A program made the position numbers and the translations under genes. Positions 1 through 64,000 of a DNA stretch of 64,000 bases are shown here, piece by piece (position 1 is the first letter of the stretch; every line of letters begins with the position of its first letter). The notes below the pieces were generated by a model. The model was not told where the DNA came from. It made no database searches and saw only the letters and a program-made list of their open reading frames with translations. Source of the DNA: Aurantiochytrium sp. KH105 (lineage: Eukaryota > Sar > Bigyra > Thraustochytrida > Thraustochytriidae); the NCBI GenBank assembly GCA_003116975.1, contig BGKB01000021.1, positions 806,001 through 870,000 on the forward strand, in the 5' to 3' direction.

Positions 1-1096
1 AAAATTTGCTAATCAACGTTAAATTCACCACCCCCACGTACACGTGTAGCTTTTATTCAACCCAACATGTCCAAATTGTATGGATTGCTGCATCTGGATT
101 TCGAAGAATACCTCCTCGTTGACTTCATGACAGCCGCCTCTTTGCTTGAGCGGATTTTAATAAAGGCTTCATGAATGCTGCGGTCTGAAAACTCGGATTC
201 ACGCGATTGATCGTCTGAGCCTCGTGTAGGCCAATACAGATCACACCCTTGCATGCTTATTGCACAACAAAATTGAAATGGACGGCGCGAGAGGGCGAGT
301 CGCAAACGCAATGCGTCTTTTTCGACAATGATGCCGAATCGAGACATATCATAGCCCTGAGTCGTCGTCGAGGAAAAGAAGTGCAGACGGATGCCCCTGC
401 ACGTTGATCAGGGTGGCCTTAGCCCAGCTGACTCGTCATTCCTGCAGGTTCTCCACTGGTTGTCTGTAGAAGAGCTTCCCGTCCCGTCATCTCAAAGAGC
501 TGACTGGTGGCTGGGCTGGCTGACTTCCCCTCTTTTCCTTCATCTTCTTATTCGCTGCCTAAAGATTTTCCGATCTTTCTGTAGTATATCACGATAATTG
601 AGTTCACGTGCGTTGGTCGCACACAGCAAGCGCGTAAGCTCTCCGTCGCCAAATTCGCAATCCCTTGCCTCACGACGCAGCACAAGCACAGTCTCTCCGC
701 CGCTCCCCGCGACCACGTCTCTCGTGCTTCTCGTCTCGCGCGAGTGCCAGAGCCAAGACGGAGAAGAGAAGTGCAGCAGAGCGACTCGCTGCCGTACGAT
801 ATACCTGAGTGCACGTGCGTTGGTCGCACACAGCAAGCGCGTAAACTTTCCCTCGTCGTCAAATTCGTAATCCCTTGCTTCACGACGCGGCGCAAGCGCA
901 GTCTCTCCGCCGTTCCTCGCGACCACGCCTCTCGTGCTTCTCGTCTCGCGCGAGTGCCAGAGCCAAGACGGAGAAGAGAAGTGCAGCAGAGCGACTCGCT
1001 GCCGCACACATCGCACACGCAAAAAAGGAAAACCTCGCCCAGCCTGCGGACGCCGCCGAGATCCAGATCAACGAGAGCGACGTCCACGGGGCGGCG
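1..1096. other. left flank and 5' region of the ankyrin-TIR gene
   Basis: No gene could be recognised in the first 1.1 kb. A 96-codon minus-strand ORF at 57-347 has no recognisable domain and is probably chance. The notable content is the tandem duplication from 605 to 1004, listed separately. The long overlapping minus-strand frames at 540-1141 owe their openness to that duplication, whose units differ by a multiple of three. The segment probably holds the promoter and 5' UTR of the gene starting at 1097. Confidence 0.5.
605..1004. repeat. 207-bp tandem duplication, two copies
   Basis: Copy 1 runs from 605 to about 794 and copy 2 from 812 to about 1004. Both begin CACGTGCGTTGGTCGCAC and end with GCGACTCGCTGCCG. 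The offset is 207 bp at the start and 210 bp at the end because of one 3-bp indel. Scattered substitutions show the copies are not brand new. Each copy begins with a CACGTG E-box-type palindrome. The pair lies just upstream of the ankyrin-TIR start codon. Confidence 0.9.
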
Positions 1097-2506
1097 ATGT
1101 CCTTTGCCGGCCTGTTCTCGTGGCCGCGTACGGCGCTGCATGAGCCTGAAGACGCGGGAAGGTCCCCCTATACTGCGATTGACAATCTCGAAAGCGTAAG
1201 GACCGGCGGGGTGCTCGAATCATTTTTCGACCTGTTCACTCATGAGCCGGAGCAGTTGAGAATGTACGGCTTCATTGCGGACGGTGATCTCAACAGCGTA
1301 AAGTCCGCCTTGCAGAGAAACCCCAACTTGCTCAACATGCGCATGACGGCTGCAAATTCTTCCCCGCTCATCTTCTCACTTCACAAACGTTCTGGCGGCC
1401 AGCGGCGTATCGCATTGTGGCTCATCGAAAACGGCGCAGACTTAAACCTGCAGAACGACCTTGGTTGGACTGCACTCATGACTGCGTGCCGCTACAATCA
1501 GCCCGAAGCGGTGGAGGCGCTTGTTGAGCGCGGCGCCGACATCAACTTGCAAAACAGTAATGGATGGACCGCTCTTATGTACGCGTGTCGCCACAATCAG
1601 CCCAACATTGCCAGGATTCTCATTGAATGCGGCGCCATCCTCGATGCGAATAACAAAGAGGGGTGGACCGCGCTCATGCTCGCATGCCAACAGCCAGCAG
1701 CAGATTCCGATGGCACCCAGGAGGGTCTACTGAGCTGCATCAAGTTATGCTATGAGGCAGGTGCCAATCTGGACATAAGACGATCTGGTGGAATCCGCGC
1801 GCTGGATACAGCCAGGCACTTCGAGCGAAGCGATGCCATCGGGTTTTTGGAGTTTGTGACGGCCTCTGAGGGGGTCGCCAAGGTCCTCTCCGACGAGCTG
1901 GGGCAGCCTCGGCATCGCGTTGTCGACTTTTACAATGCGTCTTTCCTCCAAATTGAAGACTGTTTGAATCTCACAGACTCGTGTCTCTGTAGAATGGGTT
2001 TTAACTCGCTCCCAGACCGTCGCAGAATCTTGGAGAGGTTCAATTCCGCATTTGTGTACCACGCTTTTCTCACGCACGACTGGGGCGACGATGACTCGAA
2101 TCACAGACTCGTGAGTTCGATAAACGCGATGCTCCAGGATGCAGGCATTGAAACTTGGTTTGACGGGGAGCGACTTAATGGCAACATACCCCTGCAGATT
2201 ATGCGCGGTATTGAGAACTCGCGCAAAGTCGTAGTGTTCATCACTAGGCGATACATGGAGAAAGTTGGCCAGGATAGCAGCGACTATTGCAAAGATGAAT
2301 ATCAAGCGGCTGTTAATGTTCTCGGACCAGAGAACATGATACCCGTCGTGGTGGACCCGGAGATGCTTGACACAAGAACATGGACTGGGCTTCTGCAATA
2401 CAACCTTGGAAGCTTGCTCTACATTGACTTTACATCACCCGCCAAGCGTGAGGCTAACTTCTCCTTTCTGCTTCAACAAATCAGAGCAACAAATCAGAGC
2501 AACTAA
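1097..2506 (+). CDS. ankyrin-repeat protein with C-terminal TIR domain
   Basis: Predicted 469 residues from the ATG at 1097; the same frame is open back to 875, but that part is translated duplication. Residues about 55-240 hold ankyrin repeats, with typical GWTALM and GADINLQN motifs. Residues about 255-315 look SAM-like (LTDSCLCRMGF, then RRRILERF). Residues about 320-465 form a TIR domain: AFLTHDWG in strand A, GIETWFD in the BB region, and DYCKDEYQAA. Glu401 of YCKDE falls where active TIR NADases carry their catalytic glutamate, so enzymatic activity is possible. Ankyrin repeats usually bind a partner, and TIR domains either assemble signalling complexes or cleave NAD+. The product is probably an intracellular signalling or defence protein. 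The gene converges on the RPC7-like gene with 133 bp between stops. Confidence 0.85.
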   Translation: MSFAGLFSWPRTALHEPEDAGRSPYTAIDNLESVRTGGVLESFFDLFTHEPEQLRMYGFIADGDLNSVKSALQRNPNLLNMRMTAANSSPLIFSLHKRSGGQRRIALWLIENGADLNLQNDLGWTALMTACRYNQPEAVEALVERGADINLQNSNGWTALMYACRHNQPNIARILIECGAILDANNKEGWTALMLACQQPAADSDGTQEGLLSCIKLCYEAGANLDIRRSGGIRALDTARHFERSDAIGFLEFVTASEGVAKVLSDELGQPRHRVVDFYNASFLQIEDCLNLTDSCLCRMGFNSLPDRRRILERFNSAFVYHAFLTHDWGDDDSNHRLVSSINAMLQDAGIETWFDGERLNGNIPLQIMRGIENSRKVVVFITRRYMEKVGQDSSDYCKDEYQAAVNVLGPENMIPVVVDPEMLDTRTWTGLLQYNLGSLLYIDFTSPAKREANFSFLLQQIRATNQSN

Positions 2507-2639
2507 AGCTTGATGTAATTCAAAATTGCAAGGTCACAGGCTCGACATCAGAAAAATTCGAATGAAAAGAATTTGCATGCCAAAAAAAAACTGGAGACCT
2601 GTTGCCTCCACGACTCTTGGTATATAGTTTATCGTTAGC

Positions 2640-3491
2640 CTACAAGGTGTTTTCCTCTTCGTCTTCGCCCATATCGTTGTAATCATCATCGTCGTCATCG
2701 ACCTGAATACCGGCGCCATAGTCGCCCTGATCATCATCAGATTGCTCCTCCTCGCCACCGCTTGAGTCACCTTCATTGGCAGCTTCGTCCATGGAGCCCT
2801 TGCGATCTGTGCGAGCAGAGGGCCCACCCTTGGCTTCACGCGCTTCGATTCGCGCCAGAACATTGACAGCCTTGCGTTTGCGCGGATTCTGGCTACGATT
2901 GGCTGGCGTGACCTTAAGACTAATGAGGTTGCCAGCGGCATCTTTCTTCGGCACGCAAGCGGCAGCAAGCTCGCCGGGAACATACAGCAGTGAAAGCGGC
3001 CGCGTCAAGGTGTTAGCGATGTCTGTGCATCCCATCTCAAATTTTGCATGTGTGATCGAGTCCCAGGTCTCCACTTCCCGGGACATGTCGGGCACGCGAA
3101 GACACGTCGTTGCGCTCTTGAGCCGCTCCTTAAAGTCCACGTCCCAATGCACACGCTCCCACTGATCGGCCTCCATCTTGGTCATTTCTGCGGGCTTGTC
3201 ATCGTCCTCGGCGCTGGCCTCAGGCTGGCCCGGGAGCATCATGCCGCCATTGACGGCAAAGCCGTCATCGGCTTGCGGGTTCTGACTCGTGTCATTGGCC
3301 CCGTGAGCCTTGGACCACTTTTCCCGCTGGCCCGCATCGAGGAAGCGCAGACGCACGTCCTCGTGCTGGCTGCGCCACCTTCGCTTGCGCCCCGGGTACG
3401 TTGCTGGCGGGACGAACGGCGGCCGCGGCGTCTGCTGCATGTCATCGAAGCCTCCCCGCCCGCCGCGTCCGCGACCTCCGCGTCCGCTCAT
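2640..3491 (-). CDS. RNA polymerase III subunit RPC7/Rpc31-like protein (tentative)
   Basis: Predicted 283 residues from the ATG at 3491, which begins MSGRGGRGRGGRGGFD. The frame is open further upstream through a polyQ stretch, but the glycine/arginine start fits the RPC7/Rpc31 family, whose members begin with a short RGG-like segment. The C terminus is strongly acidic and ends DDDDDDYNDMGEDEEENTL, like the acidic DDDYN tail of Rpc31 and RPC7. The middle contains a basic PRKRKAVNVL patch and a weak match to the conserved core. In that family the protein belongs to the Pol III initiation subcomplex with RPC3 and RPC6 and acts in the nucleus. The assignment rests on termini and composition only; another acidic nuclear protein is possible. 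Confidence 0.5.
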   Translation of the reverse strand: MSGRGGRGRGGRGGFDDMQQTPRPPFVPPATYPGRKRRWRSQHEDVRLRFLDAGQREKWSKAHGANDTSQNPQADDGFAVNGGMMLPGQPEASAEDDDKPAEMTKMEADQWERVHWDVDFKERLKSATTCLRVPDMSREVETWDSITHAKFEMGCTDIANTLTRPLSLLYVPGELAAACVPKKDAAGNLISLKVTPANRSQNPRKRKAVNVLARIEAREAKGGPSARTDRKGSMDEAANEGDSSGGEEEQSDDDQGDYGAGIQVDDDDDDYNDMGEDEEENTL

Positions 3492-3965
3492 CGCAGCGAG
3501 GAGTGCGGCGTCCTCCTGCTGCTGCTGCTGCTGCTCTTGCTGCTGCTCTCGCTGCTGCTCTCGCTCTAGCGGTGCTCGCCCTCGAGCGCGCGGCCCCGCG
3601 TGGCCTCGAGTGGTCGCGGCCTTTCCCTTCACGGCTTGCTTGCAAAGACGGCCTCGCCTCGGCGCCACCGATCGAAAGAGGAACTGCTGCGGAACCAGCG
3701 CAGACTGCTTGCGGAACGGACCCGGACCGGGCCCGGCACGTGCCGGAGACTTGGAGCGAGGAGACTCTGTCGCGTTGGCAAATCGCTCGCAGAACTGCTT
3801 CTCTGCGAGCGAGGACAGACGTGCACATGCAGGGCCGATAGCGAGGGCGACAGCGACCGGGCGCAGAGAAAAGGAAAGAGGAAATCGCGCCGCGCCGCTA
3901 GACAGCCAGCTACGGAGAAGCAGCGATAAAGAGGACGCGTGGTGTAAGGCTGGAGACAGAAAAAG
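3492..3965. promoter_or_regulatory. divergent promoter between RPC7-like and RWD-PARP genes
   Basis: This 474-bp GC-rich interval separates two head-to-head genes. It has a CTGCTG run near 3512-3550, which reads as polyglutamine in the minus-strand frame. No TATA box is evident. Several overlapping ORFs on both strands appear to be by-products of high GC. Confidence 0.5.
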
Positions 3966-5537
3966 ATGGCCTTGGCCCTGGCGAAGCCGGACCCAACGTT
4001 CCTGGACCAGGGAGAGGAAGACAAGCTTGCAGAGGCCGCCGAGCTTGTCGATGCGGAAATCGAGGTTCTGGAAGCCGTACTTGGCGAGGAGCTCGTCGCC
4101 GTCAACACGGAAGAGACGGAGACTGCTGCGGGCAATCTCAAGAATGTCCGGCATTTTCACGTGCTCGTGCGCAGCAGCGGCCTCAGCAAGGTTTGCGAGC
4201 AAGCCATTGAGCTCGAGTTCGAGCTTCCACCGCTGTATCCATTTTCTCTGCCTTCCGTACAGGTAGAAACGCATGGCCACTTGCGCCAGGCCCAGGCAGA
4301 CCAGCTCTATCAGGAGCTGCTCGACGCAGCCGCCAAAAATCTTGGTGAGCCCATGCTTCTCGATCTCGTCGATCTTGCGCGCGACTTCATCGTCGATCTT
4401 ATTCAAGCCAATGCCGTCCAGGCTAGCAAGAGCTCAGCTCCTTTTATTCGTGAAAAGGCGCTCGAGATCCTCGCTCTTCTACGCGACGGCAACGCGCCAG
4501 GCGAGATCAAGGCCGTAGTGGGAGACGAGGCCGACAAGATGCGAGACGAGGCGGACGACGCCAATTTCCACATCTACGGCAAGTTTTCCGGAAAGGACTA
4601 CGAAGATTACAAGGCCATCGAGTTGTCGCAGCGTGCTCTGGTGGAGTCCAACTTGCCGCTCGTGTCAGACTTTATTTCCATCAACGAGCTCTTTCGTCTC
4701 TTGCCAGCAACGCTCGCAGTCCTGAAGATCGAGGCGATCATGCGACCTGACATTGCCAAGCGCTTTGCCACCTTTCGCGAAAAGTTTGCAGCAGGAGCAG
4801 CAGAAGCAGCGGCAAGCCCGCCATGCATCATGTTCCATGGAACCTATTGCTCTTCGGCCGGCAGCATCGTGCGCACCGGTCTCATTCCAGCGGGCAAGCG
4901 TGGTGTCAAGATTCGAAACGGTGCCGCCTTTGGAAATGGAATTTATCTCGGCGCGACGCCAGAGGTTTCGCTTGCCTATTGCGACTCTACCCGCCAGGGA
5001 ACGCGTCTCTTTGTCTGTGCCGTCATCAAGGGTTCTCGTAGGGATCACCTTGTTTACGACGCCCCCGATTTCTGTGTCGTTGGACAAGCGGACCAGGTGC
5101 TTCCTCTTTACGTGATTCACTGTGCAACGTCCAGATATGTAGCGCGCGAGAGTTACCTTGCCATGACAGCTGCGGGCTCCTTTGTTGCTGTCAAGGTAAA
5201 CGACATGCAGGATCACGATGGTGTGATCAACAATCGTCTTGATAACGATGATGATACTCTTGCGCGCGTTGCACAGGAGGCTCATCGCGAGGCTGCAATC
5301 CAAAACGCCAGCCTCTACTTTGACACCAAGCGTTTTAAGGTTCTGGATGTTGCTCCCATCGATGATGACGACGATCATACACAGTACATTGGCAAGAGTG
5401 ATTTAGCTCCTTTGGTTGTCATGGAAAACTTTGGTGTCGAGGCGTGCACCATTTCAGGTCACGCGCAGACCCAAACGTACCAGACTGATCGCATCATCGA
5501 AGTCAAGGAAACGGCATTTATCGACGATATGTTATGA
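3966..5537 (+). CDS. RWD domain plus PARP-type ADP-ribosyltransferase
   Basis: The 523-residue protein starts at an ATG preceded by AAAAG. Residues about 20-145 form an RWD domain (ELEFELPPLYPFSLPSV, the family's YPxxxP core). Residues about 280-395 form a PARP catalytic domain: FHGT carries the NAD-binding histidine, and FGNGIYLGATPEVSLAY carries the tyrosine. The usual third residue, the glutamate of poly-ADP-ribosylating enzymes, is not evident near QVLPLYVIH. By analogy with PARP6, PARP8 and PARP16 this suggests mono-ADP-ribosylation. RWD domains bind E2 or E3 ubiquitin enzymes or kinases, so a link between ADP-ribosylation and ubiquitin or stress signalling is plausible but inferred. The last ~100 residues contain acidic runs and no recognised fold. 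Confidence 0.88.
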   Translation: MALALAKPDPTFLDQGEEDKLAEAAELVDAEIEVLEAVLGEELVAVNTEETETAAGNLKNVRHFHVLVRSSGLSKVCEQAIELEFELPPLYPFSLPSVQVETHGHLRQAQADQLYQELLDAAAKNLGEPMLLDLVDLARDFIVDLIQANAVQASKSSAPFIREKALEILALLRDGNAPGEIKAVVGDEADKMRDEADDANFHIYGKFSGKDYEDYKAIELSQRALVESNLPLVSDFISINELFRLLPATLAVLKIEAIMRPDIAKRFATFREKFAAGAAEAAASPPCIMFHGTYCSSAGSIVRTGLIPAGKRGVKIRNGAAFGNGIYLGATPEVSLAYCDSTRQGTRLFVCAVIKGSRRDHLVYDAPDFCVVGQADQVLPLYVIHCATSRYVARESYLAMTAAGSFVAVKVNDMQDHDGVINNRLDNDDDTLARVAQEAHREAAIQNASLYFDTKRFKVLDVAPIDDDDDHTQYIGKSDLAPLVVMENFGVEACTISGHAQTQTYQTDRIIEVKETAFIDDML

Positions 5538-5823
5538 CATTTGGTCCTCGTGCTTGCACGAAAAGCGAAATGCTGTTGTTCTTGTTCACTATATCTGCAT
5601 CTTGAGTCTTTTTATTTACTATTTCATTCAAATTTCCCCAAACCTAAAAGGGGACGCTTCAGAGAAATTTGTGGAACTGATCCTTTTTTCGCAAAGCCAG
5701 ATTTCTTCTTTTGATTTTCATTCATGAGGTCAACAAGGAAGAAAATAAGGAAGAGGAGAAGCACCCTTGCCTATTCCTCGTGCTCGTTGATTGGTTTTCT
5801 CCCGGGAAAATAGGACAATAGAG
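5538..5823. other. convergent 3' intergenic region
   Basis: A 286-bp AT-richer interval between the ends of the RWD-PARP gene (+) and the SIL1-like gene (-). It presumably contains both 3' UTRs. No further gene is visible. Confidence 0.5.
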
Positions 5824-6987
5824 TTATTCGTCGGATTCGAAAAATGAGGTTGGAAGTCCAGTTGCTGCGCACTTTGCTGCTTGCAAGGCCTCTCGCACCT
5901 TGACCCCAACCTGTTGACGAAGATGCTGCGGTTGCGAAGCATATGCGCCAGCGACAATATTCTCGGCCTGATGCTCGAGGTTTTCGCAAAGCGCTGTCGA
6001 AGTTCCGTTCTTCGACCATTGTGCCGGGCAAACAGGCCACTCCGTGAAACTGTCATAGACGAAAGCACCAACCTTGACAAGAACGCGAGGATCGATGTAG
6101 TCGTGGGCGAGAAGCTGTGCGAGTACCTCGAGCAGACCTTGCTCAATGACCTGGGCCTGGCTCACAGGATGCCCACGCACCAAGGAGCTCAGAGCGTAAA
6201 GCATCTTGCCACATTCGCGGGCCTTGTCCGGAGCTGATGCAGCACAAGGCGCAAGCTCGTCCTCCAAGCGCGATCGGACAATTTGAACAAGACCAGACTC
6301 GAGTGCCATCATCTGCAAGTCTGGCTTGTTTTTGATGGCGCTTCCCACGGCATAAGCAGCCGCAGTTCGCACTTCCGCGTCCGCGTGGCCGCCCATGAGC
6401 GCCACACACTGCTGGACCCCACCCAAGGCTCCAAAGTGCGTGGCGTGATCTAGCTCTGAGACCCAGTCCTCTGCGTCAGCTAGAGCCTCCAAGAGTTCTG
6501 GCGAGCCCTTGTCCATGCTAGCGTTGGCAATGGTCCCTGCGAGTCTGCGCATAATGCTTGCCTCGTCGTCCAAGGACTCCATCGCTTTGCGCACTTCCTC
6601 CTGACGCCACATCCAGACCTTGGCTAGAGCTGCCTTGTACTCTTCAGGGCTCATGCGTGCCTTTTCAGCTCCCGAAGGTAGCCGCACATCAGGCTGCGGC
6701 AACCCGTACAGGACGCGTTCGAGCATATCGACCTGCTCTGTGCTCAAGTTGACATTCTCGGGCGTCACTTCTACTTTGCTATCTACATTTCCGCTGGAGT
6801 CCGGCGACGAGGCGATCACCGTCTCGTCACTGTTCCCAGCTGCGCAGGCCGAAGGGTCATCTTCACGCACTGCTACGACCGCCTCGCCACGCGTCGGTGA
6901 GGCTAGCGCGAGGACGACCGCCAGCGCCAGCGCCACCGCGGCCAGGAGGACCGTCACCTTTGCGCGCGCGTTCCGTCGACGCGGCAT
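5824..6987 (-). CDS. SIL1: SIL1-type Hsp70 nucleotide exchange factor (Armadillo fold)
   Basis: Predicted 387 residues. I chose the ATG at 6987 because it gives a basic start (MPRRRNARAK) followed by a hydrophobic VLLAAVALALAVVLALA stretch, a good signal peptide. The longer frame to 7107 only adds polyQ. The body is an alpha-helical Armadillo-like protein with HspBP1/SIL1/Fes1 hallmarks: RMSPEEYKAAL, a segment on the distance from the damaged subunit (EDWVSELDHATHFGALGG), VRTAAAYAVGSAIKNKP and KMLYALSSLVRGHP. SIL1 releases ADP from the ER Hsp70 BiP; the signal peptide favours SIL1 over cytosolic Fes1/HspBP1. It ends ESDE, not a classical KDEL/HDEL, so ER retention would need another means. 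Confidence 0.85.
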   Translation of the reverse strand: MPRRRNARAKVTVLLAAVALALAVVLALASPTRGEAVVAVREDDPSACAAGNSDETVIASSPDSSGNVDSKVEVTPENVNLSTEQVDMLERVLYGLPQPDVRLPSGAEKARMSPEEYKAALAKVWMWRQEEVRKAMESLDDEASIMRRLAGTIANASMDKGSPELLEALADAEDWVSELDHATHFGALGGVQQCVALMGGHADAEVRTAAAYAVGSAIKNKPDLQMMALESGLVQIVRSRLEDELAPCAASAPDKARECGKMLYALSSLVRGHPVSQAQVIEQGLLEVLAQLLAHDYIDPRVLVKVGAFVYDSFTEWPVCPAQWSKNGTSTALCENLEHQAENIVAGAYASQPQHLRQQVGVKVREALQAAKCAATGLPTSFFESDE

Positions 6988-7702
6988 CGCGCTCGTCTCC
7001 TTTCTCTTGCGCAAGGGCTGCTGCTGCTGCTGCTGCTGCCGCGCGCGCGGAGTCCGCCCCAGACTCTTCTCCTCGCCCGCCGCGGGCTGCGATGCCTGCC
7101 GTTCCACGGCCAGTCTTGCCGCGGCTTCCGCGCGGCGTCTGCCTGCCCAGCCCGCCCGCCCGCCTGCCTTCGCCGCTGCGCCCTGCCTGCGCGCCGAGGC
7201 TCGCCGGGTCTGCCTTGCGCTCTTCGTCGCGCCGCTTCGGGTTTCTGCCGGCCGGCTTATCGCGACCGGTTGCTCGGCTGATCGATGGTGCGCGATCTCG
7301 TCGATCGAGAACTGGGACTTGGGCCAGCCAGGTCAGGGGCCACCGTGGCCTCCACCGTGGCACGCGCTCCTCCAACGTGGAGGGCGTAAGACCACGACGA
7401 GGACGACGACGAGAGGTGGCACGCTTCGGCGTCAGTAGCAGCGAGAGCAAGACCAAGAGCAAAAGTGGTTACGGGGATTGGCTTGGTGCGTGTGGGTGGT
7501 GATGATGATGTGTGAGCTGTGATGACCAGGAGTCGAGTTTAATAACTCATCAAATGTTGAAGAGAGCAACTGGCCAGCCAGCCAGTCAGCCAGCCAGCCA
7601 GCAAAGGCAGCAGTGGCAGCTCGAAGCGCCCACCACAGCAAAATGCCACATAAAGTTCTAAAAAAATATAAAAGATATCCTGAGATCAGGGCGCGAGAAA
7701 GT
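6988..7702. other. intergenic region between SIL1-like and giant USP genes
   Basis: Both flanking genes run leftward, so these 715 bp hold the SIL1 promoter and the 3' UTR of the protease gene. It is very GC-rich with a CTG run at 7018-7040 and a CAGC/CAGT-type run at about 7571-7604. Long ORFs in several frames look compositional. No gene was recognised. Confidence 0.5.
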
Positions 7703-10700
7703 TTACTCGCCGTCGCCGGCAGAAGGCTTAGCCTCCTCGTCGTCATCGCCGTCCTCGGCACGAGAGGCCTCTGCGCGCTTGGCATTCTCGGTTTCTTCAA
7801 CCTCCCGGCGCATTTCTTCCGGGACGTGACCATCACGCATACTCTGAAGATCAGAGAGAAGACGCTCGACAAAATCGTCGGGAAAACCTTGCAAGAAAGA
7901 CTTGTTGTGCGGGGGCGAGACAAGCTCGAGCCAACGCATAAAAGGCCGCCAAACTTTGTAGTTGGCGCCGGCCCAGCGAGGCGCAAAGTCCTCGTGCGCC
8001 TTGGAAAGCTCCACAAAGGTGGCAAGCATGAAGACCAGAAATTGACTCACGCCAAAGGTGCTCTTGCCCGCAACAACGCCACGCGCGTGTTGCTCAATGG
8101 GATCCTCCTCCTTCTCCTCCTCCTCCTTCTCCTTCTTTTCCGCCGAAGCTCTAGACAGAGATTTGTCCAACTCTTTACGCATCGCCGCGCAAAGTTCGTA
8201 GGCAATAGCATCTTGAATATCCGCTCCAGTCGTCATCGCTCCAACTGTGCAAAGCAATTGAAACGACTGATGCGCTTTGGTCGGCCGCTCCCCCGAAGAC
8301 GTGGTCGACGCATACTGGCAAAAGCCCGCGTTCTCACGCACTTGGGTGATTCCTTTGGCCAGCACCGGCGTTGTCCGAAAGAGATCCCGTCGCACAAAGT
8401 CCTCTATCATTTTGCGCATTCCGGTCTCGCCCGAGGTATACAGAGCAAAGACGTTATCGAGAAAGGCCTGCGAGCCCAGAATGAAGCGCGCAAGCTCAGA
8501 GAGCATGGGGGCGCCCGCAAAGAAGCGAATCGCTCTCATGAGCGGTACAATATTTGGCATGGCAGACCCCTCTGGCACGCCGACCGTCGGAAGGTCAGAG
8601 CGACCTTCGAACTTGTCTGCGGGACTCCGAATCCCGAGCAGCAAATGGGCAAGGAAGGCCACCGCATCTAGCTCGGTGCCCACGCTTCGCACGTCAGCAA
8701 GATCCAGCGCAGCGAGTTCCGCCCATACCTGCCCGAAGCGCTCCAACGAGTGCGCGTGCTTTGAAGCGTACCCAACCTCTTCAAGCATTCGCTCCAGCAC
8801 GTCCTTGAGGGCCTCGCGATCGCTCATAGGATCAGGATCTACTTGCGAGCGCTCGCCAGATTGGACCGCGTTTTCTGGATGGCTGTGCAGAGATTCTGCA
8901 ACAATCTTGATCGAGGCCATAAAGAGGCGCAGAGATGCCTGAAAGGAGGGGCGGTGCGGGCAGTCGAGGAACTGCGCGCGGAATCCACGTGTGGAAAGCA
9001 AGGGGTTGCCCACTTGTTGCAGCGCGCCGGAATATTGTTGCAATCGAGAGAGTTGATGGATCGCCGTCTCCATCTCGTTGATTTGCGACGCCGCGCGCAG
9101 CTCGTCTAGGTACACGGCCTTCTCCTGCGCGAGCTCTCGCAAAACCACCCGTGCCAAACGGGGGTGGTCCGTGAGCGCATTGAGAAGCGCCTCCGTCCAC
9201 TTGCGCAGGCAGGTGCTGTCGTTTTGCCGAATGCGGAGAACAACATGCGCGAACACACGCAAAGAGCTCTCGCACACCGACTCTCGCAAGTCAGCGGCTC
9301 GCCGCTCACTGCTCTTACCATTCGATCCCTCGCGTGCCTCGTCGCCTTGGTCAGCGGCCTCATCCTCGAGACTCACGGCCAGGACATCGCTATTAAGGGT
9401 GCGACCAAAGTCCGCAGACTCGGGTTCTGGGTCCTTTACCGACTTATCCTGCGCGACCAAGAGCTGCTGCAGTGCCATCGAAACGACGAGCTGATCAAAG
9501 AGAACCGCCTGCTTGGCATAGGCGGCGTTGCTGATGCGCACTTCTTCATTCAAGAGTGCATAGAACCGCTTCGAAACCCAGTCCCGATGCTTCACAATCA
9601 AACCGCTCAAAGTGCTTTCTTTGAGAGATTGAGGCACAACACCAGCTTGCTTGGACCCGATTTTGCCAGGCAAATCAATGCGACGCATCACGCTTGCGCT
9701 GCCGCCCGAGCCGGCTCCCACTGCCATTGCTGCATGAGGAGACGCAGACGTGGCGAGTGCAAAGCGTCTACGCTCTGCCTCTGAGCTCTTGTGCCGCTTC
9801 AGGCGTCGCGCACCACGACGCCGATTGGATCGCGACGCAGTCAGCAAGCTGGACAGGACCGGTGAGTGCGGCGTCGACGAAAGGAGCGAACTCCGTCGCG
9901 GGAGCGGCGAAAAGGGAAGGTCGCTTCCCGGATTGCTCCCCGCACCAACGGGCTTACCTCCCAGGACAGATCCCTCAATTGCCTCCTCGACACGCTCGTA
10001 CAGGAGCATAAAGGCACTCCACTCGCGCTCTACCTTTTCGGCGCGGACAGTGCCCCAGCTCGTTGTGCTCGTACGCTCAATGTTTCCACCAAAGCATTCC
10101 GTGTCCAGTCCAGAGTGCGCGCTTGAGGGTTCGAACGGCATCACCTTGCTGTCATCGAAGCGAAACCACCCTTGCTTTGGGCTCGTGAACAATGATGCAC
10201 CGTCAATGTGGCCCTCCTCTGCTCTTTCCATGATACTGTCGTGCGAAACGTGCTTGAACGAGTAATAGTGTCCGCCGCCGGCTCGTCCGCGATGCACAAG
10301 GACACCAGAAAGCACATACTGGCATTTCACGCGCGCATTCTCGATGTCGCGCTCGGACATGCGACCATTGGTCCAGAATGAATTGGCATCGAAGCGGTCC
10401 TTGGTACTACTATTGCCATTCTCTGCAGACCCACCGGAAGTTGACACCAATCGGGCCTGCCGCTCCGCTTCCACGCCGCGACCGTCACGCGTATAAGGGA
10501 ACATGTCGAGATGCGTCGGAAAGGTGATGCGGTGGTTCAGTTTCACAGTTTGCATGGTGTGCAGATCGAAAGTAAACCGCTTCGGGTGAATGAAAAGGTA
10601 ATCTGGAAGATCGGTCATGCACGAAACAAATGTGCATGGCATTCGCGCCTGGCACTGGTCGCAGTCCACCTTGTTATCGCCCGACATCACCTCGGGAGCG

Positions 10701-13700
10701 ACAAAGCTATCGAGACACTCTTGGAGGGAATTCTTTTCAACTGAATTGTCCTTGGTCATCAGTTCCAGTCTATAAAATGACTCTTCGCGGCTTGTGCTAA
10801 CGCGTCCGCACGTGTGGCACTTTTTCAGCTTGGTCTGTCGTCCAAGGAAACATTCCTTCATTTCGTCCAAGAACGGCGTCGATTCCAAGCTCGACTCCAA
10901 ATTGTCCAGCAATTTGTCATAAAATTCGCTCGTGTCATTTTGCGAGGTGACTGGAAACTGCAACTTGAGCGCCGCGCACGACTCGACAAAATTCATCGGA
11001 TCAAAACACCCTTTGTTGCAGTCTTGCATGAAGCGAAACGTTCGTTGCAGCTGCCTCAGCACCTCCATGTTGTACTGCGCATCGTCGCCGCCGTTTCCAC
11101 CATCGGCAGATCCACCCGTGCTGGAGCCACCGCCAGCGCCTGGACGGAACGATTCGGTCACCATTTCCGCATCTGCAGTCTTAGAAGAACTACAAATGTG
11201 GCACGTGGAAGCGTTCAGGTCGTTGATGCCACTGCAGACACACAGCCAGCCCACAACTACCTTGTTCTCCTCCAAATCCGGTGTCTTGCGCGAGGAGGTA
11301 CTGTTTCCCACGCTTCCAGATTCGCTGCCAGATCCGCCACTCTGATGGTTTCCCGACACGAGCGAGTGCGGCGGCGTCACGGGCGCGCTGAGAATGCAGC
11401 GCCGGAACCGAGGCACGTGGAAGAGAAGCTGTAGAAGCGAATTGATGTAGCACGTCGATCCCCGGTTACGTAGACCAGCATGCCCGGTCTGGTTGCGTCC
11501 GCGAAATTCGCTCGAGAAATTGCCCTGTGGCAGTGGCTCAAATTCCCAGTCCTGGACGAGCGCGCGCCCGCGGAGCGCCTCGCGGAGAGGGGTTGGTGTC
11601 ATGCTTGAGAACTCCTCGATCATGCCGGCAAGCGTGTTGGCTTGCAAGAGGTCATCGCAAGTCAGGGTGCACAGCAGCTCCGTCAAGGCTCGACGTGAAC
11701 TCGGAGTCTCGCACACGGGCCGAGCGTTCGGTTCGCCCACCACAAAGCGGTTCCACAATACGCGCACAAGATTATCGTCGCCGTACTTGGCTCGACTCAG
11801 TCGAGTCTTGGCGGCTTGCTTTCGCAAGGTCTCGTGCCTTTGCAAAATGCGCGCGAGCACTTGTAAAAAGCCGACAAAGAGGTTCGTTTCCGCTTCCTCC
11901 ATGCCGCTTTCTTCGACGGCCGCTCGATCCGGCCACTCGAGGACAAGTGCAACCATGCGGTGCACAAGCTCGTGATCTTGGGCAGAAATGGTGCCGCACT
12001 CGCTCGTGTCTGGCACGAACGACAGCAAAAGGTCAAAAAAGTCATCGCAGGACATGGAATGCCGCTGCGTTTCCAGCTCTCGCTCGGCCTCGCGGATGGC
12101 TTGTCCGAGGCTCGCGCGATGCTGAGGAAGTTTGACTGAAACCCGCTTGAGCATAGCGCAAACTTCTCTACGAAGTTCGGAAACCGTGCAATACAGCACC
12201 AGCTGACGCACCAGGGTCGTGCACGTTGATCCTCGTGAGAGAAGACGATGCGAAATGGGTTCTAAATTGAGAACAATCGACTCGAGCGCAGCCAAAAGGT
12301 GCAGCACGGCACGCACGAGTCGGCGTGTGTTGAGGCAAAAGGCACACACCGGGGCACGCAGGCCGAGAAGAGTCTGGTCCAGGGGCGGCGGCTCGGTCGA
12401 TCGCACACGAATGGCCTCGGCATCCACCTGCGCATCGCCCGTGGGCACATTTGTGTCCAGAGGGACTCCAAGAAAGTCCCCAAAACAGTTGCACGAATGC
12501 GAACTCCGACCAGACTTGCGTCTTTCGAGCTCGTCGCGGGTCAGGAGAATCACGCGGAGGAGACATTCAGAGGTTTCATCCATCAATGGCTGCGCGCTGG
12601 TGGCGTCGCTGCTGCGCATGAGAGCTTCCACGCTCAGACGAACCGTGCGCGCCATCATGGGCAAGGTCGCAAACAGCGCGCTCGGATCCGAAGGCGCAGG
12701 TTCGTTCATTGACAGGACTGACTGAATGCGCGCAGATTCAGAGAGACCAAGTGGTGTGCCACTACTGTGTACGGAAGCATCCATCGTCGAGACCGCTGCG
12801 GATTTGGATCGGCGGTGCATTCCTGGGACGCCGCACTGACGAACGAGCGTTAGAAAAACGCGAAGGACACCCGGAAGAGCCTGGGCATCTTGAAAAAATT
12901 CCTTGTCAGCAAGCGGACGTCCAAGCTCGATACCTCCAACGTTGAGACACGCTGACGGCGCGTCTTGCGCGTCTTTTGTTCCAGATCCCGTTGCCTCTTC
13001 TTCGTTCGGGCTTGCGGTCGTCATCGTGGTGGTGGAGATCTTTGCGTTAGGAAAGAGGACCAAATCGCCCAGTAGCTTGAGGGTGTAGGCCACACGCCAA
13101 AGGTCCGTCTCGCGGAGCGAGAGCAAGAGATCTGAGCATGCCGACGCAGCTGTCTTGTTGGAAGGCACAAGAAGATGCTGCATTTCGCGGAGAAAGGGGG
13201 GCACATTCATGAGAAGCTCCAGAACCTCCAAGCGGTCCTCTCTCTCTGAAAGTTCGAGAAGCCTGAGCAAAATTTCTACGCGCTCCGACTGGCAACTCAC
13301 CAAGCCTCCTGGCGAGCTTGTAAAATTGCTCTTGCACATGTCCGTGAATCCAAAACAACGGGCGCTGCGCAGAACACGCGTTTTCTCCTTTGCAGACGCG
13401 AGCTCCTTCTTGTCTTTCTCTTCTTTCTCTTGACCACTTGGTTTTACGCCTGCAGGCGTCGGGGCCACGGGCTTGGGAGCGCCTGGTGCGGTCTTGGTTA
13501 CAACTGAAGCCGGCATTTTGGTGCCCGGCCCGACAACGGGCTTTGCTGGTGCTGGGCGCGCCACCTGTACGGCCATGCGCACGGGAGCAACGCCAGCAAG
13601 TCCAAGCTCCTCCAAGACGAGGTTTCCGCAATTTGACATGGAGATAGAAACGTCATGAGGAGAAGAGGCCAGCGGCTCATTTTCGTTGGCATCGAAACGA

Positions 13701-16700
13701 AGCTTTACGATTCCCGGATCGCATCCTACCACCGAAGCAAGATCATAAATGACATCGCGAACACTTGCGCGCGTGTGCGTCTGAAGTCCACCGTGGGCAT
13801 TGAAAAAGTCCTTCAAGGAATTCTCTTCGGTGTCGAGCTTCAAGGTGAGGGCTTCTCCCGTACCTAGACCAGCAAGCTTGCGCGGTGCGGTCGTGTGACT
13901 ATCGAGCTTCCATTCAAGCTGCTTGACGTAGAGGTGAAGATACTGGATGCAGCGGGGCAAAAAGCTTCCGTCCGCGTAATCGGACTCGACGCCAAATTGA
14001 CTCTCGCTGCCCGAACGAGATGTATTTGCGCCGCCACCATTGCTTCCGCCGGGGTTCACCTGTGCCGAGGAAAGGCCTACGTGGCCTCCAATGCCGGCGC
14101 CATTCGTTCCGGGCGCTGCTGAGGAGACGTGCTGAAGCGAGGAGGGCGATGAAGCGGCGCTCGCGGGAACGGAATGTGCATCCCCTCGTACGCTGATGCC
14201 GCCGAGAAAACTTTCGAGCTCATCAAATATGTGCTCGACAAAGAGGTCGACCTCGGGAGCTTCGGGAGACGACCCCTCTCCTTCGCTATCGCCGCTACTG
14301 AGCATCGCCAAGCGAACGCGCTCGTAAAGACCCAGCAAGAGGTTGAAAGCTTGCACCGCGACGACGGGGAGCTCGCCATGCAAGGCTACAGCCCAAATAG
14401 TTTCTCGCCCTGCCAAGTCAAGCACGTTGACCTCCTTGAAATCGACGCGCCCCGCCATCGCCCGCTCAATGGGGGGCAAAAGGAACCAGCTGTCGAGACG
14501 AGACAGGTCCTTTTCCTCGCTAAAGCCATTGACGTACTCGATTTTGTGCAGGTTGGACCAAGAAATGTATTTGATGATTTTGCCCGGTGCCATCCTGCCT
14601 GTTTTCAAAAGTACGGAAATGCGGCGCCCCACAAGATTCGAGCCCTCAAGTCCCTTGGGCGGTCCTCGGCTCTTGAACTTGTACGGCTCCGCGACAGCTT
14701 CGGTATCGATAGCCTCGAGCAATTTGTTGTGCACGTTGACAAAGGTAAAGTGCGCCTGCAGACAGTGGTACGTCTTTGGGCCCACGCGCACAAGGTCGAG
14801 ACGATTCTGGAATAGCTCGCTCAATACGAACTTGCATACGTCCGGTTCCACACACGACCACATATCGTCGAAACAGCTCACGCGAAGCCAGAGCATAAAG
14901 GTCTCCTGCGTTGTGTAGTTGCCCAGGTTGGAATCAAAGCAAGGCATGCAGCACGACGTCCAAAGACGCTCCATGTCCTCTGCAGTCAGGATCAGACGGT
15001 GATCCGAGTTCTTGACCAAGGCCGAAAGAGTCTTTAAGCGTGCTCTCTCATGCTGCTGCAGTTCATCGGCGCATCGCGATTCTTCCATTGTAAGCTGCGC
15101 GATGCTGCCTTCAAAGGCGGCGGCCGCCGCGGCCGAGGTGACGGCAATACTTGCGGCATTCGCGGCCTGAGTTTCGATAGACGCCTCGATTTTATCAAGA
15201 CGTGCACGAACGGGACTCAGACGCAAAAAGGCATCAAACTCGCCAAGCAAGAGATTCTTAAGATCCCAGGCGTCGTCGAGTTCGGAAATGAGACCTGGCC
15301 GTTCCGTTTTCTCGCTGGATAAAATGAGACTGCGGAACACCTCATATGCCGCAACGACAGTTTCTGGAGTCGTGGTGGTTACACGGAGGCCATCCGGTTC
15401 GACGAGGGTCTCTTCAGAACGCATTGCGCAAGTCTCCGAGCCGCTAATTGGCGCAAGAGCCTCGTCGTCGTCGTCAGCGGCAAAGAATCCCATGGAAAGC
15501 GAGTCTTGCACCTCGACGTCTGCAAGGACGGCATTGGCGTTGACGTTGGCCATTTGCGTACGCTTGATGAGTTCGAGAGCGCGCTCTGCAAATCGAAGCC
15601 GAAGCGCGGGTGTGCAATCTTTCGCCACACGATCGAAGGCAAGCATAAGCTCTTCCATACGTTCAGGACTCAGACCAAGAGCACCGATGATGGTGTGAGA
15701 AGAAGGATCTGAGTCCTGTTCTGGTCCATCTGTCGTGATTGGGTCCGAGGATGGCTGAGGGTTCAAGAGCTGCTGTGGAGGAATTTGCTGCTCTTGCTCT
15801 TGCTGAAGTTGCTGCTGTTGCTGTTGTTGCTGTTGCTGCTGCTGTTTGTGCGAGTCAATTGATCGTAGCTGCTGCTGGTGCTGCTGCAGAGCGCCAGGGG
15901 TTGTTCTCCCGGGCATGGGTCTCTTGCGCGTCGACATGTTTTCTCGTGCTGGGGACTCGGTTCGCGGCGGTACTGCCGTGGTGGACGAAACAAGGTGCGC
16001 AGGAGCCTGAACTGAGATACAAAAGAGAAGCGTCCACAGCGCACCCAGACTACCCTGCATAGCAAGGGGACCTTTGCGAATGAGCGATTCGCGTGTGTAC
16101 GCCTCGCTGGCAAGGAGCGCGACAATTAATTTGTAGGCGCCATAGTCTGCTTGGTAGACCACAGCACGGCTAACTTCGAGCAGCATGTGCTGCGCAAGTT
16201 CCTCGGTAAACGTGGGCTGGAGAACGACGGCAGTGAGCATTTTGCGCACAGCACGCGAGTTTGTGTTTGCTAAAAGCAAGTCAAGAATCTCAACATCCAA
16301 TGCAGAATTCTTGAGCAGCACTTCGCTGCATGAAACCACGCGCTCGTCCATGCGGTCGCCAAGAATTTCTTCATAGACCCCGCGAGATTTGTACAGTGCC
16401 GTGAGCTCTTGAACAGAGAGTTTCTGGCTTGTGGTGAGCGTGGAGCTTAATTTACCGAGCTGCTCAATGCCAAAACGACGGAATCGAAGCTTGTCGGACT
16501 GCACAAAGCGCATATTCTGCGCAAGATCAGTTTCGACAACCAGACGCGGAAGACCTCCCTTTGGTCCGCACGCCTCGGCAATTTGAGTCAAGCCATCCAT
16601 GAGCTTTTGCTGTTTCACAGCACCGTCCTTTTGCCCACCCTTTTTCGCATTTCCGTCCTTTTTAGCGCCATCGAGAAGATCTTCGAGTGGCCAGTCGAGC

Positions 16701-18052
16701 TGTTTAGAGCAGAGGGAACGCATCGTCTCTTCCACGAGAGTACGCAATTTGTTTTCTGCAACAATGGCCTCCGCGTTCTGAGCAAATAGAGAAACCACGG
16801 CGAGAAGCTTCTCGGTGCTGGGACCAGGATATCCTTGACGCTCGGCGAGATTGGCAAGAGCAGTGTAGCCGCCAAGCGCTGCAAATGTTTCGTGTGCAAT
16901 CGCATGCAGATGTGGCGCGCCTACATTTTTCCTTGTAGAGGCGTAGGATGCGTACGAGGGATTTCCGGACGCGGCAGCGGCACCGTTTGCGTTCCGTGAA
17001 GAGTTAGAGGACGCGGATACGTACGCCTGATGTTGATAACGCCGCGTCTTGGGATTCAAAAGAGTACCGAGAAGTGCGAGCTTGAATTCGTAACGTTGCT
17101 GGTGCACAAACCATCCAAAGATTTTTGCCGCGGCGCAAAATCCATCTTGGAAGCTCTCTTTCATGCGCGACGCCAAAGGCCCATCAACGTCGGGATTTTC
17201 ATTGCCTATCTTCTCAAGGCGTTCCTTCTCTTCTGCCTCGCGTTCCGCAGCTGCGGCTGCAGCCTCGTCGGCATCGGCGAGCTTGGAAACGTGCGGAGGC
17301 GATGGTGGTTGGGCCGGTGAGGTTGCGGTCGCTGTTGCCGCCGCATCCCCTGCGGCCCCATTTTCAGCTGCGCCCTCTGCATCATCATCCTTGCTGTCGC
17401 GTTTCTTGTCGGCGTCTTTCCAGGAGCGTACGAGATCTGTCCATGCGCGGGAGAGACTAAAATCGGAGTCTACTGTGTCGAGAAGGTATTCAAGGGACTT
17501 GGCAAAGCAGCCCTTGTCGTTGTTGAGAAAGGCATGAAGCGAGTCCGGGAGCGCAGCGTCGTCATCCTTGGTTTGGGGAAGACGCTCTGCGGCGCCGATC
17601 ATGGCGAGGTTTAGCTTGAACCAGTCTGGACGCTTGTTGGCCTTAATATCGGCCTCGATTTGCGCAACCAGGTCCTCCCAGGAAGTCTCGTGCTGCCACT
17701 TGTCCAAGTCCTCGAGGGAAGGGATGGCAGGCGCTTTGATGGTCCTGGGCGGTGCGGGTTTGAGGTTGGCATATGTCCCTGACGTTGCGGTGGCATCAAG
17801 TTTCCATGCGCGGGGCTGAGCGGGCGCGTTGGGCCGCGGCCTCGCCGTTGCGCCCGTGGCGGTGTTGCTGGCCACCGGCTTGAGGTTCACGGCAAGGCTC
17901 GACGGCATGGTGACGACCTGTTGGTTCCATAGTGTCTCGCGCTCGCTGCGCGTCTCGATGGTCGCGCCGGGCTTGGCGGTGCAGCATATCTCGCACTGGT
18001 TGCGGCTGGCCGGGTTGAGAAAGGTGCACGCTACGCAGTTCCATTCCGCCAT
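7703..18052 (-). CDS. giant ubiquitin-specific protease (USP24/USP34/USP9X class) with RanBP2 zinc fingers
   Basis: A single uninterrupted ORF of 3,449 residues, unusually long even for USPs. It opens with a RanBP2-type zinc finger (residues 1-30; WNCVACTFLNP, then CEIC). A long helical region follows, with a polyglutamine run near 15775-15845. The peptidase C19 domain begins at about residue 2190: NRGSTCYINSLLQLLFH contains the predicted nucleophile Cys2201, and GGGHYYSFKH contains predicted His2595, followed by GWFRFDDSKV. A second RanBP2-like finger (WLCVCSGINDLNASTCHIC, near residue 2265) is inserted inside the catalytic domain. RanBP2 fingers can bind ubiquitin chains. The enzyme should remove ubiquitin from proteins. 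The C-terminal ~800 residues are helical, as in USP9X/USP24/USP34, and end in an acidic tail. Start: the ATG at 18052 directly precedes the first finger. Confidence 0.92.
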   Translation of the reverse strand: MAEWNCVACTFLNPASRNQCEICCTAKPGATIETRSERETLWNQQVVTMPSSLAVNLKPVASNTATGATARPRPNAPAQPRAWKLDATATSGTYANLKPAPPRTIKAPAIPSLEDLDKWQHETSWEDLVAQIEADIKANKRPDWFKLNLAMIGAAERLPQTKDDDAALPDSLHAFLNNDKGCFAKSLEYLLDTVDSDFSLSRAWTDLVRSWKDADKKRDSKDDDAEGAAENGAAGDAAATATATSPAQPPSPPHVSKLADADEAAAAAAEREAEEKERLEKIGNENPDVDGPLASRMKESFQDGFCAAAKIFGWFVHQQRYEFKLALLGTLLNPKTRRYQHQAYVSASSNSSRNANGAAAASGNPSYASYASTRKNVGAPHLHAIAHETFAALGGYTALANLAERQGYPGPSTEKLLAVVSLFAQNAEAIVAENKLRTLVEETMRSLCSKQLDWPLEDLLDGAKKDGNAKKGGQKDGAVKQQKLMDGLTQIAEACGPKGGLPRLVVETDLAQNMRFVQSDKLRFRRFGIEQLGKLSSTLTTSQKLSVQELTALYKSRGVYEEILGDRMDERVVSCSEVLLKNSALDVEILDLLLANTNSRAVRKMLTAVVLQPTFTEELAQHMLLEVSRAVVYQADYGAYKLIVALLASEAYTRESLIRKGPLAMQGSLGALWTLLFCISVQAPAHLVSSTTAVPPRTESPARENMSTRKRPMPGRTTPGALQQHQQQLRSIDSHKQQQQQQQQQQQQLQQEQEQQIPPQQLLNPQPSSDPITTDGPEQDSDPSSHTIIGALGLSPERMEELMLAFDRVAKDCTPALRLRFAERALELIKRTQMANVNANAVLADVEVQDSLSMGFFAADDDDEALAPISGSETCAMRSEETLVEPDGLRVTTTTPETVVAAYEVFRSLILSSEKTERPGLISELDDAWDLKNLLLGEFDAFLRLSPVRARLDKIEASIETQAANAASIAVTSAAAAAAFEGSIAQLTMEESRCADELQQHERARLKTLSALVKNSDHRLILTAEDMERLWTSCCMPCFDSNLGNYTTQETFMLWLRVSCFDDMWSCVEPDVCKFVLSELFQNRLDLVRVGPKTYHCLQAHFTFVNVHNKLLEAIDTEAVAEPYKFKSRGPPKGLEGSNLVGRRISVLLKTGRMAPGKIIKYISWSNLHKIEYVNGFSEEKDLSRLDSWFLLPPIERAMAGRVDFKEVNVLDLAGRETIWAVALHGELPVVAVQAFNLLLGLYERVRLAMLSSGDSEGEGSSPEAPEVDLFVEHIFDELESFLGGISVRGDAHSVPASAASSPSSLQHVSSAAPGTNGAGIGGHVGLSSAQVNPGGSNGGGANTSRSGSESQFGVESDYADGSFLPRCIQYLHLYVKQLEWKLDSHTTAPRKLAGLGTGEALTLKLDTEENSLKDFFNAHGGLQTHTRASVRDVIYDLASVVGCDPGIVKLRFDANENEPLASSPHDVSISMSNCGNLVLEELGLAGVAPVRMAVQVARPAPAKPVVGPGTKMPASVVTKTAPGAPKPVAPTPAGVKPSGQEKEEKDKKELASAKEKTRVLRSARCFGFTDMCKSNFTSSPGGLVSCQSERVEILLRLLELSEREDRLEVLELLMNVPPFLREMQHLLVPSNKTAASACSDLLLSLRETDLWRVAYTLKLLGDLVLFPNAKISTTTMTTASPNEEEATGSGTKDAQDAPSACLNVGGIELGRPLADKEFFQDAQALPGVLRVFLTLVRQCGVPGMHRRSKSAAVSTMDASVHSSGTPLGLSESARIQSVLSMNEPAPSDPSALFATLPMMARTVRLSVEALMRSSDATSAQPLMDETSECLLRVILLTRDELERRKSGRSSHSCNCFGDFLGVPLDTNVPTGDAQVDAEAIRVRSTEPPPLDQTLLGLRAPVCAFCLNTRRLVRAVLHLLAALESIVLNLEPISHRLLSRGSTCTTLVRQLVLYCTVSELRREVCAMLKRVSVKLPQHRASLGQAIREAERELETQRHSMSCDDFFDLLLSFVPDTSECGTISAQDHELVHRMVALVLEWPDRAAVEESGMEEAETNLFVGFLQVLARILQRHETLRKQAAKTRLSRAKYGDDNLVRVLWNRFVVGEPNARPVCETPSSRRALTELLCTLTCDDLLQANTLAGMIEEFSSMTPTPLREALRGRALVQDWEFEPLPQGNFSSEFRGRNQTGHAGLRNRGSTCYINSLLQLLFHVPRFRRCILSAPVTPPHSLVSGNHQSGGSGSESGSVGNSTSSRKTPDLEENKVVVGWLCVCSGINDLNASTCHICSSSKTADAEMVTESFRPGAGGGSSTGGSADGGNGGDDAQYNMEVLRQLQRTFRFMQDCNKGCFDPMNFVESCAALKLQFPVTSQNDTSEFYDKLLDNLESSLESTPFLDEMKECFLGRQTKLKKCHTCGRVSTSREESFYRLELMTKDNSVEKNSLQECLDSFVAPEVMSGDNKVDCDQCQARMPCTFVSCMTDLPDYLFIHPKRFTFDLHTMQTVKLNHRITFPTHLDMFPYTRDGRGVEAERQARLVSTSGGSAENGNSSTKDRFDANSFWTNGRMSERDIENARVKCQYVLSGVLVHRGRAGGGHYYSFKHVSHDSIMERAEEGHIDGASLFTSPKQGWFRFDDSKVMPFEPSSAHSGLDTECFGGNIERTSTTSWGTVRAEKVEREWSAFMLLYERVEEAIEGSVLGGKPVGAGSNPGSDLPFSPLPRRSSLLSSTPHSPVLSSLLTASRSNRRRGARRLKRHKSSEAERRRFALATSASPHAAMAVGAGSGGSASVMRRIDLPGKIGSKQAGVVPQSLKESTLSGLIVKHRDWVSKRFYALLNEEVRISNAAYAKQAVLFDQLVVSMALQQLLVAQDKSVKDPEPESADFGRTLNSDVLAVSLEDEAADQGDEAREGSNGKSSERRAADLRESVCESSLRVFAHVVLRIRQNDSTCLRKWTEALLNALTDHPRLARVVLRELAQEKAVYLDELRAASQINEMETAIHQLSRLQQYSGALQQVGNPLLSTRGFRAQFLDCPHRPSFQASLRLFMASIKIVAESLHSHPENAVQSGERSQVDPDPMSDREALKDVLERMLEEVGYASKHAHSLERFGQVWAELAALDLADVRSVGTELDAVAFLAHLLLGIRSPADKFEGRSDLPTVGVPEGSAMPNIVPLMRAIRFFAGAPMLSELARFILGSQAFLDNVFALYTSGETGMRKMIEDFVRRDLFRTTPVLAKGITQVRENAGFCQYASTTSSGERPTKAHQSFQLLCTVGAMTTGADIQDAIAYELCAAMRKELDKSLSRASAEKKEKEEEEKEEDPIEQHARGVVAGKSTFGVSQFLVFMLATFVELSKAHEDFAPRWAGANYKVWRPFMRWLELVSPPHNKSFLQGFPDDFVERLLSDLQSMRDGHVPEEMRREVEETENAKRAEASRAEDGDDDEEAKPSAGDGE

Positions 18053-19715
18053 CGGCTCATGCCGCGCCCGCGCAGCCGCCGCGCGCCGCCGAGTCGCGAG
18101 ACGCGACTCGACAAGATACCCTTCGCGCGACGCGCGCCTAGCTGGCCCCTAGGGGTCCCTACGGCCGCCTGAGCCCGCTTCGCTGGCACCCGCCAGCCCG
18201 CGCCGCTCCCGGGGAACGGAGGAGGAGGGAGGGGGCAGGGAGGGGGAGGAGAGCCCGCGAGCCGCGCGCTCGCGCTGGGCGCGCCGCCGGCCTGCGCGCC
18301 TCCGCTGCGGCTCCGAGGCGTGCGAAGCGGGGGAGGCGTGCGAAGGGCCGCTGTCTGCGCGTCGAAGGATTTGTCGATTGCCAGATTTTTTTCTTCGATT
18401 TTCTTTCTTTCGATTTTTTTTTTCCAATTTTTGTTGTTGGGGGGGTGGTTTTTTTCTCATTCTGGCTGGCCGAGTGGGAGAAGGACTGACATGAGGACGC
18501 CCGGGCGGCGCCCTTTATTTGCGGCACTTGCGGCACGCCGAGGCGCACTTGCGCGGCGCCATTCCCGACTTGCGGCCGCGCGCAGAGAGTGCGGCAGCGG
18601 GCGGTCGGGGAGAAAGACACAAACCAAGCCGAGGCAGGAACGCCGCATCAATGTGCAAGGCAGGGCAGCGCAGCGCATTCACAATCATGCTGGCATGCCA
18701 TGGCGAGCATTCACTGTCAATCATTCTCCGTCAATCAAGAATTCAAGCAGTCAAGCAATCATCCATCATTCAACCGGGGAGATTGTGTCAAACCAAGATG
18801 AGCAGCGCCTCGGGCTCGCGAACGCGAACGAAGCCCTCGAGAAGCTCCGAGTCCGCGCAGGCCACATACTATACACATCTGCGCGGAGCCTGGGGAGCGG
18901 AGGAATGTACAAACGAATGAATGAATCAAGGGATGTGTAGGCTGTTGCTGCTGCTGCTGCTGCGCTGCTGCTGCTGCTGTTGCTGGGACCTTGCAGGAGA
19001 TTTTGATGGAACAGCCGCCAGCACGACGGCGAGAAGTATGTATCAAGGAGGACCTCAAAGAAGTGCAAGATCCGGCGGGGAAGAGGGAGAAATGGCGCGC
19101 AGAGTCATGCTTGGGACGACGAGAAGTACTTCGCAGCGTGCCAGGCCTAGGTAGGCTAGCCTGGCCGTACATCCGGATCTTGAAGGCGGGGAGATGGGAC
19201 TTGGGCCGAGGACTTTGCCAGATACGTATAGTACTCTGTCGATATGGCTGTCGTGCAAGGGAGGTGACCATGGAATCCAAGTTGACGAGCCGGAACCTCG
19301 CGCGCCTTTAGGAGGATGCAGCACGAAGTCGTCCGGGCCCTGCACAGCCACGATGACAAGAGTGCAGTACATGGTTTTTCCAAGCGTGACAGGAAAGCAT
19401 GGGGCATTTCAATGCAGACGCAACGACTGCTATGATTCTCTCGGCCCCTTTCTTTCCTTCTTTCCCGTCCCATTTTCTCCCCCACTCGAACACAATCACT
19501 GCCAACTTACCCAACAGATCATACATGGCATTGAGTGCTTGCGTAAAGCTGTGTTGTCCAGCACAAGCCGCAGAGCAATGATGAGGACTAACGTGAAGAA
19601 CAAGAAAAGACAAAAAGAGAAGGAGGCTCTTGGTAAAAACAAGCCATCAAGGAAAGCTTGAAAGCGATCATCAAGTTTGTCGCCACTCTCGGCGATAAAA
19701 ACGAATACTTGGTGC
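18053..19715. other. 1.66-kb intergenic region between USP and RLP24 genes
   Basis: Both neighbours run leftward, so this contains the USP promoter (18053 onward) and the RLP24 3' UTR. The first ~500 bp are GC-rich with T-rich runs at 18385-18455. A GCTGCT trinucleotide run lies at about 18941-18982, and repeated CAATCA/TCAAGCA motifs at 18717-18775. The largest ORFs show no domain or codon evidence. I see no gene. Confidence 0.5.
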
Positions 19716-20342
19716 TTATTGAACATCCATGGCAGCAGACTTGGCCTTGTCGAGCTTGGCCTGCGCCTTCTCCACAACATTGGTGGTCTGGCGCTGCTTG
19801 GAGGCAGCAGGTGCGACGAGGTCGATATTCCGCACAATCTCGTTGCGAGCGCGCGTCTTTTCGAGCTGCTTGACGTCGCGCATACGGCGTCTGTAAAAGC
19901 GCTCCTCGCGAGCGGTACGGATCTTCTCGACCTTCTTCATGGCCTCGAGCGTCTGCATCATGAGGTCGCGATCGTACTTGACCGGTCTGTTGCGGCGTTT
20001 CTCAAAGTCGAAGGTGGAGTCGACGGCCATCTCCTTGCCGCGCGATTTCCTGTACGACTTGGTCCACTTGATCTTGCGCGGGTTGCGCTTGAGCTTGAAG
20101 CTCTTGTGGCATTTGGATCTACAGAACTTGAACACCTTGCTATCGTTGCGAACAAAGGTGATGCCATGGCCGGGGTAAACCGGGCCTGTATCGAAGAAAA
20201 GAGAGCGCAAGCGAATGAATGAGTGAAAGAGAGAATAACATAGGTCTCCTGGGGTCAGTTCTCGGCTCTCTGAGCCCTCCAAGGCGCGGCCACTTTCTCG
20301 TCACGTACCTGAGCACACGAAGCAATGTTCAATGCGCACCAT
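19716..20342 (-). CDS. RLP24: ribosome biogenesis protein RLP24 (RSL24D1), two exons
   Basis: Exon 1 is 20309-20342 (34 nt) and exon 2 is 19716-20185 (470 nt), joined across a 123-nt GT-AG intron (20186-20308; donor GTACGT, acceptor ATACAG). The spliced product has 167 residues. Exon 1 encodes MVRIEHCFVCS and exon 2 continues GPVYPGHGITFVRND, rebuilding the L24e zinc-finger start. The later FCRSKCHKSFKLKRNPRK and KWTKSYRKSRGKEM segments are diagnostic. The paired cysteines C7, C10 and the CRSKC cysteines bind zinc. RLP24 takes the place of ribosomal protein eL24 in nuclear pre-60S particles and is exchanged in the cytoplasm by the AAA ATPase Drg1. A plain ORF call would miss exon 1 and misplace the start in the intron at 20282. 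Confidence 0.93.
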
Positions 20343-21134
20343 CTTGTCGTCCTTCTCCTCCGCGTTGCTGTCCGAGCCGCGCGCGGCCTCGAGTTTCTAC
20401 GCCGCAAGTGGGTGGGGACCACCCGCTCGCTGGCCGGCTTGGGCGATGCGCCGGTGTCCGCGCTGCCGCTACTTCTAGCTGCTGACCTTCGCCACGAACA
20501 GAAAGCCGTCCGCGGGCGTGCTGGTCTCCGCCGCTGCGCCGCGCTGCGCACGAGCCTTCTCGCGCGCGCGCTCCCGGGTCCTGGGTCTGCGCCGGGCCCG
20601 AACTCGGAGGCGCGACTGGTCGCCGCAAAAGGGCCTATTGGCGTCCACGCGCGGAATTTTTGGAAAGTAAAAATGGCTTAAAATGACAGCAGTCCTCAGG
20701 CTGGGCGTGACTCCAATAGGCGTATAGTCACTGTAACGACAGTGAGGTGCAAGACAAGGTTTGTAATTGTATGCTCATACTCTGGAAGATTGTGAGCTTG
20801 ACAAGTAGGGTGACGGACGTACCAATTTTCTTCTAGGCTATATCTCTTCTTCTTCTTCTTCGTAGCAGCAGCAGCAGTAGCAGCAGCACCAGCACCAGCA
20901 GTTGCGGTCGAAGCAGATCAAGATCCCACAGAGACGACGATGCGAGCAACACCAAGTACAAGCAACGTTTTGCATCAAGTGGAAACATCAAGCGATGACC
21001 AACTTGATTGGTCGGGAAATGAAACAAATGAAAGCGGCAATACAATTTTATCTTCCAGTGAAGTAGTAAACGGTGATTTCGTATACCAACAAAACACCAT
21101 CCAACACCAAGGCACAGTTCGTTCAAGGCGAAAA
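20343..21134. other. intergenic region, RLP24 promoter and glycosyltransferase 3' end
   Basis: These 792 bp lie between two leftward genes. The half next to RLP24 is GC-rich and should hold its promoter. The half next to the glycosyltransferase is AT-richer and contains a TTC/AGC trinucleotide tract at about 20845-20905. ORFs on both strands show no recognisable protein. Confidence 0.5.
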
Positions 21135-23543
21135 TTAAGCGCCAATCGCCTCGAGGGGCGCACATGGGCAAATCCGCTGCGTTGCGGCATGCTTTGCAGA
21201 GCAAGAAAGCGTCTCCGAATAAGAGAGAAGACACTGTTTGGCAGCAGCATTATTGGCGTCAGAGACGTAGGCCGGAAGCTCGAGACCGACCTGCGACGAG
21301 CAGCCGCCCTCGCAGGGAAAGTAGCGTTTCATCACAGTACACTTGTTGAGGAAGGCAAGCTGTTCCGCAACACACTCCATACCCTGGACTTTGCAAGCAT
21401 CGGCGCAGCTCTCTTTCGGACCCGCAGCGACTGGGACGAGATCCTCGCGCATATCAATGGCCTCGTCGGGAGACAAGAGATTGCGGGCGTCCCTACGTTC
21501 GGCCAGCAACAGCGCTGGCTGACCGGGCGTATTTGCGATGCGAATGATGCCCTCGAACGAAGCGCGAGGCTCTGTGCGCCATAGACCGAGCTGTCGAGCC
21601 AATTGAACGTAATGCTCGCGTTTGTATAGTATCAGGTAGGTGCTGGGAAGGTCTGTGGGCCCATCGTGCATTAAAGACTTGAAGTTGTCGCGACTCAGAC
21701 CCACATATTGTGGCAACGAGATGCGGCGTGCCGCTTGGACACTTTCGAGTACCTTGCGACGGTAGGCGCCGAGGTAGAGGTCTTCGAGAGGGTAGTATGG
21801 GTTCTTTTCCGGGGATGCCGCCATTGCGCTAAGCGCAAATCGCGCAAAGAATTTGCCGCCATCGTTGACGGTAGTTCCCGAGGTTGACACATGCTGCACG
21901 CGCGGGATTTCTGGAGCAATGCAGTCGCGACCCTCGTGCTCGCCAATGCTTCGGATCCAGTGGTCCCAGCCATTGGTGGGGGCGCGTGGCCAAATGGGCC
22001 GCAGAACCTCATTCCAGTGCTCGCGACGTATCATCCAGCCAAGGCCAGGGAAGAAATCGGTGCGAAAGAGCCGTCGCTCATCGCGCACAAGCTGCCGGAA
22101 ACCGTTGTCGTGCCAAGCGGACACGCACCACAGCGTAGGGTCTCGATCGAGCACAGCAGACGTGTGGTGAAAGTATGTGAGAAAATCCGGTGATGGCACG
22201 AGATCATCCTCGGTGACAATGAGATGTGTAAAGGGGCGATCCGTCAGTCCACTTTCCAGAGCGAAGCGGTAGTGTTCGCTAATCTTGAACAGTGGATTGG
22301 TGGCTGACGCGGGGGGTGAGGTTTCCCAAACTTCTTCGACCAGACCCTTGATCGCTGGTTCCTCTGCAACGCGTCGAAACTCCTCCACGAAGGCTGGGTG
22401 GTCGCAAGAGACAAAGATTTTGAACTCTTTGCCTGCCTCGGGCAAGCGCACGAGCGCTTCGAGAGTCCGTCGAAGATTGTCGGGTCGATTGTGCGAGAGA
22501 ATTACAAGCGCTGCGTTGCGGGCCGGGATTTCGCTGGCATCGCGCAGCTTTTCGGTCGGCGGCTCGGTCGGCGGCTCGGTCGGCGGCTCGGTCGGCGGCT
22601 CGGTCGGTGGGGGCGTTGCTACCGGTACCGATTCAGAAGCTGGCGTAGCGTCTTGTCTTTGCGACTGTGTGATAGAGGTATCGCCGGCAGTATCCGTATT
22701 GGTGTCGCCAAGTTGAGGAGAAGAGCTCGTGCGTGTGCTCGGGACGTTGCCAATTTGGAGACCGTCTGCTGGAGTGAGAAACGACAGCGAGGCGTCCGGG
22801 TCGGAGCTTGTGTCGCCCTTTTCTGATCCTTGATCATCGGCAGCGCTTGGATTCAGATTGCCTTCTTGCAAGGCATTTGCCAGCTCTTGGCGCGTTCCAA
22901 AGGGAGTAGCAGCGTCCATCGTCGAAGTCGTTGTCGCGACGGGCGATAATTCGTCTTCAGATTTGCTAGAAGAGATGGAAATTTCCTCGGACAGGATCGA
23001 GCCAGGGGTGATGTCTTGACTTGGAGGGGACGGATCGATCTCGAGGGTCTGTTCATCGTCCCAAGGCGCATCACCTCCTTGAGCACCAGCATTAGTAGAA
23101 GCGCCAGCAGATGAAAATGAAGATGATGATGTTGCAGTAGACGAAAGAGAGGCCTCGGCTCCCAGATTCTGCTCGTCTTTGATGGCGGCCGACCCCGCTG
23201 CGCGAGAGGCCTCAGCAGCAGCGCCACGGAGCCCCTGGTTCGCGCTCGTTTCTGGCTCGATGTTGGTCTCGGGCGCAACGACGGCGGCGGCGAAGAGGCC
23301 ACCCAGCGCGCCCGGGTCCGCAGAGGCCAGCGCGACGCCCCCCGGCGGCGGGAGCACGCGCTGCACCCCCGCGGTCTTGACCTCGGGCGCTACGTTCGGG
23401 TACACGGTGAGAAAGACGAGCAGGACGACGGCCGTCGCGACGAAGAACCCCCAGCGCCGCCATTCGCTCGCCGCCTGCTGCTGCCGCCGCCGCAGGTGCT
23501 CGCGGTCCACGCGGCTGAGGCCGACCATGCCCGGGCCGCGCAT
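21135..23543 (-). CDS. GnT-I (GT13)-like N-acetylglucosaminyltransferase with GnT-V-like Cys-rich tail
   Basis: Predicted 802 residues from the ATG at 23543; an alternative is 23528. A short basic N terminus precedes a single membrane anchor (about residues 31-47, FFVATAVVLLVFLTVYP), a type II Golgi topology. A long Ser/Thr/Pro-rich stem follows, including a PTEP repeat. Residues about 340-680 match GT13 (MGAT1): ALVILSHNRPDNLRRTLEAL, the nucleotide-sugar/metal motif TEDDLVPSPDF (Glu445-Asp447), and GLGWMIRREHW. GnT-I adds GlcNAc to the Man5 core and opens complex N-glycan synthesis. The last ~100 residues are Cys-rich (ESCADACKVQGMEC, LNKCTV, RICPC) and resemble the C-terminal cysteine segment of MGAT5 (GT18). 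That pairing is unusual. Substrate specificity cannot be read from sequence. Confidence 0.87.
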   Translation of the reverse strand: MRGPGMVGLSRVDREHLRRRQQQAASEWRRWGFFVATAVVLLVFLTVYPNVAPEVKTAGVQRVLPPPGGVALASADPGALGGLFAAAVVAPETNIEPETSANQGLRGAAAEASRAAGSAAIKDEQNLGAEASLSSTATSSSSFSSAGASTNAGAQGGDAPWDDEQTLEIDPSPPSQDITPGSILSEEISISSSKSEDELSPVATTTSTMDAATPFGTRQELANALQEGNLNPSAADDQGSEKGDTSSDPDASLSFLTPADGLQIGNVPSTRTSSSPQLGDTNTDTAGDTSITQSQRQDATPASESVPVATPPPTEPPTEPPTEPPTEPPTEKLRDASEIPARNAALVILSHNRPDNLRRTLEALVRLPEAGKEFKIFVSCDHPAFVEEFRRVAEEPAIKGLVEEVWETSPPASATNPLFKISEHYRFALESGLTDRPFTHLIVTEDDLVPSPDFLTYFHHTSAVLDRDPTLWCVSAWHDNGFRQLVRDERRLFRTDFFPGLGWMIRREHWNEVLRPIWPRAPTNGWDHWIRSIGEHEGRDCIAPEIPRVQHVSTSGTTVNDGGKFFARFALSAMAASPEKNPYYPLEDLYLGAYRRKVLESVQAARRISLPQYVGLSRDNFKSLMHDGPTDLPSTYLILYKREHYVQLARQLGLWRTEPRASFEGIIRIANTPGQPALLLAERRDARNLLSPDEAIDMREDLVPVAAGPKESCADACKVQGMECVAEQLAFLNKCTVMKRYFPCEGGCSSQVGLELPAYVSDANNAAAKQCLLSYSETLSCSAKHAATQRICPCAPLEAIGA
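22554..22612. repeat. 12-bp minisatellite coding for PTEP in the glycosyltransferase stem
   Basis: About five copies of GGCTCGGTCGGC lie in frame within the glycosyltransferase gene. On the minus strand they encode repeated Pro-Pro-Thr-Glu. Unit length is a multiple of three, so copy-number change would only lengthen or shorten the stem. Confidence 0.85.
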
Positions 23544-23832
23544 CTCGCCCGCCCGCCAGCTGCAGCGGCCGCAGGCGCGATCCCGGTCTGCCGAGCCGGG
23601 TGAGTGAGCTGGCACGCCGCATCTCATTCGCCCCTTCCTTCGTTCCTTCGTTCCTCGCGGCCTCTGCAGGCAGTCCCGCATCCGCGCCCGCACGCACCGC
23701 GCGCCCGCCCAGCAGAGCGCGGCACAGCGGCGCGGCGGCGCAGAGCAGAGCACAGCAGAGCGCAGCAGCGCAGCGCGGCGGCGCGGCGGCGCAGAGCGGC
23801 AGAGCGGAGCGGCCTCGCGCGGCCGTGATGTG
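23544..23832. promoter_or_regulatory. short divergent promoter of glycosyltransferase and JMJD7 genes
   Basis: Only 289 bp separate the two head-to-head start codons. The interval is very GC-rich and dominated by GCGCAGAGC/GCAGAGCGGC-type near-repeats at about 23725-23815. No TATA box is visible. The two genes probably share this promoter region. Confidence 0.5.
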
Positions 23833-24945
23833 ATGCGCGGGATCCGGCGCCTCGATGATGATGCAGAGCGGCAAGCAGACGGCATGGAGACGACGGCGAG
23901 GGGCGCGGCGGCGGGGAGGACGGCGACGCTGGGGCGCCTGCGCAGCGCGCTGGGCGAGGAGGCCGCGTACCACTGGGCGCCGCCCGGGGGCCGCGTGCCC
24001 GTGGAGCGGGGCCTGGACGCGGTGAGGTTTCTGCGCGAGTACGTCGCGCAGAACCGGCCGGTGATCATCGACGGCCTCGTGGACGAGTGGCCCGCGGCGC
24101 AAAGGTGGGACCCGGCGTACCTTTGCGGGGCGGCGGGGAGCCAGAAACTGCACGTGAACGTGACGCCCGGGGGCCACGGCGACTGCGTGCGGGATGGCGT
24201 CTTTGTCAAGCCCGCCGAGGTGGAAATGACCATGCAGGAGTTCTTTGACAAGCTGGGTCAAGGCACCAACCGCGACCTTGGCGCGGATCAAGACGGCGAG
24301 GGCGTCCCTTACTTGTCACATCAGAATGACAACTTGCGCCAAGAGCTCCCTTTTCTTGAGGCGGATCTTCCGGACGGCTTTGCGCTCGCGCAGGCGGCCT
24401 TTGGCCCCCTTGAAGCGTGTAATTTGTGGATTGGGGACGAGCGCGCAGTCTCGTCGATGCATCTCGATCACTTTGAGAATTTTTATGCGGTGATCGAGGG
24501 CGAAAAGGTCTTTCATTTGCTACCGCCCTGCTTTCACCCTGCACTCTTTCTCGGGGAGGCCTCCTTTCCAGCTGCGACGTGGCAGCGCGATGACCACGGC
24601 GCTTGGGCCGCTGTGCGCGACGACCCGGCGGCATCCGTGCCATGGATTCCTTACGATCCAGTGACGCAGCCTGCGCAGTTTTCTCCTCAGGTCACGGAAG
24701 CACTCGTAGAGTGCCATGTACAACGTGGCCAGATCTTGTATCTTCCGGCCATGTGGCTTCATCGCGCTTCACAGACCCGTCTCACGGTCGCGGTGAATTA
24801 TTGGTTTGACATGGCTTTCGATCTTCGTTGGGTCTACCACAATGCCTTGGGGGCTGCGTGCGAGACCGATGCTTTGAACGACGACGACGACGACGACGAC
24901 GAGGAAGCGTCGACCAAAGACAATGACTCGGCTCATGATGAATGA
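23833..24945 (+). CDS. JMJD7: JMJD7-like JmjC oxygenase (lysyl hydroxylase)
   Basis: Predicted 370 residues from the ATG at 23833; the ATG at 23884 (METTARG) is a reasonable alternative. The protein has the small JmjC layout of JMJD7: NRPVIIDGLVDEWPA near residues 74-88, LHVNVTPGGHGD, and LWIGDERAVSSMHLDHFENF. The iron-binding HxD...H triad is His210, Asp212 and His310 (LPAMWLHRAS). Lys225 in GEKVFHLLPP is a candidate 2-oxoglutarate ligand. JMJD7 hydroxylates a lysine in DRG-family translation-factor GTPases; that substrate is known for animals and only inferred here. The C terminus carries an Asp/Glu run encoded by a GAC repeat. It is divergent from the glycosyltransferase gene. Confidence 0.9.
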   Translation: MRGIRRLDDDAERQADGMETTARGAAAGRTATLGRLRSALGEEAAYHWAPPGGRVPVERGLDAVRFLREYVAQNRPVIIDGLVDEWPAAQRWDPAYLCGAAGSQKLHVNVTPGGHGDCVRDGVFVKPAEVEMTMQEFFDKLGQGTNRDLGADQDGEGVPYLSHQNDNLRQELPFLEADLPDGFALAQAAFGPLEACNLWIGDERAVSSMHLDHFENFYAVIEGEKVFHLLPPCFHPALFLGEASFPAATWQRDDHGAWAAVRDDPAASVPWIPYDPVTQPAQFSPQVTEALVECHVQRGQILYLPAMWLHRASQTRLTVAVNYWFDMAFDLRWVYHNALGAACETDALNDDDDDDDEEASTKDNDSAHDE

Positions 24946-26082
24946 AATCCCAAGGGGAAACAATACCATATGCGTCTCAGTTTCGCCTCTTGGACCTACG
25001 AATTGCCAAGAAATTTTCGCATCCATTCTTGCCGAAATGATGCTCGGTGATTTCTTCATCAATTCAAATTATTGTGTACGCATCCCTCCTTGCTCGACGA
25101 GAAACTTTGCTGTGCGTCTAGAGAGCAAAGGGCGAACAGCTGACGCGACCCGGTTAAAAAAAAAACGGCTTGACTCTGCTACAGATCATATGAGTAGCTT
25201 TTTGAATGGACAGCCAGAACAAAGAGACTGATATGGCACAGCTGGCCAGTCGCCGATTTGAAATTTTTTTGAATCAGTTTGTTTTTTTGTTGCCGAGACT
25301 GAAAATTCTCCTTACGCACTCGAACCAAACCACATAATCCACGCAACGATAAGAGTGCCTAACGTCGCGAGGCGAATACAGTCAGAATCACAGTAATGTA
25401 ATTTTGGGCACATACACAACGATGCGCCAAGGCGTTTGGCACACGACCGACCAATACCTTCCGATTAGTACATCAGAGCAAATCATTCTCTTTTATTCTT
25501 TCTTTCCTATTGCCCAAAGCCCTCGGCTATGTGAACGACCTTGGCGCCACAACTGTCATCCATTGGACGGGCCGCCGAAGAACTCGAAGTGCGCCCTCTC
25601 CATCGTCGTGCGTGGTCGCGGTCGCGGCCGCTGAGAGAACAAGTAACATCAACGACCACGCCGCGAGTCGCATCCACTGCAACTACGTCGTAATCGCGAT
25701 CATGACCACGGTTCATGCGGTGGATGCAGACTTTTTGATCGCCCTCTTGTCTCCCACATACCTCCCGAGAGCCCGCACTACTACTACGCTGGACTTGCTG
25801 ACATGTGAGGCGGGTTATTCTCGAGAATCAGGCTGATTCTTCTGTACTACTAGTTGTAGAAGAAGAAGGGCCAGCACGTGCCGTCGCACCTTTCTTGTGC
25901 AGCTGCAGACTCCAAACACGTCGCCGCGCGTGCATCAGTGCCCTCCTCATCCTCTTCCTCGCCGTGCGTACGTCGCGAGGCTCGCCTCGGGTCTCTCCTC
26001 GTGCAGCGCCCCTCCGTCCCCGAAGCCTCTTGCCTTTCTCCGAGCGAGAGTTCGAGCGAGCGTAGACGGCTTGTTTGAAGAG
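24946..26082. other. intergenic region downstream of JMJD7
   Basis: About 1.1 kb with AT-rich stretches near 25150-25320 (poly-A and poly-T runs) and GC-richer sequence after 25500. No ORF shows a recognisable domain. The last ~150 bp may be the 5' UTR of the truncated gene starting at 26083. Confidence 0.45.
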
Positions 26083-26430
26083 ATGCCCAAAGGCAAGTCG
26101 CTCCGCGCGAGCTTGTCGCGCTTGAGCTTTACGCGTAAGAAGGATGAAGAGATATTATCCAAGGAGGCGCGTAAGATCATCGACCCACGCAGCATTTCTC
26201 TGCGCGCCATCAAGGAACTCCGCGACGAGGTGCTCAGCGGAGAGGCCGCCCAAGGCGTTGAGCTGTATGTGGCCAAGCGCGACCTCTCGGACAAAGTCCA
26301 AGAAGGCGCCACAAAAAGGAATCCAATTTTGAACTCAGCGAACGATCATTTTGGCATTTTGAATTCACTATCGTCCCCGACATGTTCCGAGTTCAGTAAC
26401 AGCATAGCTTGTTCGACAGCAGCCCAATGA
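26083..26430 (+). pseudogene. 5' fragment of an unrecognised gene with a SAP-like helix pair
   Basis: The ATG at 26083 opens a basic protein start (MPKGKSLRASLSRLSFTRKK). Residues about 38-77 (SLRAIKELRDEV, then YVAKRDLSDKVQEGA) resemble the helix-extended-helix of SAP-like motifs. Coding character stops near 26310, where composition turns AT-rich and the remaining ~35 residues look random. The frame ends at 26430, a few hundred bases before the copia-like fossil. I infer a host gene whose downstream part was lost or displaced, perhaps when the element arrived. It could instead be exon 1 of a spliced gene whose next exon I did not find. Confidence 0.4.
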
Positions 26431-26749
26431 CATGGAGATAAGTAGCGGCCAACAGGAAATTCCGTACAAAACTAATGGAAACGAGATCTTCAAGATGGAG
26501 CAGGAGGACGACTTGTAAAATCACAACTTTGTATTCAAACAATCTACCCCTGCCGAATCGTTGATATTTCCGATGCACACTGAGACCTATCGAGTTCGTC
26601 TTGCCGTTCGGCTTGTCGTTCATTGTCAGCTGGCCCGAAAACATCATTTTCAGGCTTGACTTCGACGATAATGTGGATAACATCTATAGTGAGACGACCA
26701 GGTTTAACTAATCGACGATGCTCGTCACGATGAGCTACCCATCACCTTG

Positions 26750-28900
26750 ACACCAGGTGGTAAACTGCTATAGCATCCACGCATAAGCAGATCCAAAGTG
26801 CACACCCAGTGTGGACACCCAGTGTGCACACCATGGGAAAGCCGCACTCATTCCGCGTGCGATCCAAGATCGCACCCACTGCAATGATGCCGCCTTAACG
26901 AGGCCCGCGTATCATTCCGTCAGTGAGGCAATGCCGTCCTTGACGAAGGCCCAGCGCATTGCTAAATAATGTCGCCTTGACGAAGCCCCAGCACATTACT
27001 CCATCACCTTAAATGCTGCTCTTACACGAGCCCACGCATTTCATTTCATCATGCTATTCACAGCGTGAATCACAGTCTAAGCTGCACGAAGCCGCACACA
27101 CGCGAGCTCTCGTCCGCCAGCAGACCCGAATCACCCGAGCACTCGAACCCAGTGCGAGTTCCGAGTTACCCGCTCCAGGGTGGCCATTTGCAAGCGGGCT
27201 CTTCCTAATCGTTCGACTCCCTTGCAACCTAGGCAAACAACCACAGTCTCCGAGCAGCTGCGTGAGACTCCAACTTCTTCCTCCCCATCGCGCTACGCGC
27301 GGAGGGGAGATTTCTTTTACGTTTAGACGAATCATCTTTGTTGTTCTTTCTTTCAATCAGACTTCGCGTCAATAAGGTCATGGGCCATGGAAAGAAACGC
27401 AGCAAAGGCGTCAAGACTGCTCAAAGCACTTCCGACGATGATGAGGTTTCTCACAAGTCTGAAGACTCCAGTTCCGAAGATACTAGTTCTGCCTCGGATG
27501 ACTCAGAGAAGAAAGGAAGCCGTCCTACGTCTGCCGCCACCTCCCAACAGAGTCAACCTCGGTGGTCACAACCCCAGGTGTTACCATATGCATACCAGTC
27601 GCGTCAGACAACCCTTCCCAAGATCGAAGCAAATCTTAACGCGGAATGGCCTAGCTACTGCGACAAGATGAATGACTTTCGCATCGTTCACCGCCTTACC
27701 AAAGAAAATATCCGCAAGGCCCCAGATGAAGAACGCGCCGTACTCGACAGACACCTCTTTATGTCCATCGAGTCCTCTCTTGGCAGATTCTCACATCTGG
27801 TAACCGGCAAAGCTATCCAACGCTCTGGCCTCAAAGCATGGAAAGCTCTCGAGAAACACCAGACTCGCCAGAACCTCAAGTCCCTCACAGAGCTTATGCA
27901 AAGTTTCATCGAGCTCATTCGTTCCGATAACTTACAAGCATCCTTAGGGACAGAGACGGCGATCTTCAAACAACTCGACATATTCGAACAAATCCTCCAA
28001 CAATTCAAGGAAATGCACCTCACTGCAACCAGTTTCGGGCACCTGATGATTCTCACCGAACTCAAGAGACTCACGCCCGCAGGAGCTAAAGCCTCTCTCA
28101 ACCAACTTCTGGGGCAAGAGAAGATCAACATGACCAAGCTTCGCGCCATTAGCGCTGAGATCGTAACAGAGGCCAACCCCACAGACAGCCTTCCTGCCAG
28201 CTCACGTTCCAACACAACGCTTGGTGCGACTACCCCTGCACAGCCCGACACGAGTGCATACATTGCCCGTGGCAGACAAGTGAAGTTCCCTGCTTCGAAG
28301 TCAAAATCTCCTCGTTGCAGACGCTGCAATGGCAATTGCCCTCCCAATGCATGCACGTATCAAGGGGATGTTTTCTGCCAGCATTGTCGACTTCGCTCCC
28401 ACAGGACTGAGGCGTGCATTTCCAAAGATAAAAATCCATTTGCCAAACGCAGGCGTCAGTCGCAGGACGCACAACGCCAGAAGAAGGCCATGCTTGCCCA
28501 CACTACGAGCATGGAGCCCACTGCTCCACGCGAATTTTCGAACGCATTCGTCGCTGCATCCCCCGAGAAACGCGTGACGCTGACAACCGACTACATCCTC
28601 GATAGCGGTTGCTCACGTACCATCGTCTCGAACAGGAATCAACTGACGATTTTCGCCCAGGAAGCAAACGGAAGATCGTGACTGCGTCCGACTTCGCCAT
28701 GACTGTCGAAGGCACCGGGACACTCAACCTCGAGATCCCTGACACCAATGGTCAGATCATCAACATTTCGCTAAATGCCGATTACGTGCCCGAAGCGTGC
28801 ACCACCCTCAACAAAAGAATTGCCAGGCCTCTTCCGTTTCATCGGTCAGCGCAACCCGGGCGTAGGTCTCCGTTCCTCAAGACACAAGCATATTGCAGTT
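26750..28900 (+). mobile_element. copia-like (Ty1/Pseudoviridae) retroelement fossil, gag and protease part
   Basis: A broken, partial Ty1/copia-type element. The leader or possible left LTR part (about 26750-27379) contains several diverged ~55-bp direct repeats around 26885-27040. From 27380 a gag-like polyprotein follows: a Ser/Asp-rich start, a helical capsid-like region, a Cys/His knuckle-like cluster near 28310-28430, then an aspartic-protease motif (DSGCSRT) near 28603. Coding similarity fades by about 28900. I see no integrase, reverse transcriptase or matching right LTR in this window. It looks inactive, with one or a few breaks, and is old enough that no clear terminal repeats are left. 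Ends are approximate. Confidence 0.7.
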
Positions 28901-29363
28901 GTTTGTCCGCAAGTTGAGTTAGGCCGCGAATCTATATTGCAAGCAAGGCAAGCAGCAGGTTCTTGCCGTCAAAAGAAAATCGAGCGATCGACTCGCGAGC
29001 TGCAACTTGATTGTCCAATCGTCAAGGAATGAATACGTAAAATGGGCAACGATTCATCGAAATGCGCGCAGCATGCATGTGCGGTGAAAAGTAAAGGTGT
29101 CAACGGATTTTCCGTATGAGCGACTTTGATGAAAATATTGAGCGATTCGATCCCGACTTCGGTCTCCTTTAATGAATTGTCAGAGACATTACATTGGCTA
29201 CCCGTGCCATCGAGACATGAAGAACAAAAATTTTGGAACAAAGAAATTGTGCAGTAGAATTCCTGTTTCTCGGCTATTCTTTTCTAATTGTCTCTTCTTT
29301 TCTTGGTGGCGGTCGTTACGGATTTTCATACATGTTTGCGTGCCAGGCGTGGCGACAGACAAA
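28901..29363. other. region between the copia-like fossil and EMG1
   Basis: About 460 bp of AT-richer sequence without a recognised gene. A short in-frame stretch at 29116-29172 (MSDFDENIERF) looks protein-like and might be the last exon of a lost gene, but nothing supports it further. The right part should contain the EMG1 3' UTR. Confidence 0.4.
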
Positions 29364-30281
29364 TCAAATGATGTTCCATTTGTGCTCAAAGGCATTCATC
29401 ACGCGAGACACGGCGCATGCGCCCGAGAGCGGGTACTCTGACACGGAAAGATGCGCCTCGGCGTAGTCTGACTGAATGTGGCCGTGGGCAAAACCACCAA
29501 AGATAAAGACAACCGGACGAGAATCGTCGAGTGCAGGAACGAACTCGTGGACATCGACAAGCGTACCCGTGACGGACATGCCGAAGATACGCGCATCAGG
29601 AGGCAAGTGACGCGTTACAGGGTTCTTGACCACCTTGAGAAGGGTCTTTTTACCATCAACGGCGCGAATCTTCATCTTGTGCAAAAGCTGGACCATAAGG
29701 CCAGCAAAACGCTTATAGGTGCGAGGCACGCGCAAGTGCTCCGAGACCTCAATGAGAATATTTTGGCAAGTGCGAATGTAAATCTTCAGGTGGCCTGCTT
29801 TGTTGAGAGGACTGTCGAGCAGGGCCAAGAGCATTTGATGGGAAATATCGGGACGCGAGCGCTTCATGTCCTTGTTGAGCTTTTTGTGAAGCCCAATGTG
29901 GTCGTCGCAGTTGAGGAGCTCGTAGCTCCCCTTGGATGTCTTGACGGGCTCGAGCGTTGCGTCATCAATGATGACAATGACCTTGCGCGTGTTCCCCGAG
30001 GTCCGCGCGCGCTTCGCTTCGGGCTCGCCCTCCTCTTCCTCTTGGGCCTCGTCCTCATCCTCGTCTTCGTCCTCGTCTTCCTCCTCATCATTGATATCGG
30101 AGTCCGCTTTGTCGGTTTGCTTCTGGGCCTTCTCGTCACCGCTGTCGTTGTCGCTGTCTTGCTCCTCATCTTCGACCTGGTCCTCCCGGACCTCTTCCTT
30201 TTCCTTGTCAGCGGCCTTGTCCTGGGCGTCGCGCTCCTGCGCAGACCTCTTCCTCCGCGACTCTCCCTTGCGGGCCGCCAT
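29364..30281 (-). CDS. EMG1: 18S rRNA pseudouridine N1-methyltransferase EMG1/NEP1
   Basis: Predicted 305 residues from the ATG at 30281 (MAARKGESRRKRS). The first ~95 residues are charged, with a long Asp/Glu run, a typical nucleolar extension. The SPOUT methyltransferase domain follows: KVIVIIDDATLEPVKTSKG, YELLNCDDHIGL, RPDISHQMLLALLDSPLNKAG, RVPRTYKRFAGLMVQLLHKM, and the cofactor-binding C-terminal FIFGGFAHG and SEYPLSG. EMG1 methylates a pseudouridine in 18S rRNA and is required for small-subunit assembly in the nucleolus. The acidic insert is longer than in yeast. The frame is open beyond 30281 to 30476, but those residues look like translated 5' UTR. Confidence 0.95.
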   Translation of the reverse strand: MAARKGESRRKRSAQERDAQDKAADKEKEEVREDQVEDEEQDSDNDSGDEKAQKQTDKADSDINDEEEDEDEDEDEDEAQEEEEGEPEAKRARTSGNTRKVIVIIDDATLEPVKTSKGSYELLNCDDHIGLHKKLNKDMKRSRPDISHQMLLALLDSPLNKAGHLKIYIRTCQNILIEVSEHLRVPRTYKRFAGLMVQLLHKMKIRAVDGKKTLLKVVKNPVTRHLPPDARIFGMSVTGTLVDVHEFVPALDDSRPVVFIFGGFAHGHIQSDYAEAHLSVSEYPLSGACAVSRVMNAFEHKWNII

Positions 30282-30912
30282 CCTGCTGGTTTCCCGGCCT
30301 TCTTTCCCGGCCGGCCCTTCTGCAGCCCGCGAGGCCCTCTCCTCGCGGCTCGCGTCTCGCGTCTCGCGCCTTGCTTGCCCTCCGCTCGCGCGCAAGCTCG
30401 CCGTCAACCCCGACGCAGTTCTGCTCTGCGCTGCGCAGCCAGTCGCGCCGGCCCACCACCATCCTAGCATCCACATGGAAGGAGGGAGCGCGCGGGACCC
30501 TGAGATAGGTCAGATCTCGGCGCCTTAGACCCCTTTCCCGAATCGCGCCCGGGATCCTAAGATAGGTCGGATGTTACCGCCTTAGACCCCTTTCCCGAAT
30601 CGCGCCCGGGACCCTGAGATAGGTCGGATGTTACCGCCTTAGACCCCTTTCCCGAATCTCGCCCGGCACGACGTCAGCGTTGGGGGCGAAGACGTGTTGC
30701 AAAACTTGGCGCGAGCTCGCAGTCGGGCGATCGGTCGGTCGCTCGTCACGCCAACCCCGCAAGCAATCCCGGGCGGGGAAAGGGAGCGAGTTCTGGACCC
30801 GGACCTGCGGTGGTGGCCTTGGCTCTGGCACCGGCCACGGTCTGCGCCGAGGCCTGAGGAGGCGAGGTCTCCCCGACAGACAAACTCCCTTTGTACATTG
30901 ACCGCGTTTGGG
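30282..30912. promoter_or_regulatory. divergent promoter region of EMG1 and sulfotransferase
   Basis: A 631-bp head-to-head interval. Its centre is occupied by three 57-bp direct repeats (30494-30664, listed separately). The remainder is GC-rich. Frames are open through to the sulfotransferase, but no domain is encoded before 30913. Confidence 0.55.
30494..30664. repeat. three tandem 57-bp repeats in a shared promoter
   Basis: Units start at 30494, 30551 and 30608. Each contains GAGATAGGTC or AAGATAGGTC, then CGCCTTAGACCCCTTTCCCG and AATCGCGCCC or AATCTCGCCC. Units 2 and 3 are nearly identical; unit 1 differs in the GATCTCGG segment. The repeats sit between two divergent start codons. Confidence 0.92.
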
Positions 30913-31650
30913 ATGAAGGTCATCGTGGCGGGGCCGCCCAAGACGGGCACGACCTCTCTGGCGGCAGCGCTGAGCGAGCTGGGGCTCGTCGTGTATGACT
31001 CGGACGAGCAGGTGAGCGTGCTCTTGGATGATTGGCATGAAATTCTGATGGATGGGGAGGAAGAACCAGACTTTGCGGGCATGTTTGCCGGCGTGGACGC
31101 TATTACCGATGGGCCTGCGTTTTCCTTTTGGGAGCAGCTGCTGCAGACCTTTCCGGACGCACGTGTGATTCTCCTCACGCGCGATGAAGACGATTGGATC
31201 GAATCGTACCGAAAACAAAAGGAAGTGGAATCGAGCTATCGCTGGCTCACCTGGTTTTCGAGCGAGTTTGCTCGCGTCTTTGAAGTTGCTGACGCCTCGG
31301 AGAAATTTAGCATGGGCTCCGAGCGCTTCATCCCGTACCTCTATCGTTTGCGCTTGCGAATGCACAATGAACGTGTGCGACGCATTGTGCCCAAGGACCA
31401 GCTGCTCGAGTATAGTGTGCGTGATGGCTGGGGCCCCTTGTGTCATTTCCTTGGCGTCCCGGCACCTGAAACGCCTTTCCCGCACGCGAATCAGAACGCG
31501 AGCGACTACAAGCAAGAGTTCCGTGAGATCCGCAACATGATTCTTATTGGTTTCTCTGTGCGCGTGCTTGCGCTCGCGTCTTTGGCATCTCTTTGTGCGC
31601 TCGGTGTGTCACGATTCACGGGCGGTCGTGCGCCCAGTGCTCCTCGATAG
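30913..31650 (+). CDS. small sulfotransferase-family protein with C-terminal membrane anchor
   Basis: Predicted 245 residues from the ATG at 30913, which places MKVIVAGPPKTGTTSLAAAL at the very start. This is the 5'-phosphosulfate-binding loop of PAPS-dependent sulfotransferases (PxxGTT). RVILLTRDEDDWIESYRK is the 3'-phosphate-binding segment. DGWGPLCHFLGVPAPETPFP near the C terminus is characteristic of the Sulfotransfer_4 family common in protists, fungi and nematodes. A hydrophobic stretch at about residues 211-232 (ILIGFSVRVLALASLASLCAL) suggests a C-terminal membrane tail. The acceptor is unknown. An upstream in-frame extension to 30694 is open but would bury the loop and is unlikely. 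Confidence 0.85.
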   Translation: MKVIVAGPPKTGTTSLAAALSELGLVVYDSDEQVSVLLDDWHEILMDGEEEPDFAGMFAGVDAITDGPAFSFWEQLLQTFPDARVILLTRDEDDWIESYRKQKEVESSYRWLTWFSSEFARVFEVADASEKFSMGSERFIPYLYRLRLRMHNERVRRIVPKDQLLEYSVRDGWGPLCHFLGVPAPETPFPHANQNASDYKQEFREIRNMILIGFSVRVLALASLASLCALGVSRFTGGRAPSAPR

Positions 31651-32292
31651 TATGGCAGCTTCTTGTCAGGGTTCTAGGACCATCCTTTTGCTTGCAAGCT
31701 TTATTGACTAGCTTCTTTGCTTGCGAGCTTGCGTGTCGTCGGACGGAAAGCAATGTCGCCGTTGCAACAATGCGCGACAGAATAAAATTCTTCTCCTCTC
31801 TGTATTCAATCCAGTCAATTTTTCTTTCTTTCGAATTGGGATCTGCTTGGTCTCATCAGTTGTCTGCCCTGGTGGCCCATAGGCCCAATTTCTCTCTCTC
31901 TCTCTCTCTCTCTCACTCTCTCTCTTTCGCATGAGGCAGCGAGTGTGTCAGAGAAAAAGTGTAAATAAATCCGTTGGAACCTGAGCTGACTCAGCGTTGC
32001 CCTTCCTCTATGACATGCGCACATTGTAGTGCTACCTTACAGCACAGCACACCACGGCACAGTCTGACTGTGAAGGCGAAGTCTTTATTTTTAAAGTGTA
32101 ACTGTCACTTCCATCTCGGCCACCCTTGCTGTAGTGGTAACGCAATAAGTGTCCGACATTGCGAGACGCAGCAGCTTGCCCAAGCCGAGCAATCAGTCCC
32201 TTAACGCGTGACTCCCTTTGCGACATTTTTGTTGGCGCTGGCTGTCGTCTCTCGTGCGTTGTTGTTCACATCGGTCTGGTACGAAATAGAGG
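31651..32292. other. intergenic region with a CT dinucleotide run
   Basis: The 3' UTR of the sulfotransferase and the promoter of the ABCG gene share these 642 bp. A CT microsatellite occupies about 31891-31927. I see no gene or RNA. Confidence 0.55.
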
Positions 32293-34101
32293 ATGGCGTC
32301 GCAAAAGGTGTCGCCCGAGCCCGATGAGCTCCCTGTGCTCGAGCTGGAGCTGCGCAACCTGTCGCGTGATGTCAAAGTGCCAGGAAAGGGATTCAGACGC
32401 ATGTCGAAGCGTATTCTGCACAACTTTAACGCGAGATTTACATCCGGTGAGCTATGTGCCGTCATGGGCGGCAGCGGAGGGGGAAAGAGCTCCTTGCTGT
32501 CAGAGATTGCCAAGGGGAGTGATGCCATGCGTCTGAATGGGCAACCGCTTCCGCAGCGCTACCGCGACGCAGTGTGCGTAATTCCGCAAGCCGACATTCT
32601 CTTTCCAGCGCTCACACCGCGACAGTCACTTCGATACAGTGCGATGCTTCGCCTGCCCTCGAGCGCGCCCGCCAGCCAAATCGAAGAAGTGGTGGACCGC
32701 CTCATCTCCGATCTCAGTCTCACCAAGTGCAAAGACACCCCCGTCGGAGATGAGAACCGTCGTGGAGTAAGCGGCGGAGAGCGCAAACGCGTGTCTATCG
32801 GCACAGAATTGGTCGTGAATCCTAGCATTCTTCTCGTCGACGAGCCGTCTTCGGGTCTGGACTCCACCACGGCCGAGGGTGTGGTCGAACTTTTGCGGCG
32901 GCTGGCCAAAGAGCACGGGCAAATGGTGATTTGCACCATTCACCAGCCGAGCTACAAGCTCTTTTGCTCCTTTGACAAGCTGCTCTTGCTGCATCATGGC
33001 CGCGTCGTTTACAATGGACGTACGCAACAGCCGCTCCATGATTACTTTATCTCGATTGGATTCAAGTCTCCCGAGTTCGAGAATCCTCTTGACTACTACA
33101 TGCGCGTGCTGCAGGAGCGGGATGAAGAGGACCAAGACTTTTTTGCCAACAAATGGGCAGAGCTCGACGATGCAAAGCGAGAGGCTCTTGACACCCCACG
33201 ACATCCCACGGCGAGTGCGTCAGGTGTCTCCGAAGCGGCAATGGCAAAGATGACGGCGCGGAACTCGTGGATGCATCAGTTCACAACCTTGCTCCGGCGC
33301 TTCTTTCAAGATACACTTCGAGACAAGACGAAATTCGCGCAAAATCTCATGCTAAAGCTCATGACAGGAACAATGCTTGGCATCGTCTTTGTGAATCAGG
33401 CACGCGAGACATCGCTGGACTCTGCTTTTGAGCGCACATCGCCTCTTTTCTTTCTGGTCATTTCGGGAATTCTCGATACTGCGTTTGCCGCGATCTTAGT
33501 TCTTCCGTTGACGCGCCCGCTCCTCGTTCGAGAGTACCGTAACGGAGCGTACTCTGTGTCGTCGTTGTTCGCGGCACAGATCTGTACAAGCCTGTTTTTT
33601 GACCCGCTGTCGAGTTTAGCATACTCTGTCGCAATTCCTATCGTTGGATTGTACCCTTCCGTGGACCAGTTCCTCAAATATCTCTTGGTGAGCATGGTAA
33701 TGACTGCGTTTGGCTCTGCTCTAGGTCTCATGCTGGGAAGTACAAGCAAAGATGTCATGGAGGCACAGAACAAGCTCGTACCCGTCTTGATGCCGCTGCT
33801 TCTTTTTTGCGGTTTCTTGATCCGGCGCGACAAGATTCCAATCTACTTTCGCTGGCTGTACTATGTGAGCCCCTTCCAATGGTCTCTGTCGGCGCTCCTC
33901 GTGGCTGAATTCGAGCCATTGGAACTCGTTGATGCAAGCGGAAATGTAGTCACGGGTTCCATGTACCTTGCCGGCCTCGGGCTCGAAGTTGATGAGTACT
34001 GGCGCGACATCGGCGTTTTGGGGGGTCTGACATTGGCCATGTTTCTCTTCGCATTCATTAACGTGCGCATTGCCATCCACAAGCAGGCCAAGGATAATTG
34101 A
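32293..34101 (+). CDS. ABCG-type half-transporter, copy A
   Basis: 602 residues, a usual length for an ABCG half-transporter. The N-terminal nucleotide-binding domain has Walker A MGGSGGGKSS (residues ~56-65), a Q-loop region IPQADILFPALTPRQ, signature VSGGERKRVSIG, Walker B ILLVDEPSSGLD and the H-loop TIHQPS. The C-terminal half carries about six membrane segments, such as GTMLGIVFVNQA, LFFLVISGILDTAFAAILVLPL and VLMPLLLFCGFLI. It must dimerise to work. ABCG proteins typically export sterols, lipids or xenobiotics; the cargo cannot be read here. It is a close paralog of the gene at 45027-46997, with long identical stretches from the Walker A to the H-loop. It converges on the kinase-TIR gene with 211 bp between stops. 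Confidence 0.93.
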   Translation: MASQKVSPEPDELPVLELELRNLSRDVKVPGKGFRRMSKRILHNFNARFTSGELCAVMGGSGGGKSSLLSEIAKGSDAMRLNGQPLPQRYRDAVCVIPQADILFPALTPRQSLRYSAMLRLPSSAPASQIEEVVDRLISDLSLTKCKDTPVGDENRRGVSGGERKRVSIGTELVVNPSILLVDEPSSGLDSTTAEGVVELLRRLAKEHGQMVICTIHQPSYKLFCSFDKLLLLHHGRVVYNGRTQQPLHDYFISIGFKSPEFENPLDYYMRVLQERDEEDQDFFANKWAELDDAKREALDTPRHPTASASGVSEAAMAKMTARNSWMHQFTTLLRRFFQDTLRDKTKFAQNLMLKLMTGTMLGIVFVNQARETSLDSAFERTSPLFFLVISGILDTAFAAILVLPLTRPLLVREYRNGAYSVSSLFAAQICTSLFFDPLSSLAYSVAIPIVGLYPSVDQFLKYLLVSMVMTAFGSALGLMLGSTSKDVMEAQNKLVPVLMPLLLFCGFLIRRDKIPIYFRWLYYVSPFQWSLSALLVAEFEPLELVDASGNVVTGSMYLAGLGLEVDEYWRDIGVLGGLTLAMFLFAFINVRIAIHKQAKDN

Positions 34102-34312
34102 GAACTTTATGGTCGGACTCTCAATGTCTGCGCTATCGTTGTCATGGATGCATGCAATTGGGCGATTGGACTTTGCAATGTGCGACACCAAGCTAAAGGA
34201 CCAACAGGCTAACCGTCTCTCCATTCATTACTCCTGTCTGGGCTGCAGTGTAAAACTTTCATACAAACAAACAATAAAAGAAGTAGGGCCAAGGTGTTTA
34301 GTTTATTCGTTC
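34102..34312. other. convergent 3' intergenic region
   Basis: 211 bp between the stops of ABCG copy A (+) and the kinase-TIR gene (-). An AATAAA hexamer at 34272-34277 could serve as the polyadenylation signal of the ABCG gene. Confidence 0.5.
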
Positions 34313-37258
34313 TCATAGTTGCGAACGTCGGAGCTTGGCCGCGCGAGAGCAAAGCTCATCGATAAGCGCGGGCTGCTCATGACCGACCATGTACACTCCA
34401 TCTCTCACTTCCGCATCTGTCCTCCACGCTAAAAGCTCGAGATGATCAAAGAGCCTGCTTTGCACCTCTTGGCTGCATGTGCCAACGTGTTCCGCATCAG
34501 CAGCATTAAAAGTACTTTCATCGGCCACCGCCAAAAGAGGAAGCCCACTCAGGCGTTCGCTTGTCAAGGCATCGTGAACATCGCCGAGACAATCTTGCTC
34601 CAGCACGACGATAACCACGGATGAACCCTCGTGAATGGCATCTTGAAATAGACTTGCCAGGACGCTAGCAGTTGCGTTCATGTTGAGCTTGGCGACAAGC
34701 TCTATTGCAATTTCCGAATCTGACTTCGCTACAACCGTGATGAAGAGAGGATCTGCCACTAGGTTCAGCAATGGACGAAGCGGTGGACTTACCTGAAAGC
34801 CCGCATGATCAGCGAGCGCTCTTAGCATTGCACCCTCCTCAAAAAGACGTCGGCGATACGGGATGCGCTTGCAAAGGGACAGAGCATCTTCTGCGAGGCC
34901 AAAGACTTCGTCCGGGTCAAAGTTGAGGTTTTCGAGAGTCTCACGAAGCTGACGCGTATCCCGCGTGCGACGAAGAGATCTCGCCTTTGCCGTAGCTTCA
35001 TCGAGCTGCTTGCGTCGAGATGAAGTTTGCTCGGAGTTGTACTGTGTCTGGCATGAGCGAAGGAAATCACCTGCGCTTGCGATTTCGTCATCAAGGTCGA
35101 CATTGCCTTCTTCCCAGTCCACGGCATACCACGGCTCGTCAATGCCCGTGTGCCAGGGGCTGAAGCGCTGGTCTTCTTCTACAATAAAGATAATGTGCTC
35201 TTGCAGCCCACCAGGCATGCTGGAAAAGTAGTCAATGGCGAACTTTAGTCCTGCAAGGCAAAAAGGGCGGAACAGTGCATCTCTCGTCAGCACCAAAACA
35301 AAGCGTTGCGAAGAAAGCACACCTCGCTGGAGACTTGCAAGAGTTACCTCGGCAGCACGCATCTCCGTCCAAGCCGACATCTGGTATCGCTCAAGGCCAA
35401 ACGCAAGATTCTTGACGATTCCTGCTGCCTGTTTTTGCATGTGCGACAGGAAAAAGTGGTACGTGGAAAGCTCGGTCAGCTCATTGTGCCCATGATCCGC
35501 GTAAAAGTCGCCTGTGTGATCGTCTCTCGAAAGCCTGGGACTTGTTGTGCGACCAAAAAGACTAAAACGTCTCGGAACGACCAGCTTGTGGAGACTCAAC
35601 ACCCGACGCGAAAAGCGCATCTTCTTTTTGCGATGTTCGTCGCGCCCAGTCCCGCTCGTAGCGACGTCCTCGTCGTTGTCCGGTCTGCATGAGTTTTGCG
35701 GCCGCATGAAATCGAAAAAAGGATGATCCTCGATGATTTGCGTCATGGTGATGCGCTCCGTAGGGTCGCCGCGTAAGCAAAGCCGAACGAGGTCGCGAGC
35801 GGCCTCGATGGCATCAGCTCCATCTGGTCTCAGACCGTCACCTTTGCCCATGCCATTGGTTTCGCGTTCTTTGATGCGCTCAAGGCGTTCATCGTCAAGA
35901 GCAAGCCAGTTCATGAGCTCTGTCTTATCCCGGCCATGCACCAGGTTATCGTCAGATTCATCGACCATGAAAAGCTTGGTCCCGGAGAGCATTTGATAGA
36001 GAACGACGCCAAAGCCCCAGACGTCCAAGGCCGCACTGACAGTGGGGGCCTTGTCCGCGCGGGCTTGGTGAAGAAAGTGCCATTGTGCCAGCTCGGGAGC
36101 TGCATACCCGGTGCTTACCTTTTCCGTGACTCTCTGTGTGTTCAGAATCCGAGCCGAGGCGTCAAGGTCAATGAGCTGCCACTCCTCGTCGGGCGGACCA
36201 TTGAGCTGCTCCCCTGTCACGTTCTGCCGCCACGCATCGGGTACCTGGACCCGGCCGCCCGTCTCATCATAAGAGAACGTGTGTTGCTTCGAGGGAACCA
36301 CACGCACAGCGTTGCGCGGCTTGATGTCGCCATGGATACGCCCGCTGTTGTGGAGATCTTGGATGGCCAACGCGATTTTGTACGCGATCGTGCGAACTTT
36401 TTGCAAGTCTCGTCCTGCAAAGCGCTCTGTGTTGATGGCTTCGAAAAGCGAACGAGAGCCTTGCGGCATGACCAGACATTGCTCATCATCGAGACGCGCA
36501 GCAAAGTCGGGATCTTCGCGGTGTAGAAGCGGCAAGCAGCCCGCAAGTGACGCCCCTCCTTCACTTGAGATGTCGCGCGCAGAAATCTCACGGGCATATT
36601 GCTCTTTGTCACGCATGATTTTGAGCGCCACCGCCTTGTTAGTCTGGATGTCGGTTGCATAGTGCACCGCGCAAGTCTTGGACTCGTGAACGGGGGGGCC
36701 TTTCGCGACACTGTAGCGATCAAGATAGGTGCCATAGGTTTTGGCCCACTCTTTTGTATTCTGGTTGGTTAATGCAAGTGAACGAACGCTCCGTCCACCG
36801 CTGTCCTCGGCCTCCATCATGAGTAGCCCATCTCTGAGAAGCAAGCGCTTCGCAATAATTTCCTCGCAAAAGCGCTGTTGAAGGGAGAAATGCGTTGTCG
36901 TCTGATGGCAGTCAAAAAGCGCATGAACCAACGGAAGTTTATTCTCCTCATCCGCAAACATCGTGCCTTCGTATGCGTCGCTCACGCCGACTTGAAGCCA
37001 CAGCTCGTGGTCAGCAAAGAGAGAGTGCATCTCCGGATCCTCCTTGTCGAGGACGAGAACAAAGGTTGCAAAGATATGCGCATTGGTTCTTGCCAATGTA
37101 TGTGCGAGCTGAGTCCATTGACCTGTTTCTGCGTCAAAAAGGCTATGGCGAATTCGCTGCACTCGCACGTCGCCTCGCTGCAAAGAGAAGAGCTCGTCCC
37201 AGCTCAGGTCTTGGGGAAGTTCAGGCAGGCCTCTAACGCGAGATGTGATGGTCAGCAT
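34313..37258 (-). CDS. protein kinase-TIR ORF, probably the last exon of an LRR-kinase-TIR gene
   Basis: Read alone from the first ATG (37258) it gives 981 residues. Residues ~185-507 are a protein kinase: VALKIM (Lys213), catalytic loop IHGDIKPRNAV (Asp311, Asn316; HGD instead of HRD), metal-binding DLD (364-366) in place of DFG, YAAPEL as APE, and DVWGFGVVLYQML. All catalytic residues are present, so it may be active. Residues ~588-790 form a TIR-like domain (TYHFFLSHMQ, RFVLVLTRDALF, FRPFCLAGLKFAI). Where active TIR NADases have Glu (WCxxE), this has Gly, so NAD+ cleavage is unlikely and an adaptor role is likelier. The last ~190 residues have no recognised domain. Splicing from the upstream LRR exons would enter at 37232, removing nine residues of this ORF. 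Confidence 0.85.
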   Translation of the reverse strand: MLTITSRVRGLPELPQDLSWDELFSLQRGDVRVQRIRHSLFDAETGQWTQLAHTLARTNAHIFATFVLVLDKEDPEMHSLFADHELWLQVGVSDAYEGTMFADEENKLPLVHALFDCHQTTTHFSLQQRFCEEIIAKRLLLRDGLLMMEAEDSGGRSVRSLALTNQNTKEWAKTYGTYLDRYSVAKGPPVHESKTCAVHYATDIQTNKAVALKIMRDKEQYAREISARDISSEGGASLAGCLPLLHREDPDFAARLDDEQCLVMPQGSRSLFEAINTERFAGRDLQKVRTIAYKIALAIQDLHNSGRIHGDIKPRNAVRVVPSKQHTFSYDETGGRVQVPDAWRQNVTGEQLNGPPDEEWQLIDLDASARILNTQRVTEKVSTGYAAPELAQWHFLHQARADKAPTVSAALDVWGFGVVLYQMLSGTKLFMVDESDDNLVHGRDKTELMNWLALDDERLERIKERETNGMGKGDGLRPDGADAIEAARDLVRLCLRGDPTERITMTQIIEDHPFFDFMRPQNSCRPDNDEDVATSGTGRDEHRKKKMRFSRRVLSLHKLVVPRRFSLFGRTTSPRLSRDDHTGDFYADHGHNELTELSTYHFFLSHMQKQAAGIVKNLAFGLERYQMSAWTEMRAAEVTLASLQRGVLSSQRFVLVLTRDALFRPFCLAGLKFAIDYFSSMPGGLQEHIIFIVEEDQRFSPWHTGIDEPWYAVDWEEGNVDLDDEIASAGDFLRSCQTQYNSEQTSSRRKQLDEATAKARSLRRTRDTRQLRETLENLNFDPDEVFGLAEDALSLCKRIPYRRRLFEEGAMLRALADHAGFQVSPPLRPLLNLVADPLFITVVAKSDSEIAIELVAKLNMNATASVLASLFQDAIHEGSSVVIVVLEQDCLGDVHDALTSERLSGLPLLAVADESTFNAADAEHVGTCSQEVQSRLFDHLELLAWRTDAEVRDGVYMVGHEQPALIDELCSRAAKLRRSQL

Positions 37259-37286
37259 GGAAGACAAACAAGGTGCGCCTGAATGA

Positions 37287-40200
37287 CTAGTAAACGTACC
37301 CGACAGTAGCCAAGCTGTTTTTGTGAAGGAGAAGTAACTCCGCCACCGCAGCGATACCTGGGGGGCTCATCTTGTTGAACCCGAAGCTGCGCATGATAAT
37401 CGGGGCGACACAGCAAGGAAACGTTAGTATCTATCCTCGCACTACCGTCGTCGTCTGTTCAAGTTATCCTATCTTCGTCACTCTTGTCTACTCGGACTTG
37501 GATCCACTTTTTGCATACACCCTTGCGGACAGTCAACGTACAAGAATTCCAAAAGGGAGCTGTGCTTGCCAACGCCGCGTCCGAGCGCAACAGCGCCCTC
37601 ATCGCCAATTTCATTGGACTGGAGCCTGTGCGTATGGGTTGCGTGACAAGGCGCGCGGAATGTCAGTGTCTATTCTGTTGCCATGGCGGCTGCTATGGCC
37701 TTCGTGCTTTCCCGCCATGATGTCCTCCGTCGTTGCCACCTTCCTGGCATCGCATGTAGATCCTCAAACTCACATTAGTACTTGGAGCGATGTGTTTCTA
37801 GCCAACTTCTTTCCTAGCTCCACAGCACCCTCGGTACCGAGTTTATTGTCCGAGAGACTACGCACAATTCGCGCGAAGAGTGTTCAATGTCAGCGCTTGA
37901 CCTTCATTTCCTGGCACCACCTGCACGCCGCAATGAACTGCGACTTTCAGCCCCAGCTTACCTGAGAGAGATGAGCGACTTGTTCTTGGCCAGTCCATCT
38001 GCGAGGGCAACAGCTCCATCAGCGCCAATCAGGTTCGCAGTAAGTCTTATTGTGAAATTTGTGGTCATGATCTGTCAGAACAAGTTTCTCCTGCACGCCA
38101 TTGCTCTCATACTTACTCTAATGAGGTCAACGACTTGTTCTTGCCCAAACCCTCCCCGAGCCCAGCAGCACCCAGGTCGCCGATTGCGTTGACGGAAAGA
38201 CTGCGTATTTGCGGTGGTAATGGTGAGCGCGAAGGGTCAGTGTCTTTCCGATGTTTTTCTTTGACACGCGCACGAGTGCATGGCAATAATGGCCGCCCAC
38301 GTGCATCAATTTATGCCGATTTCTGACCAGAATTAGAGTGCAACTTACTTTAAGTCCGTGAGCGAGTTGTTTTTGGCCAAACCTTTTCCGAGCTCAATGG
38401 CGCCCTCGTCCCCGATCTCGTTGCCGTAGAGCCTGTGAGTGCGAACAAACGATGGAAAATGGCGTTGCGCACGCAGAATGTCAGTCGCTATTCATGACCA
38501 GAGGTTTGGCACCCACTCCTCCTTTTAATCTTAATAAAAGTATGAACTCGAAAAGGTCGAGCTTGGGACTTACTTTAATATGGTCAGCGAGTTGTTTTGG
38601 GCCAAGCCTCTCCCGAGCCCGACAGCACCGTCGTCGCCGATGTCGTTAGACTCCAGTCTGCTCACATCCAGCGGATGTTAGGTAAAAGAATCGTCAGTGT
38701 TGGGTTCCAGGCCCTTCCCTTCATGTGATTATGTCCTCTTTGCTTTCCTGTAATGCATACAGAGCGATCCAGGCTATGGAGGAGGATAATCACGCTCAAC
38801 TTACGTCAAGGTCGACAGCGTTTTGCTCTTCGCAAGAGCTTTCCCGAGCGCAGCAGCGCCCGCATCGTCGATCTGGTTCATAGAAAGACTGGGTACGAAA
38901 TTCCGGGCAGCGAAAGCGGAATGTCAGTGCCGCCCACCACCTTGCTGACTTTTCATCCATTTATAAATCTTGCGCTCAAGCGCTCTTGCCGCTCTTTTGT
39001 CCACCACCACGAACCACACCACCACCCGCCACGCATCCGGACTTCTTTCCTTTTTGGTGGCACCTCAGGGTGGCAGCTAGGGCAAGCGCAGACGAAAACG
39101 TACCCCAACGAGCTAAGCGAGTTGCTCTCGCCAACGCCTTCTCCAATTGCAACAGCACCTTTGTTTGCAATGGCATTTGTTTGAAGACTGCGCGTGATCA
39201 TCAGTGCGTGGTGAGCTCTATGGCTGCCCTACATGTGGGCGTTCCAGTGTGCTCCCTATTCGGTCTTATTCGCGGAAACGAATTGCTAACTTACTTCAAT
39301 TCCTTGAGCGAGGTATTCTTACCCAAGGCTTTCCCGAGGCCAACAGCACCCTCGTCGCCAATCTGGTTCCGGCTCAAGCTATGTTGATGCGTTGTAGTAA
39401 CGACCAAGAAGAGTGTCAGTTTTCCAACGTCAGCAGAACGCCTTTATCTTATCACCAACACACCGACTTTATGCCAATGCACGCGCATTTAAGCCGCAGG
39501 GCACTCGGACATTCGCAGCCAACTTACTCCAGCGACGCAAGAGACTTGCTCTGGCTCAAGCCTTCCCCGAGTCCAAAAGCTCCCGAGGCGTCAATGGTGT
39601 TGCGCTGCAAACTGTATGTCGACTCGCGTGCATTGAGTCAGTCAAGACTCTCATTTCGTTGTGCATCCACGCAGACTGCATTGCATGAACTCTCAATTGG
39701 AACATTTCCGACTCGAATGACTCAGCATCCAACGTACTTTAGACTCGCGAGCGAAGGATGCTCGCTCAATGCTTTTCCGAGCGCCTGAGCACCTGCAGCG
39801 CCGACTTTGTTGTGGGCAAGGCTGCGCATGAGTAGAGACGAAAGCAAGGATCGCGAATCATCAGTTTAGCTTCATTCTTGCCTGGCCTCATGTGGATGAA
39901 AGAATTCATTCACGATTTCGTTGCTGCCGCACTTTTGCGTGTACTCGCATCTATCACGCTGATTCCATGCCTTTCATTTGCGATGACAACGTACTCGAGA
40001 ACTTTGAGTGAGTTGTTCTTGCCAAGGCCTTCTGCAAGCCCAGCAGCGCCAACACTGTCAACTCGGCAGCCACAAAGACTGTGGAATGAGCTCGAAGCGT
40101 CAGTACTCTTCCTTGCAGGCAGCTCATCTCTCTCCTCTTGCCTTTTCTTTGCCCTCTTCCAACAGTTTTTGCTCATTGCCCTTGTCGCGTGCGCACAAGA

Positions 40201-42398
40201 CAAGATTTTTCGGACGCTTGAACTCACTTCAACTCCTTGAGTGAGCTGTTCCTGCTCAATCCTTTGCCAATACCAACCGCGCCCTCATTGCTGATGGGAT
40301 TGGACTCAAGACTGCGCACAACGATTGCGATGATGACCAATAGATGTAAGAGTCTGCTCAGATGATGCCAACGACGCCAGCGTATGCGCTATCTTGCATC
40401 TGTACATGCCATTTGCATAATCCTTGTTGAAACTTACTTTAGCAAGCATAGCGATTTGTTGGCACCCAAACCTTCACCGAGTCCTGCTGCCCCCAAAGCG
40501 CCAATGTCGTTCGATCGAAGGCTGTACAAGATATATTGTGGCAGTGAACATAATGCGTGAGTGTTAATTCTCGAAGACGCATTCATTTACCTCGACGCGT
40601 GCACGTGTGTTATCGAGGTCTCACTATCTCTAGTGAGGAACTTTGACACGAGTCGACTCTTTCCAAACTCACTTTAACGATGTCAGCGACGTCATTTCGC
40701 CCAGGGCTTCCCCGAGCACAATTGCGCCTTCGTTGCCGATGTTGTTATTACGCAGACTGAGCATAGCCAACGCGGCGATGAGCGCAGAAAGTCAATATTC
40801 CGTGGACAATGAGGCTCTTCTTCCAACATGGATGAGGCGACCCACTTACACTATCTCCTTGAGGAATTTGCTCTTGCACAGCAAGTCTGCGATCGATTGG
40901 CATCCAACCACGCTGACGTCGGAAGCCTGGAGACTGTGCATTTTTCGTTTCGGGAGATGATGAACAAGGAGCGTTAAGAATACTTCTGTTTTTGAATCAT
41001 TTCGTGGCCTACAAACGCCCCGAGCAGCTGTTGCGATTGTGGCACATTCACAGGAGCTTTTGCACGACCACAAACTTACTTGAGCGTCGCGAGCTTCGCA
41101 TCTGGCGCAAGAGTCTTTGCGAGCGCCAGAGCATACTCATCGCCGCTGGAATCCCGGCGAAAGATCGAGCCTCCTAGACTGCGGTTTGTGAAGTTATGGA
41201 GAGCAGACTCTGTTAGTGTTCGAGCAACTGTAGCCCCGACGTTGTCATTTTACTCGCAGAAACTTGTAGCACGAAATCAAGCCTTTGGTATTGCAATAAA
41301 GAGAGAGGAAGAAATGACCAGCTTGGCATGTGCAACCACGCCTCGAAGTTCCGATTGCGATAGCTAATTTGCGAACGAAGCCTGACTCACCTTAACTTTC
41401 TGAGCGTGGTGTTTACGTTCAGCGCTTCTGCGAGCGCAGTGAGGCCCGCCTTCCCGAGGTTGTTGCATTCAAGTCTGCATTTATATGTGCAGTGCAAGCG
41501 ACATATTAGTCCACAACTCCTTTCGCTGCAACTTGATCGTTCATAGCGGCTTTTATGCATGCCAATGTCGTCGGAGACCTTCAGAGGCTGATCGAACTTA
41601 CGAAAGCGAGGTAAGAGTGCAATTCTGGCGAAGTGCTTCGGCCAGAGCCTCACTGCCCTCTTCGCATATTTCGTTGTTTTCAAGACTGATGATCAATGGT
41701 GATTGTCGAATGTTAGACTTTGTTCTTGGGTCGTTGTTATGTTTCGCCTTTTGCCCATGGGGGAGCCGAATGCAACACTAAACAAAAATAGCCTTTGAGC
41801 ATCAAAAAAAGGAGGATGACGAAGATTGCAACGTACCCAAGCGTAAGGAGTGAGGTGTTCTTGCCCAGCTCTTTTCCGAGAGCCATGGCGCCCTCGTCGC
41901 CAATGGTACGATCAGTGAGACTGCGCATCGTTTCATGGATGAGAAGACAAAGTCAGCATTGCAAATTAATGTCAAGTCAGATGGGGATTCTGTGAAAATT
42001 GGAAATCATGTAACGTACATGATCTCTTTGACGCCGATCTGCATCAACTCGATTGCTCTCACCGTTGCGTCCAGTCCGAAAAGTCCTCTCTCGACCACTT
42101 TTGAGGATGCCTCATCTTCATTGTCAGCTTGATCGCTATCGCCGTCGCCATCGTCCTTTTCCTCTTCGTCCTCGTCTCGACCTTCTTCTTCTTCTTCTTC
42201 TTCGTCGTCGTCGTCTTCGTTGTACGGGTTCTCCTCCATTTGAGAACCGTGATCGTCAGGAATGTCATTGACCTCAACCATTTCGGATTCGTTGGATGCG
42301 GTATCGTCTTCTTCGGCCACCCCGGGCGCGGAAGAAGGCGTCCGATCAGCACGCTGGGCGCAAGACGCCAGTTTCATACGCGCAGAAAACTTCCTCAT
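37287..42398 (-). CDS. 22-exon leucine-rich-repeat gene, one repeat per exon (probably 5' part of LRR-kinase-TIR)
   Basis: No long ORF exists here, but I could reconstruct 22 exons. Exon 1 (42019-42398, 380 nt) encodes an acidic start (MRKFSARMKL, then Glu/Asp runs). Exons 2-22 each encode one ribonuclease-inhibitor-type LRR, roughly LxxNxIGxxGAxxLGxxL then xxNxSLxxL, as in NLRC3-like proteins. Nineteen are exactly 84 nt; exon 5 has 99 nt and exon 22 has 87 nt. Every donor is GTAAG, GTACG or GTGAG, every acceptor ends in AG, and all introns interrupt after codon position 2. Introns are 71-215 nt. If the final donor is not used, the frame stops at 37287-37289, giving 724 residues. If it is used, the protein continues into the kinase-TIR ORF (1,693 residues). 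The exon positions are listed with the repeat array. Confidence 0.85.
37300..41920 (-). repeat. array of 21 LRR exons with identical phase
   Basis: Exon positions, 5' to 3' on the minus strand: 41837-41920, 41602-41685, 41391-41474, 41080-41178, 40850-40933, 40673-40756, 40438-40521, 40228-40311, 39995-40078, 39738-39821, 39528-39611, 39295-39378, 39104-39187, 38805-38888, 38574-38657, 38349-38432, 38117-38200, 37962-38045, 37774-37857, 37542-37625, 37300-37386. Many introns carry ACTGACA on the coding strand 30-50 nt before the acceptor (plus-strand positions 37661-37667, 38479-38485, 38922-38928, 39414-39420), a good branch-point candidate. Repeat sequences have diverged while exon length and phase have stayed fixed. 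The two repeats at exons 5 and 6 are the least regular. Confidence 0.88.
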
Positions 42399-45026
42399 GG
42401 TTCGTCGTCTTCAAGAAAAAACAAGACCAGCCAGCCTTGGCAAAAGAGGTATGTATTCACGGCCAGCTCGCACGCCTGCGTCGGCTGTTTTTCACTTGAG
42501 GTCCGCTGTCTCTTGCTCGTCGCAGCTGGCAGCTGACGCCGCGTCGCCCTCTCACGCCTCGCTTCGGGCCTCTCGCGCGCTTTGTCCGCGCGTCCGTCCG
42601 CTCGCTCGCTCGCTCGCCTTGTCCGCGCGATGCCGCTCTGCTGATCGCCTCGATGCCGCTCGGCAGCGCATGCGGTGCGAGGAAACCAAAAGGGTACCTG
42701 TGCCTGCAAGCTGGAGTGAGCTCCGGATCTGGACAGGCAGCCCGCTGCCAACTGCACGGAGGCTGCTTGCTCCTCGCGTAGCAAGCGTGTGCAAAGCGCA
42801 AAGGAAAGTCGAGCAGAGCAGAGCAGAGCAGAGCAGAGCAGAGCAGAGCAGAGCAGAGCAGAACAGAGCAGAGCAGAGCGGACAAAATGTGTTCACTGCA
42901 GCTGGCTGTGGAATCGAAGCGGTTAACCCACTTTAAGGACGCACGCCCTTATAAAACAGTTCTATGTTGGCTGTTTGCAAGCGTGGCAAGGGCCCGCGTG
43001 TACACAATGAAGTAACTCCGCTTCATCGTCCAAGATCGTATGTTTGTTGCGGGAGGCTGATGTTTCCAAGGATCAACAACAGCTTGTCCAAGACGAGATT
43101 CGAATCACTTTCGCCCCCATGTGCATCAGGGCATCGAGATGACATGAGCGCATGGCTGTATCGCAAATAAGTGCTTGCCAAGTGTCAATGGTACACGATG
43201 TCATAAGATTGGTTCGAAATCAAGCAACTAGATGCACAAGGACCACACTCGACGTCTTGTGCAAACGCCGGGCCTAGGGTCTACTTACAGCTTGCCCTTT
43301 TACAATATAAGATGCAGTTTTCGCGAACGCACACAGAATGGTCTTCTCCTCTTCGCAGAACGAGACCGATACGATCCTTTGTCGCGGACACTCACTTTCA
43401 GCCAGCAGATTTTTGCATCTCCTTTCACCGAGATCAGCTGCAGCACGGCCGCTTCGCAATCGTCTCCTTGCCGCTTCTCCACCTGGCTAGAGCCCGCCCA
43501 CAAAGCGTCCTCGTGCGCGCTCCTCGCAGCATCTCTCTCCATTGCCATCGCCATCCTCATCCCATTCTCTTTCATCATCATCATCATCATCAACAACAAC
43601 AACAACAACAACAACTTAATCATCCCCATCCATCATCCCCATCACCATCGCTATTGCAGCCTGCTGCTGGCTGCGAAATCGGTGACCACTCACTCCCAGC
43701 TCGCGCCCCCGGACCGTCCCGCGCCCCTCTGTCCGCCGTCGTGCGCCCCTGCCCCACAGCTGTGTGTTCTCGCGCGTCACGTGTCGGTCCCTCTTCAAGC
43801 TCGAAATGCGACCTGCCACTGCCGCTGCACGGATGTCGCCTCGGTGCCAACGCGTCAGCGCGCGGGGCGTCATCGCCGCGCAGCAGCCGCCTCAGCCGGA
43901 GAGCCTGCAGCAGCTGCAGCAGCTGCAGCAGTTGGTTGGCCGTGTGTCACGGTGGCAGTCGCGCGGCGCACCGTGAGCAAATCGTCCCCCCTGACCAGTG
44001 GCTGCCGGTGGTTAGGTAGGTATATGCATACGCTGGCAGTAGCCATGGAGACGCGCGAAGAGCTCGAAAGCCGCTGCCTCCGGTCCATGCGCATGCGTGC
44101 CGCGCGCGTGCGCCAGTCTGCAACCCGGCGGACGCGGCCGCCTTGGCGCGTCTGGAGGGGGCCAGCTGCAGCTGCAGGGGCGGCGGCGGTTTCTTTCCTA
44201 CATCTTGAATGGCCGGCTGCGCGGCACGAAGTTTGGGTTTTTGGAAAAGGGCCAGGGCGGGCCTAGCGTCGGCCTAGCTGACTCCTAGCGGCGCCGACCT
44301 TCTCCCGACTCAGGTGCCGGGAGCGATCCCGAGACTTGCCTTGCAGTTGCTCTTGCTTGCAGCGCGACATCCGCCCTGCCGCGAGATCGATTGGAGTCGC
44401 GACAGACAGGTCGGTCGGAGGTGGGCGGGAATCGCGCCTTCTGTCAGCGCAGCCGCGAAAGACGGCGTTGCAGCGCGCTGCCGCCGCTGCCGCGGCTGCG
44501 GATCGGTCGAGGATCGTTTCGATGTTCGCGTCATTAGACCGACCGAGTGACGACCGGGGTACGCTGCGAGTCTCCCCGCTCATTCTGCGCCGCCGCCCCT
44601 CCTCGTCCCCGTCTCCGGTCCCGCGTCGCAAGCTTCTCCCGTGCACCCTACCGGCGCCGACGCTCGTGGAGGTCGTGCGAGCATAAGGGGGTAATCTGCG
44701 AGTGCGGAGACAGACGTTCACGGAGAGACGCAGCGCGCCCCCGGGCGTCGATGGCGCGCGACGCACAGAAGGGAGGAAGGAAGGAAGGCAGGAGGAACCG
44801 GGGGGAGAAGAAAAAGAAAGTTACTGCGCATAATGAGCGGCCTCGGGAGAGAGGCGTTGACTGCCCCGCGGTCGTTCACTGTTCGCCGCCGCAGCCGCGC
44901 GCAGGAGGGCGCGGCAAACCCGCAACGCAGCGAGCCCGTGCGAGAGCCCCGTGCGAGAGCCCCGTGCGCGCGCGCGGAGACTGCGAGCGAGAGCGAGAGC
45001 GAGAGCGAGAGGAAGCCGCGGGCGCG
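42399..45026. other. 2.6-kb region between the LRR gene and ABCG copy B
   Basis: Divergent genes flank this stretch, so it holds both promoters. A GAGCA pentamer array lies at 42811-42879. ATC and AAC trinucleotide runs lie at about 43575-43615. The last ~800 bp are GC-rich with a GAGAGC-type run at 44990-45015. ORFs up to 344 codons are present, but they overlap in several frames, are rich in Ser/Arg/Pro and show no domain, so I call no gene. Confidence 0.5.
42811..42879. repeat. GAGCA pentanucleotide microsatellite
   Basis: About fourteen copies of GAGCA, with one substituted unit near 42861, upstream of the LRR gene start. Confidence 0.9.
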
Positions 45027-46997
45027 ATGCTGGGCATCAAGCCGGAGAGCGAGGGCGAGGAGGCCGCGCAGACGACGACGACGACGACGACGACGAACAT
45101 GCCGGCCGAGGAGGAACGCGCCAAGTCGTCGGCATCGGGGGAGACTGTGGACCTGGAGAAGGGCGACACGGAAGCCGCCGTCGCCGAGGAGGTGCAGCAG
45201 ATGCCGAGGCAGACGACGACGAGCTTCCCCGAGTTCATGATGGAGCTGCGCGATATGAATCGCGACGTCAAGATTAAGAAGGGCATGTGCAAGTACGCAG
45301 ACAAGCGCATCTTGTACGGCATTAACGCCAGGTTCGTCTCTGGCGAACTGTGCGCACTCATGGGCCCCAGTGGCGCCGGTAAGAGTTCACTTCTCGCAAC
45401 GCTGCAGAACGGCAACGAGGCCATGTTCCTAAATGGCCAGCCGCTGCCCAAGCAGTACTCGCAAATGGTGTGCGTGATCCCGCAGGCCGACATTCTCTTT
45501 CCCGCGCTGACGCCGCGTCAGGCGCTGCGCTACAGCGCGGTGCTCAAGCTGCCGGAGTCGACGAGTTCAGAAGAGGTGGAGGCCGTCGTGGACCGCCTGA
45601 TCAAGGACCTGGCCCTGAACAAGTGCAAGGACACGCCCGTCGGAGACGAGAACCGTCGCGGCGTGAGTGGTGGTGAGCGCAAGCGCGTGTCTATTGGCAC
45701 CGAGCTCGTGACGAACCCGAGCATTCTGCTCGTAGATGAGCCCTCGTCTGGCCTCGATTCGACGACCGCCGAGGGTGTCGTAGAGCTTTTGCGGCGCCTG
45801 GCCAAGGAGAACGGCCAGATGGTTATTTGCACAATCCATCAGCCAAGCTACAAGCTCTTTACCTCGTTCGACAAACTGCTCATGCTGCATCACGGCCGTG
45901 TCGTGTACAACGGGCAGGCGCAGCAGCCGCTCCACGACTACTTTAACTCGATTGGGTTCAAGTCGCCCGCTTTCGAGAACCCGCTCGACTACTACATGCG
46001 AGAACTCCAGGCCCGCGACGAGGAAGATCTCCAATTTTTCGCCGACAAATGGGCGGCCCTGGACGATGCTACGCGCGAGAACCTCGACACGTCCAAGCAT
46101 AACAAGGTGGCCGGCGCTGGCGTGTCTGCGGAGCAGCTCGAGAGCATCACGGCCAAGAACGGGTGGTGGCACCAGTTCACGACGCTTTACAAGCGTTTTT
46201 TCGAGGATACGGTTCGCGACAAGGAAAAGTTTTTGCAAATGTTCTTTATGAAGCTGGCCATTGGCGCACTGCTTGGTGTGGTCTTTATCAACCAGGCGCG
46301 CAAGGACTCGGTAAGCTCGGCGTTTACGTCCACCTCACCGCTCTTCTTTCTGGTCATTTCGGCTGTCTTTGACACGGCTTTCGCCTCGATTCTCGTGATT
46401 CCGCTTACGCGCCCGCTGCTTGTGCGCGAGTTCCGCAACGGCGCCTACACTGTTTCTGCGCTTTTCACGGCGCAGGTGATTAACAACTTGCTCTTTGACA
46501 TGCTTAGTAGCGTGGCGTACTCTGTTGCGGTCCCCATTGTGGGTCTTTACCCGTCTGCGCGCCAGTACTTTTTGTACCTGTTTGGCACGATGCTCATTAC
46601 TGCTTTTGGTTCCGCCTTGGGTCTCATGCTCGGCAGCACGAGCAAGAACGTGCAGGATGCGCAGAGCAAGATGATTCCAGTGGTGATGCCTCTTTTGCTC
46701 TTTTGCGGATTTCTCATTCCATACTCGGAGATCCCGTACTACTTTACCTGGCTTTACTGGCTGAGTCCGTTTCAGTATGCGCTCAGCGGTCTTCTCATTG
46801 TTGAGTTTGAGCCGCGCACTCTGGTTCAAGCGGACGGCTCGACGATTTCTGGCGAAGAGTACTTGCAGCTGCAGGAGCTGGATGCCGACGACCTTTGGCA
46901 AAAGTTTGGCATTCTCATTGCTCTCGATGCCTTCGTCTACATCATCTCGTACATTAGCATCCGCATGTCCATTCACAAGCAGGCTAAGAGCACCTGA
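45027..46997 (+). CDS. ABCG-type half-transporter, copy B
   Basis: Predicted 656 residues from the ATG at 45027 (MLGIKPESEGEE). The same frame is open back to 44547, but that part is basic low-complexity sequence and probably 5' UTR. An acidic N-terminal extension with a Thr run (ACG repeat) precedes the ATPase domain: Walker A MGPSGAGKSS, IPQADILFPALTPRQ, signature VSGGERKRVSIG, Walker B ILLVDEPSSGLD and TIHQPSYKLF. About six membrane segments follow (for example LFFLVISAVFDTAFASILVIPL and MPLLLFCGFLI). It is a close paralog of the gene at 32293-34101, from which it differs mainly at the N terminus and in the linker. Both end IHKQAK plus two residues. Cargo unknown. The duplicates may form a heterodimer or act separately. 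Confidence 0.93.
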   Translation: MLGIKPESEGEEAAQTTTTTTTTNMPAEEERAKSSASGETVDLEKGDTEAAVAEEVQQMPRQTTTSFPEFMMELRDMNRDVKIKKGMCKYADKRILYGINARFVSGELCALMGPSGAGKSSLLATLQNGNEAMFLNGQPLPKQYSQMVCVIPQADILFPALTPRQALRYSAVLKLPESTSSEEVEAVVDRLIKDLALNKCKDTPVGDENRRGVSGGERKRVSIGTELVTNPSILLVDEPSSGLDSTTAEGVVELLRRLAKENGQMVICTIHQPSYKLFTSFDKLLMLHHGRVVYNGQAQQPLHDYFNSIGFKSPAFENPLDYYMRELQARDEEDLQFFADKWAALDDATRENLDTSKHNKVAGAGVSAEQLESITAKNGWWHQFTTLYKRFFEDTVRDKEKFLQMFFMKLAIGALLGVVFINQARKDSVSSAFTSTSPLFFLVISAVFDTAFASILVIPLTRPLLVREFRNGAYTVSALFTAQVINNLLFDMLSSVAYSVAVPIVGLYPSARQYFLYLFGTMLITAFGSALGLMLGSTSKNVQDAQSKMIPVVMPLLLFCGFLIPYSEIPYYFTWLYWLSPFQYALSGLLIVEFEPRTLVQADGSTISGEEYLQLQELDADDLWQKFGILIALDAFVYIISYISIRMSIHKQAKST

Positions 46998-47597
46998 TTT
47001 GACTGCCGAGTAAATTTGTGAAGGAAGGGGCCTTTCGTCCGCGCGCGTGTGTGTATGAAGGTGGTTTCGGGGAAGGCGACAGCCAGCTTCAGCGCTTGAT
47101 ATCGAACTCGTAATTGATTAGTTGCGTCTTTTTTTTTGGTTTCTTTTGGTTTCATTGTTGGAGAGCAATGATTGTGCAACGAGCCGGCAGTACCTGTTTT
47201 GAAAATTGAAACTCTCGTCATTCTTTCCGAGACATTTGAGCTGTTTGGCGAATATGTACATGCCCATCACACTTGCTGACAAGGGTGGAGTGATCAAGAT
47301 TCGTGCATTGATATTGGCCAGGGGCGTCAACCCGTCGCCGCGAGAATACGCAGAGTGACGATGCAAATCGCTCTGCATGTCGGCAGCAACCGCGCATGAT
47401 CGCGGCAGAAGGCTGCCGTCCATTTACCCTATTGATCAACATAAACAAACAGCGTATTCGAAGACTTGTTGCTGCAATTGTTCGTGACACTGTGAAACGA
47501 ATTGTGTGGGGGAGAATTGTCGGGCCACAGATTTCCGTTGCGATGAAAACTCTGCGTGGAAAGTGGAATCAAAATCAAAGTCGAACATTACAAGGTC
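46998..47597. other. 3' flank of ABCG copy B
   Basis: AT-richer sequence holding the transporter's 3' UTR. ORFs on both strands lack recognisable domains. Confidence 0.45.
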
Positions 47598-47960
47598 CTA
47601 ATTCGTGTCACTGGTAGCGCACGATGCACTGCCGAGATTAATCAGTCTCCAAGCGCCATCTTGTTGAGTTGTCACGTTGCAAAGGCCCATGTCGCCATGA
47701 GAGATGCCTGCCTTGTGCAGCGCAGCGCAGTGTGCGCTGCGTGCGCGCGCTCGCTCTTTTTGACAGCTACAAGACCCTTTGCATTTGCAATGCGCTTGGC
47801 TGTAACTGAGCGCGTAAGGCCCACGTCGCAACGAGAGATGCCTGCTTTGTGCAGCGCAGCGCACGCTGCGTTGTGTGCGCGCGCTCGCTCTTTGACAGCT
47901 ACAAGACCCTTTGCCTTTGCAATGCGCTTGGCTGTAAAAGAACTGAGCGAGTGGCCTCAA
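47598..47960 (-). pseudogene. relic of a protein kinase, partly duplicated in tandem
   Basis: On the minus strand, the 5' side of the frame ends in ALHKAGISHGDMGLCNV, then DGAWRLINLGSA. This matches the helix E/catalytic loop/metal-binding segment of kinases and particularly the HGD loop and WQLIDLDASA of the kinase-TIR ORF at 34313-37258. A second copy of part of this stretch (ALHKAGISRCDVG in another frame) lies 134 bp away, at about 47816-47945 versus 47682-47815. No complete kinase domain is open around it, and the metal-binding Asp is Asn here. I read it as a decayed paralog fragment of a host kinase, not a working gene. Confidence 0.5.
47682..47945. repeat. 134-bp imperfect tandem duplication
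   Basis: The copies begin AAGGCCCATGTCGC (47682) and AAGGCCCACGTCGC (47816) and share GAGAGATGCCTG, GCGCTCGCTC and GACAGCTACAAGACCCTTTG. The unit coincides with the kinase-relic segment. Confidence 0.88.
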
Positions 47961-48389
47961 CCTGATTCACTTGAAGCGATAAAGGCGAGAAACGCCATGT
48001 GAGAAATCCGCAGCAAAGGCGTCAATGGGTGTCGTGCAGTGTCTATCGAATCAAAGAACGATCGTGTGCGATGCGTGCTACACAATATAACGGCTCAAGC
48101 CGAACGTCGTCATCCTTTGTGCCATTACTTTAGATTTGCCAACGCACCTGACAAGGGCTGATGAAGACATACCGTTGTCACCTTTTTCAAGTAATCTGGC
48201 AAAGAACAATGAGCGCAGCCTAGGTCATCAAGCCAAAGTATAGCTTTCCTTTCCTCTTCGTCCTCACTTGAACACAAAAGGAAAAATCATGTGGGCGATG
48301 TAAGCAACAAACCGAAGAGGAGTTTTCCTTCCTCTGCCATTCTTCTTGCTAAGCAGCATACTTGCCATTCGTTCTTCCTTTTTGACCGG

Positions 48390-48496
48390 CAAAGTCTCCA
48401 ATCACTGCACCTCACGAACGTAGCGCTCCATGCTACTGGCGCAGCGGCAAGTGCACTTGTGAGAGATGCAAAAGGATTCACATGCTTGGGCCTGTG
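48390..48496 (+). pseudogene. possible single LRR relic
   Basis: A short plus-strand frame reads SLQSLHLTNVAL, then ATGAAASALVRDAKG and FTCLGL before a stop. Spacing of leucines and the TGAAASAL segment fits one ribonuclease-inhibitor-type LRR like those at 37.3-41.9 kb. It is isolated, on the opposite strand from the kinase relic, and too short to be certain. Confidence 0.3.
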
Positions 48497-49614
48497 ACAC
48501 CTGTGAACAGACCCCAGTGGCAGAGCAAGGCCCCATCTTCCCTTGTGACGAGGGCCTTTCTTGAGCGCTGGCCGACCTGTGAGCGCGCGCTCTTTCCTTC
48601 CCCTTCCTTTTCTATTCAAAGTTCGAGGCTTGACTGGTCTCGGTGGCAAAACCAGCAGCCAGCAGGCTCCGACGCTCGCACGATCGCAAGGTTCTCGGCT
48701 GGTCTCCCGCGCGCACCAGCAGCGACTGCTCTGTACACGCAATCACATCACATCGCATCGCATCGCATCGCAGCACAGCATTTTCTCCACCGCACCCTCG
48801 TACCTGCAAGCGTGCTCGCCGTCGCGTCGATGTCGATGTCATGTCACAGCGTCGCGTGCGCCACGCGCGGCAGCGAGCTCCTCCCTGGCCGGGAAAAAAC
48901 GAAGGTATCGACCGGCAGGGAGCCCGGCATCAGCCGCCACCGCCAGGTGCGGTAGCGCATAAATTGCGCCTTGCGCACGTATGACGCGCCGCGGCCAGGG
49001 TCGCTCGCACGCGGCGCCCGCGCGCTCGGGGTGGCTGGAGCTGGGGCTGGACTTTCTGGAGCCCGAGCCGGAGCCGGAGGACGGCGGACTCGGACCTGGA
49101 CTCGAGCGCGTGCGCAGCGAGCGGGCTGCAGCTGCTGCCCTCGGCGCGCGCCACGTTTGGCTCTTCGTGCCGCGACACTGCTGCTGCGGTGCAGACTGAC
49201 TGACGGTGCGAGCGTGGCGTGGGAGAAAGAGCGGAGGGCCGGGGCCGGCCAAGCCGGAGCAGCAGCAGCGGCGCGCGCGAGTGGATTGCACGCACGCGAT
49301 TGCACGCAGACACGCAGGCACGCACGCAGGCGGACACGCAGGCGCGCAGGCACGACGTAGGGGCGGAGCGTGCGTCGCCGAGAACGCGGGTGAATGAGAA
49401 GAAGGGCGGCGGGAGCGAGATGAAGCAAGCGACCAGAGTGGACACACTGCGCTGCACCGCGCTGCACCGCCCTGCAGGCGGTGGCCGAGAAATAGGTGGA
49501 AGGATCAGAAAGGACTCGGCTGGCTGCAGCAGTGCGCCGTGGCAGCTCGTTGAATAGTTGAACCCGTGGCAGGGAAGGAGGAATTCGAATGGATAGAGGG
49601 GAAAAGAAATGAAG

Positions 49615-49676
49615 GAGAAAAGAAAAGAAAAGAAAAGAAGAAAAGAAAAGAAAAGAAAAGAAAAGAAGAAAAAAGA
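49615..49676. repeat. AAAAG-type purine microsatellite
   Basis: About a dozen AAAAG units with a few AAG interruptions. Confidence 0.9.
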
Positions 49677-51241
49677 CGGGTGACGTGGGCGGCTCCTCGG
49701 TCCCGCAGGTGCGGACCAAGACGCGGCAGTGCTCTTTCCCCCCCAGAAGCCCCAAGGAATCGCAGCCAGCATGAGCTGCGGGGAAGTCCGAGCTAGGTAT
49801 ACGGCCGGGGGCTGACCGGGGAGGAGCCCCGAGAGCAATGCTGCGGTGTGGTGCGGGCACAGGGACCCTCGAGTCCGGCCCGCAGCACTCAAAACAGCGG
49901 GCAATGCGCTCCCGCGACGGAGGCCATGCGTCCAGTGCGCGTGGCGAGCCTGCTTTGCAGCAGTGCCCGCAGCCGCTCTCGCTGCGGACGTCGGGGGCGG
50001 TGGAGCCCGTAGCGTTCCCTAAGTGCCGCCTAGTCTCCGAGCGACATCCACACCGTTGTCCACGTGTTCCCCTCTGGGCTCCCGGCGACCGAAGCTAAGG
50101 CGGTGGCCGGGACCAACGGTCGCAGCCTTTCCCGCACCAGTCTGATTTCGCCCTCCAGGCGCTAGCGGCGGCCTGCGGCGGCCTGCGCTCTTCTGTCCTC
50201 TGCGCTGCTCTTCTGGCCTCTGGGCTGCTGTCTTTTGGCCGTCGCATCGCGGGAGCGGCGCCCGTCGGGCCCAGCCTCCCTTTTCGATCGGTGCGGCCGC
50301 GTCTCCATCATGCCGCGCCTCCGCCTCGCTCCGCCTCGCTCCGCCTCGCTCCGCCTCGCTCCCGCACAGAGGCGGCCGGACAGCAGAGCTGCTGCTGCGT
50401 CGCAGTCGCAGTCACGCGGAGATGACCGGCTGCAGTGCCTGCAGCGAGCGAGCGCAGTGCCTGCAGTGCTGCATGTGATGCATGACATCACATCACATCA
50501 CATGCATAGATAGCACCACACGCAAGGCGCTGGCGGGCGTGATCGCGGTTCCGGCGGTGCGCAACTGGCGTTCTAGAGGCTGGCCCAGCCAGGTGTGGGG
50601 CGGGGGGCTGCGGGCGGCGGCCGTCAGTGGGCGCGGCGCTGCGGAGAGGGCCCACAGCGCGGAGGCTGGCCCCGGCCAGGCGCCGCCTGCCACCTGTGAG
50701 ACAGGGAGAGGAAAAAGGAGAGCGCCTCTCGCGCCTTCTCGCCTTCTCGCTCGTCTCCGCCCTCCTTCTCTGCCCTCCTTCTCCCTCCCTCCCTCCCTCC
50801 CTCCCTCCCTCCTCGCCGCGCTCGCCGTCCGCCCAGCCGGCCCTGCCGCCCGCCATGCCAGCCCGCCATGCCCGCCGCGCCTGGCACGCCGCCGCCCCGC
50901 GCGAGGAAGACCAGGCCCCGCGCGGGTCCCGGCCCCGCCAGCTCCGCGCCCTGCTCTGGCTAGCGCGAAAGCAAGGGCGAAAGCAAGCAAGAAAGAAAGA
51001 CAAAGCGAACGAACGAACGATCGATCGCCGCTCGGTCGGTCGGTCGGTCGGTCGATCGATCGATCGAAGCGAGGGAGGACCGGCCGGCCGGCAGCCAGGT
51101 CGAACGGGCGGACGCACGGACGCTTCGTTGCGCGCCGCTCCCGCCCTGCTGCTTGGAGACGAGAGCCGGGAGGAGGCAGGGCGGCATGGCCGGCGCAGGA
51201 GGCGGCCGCGCGGGCGGACGAACGGCCGACCGGTCGACCGG

Positions 51242-51374
51242 AGAGAGAGAGAGAGAGAAGGAGGGAAGAGGGAAAGAAAAACGGAAAGAAAGAAGAATGG
51301 AAAGAAAGAAGGAAAGAAAGAAAAACGGAAAGAAAAAAGAAAGAATGAACGCAGGCAGGCAGGCAGGCAGGCAG
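51242..51374. repeat. compound GA, GAAA and GCAG microsatellite
   Basis: A purine-rich block of GA, GAAA and GGAA units grading into six units of GCAG at its right end. Confidence 0.85.
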
Positions 51375-52312
51375 GTTCGAAGCTGCGAGCGAGCGCGATC
51401 GAGCGGCCGCGAGCCTCGCGAAGCAAGCGGCCAGAGCACGGCAGGCGCTGCAGCCGGACGCGGATAAAGGAAGGCAGCGGCGCGCAGCGCGTGTGAACGC
51501 GGAGCGTGCAGAGCGGGGAGTCAGCGGCGGCGAGCGCAGTTTCTTCCCCGGGCGCTCTCGAGGCGAGAACTCGCAAACTCTCCCAAGAACTCGAATCTAT
51601 CGGGATAAATAAAAAGTATTCGGCAAGCCAGGCGCGGTGGGTGGAAGTAAAAAACAAACCTCCATAATAAAATGTTGCAAACGCAAAGCAATGTAATGCA
51701 AAAGAGGAAACAGAGAGGAGAACGAACTCGAAAAGAAAAAAAGGAAAAAGGAGGTGCACGTGCTGCACTTCGCCGTGCTGCGCTGGCCGGCGCTCAGGCA
51801 GCCCGTGCGAGCGAGCGGCGGCAGCGCAGACGCAGCAGCCGCGCGGGGCCGAGGCGCGCGTCAGCCGGGCGGCCGGGCGTGCCTGGCGTGGCCGACCAGG
51901 GCCATGGTGGCTGGCTGGCTGGCTGGCTGGCAAGGAGGGAGGGCGCAGAACTGGCTGACTGTGTGCTGCGAAGCTGAGTTGGTTTACAGTTAGTACGGCA
52001 GGGAGGGCTCACCACCGCCTTGGGAGAGGAGAGAAAAAGGAAAAGGCCGGATGGAAGAAGGGAAGAAGCAGAAGGAGCGGAGGACGCAGCGCTAAGTCTG
52101 GGATCGCCAGCTTTACTGGCGTGCCGCCGTTCGCAGCTAGCTAGCTGCTACTGCTGCGAGCGAGATGACCTGCACTGCGAGCGCTGGACCGCGAGCGTAG
52201 GCCGCCGCCGCTGTTGAGGTCGCGCCGGCCTCCGGATGACTGGTCAGCGGCACCAACTTGGCAAAGGCATTCGCGTTTTCTCTCATTCTCTCATTCTCTC
52301 ATGCATGCATGC

Positions 52313-52354
52313 ATTCATTCATTCATTCATTCATTCATTCATTCATTCATTCAT
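52313..52354. repeat. CATT tetranucleotide microsatellite
   Basis: About ten perfect units of ATTC, preceded by a TCTCATTC and GCAT series. Confidence 0.9.
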
Positions 52355-54875
52355 TTATCTTTCTTGCATTCATTCATTTTTTCAGCACGCAAGCACGCAA
52401 GCAGGCACGTTGCATCTAGGAAAAGGCAAACTAACTGTAAAGTATAAAGAAGGCAAAACAACGCTCCGCCCCCACTGCCAGGACGGCGCCGTGTCAAAAT
52501 AACGCGCCGCGTGCGAGGGTCGATCGCGCGGCCGCTCCGCCCGGTCCGAGGTGGCCGTGCCGCTGCCGGACGCCCGATCCCGACCTTGCCTTGCCTTGCC
52601 TTGCCTTGCCTGTGTTGCACTGCCGCCGCGCCGCGAGGGCTGGCCTCAGGGAGAGATTGGACCAAGCAGCTGCAGATGGCAGGCGGAGGCCGTGCTTACG
52701 TAGGCGGCGGCCGGCGAGGAGGAAGTCGAGGCCGTGGTGCGATGCGATGCGAGGCGAGGCGAGGCGATGCGATTGTGGGTGATGCGATGTGAGGCGAGGC
52801 GAGGCGAGGCGAGGCAGCGCGACTTGACTTGATGCGAGGGCTTGCCGGCGGTCCATGATGCTTGCCTGCCGCACTGCACTGCAGCAGCCGGGCTTCTTTC
52901 CGTTCGCAGGCAGTTCCATTCTCCCTCCTCCTGTCTCTCTCTCTCTTTGTTGAAAAAGAAGTTTTACTTTTGGGTGGAAGCAAAGTTGGAAAAAGGAAAA
53001 AGAATTGCAAAAATAAGATAAAATAAAATAAAATAAAATAAACAAATTGCAAAGCGCCAACTGCAACAGGCCGAGCGAGCGAGTCCCGACTCAGCCCCGC
53101 CCGACCCCGCGACCGAAGCCAGACCGAGCCCTGCTGCGCCCCGCGCGGAGCTAGCTTCTCCACGCCGCCCCTCCCCCTCCCTCCCCCTCCCCGCGACCGC
53201 GGTGCTGGGCGCCGGCACGTCCCTCGCGGAGGAGAGCAGGCCTCGGCCGTTGCGCCATCGGGCATCGATCGATCGACCGTTCCGAACTGCGAAAGCGCGA
53301 TCGCCATCGCTCGCGAACTCACTCCAAGCCAAGCCTAGTCTGGCAGACCAGAACCGAAGCGAGCGAGCGGGCGGTCGTCCGTCCCAGGAGCCGCGGTCGC
53401 AGCTTGCGCAGCGGCAGCGCAGCGCAGACGCGAGCCCGAGTTCGCCGGCGCTGGAGTTCGCGCGGGACGCGCTCTCACTCTCGCACTCACTCCCTCACTC
53501 ACCGTCGTCTCCATCGCCGCCCATCGCATCGCATCGCAGCAGCCATCGCAACTCATCTCATCCCGCGACGCCTTCCTGCCTGCCTGCGCCCGCCTTGCGG
53601 AACGTGCCGCTCGCGTCGCCTCGCCTCGCCTCGCCTCGCGTCGCATCCCGTCGCGCCTCGCAGCGCCGCGCGGCTCTCCCGCGCGATCGTCTCCGCGTAG
53701 ATACGCGCCGTACACGTCCACGTAGTACTGCACGTCCACCTTGGACACGCCCACGTAGTATAGTACACGCGCACGTACGCTACTACAGCTCCAGCAGCAG
53801 CGCAGCAAAAGCCGCCAACGGAAAGCAGCCTCCCTCGCGCCCGCCCCGCCGCGCGCGGCGCCGACCTGGACGCGGACCCGGGCGCAGACCCGGGCGCAGA
53901 CCCGGACTCGGACTCGGACTCGGACGAGCGAGCGAGCGAGCGCGGGCGGTCCGCGGCCTGGTGCCGAGGAGCCTGCCGCTGTGCTTTGGTCCTTCCGGCG
54001 CACCGTGCGCAGGAGCTAGCTAGCACGGAAGACCAGCCACGGCCGGCTGGCGAGGAAAGGAAGCCCAGGCACCGACCGACCAGGCCAGGGCAGCGCTTGT
54101 TGCTTGCAGTGCGCTGCGCTGAGCGGAGCCGGGGCCTCGCACGCACGCGCGTGAAACTTCGCGTTCATCCGTCTATTCGTGACGCCCGAGAGCGCCGGAG
54201 CTGCTGTGCATCACGTCACATCTCACCACATCCATCGCGCATTGATTGGCGCGCCCTTACTTCGCATCCATCGCTTGGCACGGCTTCGCTTCGCATCACA
54301 GCCGAGCTCAGCGCAGCTCAGCGCAGCATAGCGTAGCACAGCGCGGCACGGCTTAGCTAGCTAGCTAGCTAGCTAGCACAGCAGCACCCGCCTCGCAGGC
54401 GCTGACTCTCGTTCACGGGTGGCGCACTCCTCGCACTCCCCTCCGTCGCTGCCTCCTTCCTTGCCCGTGCTCTGGCACCAGGTCGGCGGTGAGAGCTCGG
54501 CTCGACTCGGCGCGACTCGGCGCGACTCGGCGCCGCGCGCGCTCGCAGCCAGCCAAAGCGCGGCGCGCCCGAGCGTGGAGCGCCCGCAGCCGAGAGTAGT
54601 CCCAAAACCGGGGGTCGCGCGCCTCAGCCAGCCATCGATCGGGCAAGCAGAAAAGCGAAGGCACCGCAGGCAAAGCAGGAGCAGGAAGGAGGGCCTGAGA
54701 GAGAGGGAGGGAGGGAGAGAGAGGGACAGGGCTCCTCCTCCATCTGACTTCCTGCTTTCCTTTTCTTTCGTGCTTTTCCCTCCGGCTGGCCGGCTGGCTG
54801 CTGGGAAGAAGAGCGCCTGCGGAACCGCCAATTGCAAACGCAATTGCAAAAGCAAAAGCAAAAGCAATTGCACAT

Positions 54876-54927
54876 CGTTCGTTCGTTCGTTCGTTCGTTC
54901 ATTCGATCGATCGATCGATCGATCGTT
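54876..54927. repeat. CGTT then CGAT microsatellite
   Basis: Six units of CGTT switch to about six units of CGAT roughly 80 bp before the zinc-finger start codon. Confidence 0.88.
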
Positions 54928-55006
54928 GCACGCGCTCCTTGCTCCATCCCTCCACGCCTTTGGCGGGACGCACGTCAGCAAGAGAGACAGACAAAGAGAG
55001 AGAGAG

Positions 55007-56098
55007 ATGACGATGACGCAAGCCAAGACGGGCCCCGAGAGCCCCGGGGACGACGGCAAAGCCAACAAGATGTACCGCTGTAAAATGTGCAACGAGGAGT
55101 TCGTGCACAGGAATGTTCTCAAGGAGCACAACGAAAAGATGCACAGCTCCGTGCGTGTCCCCTGCGACCAGTGCGATAAGACCTTTACCACCAAAAGTTC
55201 TCTGCGTCTCCACAAGGAGGCCATTCACGACGGCATCCGCTATCAGTGCTCCTTTTGCGAGAAGAGCTTTGGCCAGCTCGGCAGCCTCCGCAGGCACATC
55301 AAGTCGATTCATCCAAGCATGAAGGTCGCCCGCGGCGTTGGCAGCTTTGCACGCACCACGAGCGAATCCGCTCAGGCGCAGCAGCAGCAGTCACAGCAGC
55401 AGCAGCAGCAGTCACAACAGCAACTCCATCATCATCAACAACATAATCAGCAGCAGCAACAGCACCAACAGCATCAGCAGCAACAGCAACAGCAGCGCCA
55501 TCTCCAGCAGCAGCAACAACATCATCTCCAGCAACTTCAGCATCTCCATCAGCAGCAACAGCAGCGCGTCGGCCCAGCCTACATGCACCAGCCCGCATCG
55601 CTCCCGCTTCTCACACCAATCCTGGCCCAGTCGCAGCAAATGCTGCCCACTCTTAACTCGCACACGCGGGCACCCAAGGCAGCGAACTCCGGTGCAGGCG
55701 ACGCCTCGCCGCGCTCCACCGGCTCCGAGTCCACGGTCTCGCTAATGTCCATCACAGGCCACGCCGCAAATGGTCCTGCCACGCTCAGCAAACATGCAAG
55801 AAAGCGCTCCGCTGGAGATCTCCTTAATCGTTGGCCAGAAGGCGGATCGCCTCCCAAAGTCCGACGATCTTCCCCACCACCTCCCGCAACCATTCCCGAA
55901 GACGAACTTCTCGGCCGCGACCTCGAGCGCCACGACACCAAGAAAAGGATTGAAAAGGAGGACGAGTCGCACCGAGACGCTCTGGGCGATGAACTCAAGT
56001 TTCCTGCAGCAACAGCAGCGGCACTCTCTCACCCCTTTACGCACTCCGAGAGCCAGGCCATTGCCATCCTCGCGAGTCTGCAAATGCGCGCGCGCTGA
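55007..56098 (+). CDS. three-finger C2H2 zinc-finger protein with polyglutamine/histidine tract
   Basis: Predicted 363 residues from the ATG at 55007, just after a GA run. The frame is open back to 54419, but that part is low-complexity. Three consecutive C2H2 fingers occupy residues about 23-46 (YRCKMCNEEF), 51-74 (VPCDQCDKTF) and 79-102 (YQCSFCEKSF), each closing with HxxxxH or similar spacing. A Gln/His-rich tract fills residues about 125-190. The rest is Ser/Pro-rich and contains KHARKRSAG and PPKVRRSSPPPP, plausible nuclear localisation signals. The arrangement suggests a sequence-specific DNA-binding regulator with a polyQ activation or condensation region. Target genes are unknown. The polyQ tract, encoded mostly by CAG/CAA, is likely length-variable. 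Confidence 0.85.
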   Translation: MTMTQAKTGPESPGDDGKANKMYRCKMCNEEFVHRNVLKEHNEKMHSSVRVPCDQCDKTFTTKSSLRLHKEAIHDGIRYQCSFCEKSFGQLGSLRRHIKSIHPSMKVARGVGSFARTTSESAQAQQQQSQQQQQQSQQQLHHHQQHNQQQQQHQQHQQQQQQQRHLQQQQQHHLQQLQHLHQQQQQRVGPAYMHQPASLPLLTPILAQSQQMLPTLNSHTRAPKAANSGAGDASPRSTGSESTVSLMSITGHAANGPATLSKHARKRSAGDLLNRWPEGGSPPKVRRSSPPPPATIPEDELLGRDLERHDTKKRIEKEDESHRDALGDELKFPAATAAALSHPFTHSESQAIAILASLQMRAR

Positions 56099-56623
56099 AT
56101 CAGTTCTCGCCCCGTCCCTCATTTTGCATTTCTAATTTCATGCATTCTGAGGCAAGGGCGGCCCTCCGTCTCCACTATCAATCACATTCGACACACACTC
56201 ACACTACATTTCGGCAACTCTTTTTGCCATAGCAAGCAGCTGCCGTAATTCACGATGCGTTGATCGCCTTTTTTGACGCAAAAAGAAAAGAAAGGCCTCA
56301 CTTCTCGCATCCTGCTAGTCCAAGAGTCTACGCAGCTCGACGTGCGGAATATTTTTTCTCCACCAAACACAAATGGGCCACATGGTCGCCGCCGTCGCTA
56401 GTATATTATCACATCGTCACGCGCACGTCGCGTCCTATATATATATATATATATGAAATAGTTCTTCTCTTCTCGCCCTCTTTCTCTGTAGTAGGTGAAC
56501 TCCTTTCTCTTGCCATCGCTGGTCGGTGGTATCTCAACAAGTCTTTGTAAAAGTGAAAAAGAAAAAGCACCTTATTTACACGAGGAGAGCTGGCTGCGCA
56601 CTTGCTGTTGGGGTCATGTTGAA
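56099..56623. other. convergent 3' intergenic region with a TA run
   Basis: 525 bp of AT-richer sequence between the zinc-finger gene (+) and paralog A (-). A TA dinucleotide run lies at about 56436-56454. No gene is visible. Confidence 0.5.
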
Positions 56624-58234
56624 CTAGCTACTGCTGAGTGTGAGACGATCCAGGGCAAGGGCGGCAACGTCTGTGTCCTGCGCCACCTCGTTCTCCACAT
56701 TCGCTTCTTCTTCTTCCTCGTCGTCCGTTTCCACACCCTCGTCGCCATCGTCGTAGTGATCGGCCGAAAGCGGCATGAGAACCTTGGCCAGCACAAGTCC
56801 ATCAATGCCTTTCGGAGCCTTGCCAACGTTGTCGTCGTCATCCTCCTCGTCGCTGTCTTCGTCACTCTCCTCGCTTTCAAGTTGAGCCGCGGCGCGGTGC
56901 ATACGGGTTGATCGGCGCTGGCAAGTGGGGCATTCTTCCGTGTCGTGAAGGTGCATGTGCATCTCTTCCAGGATATCTTGGTCAACCGCTTCAAGCTGGG
57001 GGAAATCGCGTTTAAGGCGAGACATGGGTTCCTGATACTTGTGAGACGTAAGAATGGCGTGGTAAATCTCGCTGCGGAGCCTCGTGAAGCGCAACTCCAA
57101 CATTCCTGGGCTCGCACTGTTGATGTCGAGATGCCACAAGCTGCAATTGGTGCATTTGCAGTGCGAAAATACGAGGAGTTCCACTTGGGCCTTCTTCTGG
57201 AACCACCAACTCTTCTCGACACTCGAGTTCAAATCCGCTTGCCAGTGTTCCTCCACCAAGAGCTTGACAAGTGATTCTCCAGCGAGACCGCCCCATGTAA
57301 GGCCGCTCTTGAATTTGGGCGCAACAAAGGATTTTCTCTTCCTGTGAGCCTCCGCGCGCGAGATATCAATCGCCTTCCACAGATGCGCGGCGATGTGCTG
57401 GAAGTCGAATCCGCTTTCTGTGCGTTCGGGGAACGATTTCTGGAGCTCCGCCAGGACGGCGGCCTCGTCCCTGAAGGACCGAATCATCTGATTTTGCCTC
57501 ACCGTCCTCACTTGCCGCTCACCCAGAGCGTGTTTCAGCTTTTGGCGATAATCTTGCGCCTTCCACGTCGTTCCCGCTGTGCAAGGAAACTGCTTGTAGG
57601 CCTCAAAGGATGCTGTGAAGTCGCGCAGATCGCTGCGGCTCATTCTCATGAGCGATGCCGTACGGAAAAGAGCAAGCGCGCAGTCCAGAGAGAGCTTCAG
57701 CCTGTTTTGCTTTTGCGAGCTGGGCGTGCTTGGTCTCCGGTACACGCAATCTGGCTCAGACGCAGGGGATGAAGGGACCGTCGCTTGGTCGCTGGGAGAT
57801 CCAGGTGGCGAGGCGTTCGAGTCAGTATGGTACACTATCATGGAAGAGATCAGCGGCGGTGGCGGCGGCGGCGACACCGACGCAAGGTCGTCATGACCCA
57901 TTTGGCCGTCGAGGACCCCTTGTTCCGTAAAGATGAATGGCTCGTTGTCAGAGGTGGAAAGGGACTCTCCCATGATCGGCTCAATGTCAGAATGCGACGG
58001 CGGCAAGCCATGCTCACACGTCATCGGGGCCAAATCGTCGCTGAGCATGTCGGCAACCACTTGCATATCATCCTTGAGAGACGGCTCGGGCAGGTCGAGG
58101 TTTAGGTCACTGACGTATCTGCTTTCTTCTCCGGCCATGCCATCAGGAATCTCCGAAGCGTAGGGAAAGACATCGTCGTGCATCTCCATGCCCATAGAGC
58201 CCCGCTCCGCCTTGGTACCCGTCGCAGCGTACAT
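56624..58234 (-). CDS. unrecognised Cys-containing protein, family paralog A
   Basis: Predicted 536 residues from the ATG at 58234; an ATG at residue 14-16 is an alternative. I do not recognise the family. It shares its layout with the 757-residue protein at 59154-61427: a disordered N-terminal half rich in Ser/Pro/Asp, a helical core starting near RLKLSLDCALALFRTASLM, an ALGER segment, then SGLTWGG, ELLVFSHCKCTNCSLW, TRLRSEIYHAILTSHKY, and HDTEECPTCQ. The CxCxxC and CxxC pairs plus nearby His could bind zinc. A long acidic run precedes a conserved end, AALALDRLTL. The acidic and disordered parts suggest a nuclear or regulatory role, but that is guesswork. Neighbouring paralogs in the same orientation point to tandem duplication. 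Confidence 0.8.
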   Translation of the reverse strand: MYAATGTKAERGSMGMEMHDDVFPYASEIPDGMAGEESRYVSDLNLDLPEPSLKDDMQVVADMLSDDLAPMTCEHGLPPSHSDIEPIMGESLSTSDNEPFIFTEQGVLDGQMGHDDLASVSPPPPPPLISSMIVYHTDSNASPPGSPSDQATVPSSPASEPDCVYRRPSTPSSQKQNRLKLSLDCALALFRTASLMRMSRSDLRDFTASFEAYKQFPCTAGTTWKAQDYRQKLKHALGERQVRTVRQNQMIRSFRDEAAVLAELQKSFPERTESGFDFQHIAAHLWKAIDISRAEAHRKRKSFVAPKFKSGLTWGGLAGESLVKLLVEEHWQADLNSSVEKSWWFQKKAQVELLVFSHCKCTNCSLWHLDINSASPGMLELRFTRLRSEIYHAILTSHKYQEPMSRLKRDFPQLEAVDQDILEEMHMHLHDTEECPTCQRRSTRMHRAAAQLESEESDEDSDEEDDDDNVGKAPKGIDGLVLAKVLMPLSADHYDDGDEGVETDDEEEEEANVENEVAQDTDVAALALDRLTLSSS

Positions 58235-59153
58235 CTTCGTGGTCGTGCACGCGCTCGCGCCGCCCGTGTGCGCGCTCCTGTCGCCCGCTCGCTCGCCCGC
58301 TCCGCCTTCCCCGCTCGCTCGCCCGCCCGCTCGCGCTGGGTTCCGCCGCTCTCGTTGCGCTCGCTCGCGTTCGCGTTCGCGTTCTGCTGCTGCCCGCGCG
58401 CCGCGCCCGTCGGGTTTCGCAGGCGAGTTGGGGCGGGAAAGCGAGACGCAGAGGCCAGGAGAGCGGGCGAGAGAACCGGGATCAACACCGCGGACGCCCG
58501 CACGCCCGGCCGGGAGACGGCAGGAGCGGAGGGGCGGCGGCGCGGCAGGAGAACCTGCGGGGCCGCTCTCGCCGGCTCGCGCAGGGCCGCTCTCGCCGGC
58601 TCGCGCAGGGCCGCTCTCGCCGGCTCGCGCAGGGCCGCGGCTGCGCAGCTGCGCCGAGAGCTGGCTGCTGCAGGCAGCTGGCTAGCTGCAGCCGGAGGCG
58701 GGCGAGGAGGAGCGGGGACGGAGCGGCGGCGGCGCGTGCAGCCGCGGCGCGCGGGGACCCCCCCCCCCCCAGCTGCGACGGACAGACCGACAGACAGACA
58801 GACAGAGAGACAGACCCGCAAAAAAGCAGAGCGTCCGTGGGAGAAGCGGGGCGCCGAAGAGGGCGGCGGAGCCGGCGGGGGGAGAAGGGGGAGAGGGGCG
58901 GTCGAAGGAGAGAGAGTCTGGTGGTGAGGCGTTGAGAGCGACCAAGTTGAAGGAGAGCTCGCAATGGCTGAAGAGGCTGCGTCCGAAGAGGGCAAGATAA
59001 AGATCGAAAGTGGCCGAGCCACCGCAAAACTTTGGTTTGAAATGCTGGGGTAAGCGAGACCACAACGCGTGGTTCCTGGAGCTTTTCTCAGTAAATAAAG
59101 AAAGATTGAATTGCTTATGTTTACAAAAGAATGGCGGTCTCTGGGGCGGCACT
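58235..59153. other. intergenic region between family paralogs A and B
   Basis: 919 GC-rich bp holding the promoter of paralog A and the 3' UTR of paralog B. Includes three 24-bp repeats (58561-58632), a C run at about 58759-58769 and ACAG/CAGA runs at 58784-58812. ORFs on both strands are Arg/Ala/Pro-rich shadows. Confidence 0.5.
58561..58632. repeat. three perfect 24-bp tandem repeats
   Basis: Units of GGCCGCTCTCGCCGGCTCGC plus GCAG start at 58561, 58585 and 58609. They lie in the presumed promoter or 5' UTR of paralog A. Confidence 0.93.
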
Positions 59154-61427
59154 CTAATGGTTATTGAGCGCGAGGCGGTCGAGTGAAAGACTAATGGCAT
59201 CCTCCTCGTATTCGATCTTCACGTCGTCTTCGTCGTCATCGTCAGAATCCTCAGCGTCAAGAAAGTCCTCGGATTGAGGGAAGAGAGCGTGGGCAACTGC
59301 GGCCGCACGATCAGCAGTAACGCGTTGAACGCGCGTGCCCTCGTCCATGAGGTCCTCGTCCTCGTTCTTATCCTCTTGGTCATCCCCATAGCCAACATCG
59401 ATGTACTCGAAGCTGCTGGTGTTATTGCATCGAGTGCGAGCGGATTTCTGGGGGCTCGGACAGTGCAGGCAATCGTCGCAGTCGTGCAACTTTCTAAGCA
59501 AAGACTCTCGTTCACGTTCACTCAGAGCATTAAGTTGAGGGCACCGCTCTAGGAGCGTGGGATCGTCATACTTGTGCGCCAAAAGGAGCTTGTGGTAAAC
59601 CTCAAATTGGAGGCGCGTGTATTCAAGGACCGACTGACCCGGAGTGCACTGTTTGCCGTACATTTCCCACACGCCGCAGTCCAGGCAGGCACAGTGGGAA
59701 AAAATGAGGACCTCGACATGGAACTTGGTCAAAAACCAATAACTGGCAGCAACAATTTGGGAGACGGTCATCCGATGACGCTGATGCGAATCGATGAGGA
59801 GGTCCACGAGACACTGCCTCACGGGCTCGGGCCAGTAAGATCCTCCCTCGAATGAAGGGTTCTTAAACTTTCTCCTCCGTGCTTCCTGCGCTTCGTGCGT
59901 GCATTTTTCCTCTGCTTGAGCGCGTCGTGCCTTTTGAACATGTTGCACTTCTTGCCGCGACAGCTGAATCGCGTTCCACAAATACGTTGTGATTGGCCCA
60001 AAGCTGAACCCATCTTGCTTGCAATGGGGAAAGGACCGAGCAAGTTCAGCCTCGACACAGGCCTCACTCGTGAACTTTTCAAAAAGCTGCTTGCGAGCGT
60101 TCACTCTGGTCGGCCGTTCGCCCAAAAAACATAAAGCCTTCATCCTGTGTTCGTCTGGAGTCATGGACACATCTTTTGCGGAGGGACTTGAGCGAAATTG
60201 GATGTACGTCTCACGGAAGCCTCGTTTATCGCTCTGTCCATTTGTGGCACATTGCATCAACTTTCCGGTCTCGAAGAAGGCTGTAGCGCTATCAACATGG
60301 AGCTTGCGTTTGCGCGACTTCTTTTGGTCTTTGACGGAAAGGCTGATCTGGGAAGTCTTGGTCGTACTGTCCAGAGAGAGAGAATTGGGCACCTCTGATG
60401 GCGAACGAAGGGGAGGCTCCGTTGTGGATGTTTTCACGCTGCAGTGACACCCATGTGTCTCTGTGTTGCCATCAGCAGTGGCTTGCATGCACTCATCCGG
60501 ATGGGTCATGAGCCTTTCGACTTCGACACGAGACCTCTGTGGTTCTACACCTTGGCATGCTGCACTTGTCAATTCCGAAGGTTGCTGCGCACCCGAAATC
60601 ATGCCAGGGTCATCTGGGCGAGATGGATTGTGCGGGAACGGCGCAGCTACTCCGAGGTCGTATCCAGCGAAAAGGCACCCGCACGGCGTGGACCCGCCAC
60701 TGATGTTGCACGGCGAGACAGGAGTGTTGGACCCCTCAAAAGGTAAATATGAGTCCAGAGGTGAAATAATTGGCGGCATTGGAAAAGGTGGCGTAACATT
60801 TGAGTCCGGTGGTGGAGAATTTGGCGGCGTTCCCCAAAAATTTGACAAAGAAGCCTGGGATGATTCCCGCTCAGAGACAGAGTACTCGGAGCCAGCACGA
60901 TTGTTCGTGGGTCCGGTCGAGTTTGCGCTGCCGCTGCCGTGCATCCCGACAGTGCCATCTTCAAACGCATTGTCACCCGGGCGAGATTGATTTTGCAAGC
61001 CCGGCGCAGGAACTCCACGGCCGCCTTCAGCTGAAGAAGGATGGCACGGCGTGGACCCGCCACTGTTGTTGCACGGCGAGACAGGAGCGTTGGGACACTC
61101 AAGACATTGCGTAGAATCGAAGTCCGGAGGCGGGGAATGTGGCGGCGTTGGAAAAGGTGGCGTAACATTTGAGTCCGGAGGTGGAGAATTTGGCGGCGTT
61201 CCCCAAAAATTTGACAAAGAAGCCTGGGATGATTCCCGCTCAGAGACAGAGTACTCGGAGCCAGCACGATTGTTCGTGGGTCCGGTCGAGATTGCGCTGC
61301 CGCTGCCGTGCACCCAGACAGTACCATCTTCAAACGCATTGTCGAATGCTTGCGCGCAGGCTTCGTTTCCTCCGTTTCCTTCGACATCTTGCCCAGCCCC
61401 GGAAATTTTCACATTGTTGCTGTGCAT
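59154..61427 (-). CDS. unrecognised Cys-containing protein, family paralog B, with duplicated N-terminal segment
   Basis: Predicted 757 residues from the ATG at 61427. The C-terminal ~420 residues are homologous to paralog A: SATAFFETGKLM, FLGERPTRV, EVLIFSHCACLDCGVW, LEYTRLQFEVYHKLLLAHKY, LHDCDDCLHC, then an acidic stretch and the end SLSLDRLAL. The shared Cys pairs could hold a metal. The N-terminal region carries a 123-residue tandem duplication (369 bp at DNA level; for example DNAFEDGTV and NFWGTPPNSPPPDSN occur twice), rich in Pro, Ser and Asn. This makes B about 220 residues longer than A. Function unknown. Confidence 0.8.
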   Translation of the reverse strand: MHSNNVKISGAGQDVEGNGGNEACAQAFDNAFEDGTVWVHGSGSAISTGPTNNRAGSEYSVSERESSQASLSNFWGTPPNSPPPDSNVTPPFPTPPHSPPPDFDSTQCLECPNAPVSPCNNSGGSTPCHPSSAEGGRGVPAPGLQNQSRPGDNAFEDGTVGMHGSGSANSTGPTNNRAGSEYSVSERESSQASLSNFWGTPPNSPPPDSNVTPPFPMPPIISPLDSYLPFEGSNTPVSPCNISGGSTPCGCLFAGYDLGVAAPFPHNPSRPDDPGMISGAQQPSELTSAACQGVEPQRSRVEVERLMTHPDECMQATADGNTETHGCHCSVKTSTTEPPLRSPSEVPNSLSLDSTTKTSQISLSVKDQKKSRKRKLHVDSATAFFETGKLMQCATNGQSDKRGFRETYIQFRSSPSAKDVSMTPDEHRMKALCFLGERPTRVNARKQLFEKFTSEACVEAELARSFPHCKQDGFSFGPITTYLWNAIQLSRQEVQHVQKARRAQAEEKCTHEAQEARRRKFKNPSFEGGSYWPEPVRQCLVDLLIDSHQRHRMTVSQIVAASYWFLTKFHVEVLIFSHCACLDCGVWEMYGKQCTPGQSVLEYTRLQFEVYHKLLLAHKYDDPTLLERCPQLNALSERERESLLRKLHDCDDCLHCPSPQKSARTRCNNTSSFEYIDVGYGDDQEDKNEDEDLMDEGTRVQRVTADRAAAVAHALFPQSEDFLDAEDSDDDDEDDVKIEYEEDAISLSLDRLALNNH
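60600..61350. repeat. 369-bp in-frame tandem duplication inside paralog B
   Basis: The block around 60780-60985 recurs at 61149-61354. TTGTTCGTGGGTCCGGTCGA occurs at 60901 and 61270, an offset of 369 bp, exactly 123 codons. The segment from 60820 to 60925 is almost identical in both copies, while the flanks have diverged. Confidence 0.9.
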
Positions 61428-62531
61428 ATTCTTCTCGGTCTCGCTGGCCTTTTCCTTGATCCTTGATTGCTACTCTTTGTCTTTCTTGTTTCTTGCGCGC
61501 TTCGGGCTCTGAGGTTCAGGCTTCTTCGACTCGCTTCGGGTTTTGCTTTTGATTTCGGTTTTGTTGACGCAGACTTCTTCGAAACTCGCTCTCGGTTTTG
61601 GGTTTGATTTCAGTTTGTTGAGGGGGGGGGGGGGGGGCTTACGGGGCGATGCGATGCGGCGCCGAGAGCAGGCGGGACGCGGCGCGGGGTTCGAGGTTTG
61701 CGGTCTGCTCGATTTTGCACCCTGGTCTCGTCTCGTCCCGAAGACGGCCTCTCTTTGCAGGCCAGTGCTAAGGTAGCCGCATTGGTCGCTGATGCCGCGT
61801 CAGGCTGCTGCAGGTGCAGCTGAAGAACTTGCACTCTCGCGTTGGCCGGCTCTCTCCAAGGTATCTTTTTTGGAGTGCGACCTACGTCTGGCCGCAACCT
61901 CTGTACTGGCCTGCTCTACTCTCCAGAGGATCTTTTCGATGCTTGCTCTGCTCTGCTATGCTCTGCTCTGCGCTGCCCGCGGCCTCGGCTCCGAGTGAGT
62001 GCGTCATGAACGAGCAAGCGCAGTCCGGCCGCGCGCACTCCGTCCGTGCACTTGCCGCATGCTCTCCGCATGCTCTCCGCCGGCGAGTCGGTCGGCCTGC
62101 AACTCATGTTCTCTCCTCGCACGCTCTCCGTCGTCGCCATCACTCGGCTCCGCAAGAACTTGTGCGGTAGGAACGACAGGAGATGCCCGCGCGGCGGAGC
62201 CCGCACGGAACTCTCCAGCTTGGACGCGGCGGCGAGGGGAAATTTCTGGCCGCTCCGTCCCTGCTCCTCGCCTCCCCCGGCAGCGGCTGCAGCTTCTGCT
62301 GCTGCTTTCTATCGAATACGACACGCGTGGACGAAGGATCGTGGCAAAGGATAGGGGATATACACGCGCTGCGACGATGGCAAACAATCTGTGATCCGTG
62401 GGAGGTGCCTTTTTTTGCCATTGGTCGAAGACATTTTCCATGACATGCATGGTGATGATTCGCGGCGCCCTGGCATTTCGTCTGGCTGCAGCGTCGCTTG
62501 AGTTGGCATCGTAACGCTTGCACCAGCAGCC
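61428..62531. other. intergenic region upstream of paralog B
   Basis: 1.1 kb holding the promoter of paralog B. It includes a run of 16 G at 61622-61637 and CTCTGCTATG-type near-repeats at 61935-61975. No gene was recognised. Confidence 0.5.
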
Positions 62532-62771
62532 ATGGCAGCTGCAGGTGGCTCGTCAAAATCGCCTCGCAAGGTGGATTCTCCGCCACTGAGCACAGATTGC
62601 GCAAGAACAAAACTCTTTAAGGCGCCTCTCGTACTTCTTGCCCTCCGTAGTCTAGCCCTTTTATGGATTCTCCGTGAGGGCATGCGGCAGGCCGATTTAA
62701 GGGGTGTGCGAATGGCCATGGTGGACACTCCGCGCGTGCTGCCTGGCACAGGCACTTTTCGTGTCTACTAG
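62532..62771 (+). CDS. possible small single-pass membrane protein
   Basis: A 79-codon ORF starting MAAAGGSSKSPRKVD, with one hydrophobic segment at about residues 30-47 (KAPLVLLALRSLALLWIL) followed by a charged C-terminal part. There is no recognised family. The organised layout (soluble N terminus, one membrane helix, short tail) is better than most ORFs of this size here, but a minus-strand ORF (62309-62755) overlaps it, and chance is a real possibility. Confidence 0.35.
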   Translation: MAAAGGSSKSPRKVDSPPLSTDCARTKLFKAPLVLLALRSLALLWILREGMRQADLRGVRMAMVDTPRVLPGTGTFRVY

Positions 62772-63018
62772 GCTACGATTAGTAAAGTCAAGTTTCACCC
62801 GAGTAGAAATGGACAATGTCGTCAGAAGAAGTTGACTGTGACAGGGGAAGGGAAAAAGTGACTGCCGGTCTAGGCCATGATGGTGATCACGCTTTGGAGA
62901 AACGTGTCACAGCGCGTGGAGAAAAGAAAGGAAGAAGAAAAGCAAGGGAGAAGGAAAGCCCGTCCGCGAGGCGCGGCAAACCCGATTCGTCTCGCGCAGG
63001 TTATTGGAGAAAGGGAGG

Positions 63019-64000
63019 ATGGACGACGCCGCGAGCGAGGACAGCTGGGTGCACTTGGACAGGACCGCCTTCGAGGTCCTGTCTATCATCGACTGCGTCG
63101 AACTTACAGACGAAGACGTTCGGGCCGCGTACGACAAGCAGATCGCCACGGCGACCGAAGAACACCAGCGCCGGCGCCTCCACGAGGCGTTCCGCACGAT
63201 CGAGACAGAGGCCTGTCGCAATGGCTATCGCCTCGCGCTCTCGCCTTACCAACAAGAACAAGAACAAGGAGAAGACGGCAACGACAATTTTGTCGAGGCC
63301 GCCGACACTGAAGGTGAGCCGCGCCCAGCTCAAGTAAATCCTTTGCACAACAAAGGTATTGCTGGTGTTCTCTGTGCTCCCGATGCACCGTATGCAAAAC
63401 TTCTTCAAGCAGCCTTGAAAGTTCAAGGTAACTTTGAGCTTGAACTACCGCAGATCATTGTATGCGGCACTGAGAATCAAGGAAAGTCCTCGACTCTCGA
63501 ACGCATCGCCATGCGCGACATCTTCCCGCGCGACAGCAGATTCTGCACGCGTATGCCCGTACGACTTATGCTTCGCACAAGTCGTCACCAGAATCAGGTC
63601 ACGATCCGCGTCAAGGACCTCGACACGGGCGAGACTGTTCGTGAGACCGATCCTCAGATCTGCGTTACGGGGGATCAGACCGACGAACCATTCTCTTCAC
63701 AAGTTGCGGATCTGATTCGCGAGTTCATCAGCAAAGAGCACCCTGAAGACAATTTTCGCCATGTGGTCATCGACCGCGAAGTTCAGATTGAAATTCGCGC
63801 TCCCTCCGTGCCGACCATTGACCTGGTCGATCTGCCCGGGATGGTGACTGCTCCAGAAGCTGCCAGAGAGGCCACAATGAGCATTACGAAGCGTATGCTC
63901 CGGCAAGAGCACGTCCTTGTGCTTGCGGTGGTATCCGCGAGATCGGAATCGCTTCATAACAACGGCATCTGGCCATTGTTGCGTGAGGCCAAGAAACCCA
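63019..64000 (+). CDS. dynamin-superfamily GTPase, 5' part, cut by the window end
   Basis: The frame is open from the ATG at 63019 to the window end (327 codons). Residues about 139-327 are the start of a dynamin-type GTPase domain: P-loop VCGTENQGKSS (G1), a Thr in FCTRMPVRL (G2), and DLVDLPGMV (G3). The next motif, TKxD, should lie beyond the window. Residues about 12-72 resemble a J-domain (AFEVLSI, TDEDVRAAYDK, LHEAFRTIE) but lack the HPD tripeptide. Dynamin relatives reshape or cut membranes, or act in antiviral defence as Mx proteins do. The rest of the protein (stalk, GED) is needed to tell which. The start was chosen because it is the first ATG of the frame and begins the J-like region. 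Confidence 0.85.
   Translation, partial: MDDAASEDSWVHLDRTAFEVLSIIDCVELTDEDVRAAYDKQIATATEEHQRRRLHEAFRTIETEACRNGYRLALSPYQQEQEQGEDGNDNFVEAADTEGEPRPAQVNPLHNKGIAGVLCAPDAPYAKLLQAALKVQGNFELELPQIIVCGTENQGKSSTLERIAMRDIFPRDSRFCTRMPVRLMLRTSRHQNQVTIRVKDLDTGETVRETDPQICVTGDQTDEPFSSQVADLIREFISKEHPEDNFRHVVIDREVQIEIRAPSVPTIDLVDLPGMVTAPEAAREATMSITKRMLRQEHVLVLAVVSARSESLHNNGIWPLLREAKKP

Follow-up and report, generated by a model that had tools for sequence, protein, structure and literature searches.

A 23-exon gene on the minus strand

What kind of gene is assembled from a long series of equal-sized leucine-rich repeat (LRR) exons, and what might such a layout be for? The question was raised by positions 37300..42398 of a 64,000-nucleotide stretch of Aurantiochytrium sp. 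KH105 (the window), in which the first-pass annotation had placed 21 minus-strand LRR exons in a single phase, 19 of them of 84 nt. The exon table confirmed this arrangement, which was found to be part of a 23-exon gene running from 42398 to 34313 on the minus strand and giving, when spliced, an uninterrupted frame of 1,693 aa. Its exons are as follows.

42019..42398 (-) exon 1, 380 nt: ATG start (kept in the C68 copy), acidic low-complexity N-terminus
41837..41920 (-) exon 2, head LRR 1, 84 nt
41602..41685 (-) exon 3, head LRR 2, 84 nt
41391..41474 (-) exon 4, head LRR 3, 84 nt
41080..41178 (-) exon 5, irregular head LRR 4, 99 nt (102 nt in nine paralogous loci)
40850..40933 (-) exon 6, head LRR 5, 84 nt
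40673..40756 (-) exon 7, array LRR 1, 84 nt
40438..40521 (-) exon 8, array LRR 2, 84 nt
40228..40311 (-) exon 9, array LRR 3, 84 nt
39995..40078 (-) exon 10, array LRR 4, 84 nt
39738..39821 (-) exon 11, array LRR 5, 84 nt
39528..39611 (-) exon 12, array LRR 6, 84 nt
39295..39378 (-) exon 13, array LRR 7, 84 nt
39104..39187 (-) exon 14, array LRR 8, 84 nt
38805..38888 (-) exon 15, array LRR 9, 84 nt
38574..38657 (-) exon 16, array LRR 10, 84 nt
38349..38432 (-) exon 17, array LRR 11, 84 nt
38117..38200 (-) exon 18, array LRR 12, 84 nt
37962..38045 (-) exon 19, array LRR 13, 84 nt
37774..37857 (-) exon 20, array LRR 14, 84 nt
37542..37625 (-) exon 21, array LRR 15, 84 nt
37300..37386 (-) exon 22, tail LRR, 87 nt (an 87-nt tail exon occurs in 8 loci including the window)
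34313..37232 (-) exon 23, 2920 nt: kinase domain, TIR-like domain, conserved C-terminal region, stop (beyond 37300..42398)

The first exon (42398-42019) and the 21 LRR exons (between 41920 and 37300) make up the 22 exons of the gene held in 37300..42398. All LRR exons have GT-AG borders with near-consensus donors and are entered after codon position 2 (phase 2), and each encodes one RI-type LRR; the spliced N-terminal 721 aa matched PF13516 (LRR_6) with E 4.7e-72. The gene thus carries consecutive single-LRR exons of equal length and phase (19 of 21 being exactly 84 nt), the exceptions measuring 99 nt (41178-41080) and 87 nt (37386-37300). The earlier claim of one 28-residue LRR per exon was right about the single repeat and wrong about the length of two repeats (33 and 29 residues). 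Retention of any of the 22 introns would bring in an in-frame stop, and 17 of them have lengths that are not multiples of 3. At the level of genomic sequence, these features show the exon-intron anatomy of the gene, which is presumably spliced in this way in vivo.

Units of 84 nt flanked by AG and GT were scored as LRRs with a matrix built from the same 19 window-gene exons that it then scores, yielding 19 units in the region and 19 in a homologous copy on contig C68 (same matrix). At a score of ≥10, no units were found in 200 dinucleotide shuffles or in the rest of the window (both strands); at ≥0, all 200 shuffles gave 8 in total and the remainder of the window gave 1. A chance or strand artefact was ruled out by these controls.

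Given that every LRR exon is symmetric, gain, loss or skipping of any one keeps the frame, and the layout might mainly serve alternative splicing, with one gene producing many repeat-number isoforms. Precedents are described for human NLRP3 (PMC6642158) and brown-algal ROCO genes (PMC11378527). However, the near-consensus donors do not suggest weak, skippable exons, and we consider this explanation distinctly unlikely.

A kinase and a TIR-like domain follow the repeats

The gene had been thought to end at 37300 and its region to appear empty to ORF-based annotation. Instead, it continues to 34313 through exon 23 (37232-34313), a 972-aa open frame directly downstream that makes the gene visible to such annotation. 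As this kinase-TIR frame lies 67 nt beyond exon 22 and in phase with it, an LRR-only gene was ruled out. The accompanying claim that no ORF exceeds about 130 codons was consistent with the coding strand, where none is listed inside 37300..42398 at a cut-off of 150 codons, and failed for the plus strand, where frames of 197, 194 and 224 codons lie in or across the region. The 972-aa frame fits an intron-poor genome, as do the open frames of at least 187 aa that surround 49 of 51 listed LRR_6 matches, from a scan in which 150 of 692 candidates were scored.

Exon 23 matched PF00069 (Pkinase) with E 3.1e-21. The kinase motifs VALKIM, HGDIKPRN, DLD (replacing DFG) and APE are all present, and the catalytic loop HGDIKPRN, DLD and APE are invariant in nine of nine aligned modules. 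The TIR profile scored 23.8 bits in the window copy, below the Pfam cut-off of 28, which the paralog C9 (33.3 bits) and the ROCO copy C303 (55.3 bits) exceed; PDB sequence matches to this part were insignificant (E 0.17 and 0.36). Within it, the window and C68 copies carry Gly at a position occupied by Glu in seven of nine modules, which, placing it by eye, we tentatively take to be the catalytic Glu of the WC..E-type TIR NADase motif. With E limits of 0.01 for exons 1-22 and 1 for exon 23, Pfam reported neither NACHT or NB-ARC nor Roc-COR in the window gene; Roc-COR was present in the array genes C303 and C342. The N-terminus of the protein is polar, and a hydropathy scan found no membrane-like segment of the kind expected in a membrane receptor kinase (19-residue maximum 1.41 in the window, 1.47 in C68).

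The homologous copy is intact and its predicted concave face diverges

The C68 copy retains an intact spliced frame of 1,699 aa (versus 1,693 aa in the window), with 22 of 22 donors and acceptors conserved. Indel events between the two copies numbered 18 in introns and one in exon 1, with none in the LRR exons or exon 23, and dN/dS was 0.43 for the LRR exons and 0.27 for exon 23. A decaying or silent copy might be suspected from the Gly that both carry where paralogs have Glu, and from damage elsewhere in the family: C215 lacks a donor site and the greater part of its effector, and matches in C171, C95, C6, C182, C225 and C5:224937 contain stops. Nevertheless, both copies keep the 23-exon frame free of indels in the LRR exons and exon 23 at dN/dS of 0.27-0.43, and a pseudogene is highly improbable.

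Judged from the aligned copies, selection on the gene is purifying overall, whereas the beta-strand residues predicted to face the ligand change quickly. Nonsynonymous changes outnumbered synonymous ones by 24 to 5 at the concave face (five positions in each repeat), and the corresponding counts for all other sites of the 84-nt exons were 30.5 and 35.5 (Fisher test on rounded counts, p = 7e-4). Furthermore, of the 48 amino-acid differences found in the 19 regular exons, 25 lie at seven positions chosen for their high variability in C9, as described below.

A genome-wide family with expandable arrays

The window gene is not isolated and belongs to a large family, with at least 22 loci or contig-end fragments genome-wide sharing the LRR exon arrays. 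The largest gene, C9, has 59 LRR exons, including 57 in-frame 84-nt exons, none with a stop. The same array exons precede kinase-TIR exons and Roc-COR-TIR exons, and the homologous ROCO loci C303 and C101 differ in exon number. Where C9 has 28.1 kb, the matching contig C35 has 54 bp, and the 59-LRR gene is absent from it. Repeat number had been proposed to change freely in frame; this was borne out among related loci, which range from 1-2 to 53 array exons, and not in the window gene itself, where no change in exon number was found (21 LRR exons in both the window and C68). A related pair (C21:70-74 kb and C5; 92% over 4.1 kb) aligned without a break and therefore shows no whole-exon difference. 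The longer gaps of C9, C69, C116, C225 and C303 were scanned for decayed exons, and no candidate scored above 20. The domains, family membership, duplication of units, the pattern of variation, and presence or absence of one member between two contigs are shown by the sequences.

The seven highly variable LRR positions, numbers 2, 3, 5, 8, 9, 25 and 26 of the repeat, were chosen on C9 and represent 7 of 27 positions (26%). They held 73% of the nonsynonymous differences in C9, 77% in C69, 67% in C116, 73% in C303, C66, C57 and C300 combined, 46% in C21:64-74 kb and 48% in the window (17 LRR exons). Position 22, which is not among the seven, ranked in the top eight in five of six sets. At the seven positions, pN/pS reached 1.3 in C69 and in the combined set of four, and 1.1 in C9; the values for C116, C21:64-74 kb and the window lay slightly under 1. 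Synonymous divergence was also higher there (pS 0.46 versus 0.14 in C9), and part of the pattern may therefore stem from gene conversion or from reshuffled older exon variants. The five-position concave set, which includes a splice-junction residue that is nearly always Asn in C9, showed no excess in that gene (ratio 0.71 versus 0.77). Exons of C9 were less alike than its introns in 941 of 1225 pairs. Our inference is that these sites vary through selection rather than conversion.

Alternatively, the gene could encode an ordinary signalling kinase built on an LRR scaffold and with no role in recognition, in which case the exon pattern would be a by-product of the duplication of intron-containing repeats, and the variable positions would be relaxed rather than selected. 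The constant 21 LRR exons and overall dN/dS below 1 of the window gene and C68 would agree, as would pN/pS near 1 at variable sites in most sets and the C21-C5 pair without a whole-exon difference. Harder to explain in this way are the contrast at the concave face of the window/C68 pair, the range of array sizes, the presence or absence of the 59-LRR gene, the traces of exchange linking the kinase and ROCO families, and the C9 exons that differ more than their introns; we regard this reading as unlikely.

A putative family of cytosolic recognition receptors

The reading we favour, and hold to be probable, is that the window gene encodes a cytosolic receptor kinase of a recognition-receptor family diversified by duplication and swapping of symmetric LRR exons, with the concave face selected to vary. 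The predicted protein would combine an acidic N-terminus, 21 RI-type LRRs, a protein kinase and a TIR-like domain. Family members would consist of three blocks, namely a fixed five-exon LRR head, a middle array of 84-nt exons, all in one phase, that can expand, and a tail in which an 87-nt exon is joined to one large effector exon. Arrays would lengthen and shorten by duplication and loss of exon-plus-intron units, and the symmetry of the exons would preserve the frame each time. Recombination would exchange units between loci, and head exons have probably passed between kinase-TIR and ROCO-TIR genes in the same way. Selection would hold the repeat scaffold and leave the predicted concave-face residues to diversify. 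The likely job would be sensing varied non-self ligands inside the cell, with output through the kinase and TIR-like part; recognition role, ligand and signalling output are conjectural, and an immune or non-self role is proposed by analogy only.

Recognition of self versus other strains, rather than anti-microbe defence, would also accommodate the whole-gene presence or absence between homologous contigs and the hypervariable repeats. Both features are typical of allorecognition and defence systems alike, and nothing here separates allorecognition from pathogen or prey recognition. The absence of a membrane-like segment (maxima of 1.41 and 1.47) fits intracellular sensing better than cell-contact recognition, and we give allorecognition a small probability. 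Within the recognition-receptor reading, a further step is tentative and falls somewhat short of an even chance: a combinatorial recognition repertoire in a eukaryote outside the known examples, in which interchangeable 84-nt cassettes would be traded between kinase-TIR and ROCO-TIR genes, a gene would hold up to 59 LRRs, and homologous chromosomes would gain or lose entire receptors. If true, the innate repertoire would be one shuffled in the germline and possibly differing between individuals.

Comparison with known LRR systems

Plant LRR receptor kinases and TIR-NBS-LRR proteins couple an LRR sensor to a kinase or TIR, as the window gene does. Unlike them, it has kinase and TIR-like domains together and RI-type LRRs, and no transmembrane segment or NB-ARC was found. 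Our literature search, with most subscription papers outside its reach, found only brown-algal, Tetrahymena and human parallels for this family. The one-LRR-per-exon plan is already known from NOD/NLRC, brown-algal ROCO and Tetrahymena genes, and phase-2 single-LRR exons in Tetrahymena (PMC6564038) and brown-algal ROCO genes (PMC11378527) made the first-pass description of the plan as unexpected in a protist too strong.

According to PMC6642158, vertebrate NOD/NLRC genes likewise have one 28-aa RI-type LRR per frame-preserving exon, with the border inside the beta strand, and the 84-nt exons here match the human ones in length and border position. In contrast, the window gene has no detected NACHT, its LRRs are N-terminal, and the family effector is kinase-TIR or Roc-COR-TIR. 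The origin of the exon plan is probably independent.

Brown-algal LRR-ROCO genes, as described in PMC11378527 (which cites Zambounis 2012), also place tandem single-LRR phase-2 exons N-terminal to the effector, show diversifying selection, and share Roc-COR with the ROCO branch here (C303, C101, C90 and C342). Their exons are 72 bp rather than 84 nt, and LRR-ROC-COR is given as their only arrangement, whereas here a TIR follows COR and arrays of this kind are found in kinase-TIR genes as well, the window gene among them.

Tetrahymena LRR genes, described in PMC6564038, similarly use exact-length symmetric phase-2 exons with exchange between genes; arrays span 1 to about 50 exons per gene, and some are fused to other domains including protein kinases. 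However, those exons are 90 bp rather than 84 nt, the family here has a fixed head and tail and kinase-TIR and ROCO-TIR effectors, and far fewer array genes were found than the >1,000 LRR genes of most Tetrahymena species.

Relative to the consulted parts of these papers, what is new is one exon type before both kinase-TIR and ROCO-TIR effectors, with traces of exchange between them, and a 28-kb presence or absence of a whole receptor within a single assembly. Exon counts across strains make it testable whether exon symmetry speeds receptor evolution. One-repeat LRR exons with beta-strand borders are now seen in vertebrate NLRs, brown algae, Tetrahymena and here, and, if their origins are independent, they would represent a convergent route to evolvable recognition proteins.

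Structure of the window gene

The assembly holding the window comprises 76 Mb in 367 contigs, and the window itself spans positions 806001-870000 of contig 21. The exon table bore out the proposal of the first-pass annotation that 21 minus-strand exons each encode one leucine-rich repeat (LRR) in a single phase: all are bounded by GT-AG and entered after codon position 2. As also proposed, 19 are exactly 84 nt long; the remaining two measure 99 nt and 87 nt. The range 37300..42398, described as holding 21 exons, does contain the 21 LRR exons but totals 22 with exon 1:

42398-42019, minus strand: exon 1 of the window gene

Nor does the gene stop at 37300, as had been supposed, because a downstream open frame extends it past a 67-nt intron. 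This frame (the exon 23 region) has 984 codons counted from the first TTG, and 972 aa of it matched Pkinase (E 3.1e-21) and, weakly and under the curated cut-off, TIR_2 (E 6.6e-5). Spliced together, the 23 exons give 5,082 nt encoding 1,693 aa with no internal stops, and the spliced N-terminal 721 aa matched LRR_6 (E 4.7e-72). The introns in the window sequence are of spliceosomal type, and the DNA is therefore eukaryotic. The protein is probably cytosolic, given a predicted hydropathy peak of only 1.41 over any 19 residues and a polar, then acidic N-terminus. The start codon is preceded, approximately 410-480 bp upstream, by a run of CTGCT-type five-base repeats at 42811-42880.

A score matrix trained on the 19 regular (84-nt) exons found 19 units in the LRR region of the window and 19 in the homologous copy on contig C68. 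Both strands of the window outside the LRR region were scanned as well, along with 200 dinucleotide shuffles: at a score of ≥10 neither gave any units, and at ≥0 the shuffles combined gave 8 and the remainder of the window 1.

Conservation of the gene model

Conservation between the window gene and its C68 copy, which are 91-92% identical, was used in place of RNA evidence for splicing. All 22 donors and all 22 acceptors are kept. Identity is 95.4% in exons and 92.1% in introns (computed with two exon borders off by one base). Indel events number 18 in introns and one in exon 1, with none in 1,782 LRR-exon bases and none in 2,920 bases of exon 23. Retaining any one of the 22 introns would introduce a stop. 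The dN/dS values were 0.43 for LRR exons, 0.27 for exon 23 and 0.98 for exon 1. It had been suggested that repeat number can change freely. Array size does differ among related loci, but both copies of the window gene have 21 LRR exons, and thus no repeat-number change is seen in this gene.

A family of LRR-exon loci

Assembly searches and fetched stretches placed 84-nt phase-2 LRR exons at no fewer than 22 loci or contig-end fragments, a lower bound from the best-scoring candidates only in which homologous copies are counted separately.

Loci and effector exons, by contig (C21 is the contig of the window)
84-nt phase-2 exons, assessed from DNA (n=16): C21 (window), C68, C9, C69, C116, C66, C133, C57, C300, C225, C303, C21:70-74 kb, C215, C143, C217, C342
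84-nt phase-2 exons, from match coordinates only (n=6): C5, C42, C101, C90, C29, C97
Kinase-TIR exons, assembly search: window, C68, C97, C9, C57, C29, C69, C225, C300, C42, C116, C21:69 kb, C5
Further kinase-TIR matches outside the array survey (n=11): C13, C41, C24, C47, C33, C16, C182, C96, C9:59 kb, C180, C53

The loci begin with a fixed head of five LRR exons, including an irregular one. A scan of 13 loci recovered this irregular exon in 11, with a length of 99 nt in the window and C68 and 102 nt in the other 9; C66 and C21:70-74 kb yielded none. An 87-nt tail exon is present in 8 of 16 loci scanned, several of the others being cut by contig ends. Between head and tail lie 53 array exons in C9, 15 in the window, 11 in C116, 9 in C69, 2 in C215 and 1 in C225. 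The 84-nt exons of C9 number 57 and are jointly in frame without stops; its 102-nt and 87-nt exons bring the total to 59 LRR exons. Seven contigs (C66, C133, C143, C57, C29, C300 and C217) terminate within an array, as they would if assembly fails across arrays. C215 and C225 are 89% identical and both look damaged; at C215:45000-54999 a donor site is lost and most of the kinase-TIR exon is gone, so that this member is likely a pseudogene. At C180:120.1-122.9 kb and C53:284.5-287.3 kb, LRR and kinase-TIR matches fall within one 1,313-aa open frame, with no introns between LRR and kinase; these frames bear on intron gain versus loss.

Array turnover and presence/absence of a gene

C9 repeats as units of one exon and one intron, mostly 310-370 bp long, and some adjacent exon pairs are duplicated. 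Among 50 units, mean identity was lower for exons (81.0%) than for introns (86.0%), introns being more alike in 941 of 1,225 pairs. In a closest-relative comparison of nine loci (window, C68 and C21:70-74 kb left out), 48 of 53 C9 array exons were closest to one another, and for the 40 array exons outside C9 the closest relative lay only at another locus for 23, only at the same locus for 12, and was tied for 5.

Contig C35 matches the two flanks of the C9 gene (90% and 96%), and the 28.1 kb of C9:103375-131472, with the entire 59-LRR gene, stand against 54 bp at C35:263667-263722. Provided that both contigs are assembled correctly, the gene is missing at this site from one homologous chromosome. 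Such pairs suggest that many loci are represented in the assembly by two homologous copies; alternative sources of the pairs are hybridity, old duplication or misassembly.

Variable positions in the repeats

The ligand-facing residues of RI-type repeats are those around the beta strand. Five predicted ligand-facing positions were taken from each repeat, with the 99-nt and 87-nt exons omitted, giving 94 codons. There, window and C68 differ by 24 nonsynonymous and 5 synonymous changes; the remaining 437 codons carry 30.5 and 35.5, respectively. The dN/dS was 1.38 at the five positions and 0.28 elsewhere (Fisher p 7e-4, counts rounded). By the LxxLxLxxN pattern, intron positions lie within the beta strand of the repeat, and the junction codon is therefore among the five.

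We also chose seven of 27 repeat positions (2, 3, 5, 8, 9, 25, 26; 26% of positions) on C9 and tested them on other sets. They held 73% of nonsynonymous differences in C9, the set used for choosing, 77% in C69, 67% in C116 and 73% in four pooled loci; the corresponding figures are 46% for C21:64-74 kb and 48% for 17 window LRR exons. They also held 25 of the 48 amino-acid differences between window and C68 in the 19 regular exons. Positional variation profiles correlated in all 15 pairs of six sets (rho 0.62-0.92). Nevertheless, a simple selection reading is weakened: synonymous differences in C9 are also raised at the seven positions (0.46 vs 0.14), pN/pS there is near 1 in most sets (C69 and the pooled loci 1.3, C9 1.1, and C116, C21:64-74 kb and the window slightly below 1), and the five-position set of the window pair showed no excess when applied to C9. 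The pattern probably owes something to conversion or to shuffling of old variants.

Effectors and predicted signalling

By analogy with other LRR receptors, the LRR stack would most likely act as sensor and the kinase-TIR part as output. Across the nine modules aligned, the catalytic loop, DLD and APE do not vary. The TIR-like domain reads CLAGL in the window (35246-35260) and C68 and LAEL in the seven paralogous modules, placing Gly where 7 of 9 have Glu. If this site is the NADase residue, as we assume, signalling by the window copy may be limited to a kinase or scaffold role. The family may serve microbe recognition, allorecognition or isoform-based sensing, each being compatible with the evidence.

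In place of kinase-TIR, C303 and C342 carry terminal Roc (E 3e-16 and 1e-15), COR-A and TIR_2 domains, and the effectors of C101 and C90, two loci known from match coordinates only, are 94-95% identical to these. Between C303 (24.1-29.9 kb) and C101 (240.5-245.0 kb), 3.1 kb of 5' flank is 94% identical, through the end of head exon 2. Thereafter C303 has approximately 985 bp with head exons 3-6, where C101 and C90 have approximately 60 bp before resuming in the array (four array exons in C101 vs five in C303). Head exons 3-6 of C303 are 91% like the kinase-family locus C225. The simplest account of these alignments would be that LRR exons moved in frame from one receptor family to another, the alternative being loss of head exons 3-6 in C101 and C90. 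There are dozens of ROCO-type open frames, with 62 matching stretches among the best 53 of 245 candidates, several per gene in places; this is a large ROCO expansion in one assembly.

Comparison with known systems

One-LRR-exon organisation is already known, being reported for human, brown-algal and Tetrahymena genes. In most human NOD and NLRC genes, each LRR exon encodes a single 28-aa repeat, and the exon border falls at a constant place in the beta sheet (PMC6642158). Brown-algal ROCO genes have phase-2 LRR exons of 72 bp, rather than the 84 nt of the window family; shuffling, diversifying selection and alternative splicing are also reported for them (PMC11378527). Tetrahymena has arrays of phase-2 LRR exons, again differing in length (90 bp vs 84 nt), with up to approximately 50 per gene and some fused to other domains including kinases (PMC6564038). 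As far as our literature search reaches, 84-nt exons preceding both kinase-TIR and ROCO-TIR effectors are a new version of this organisation.
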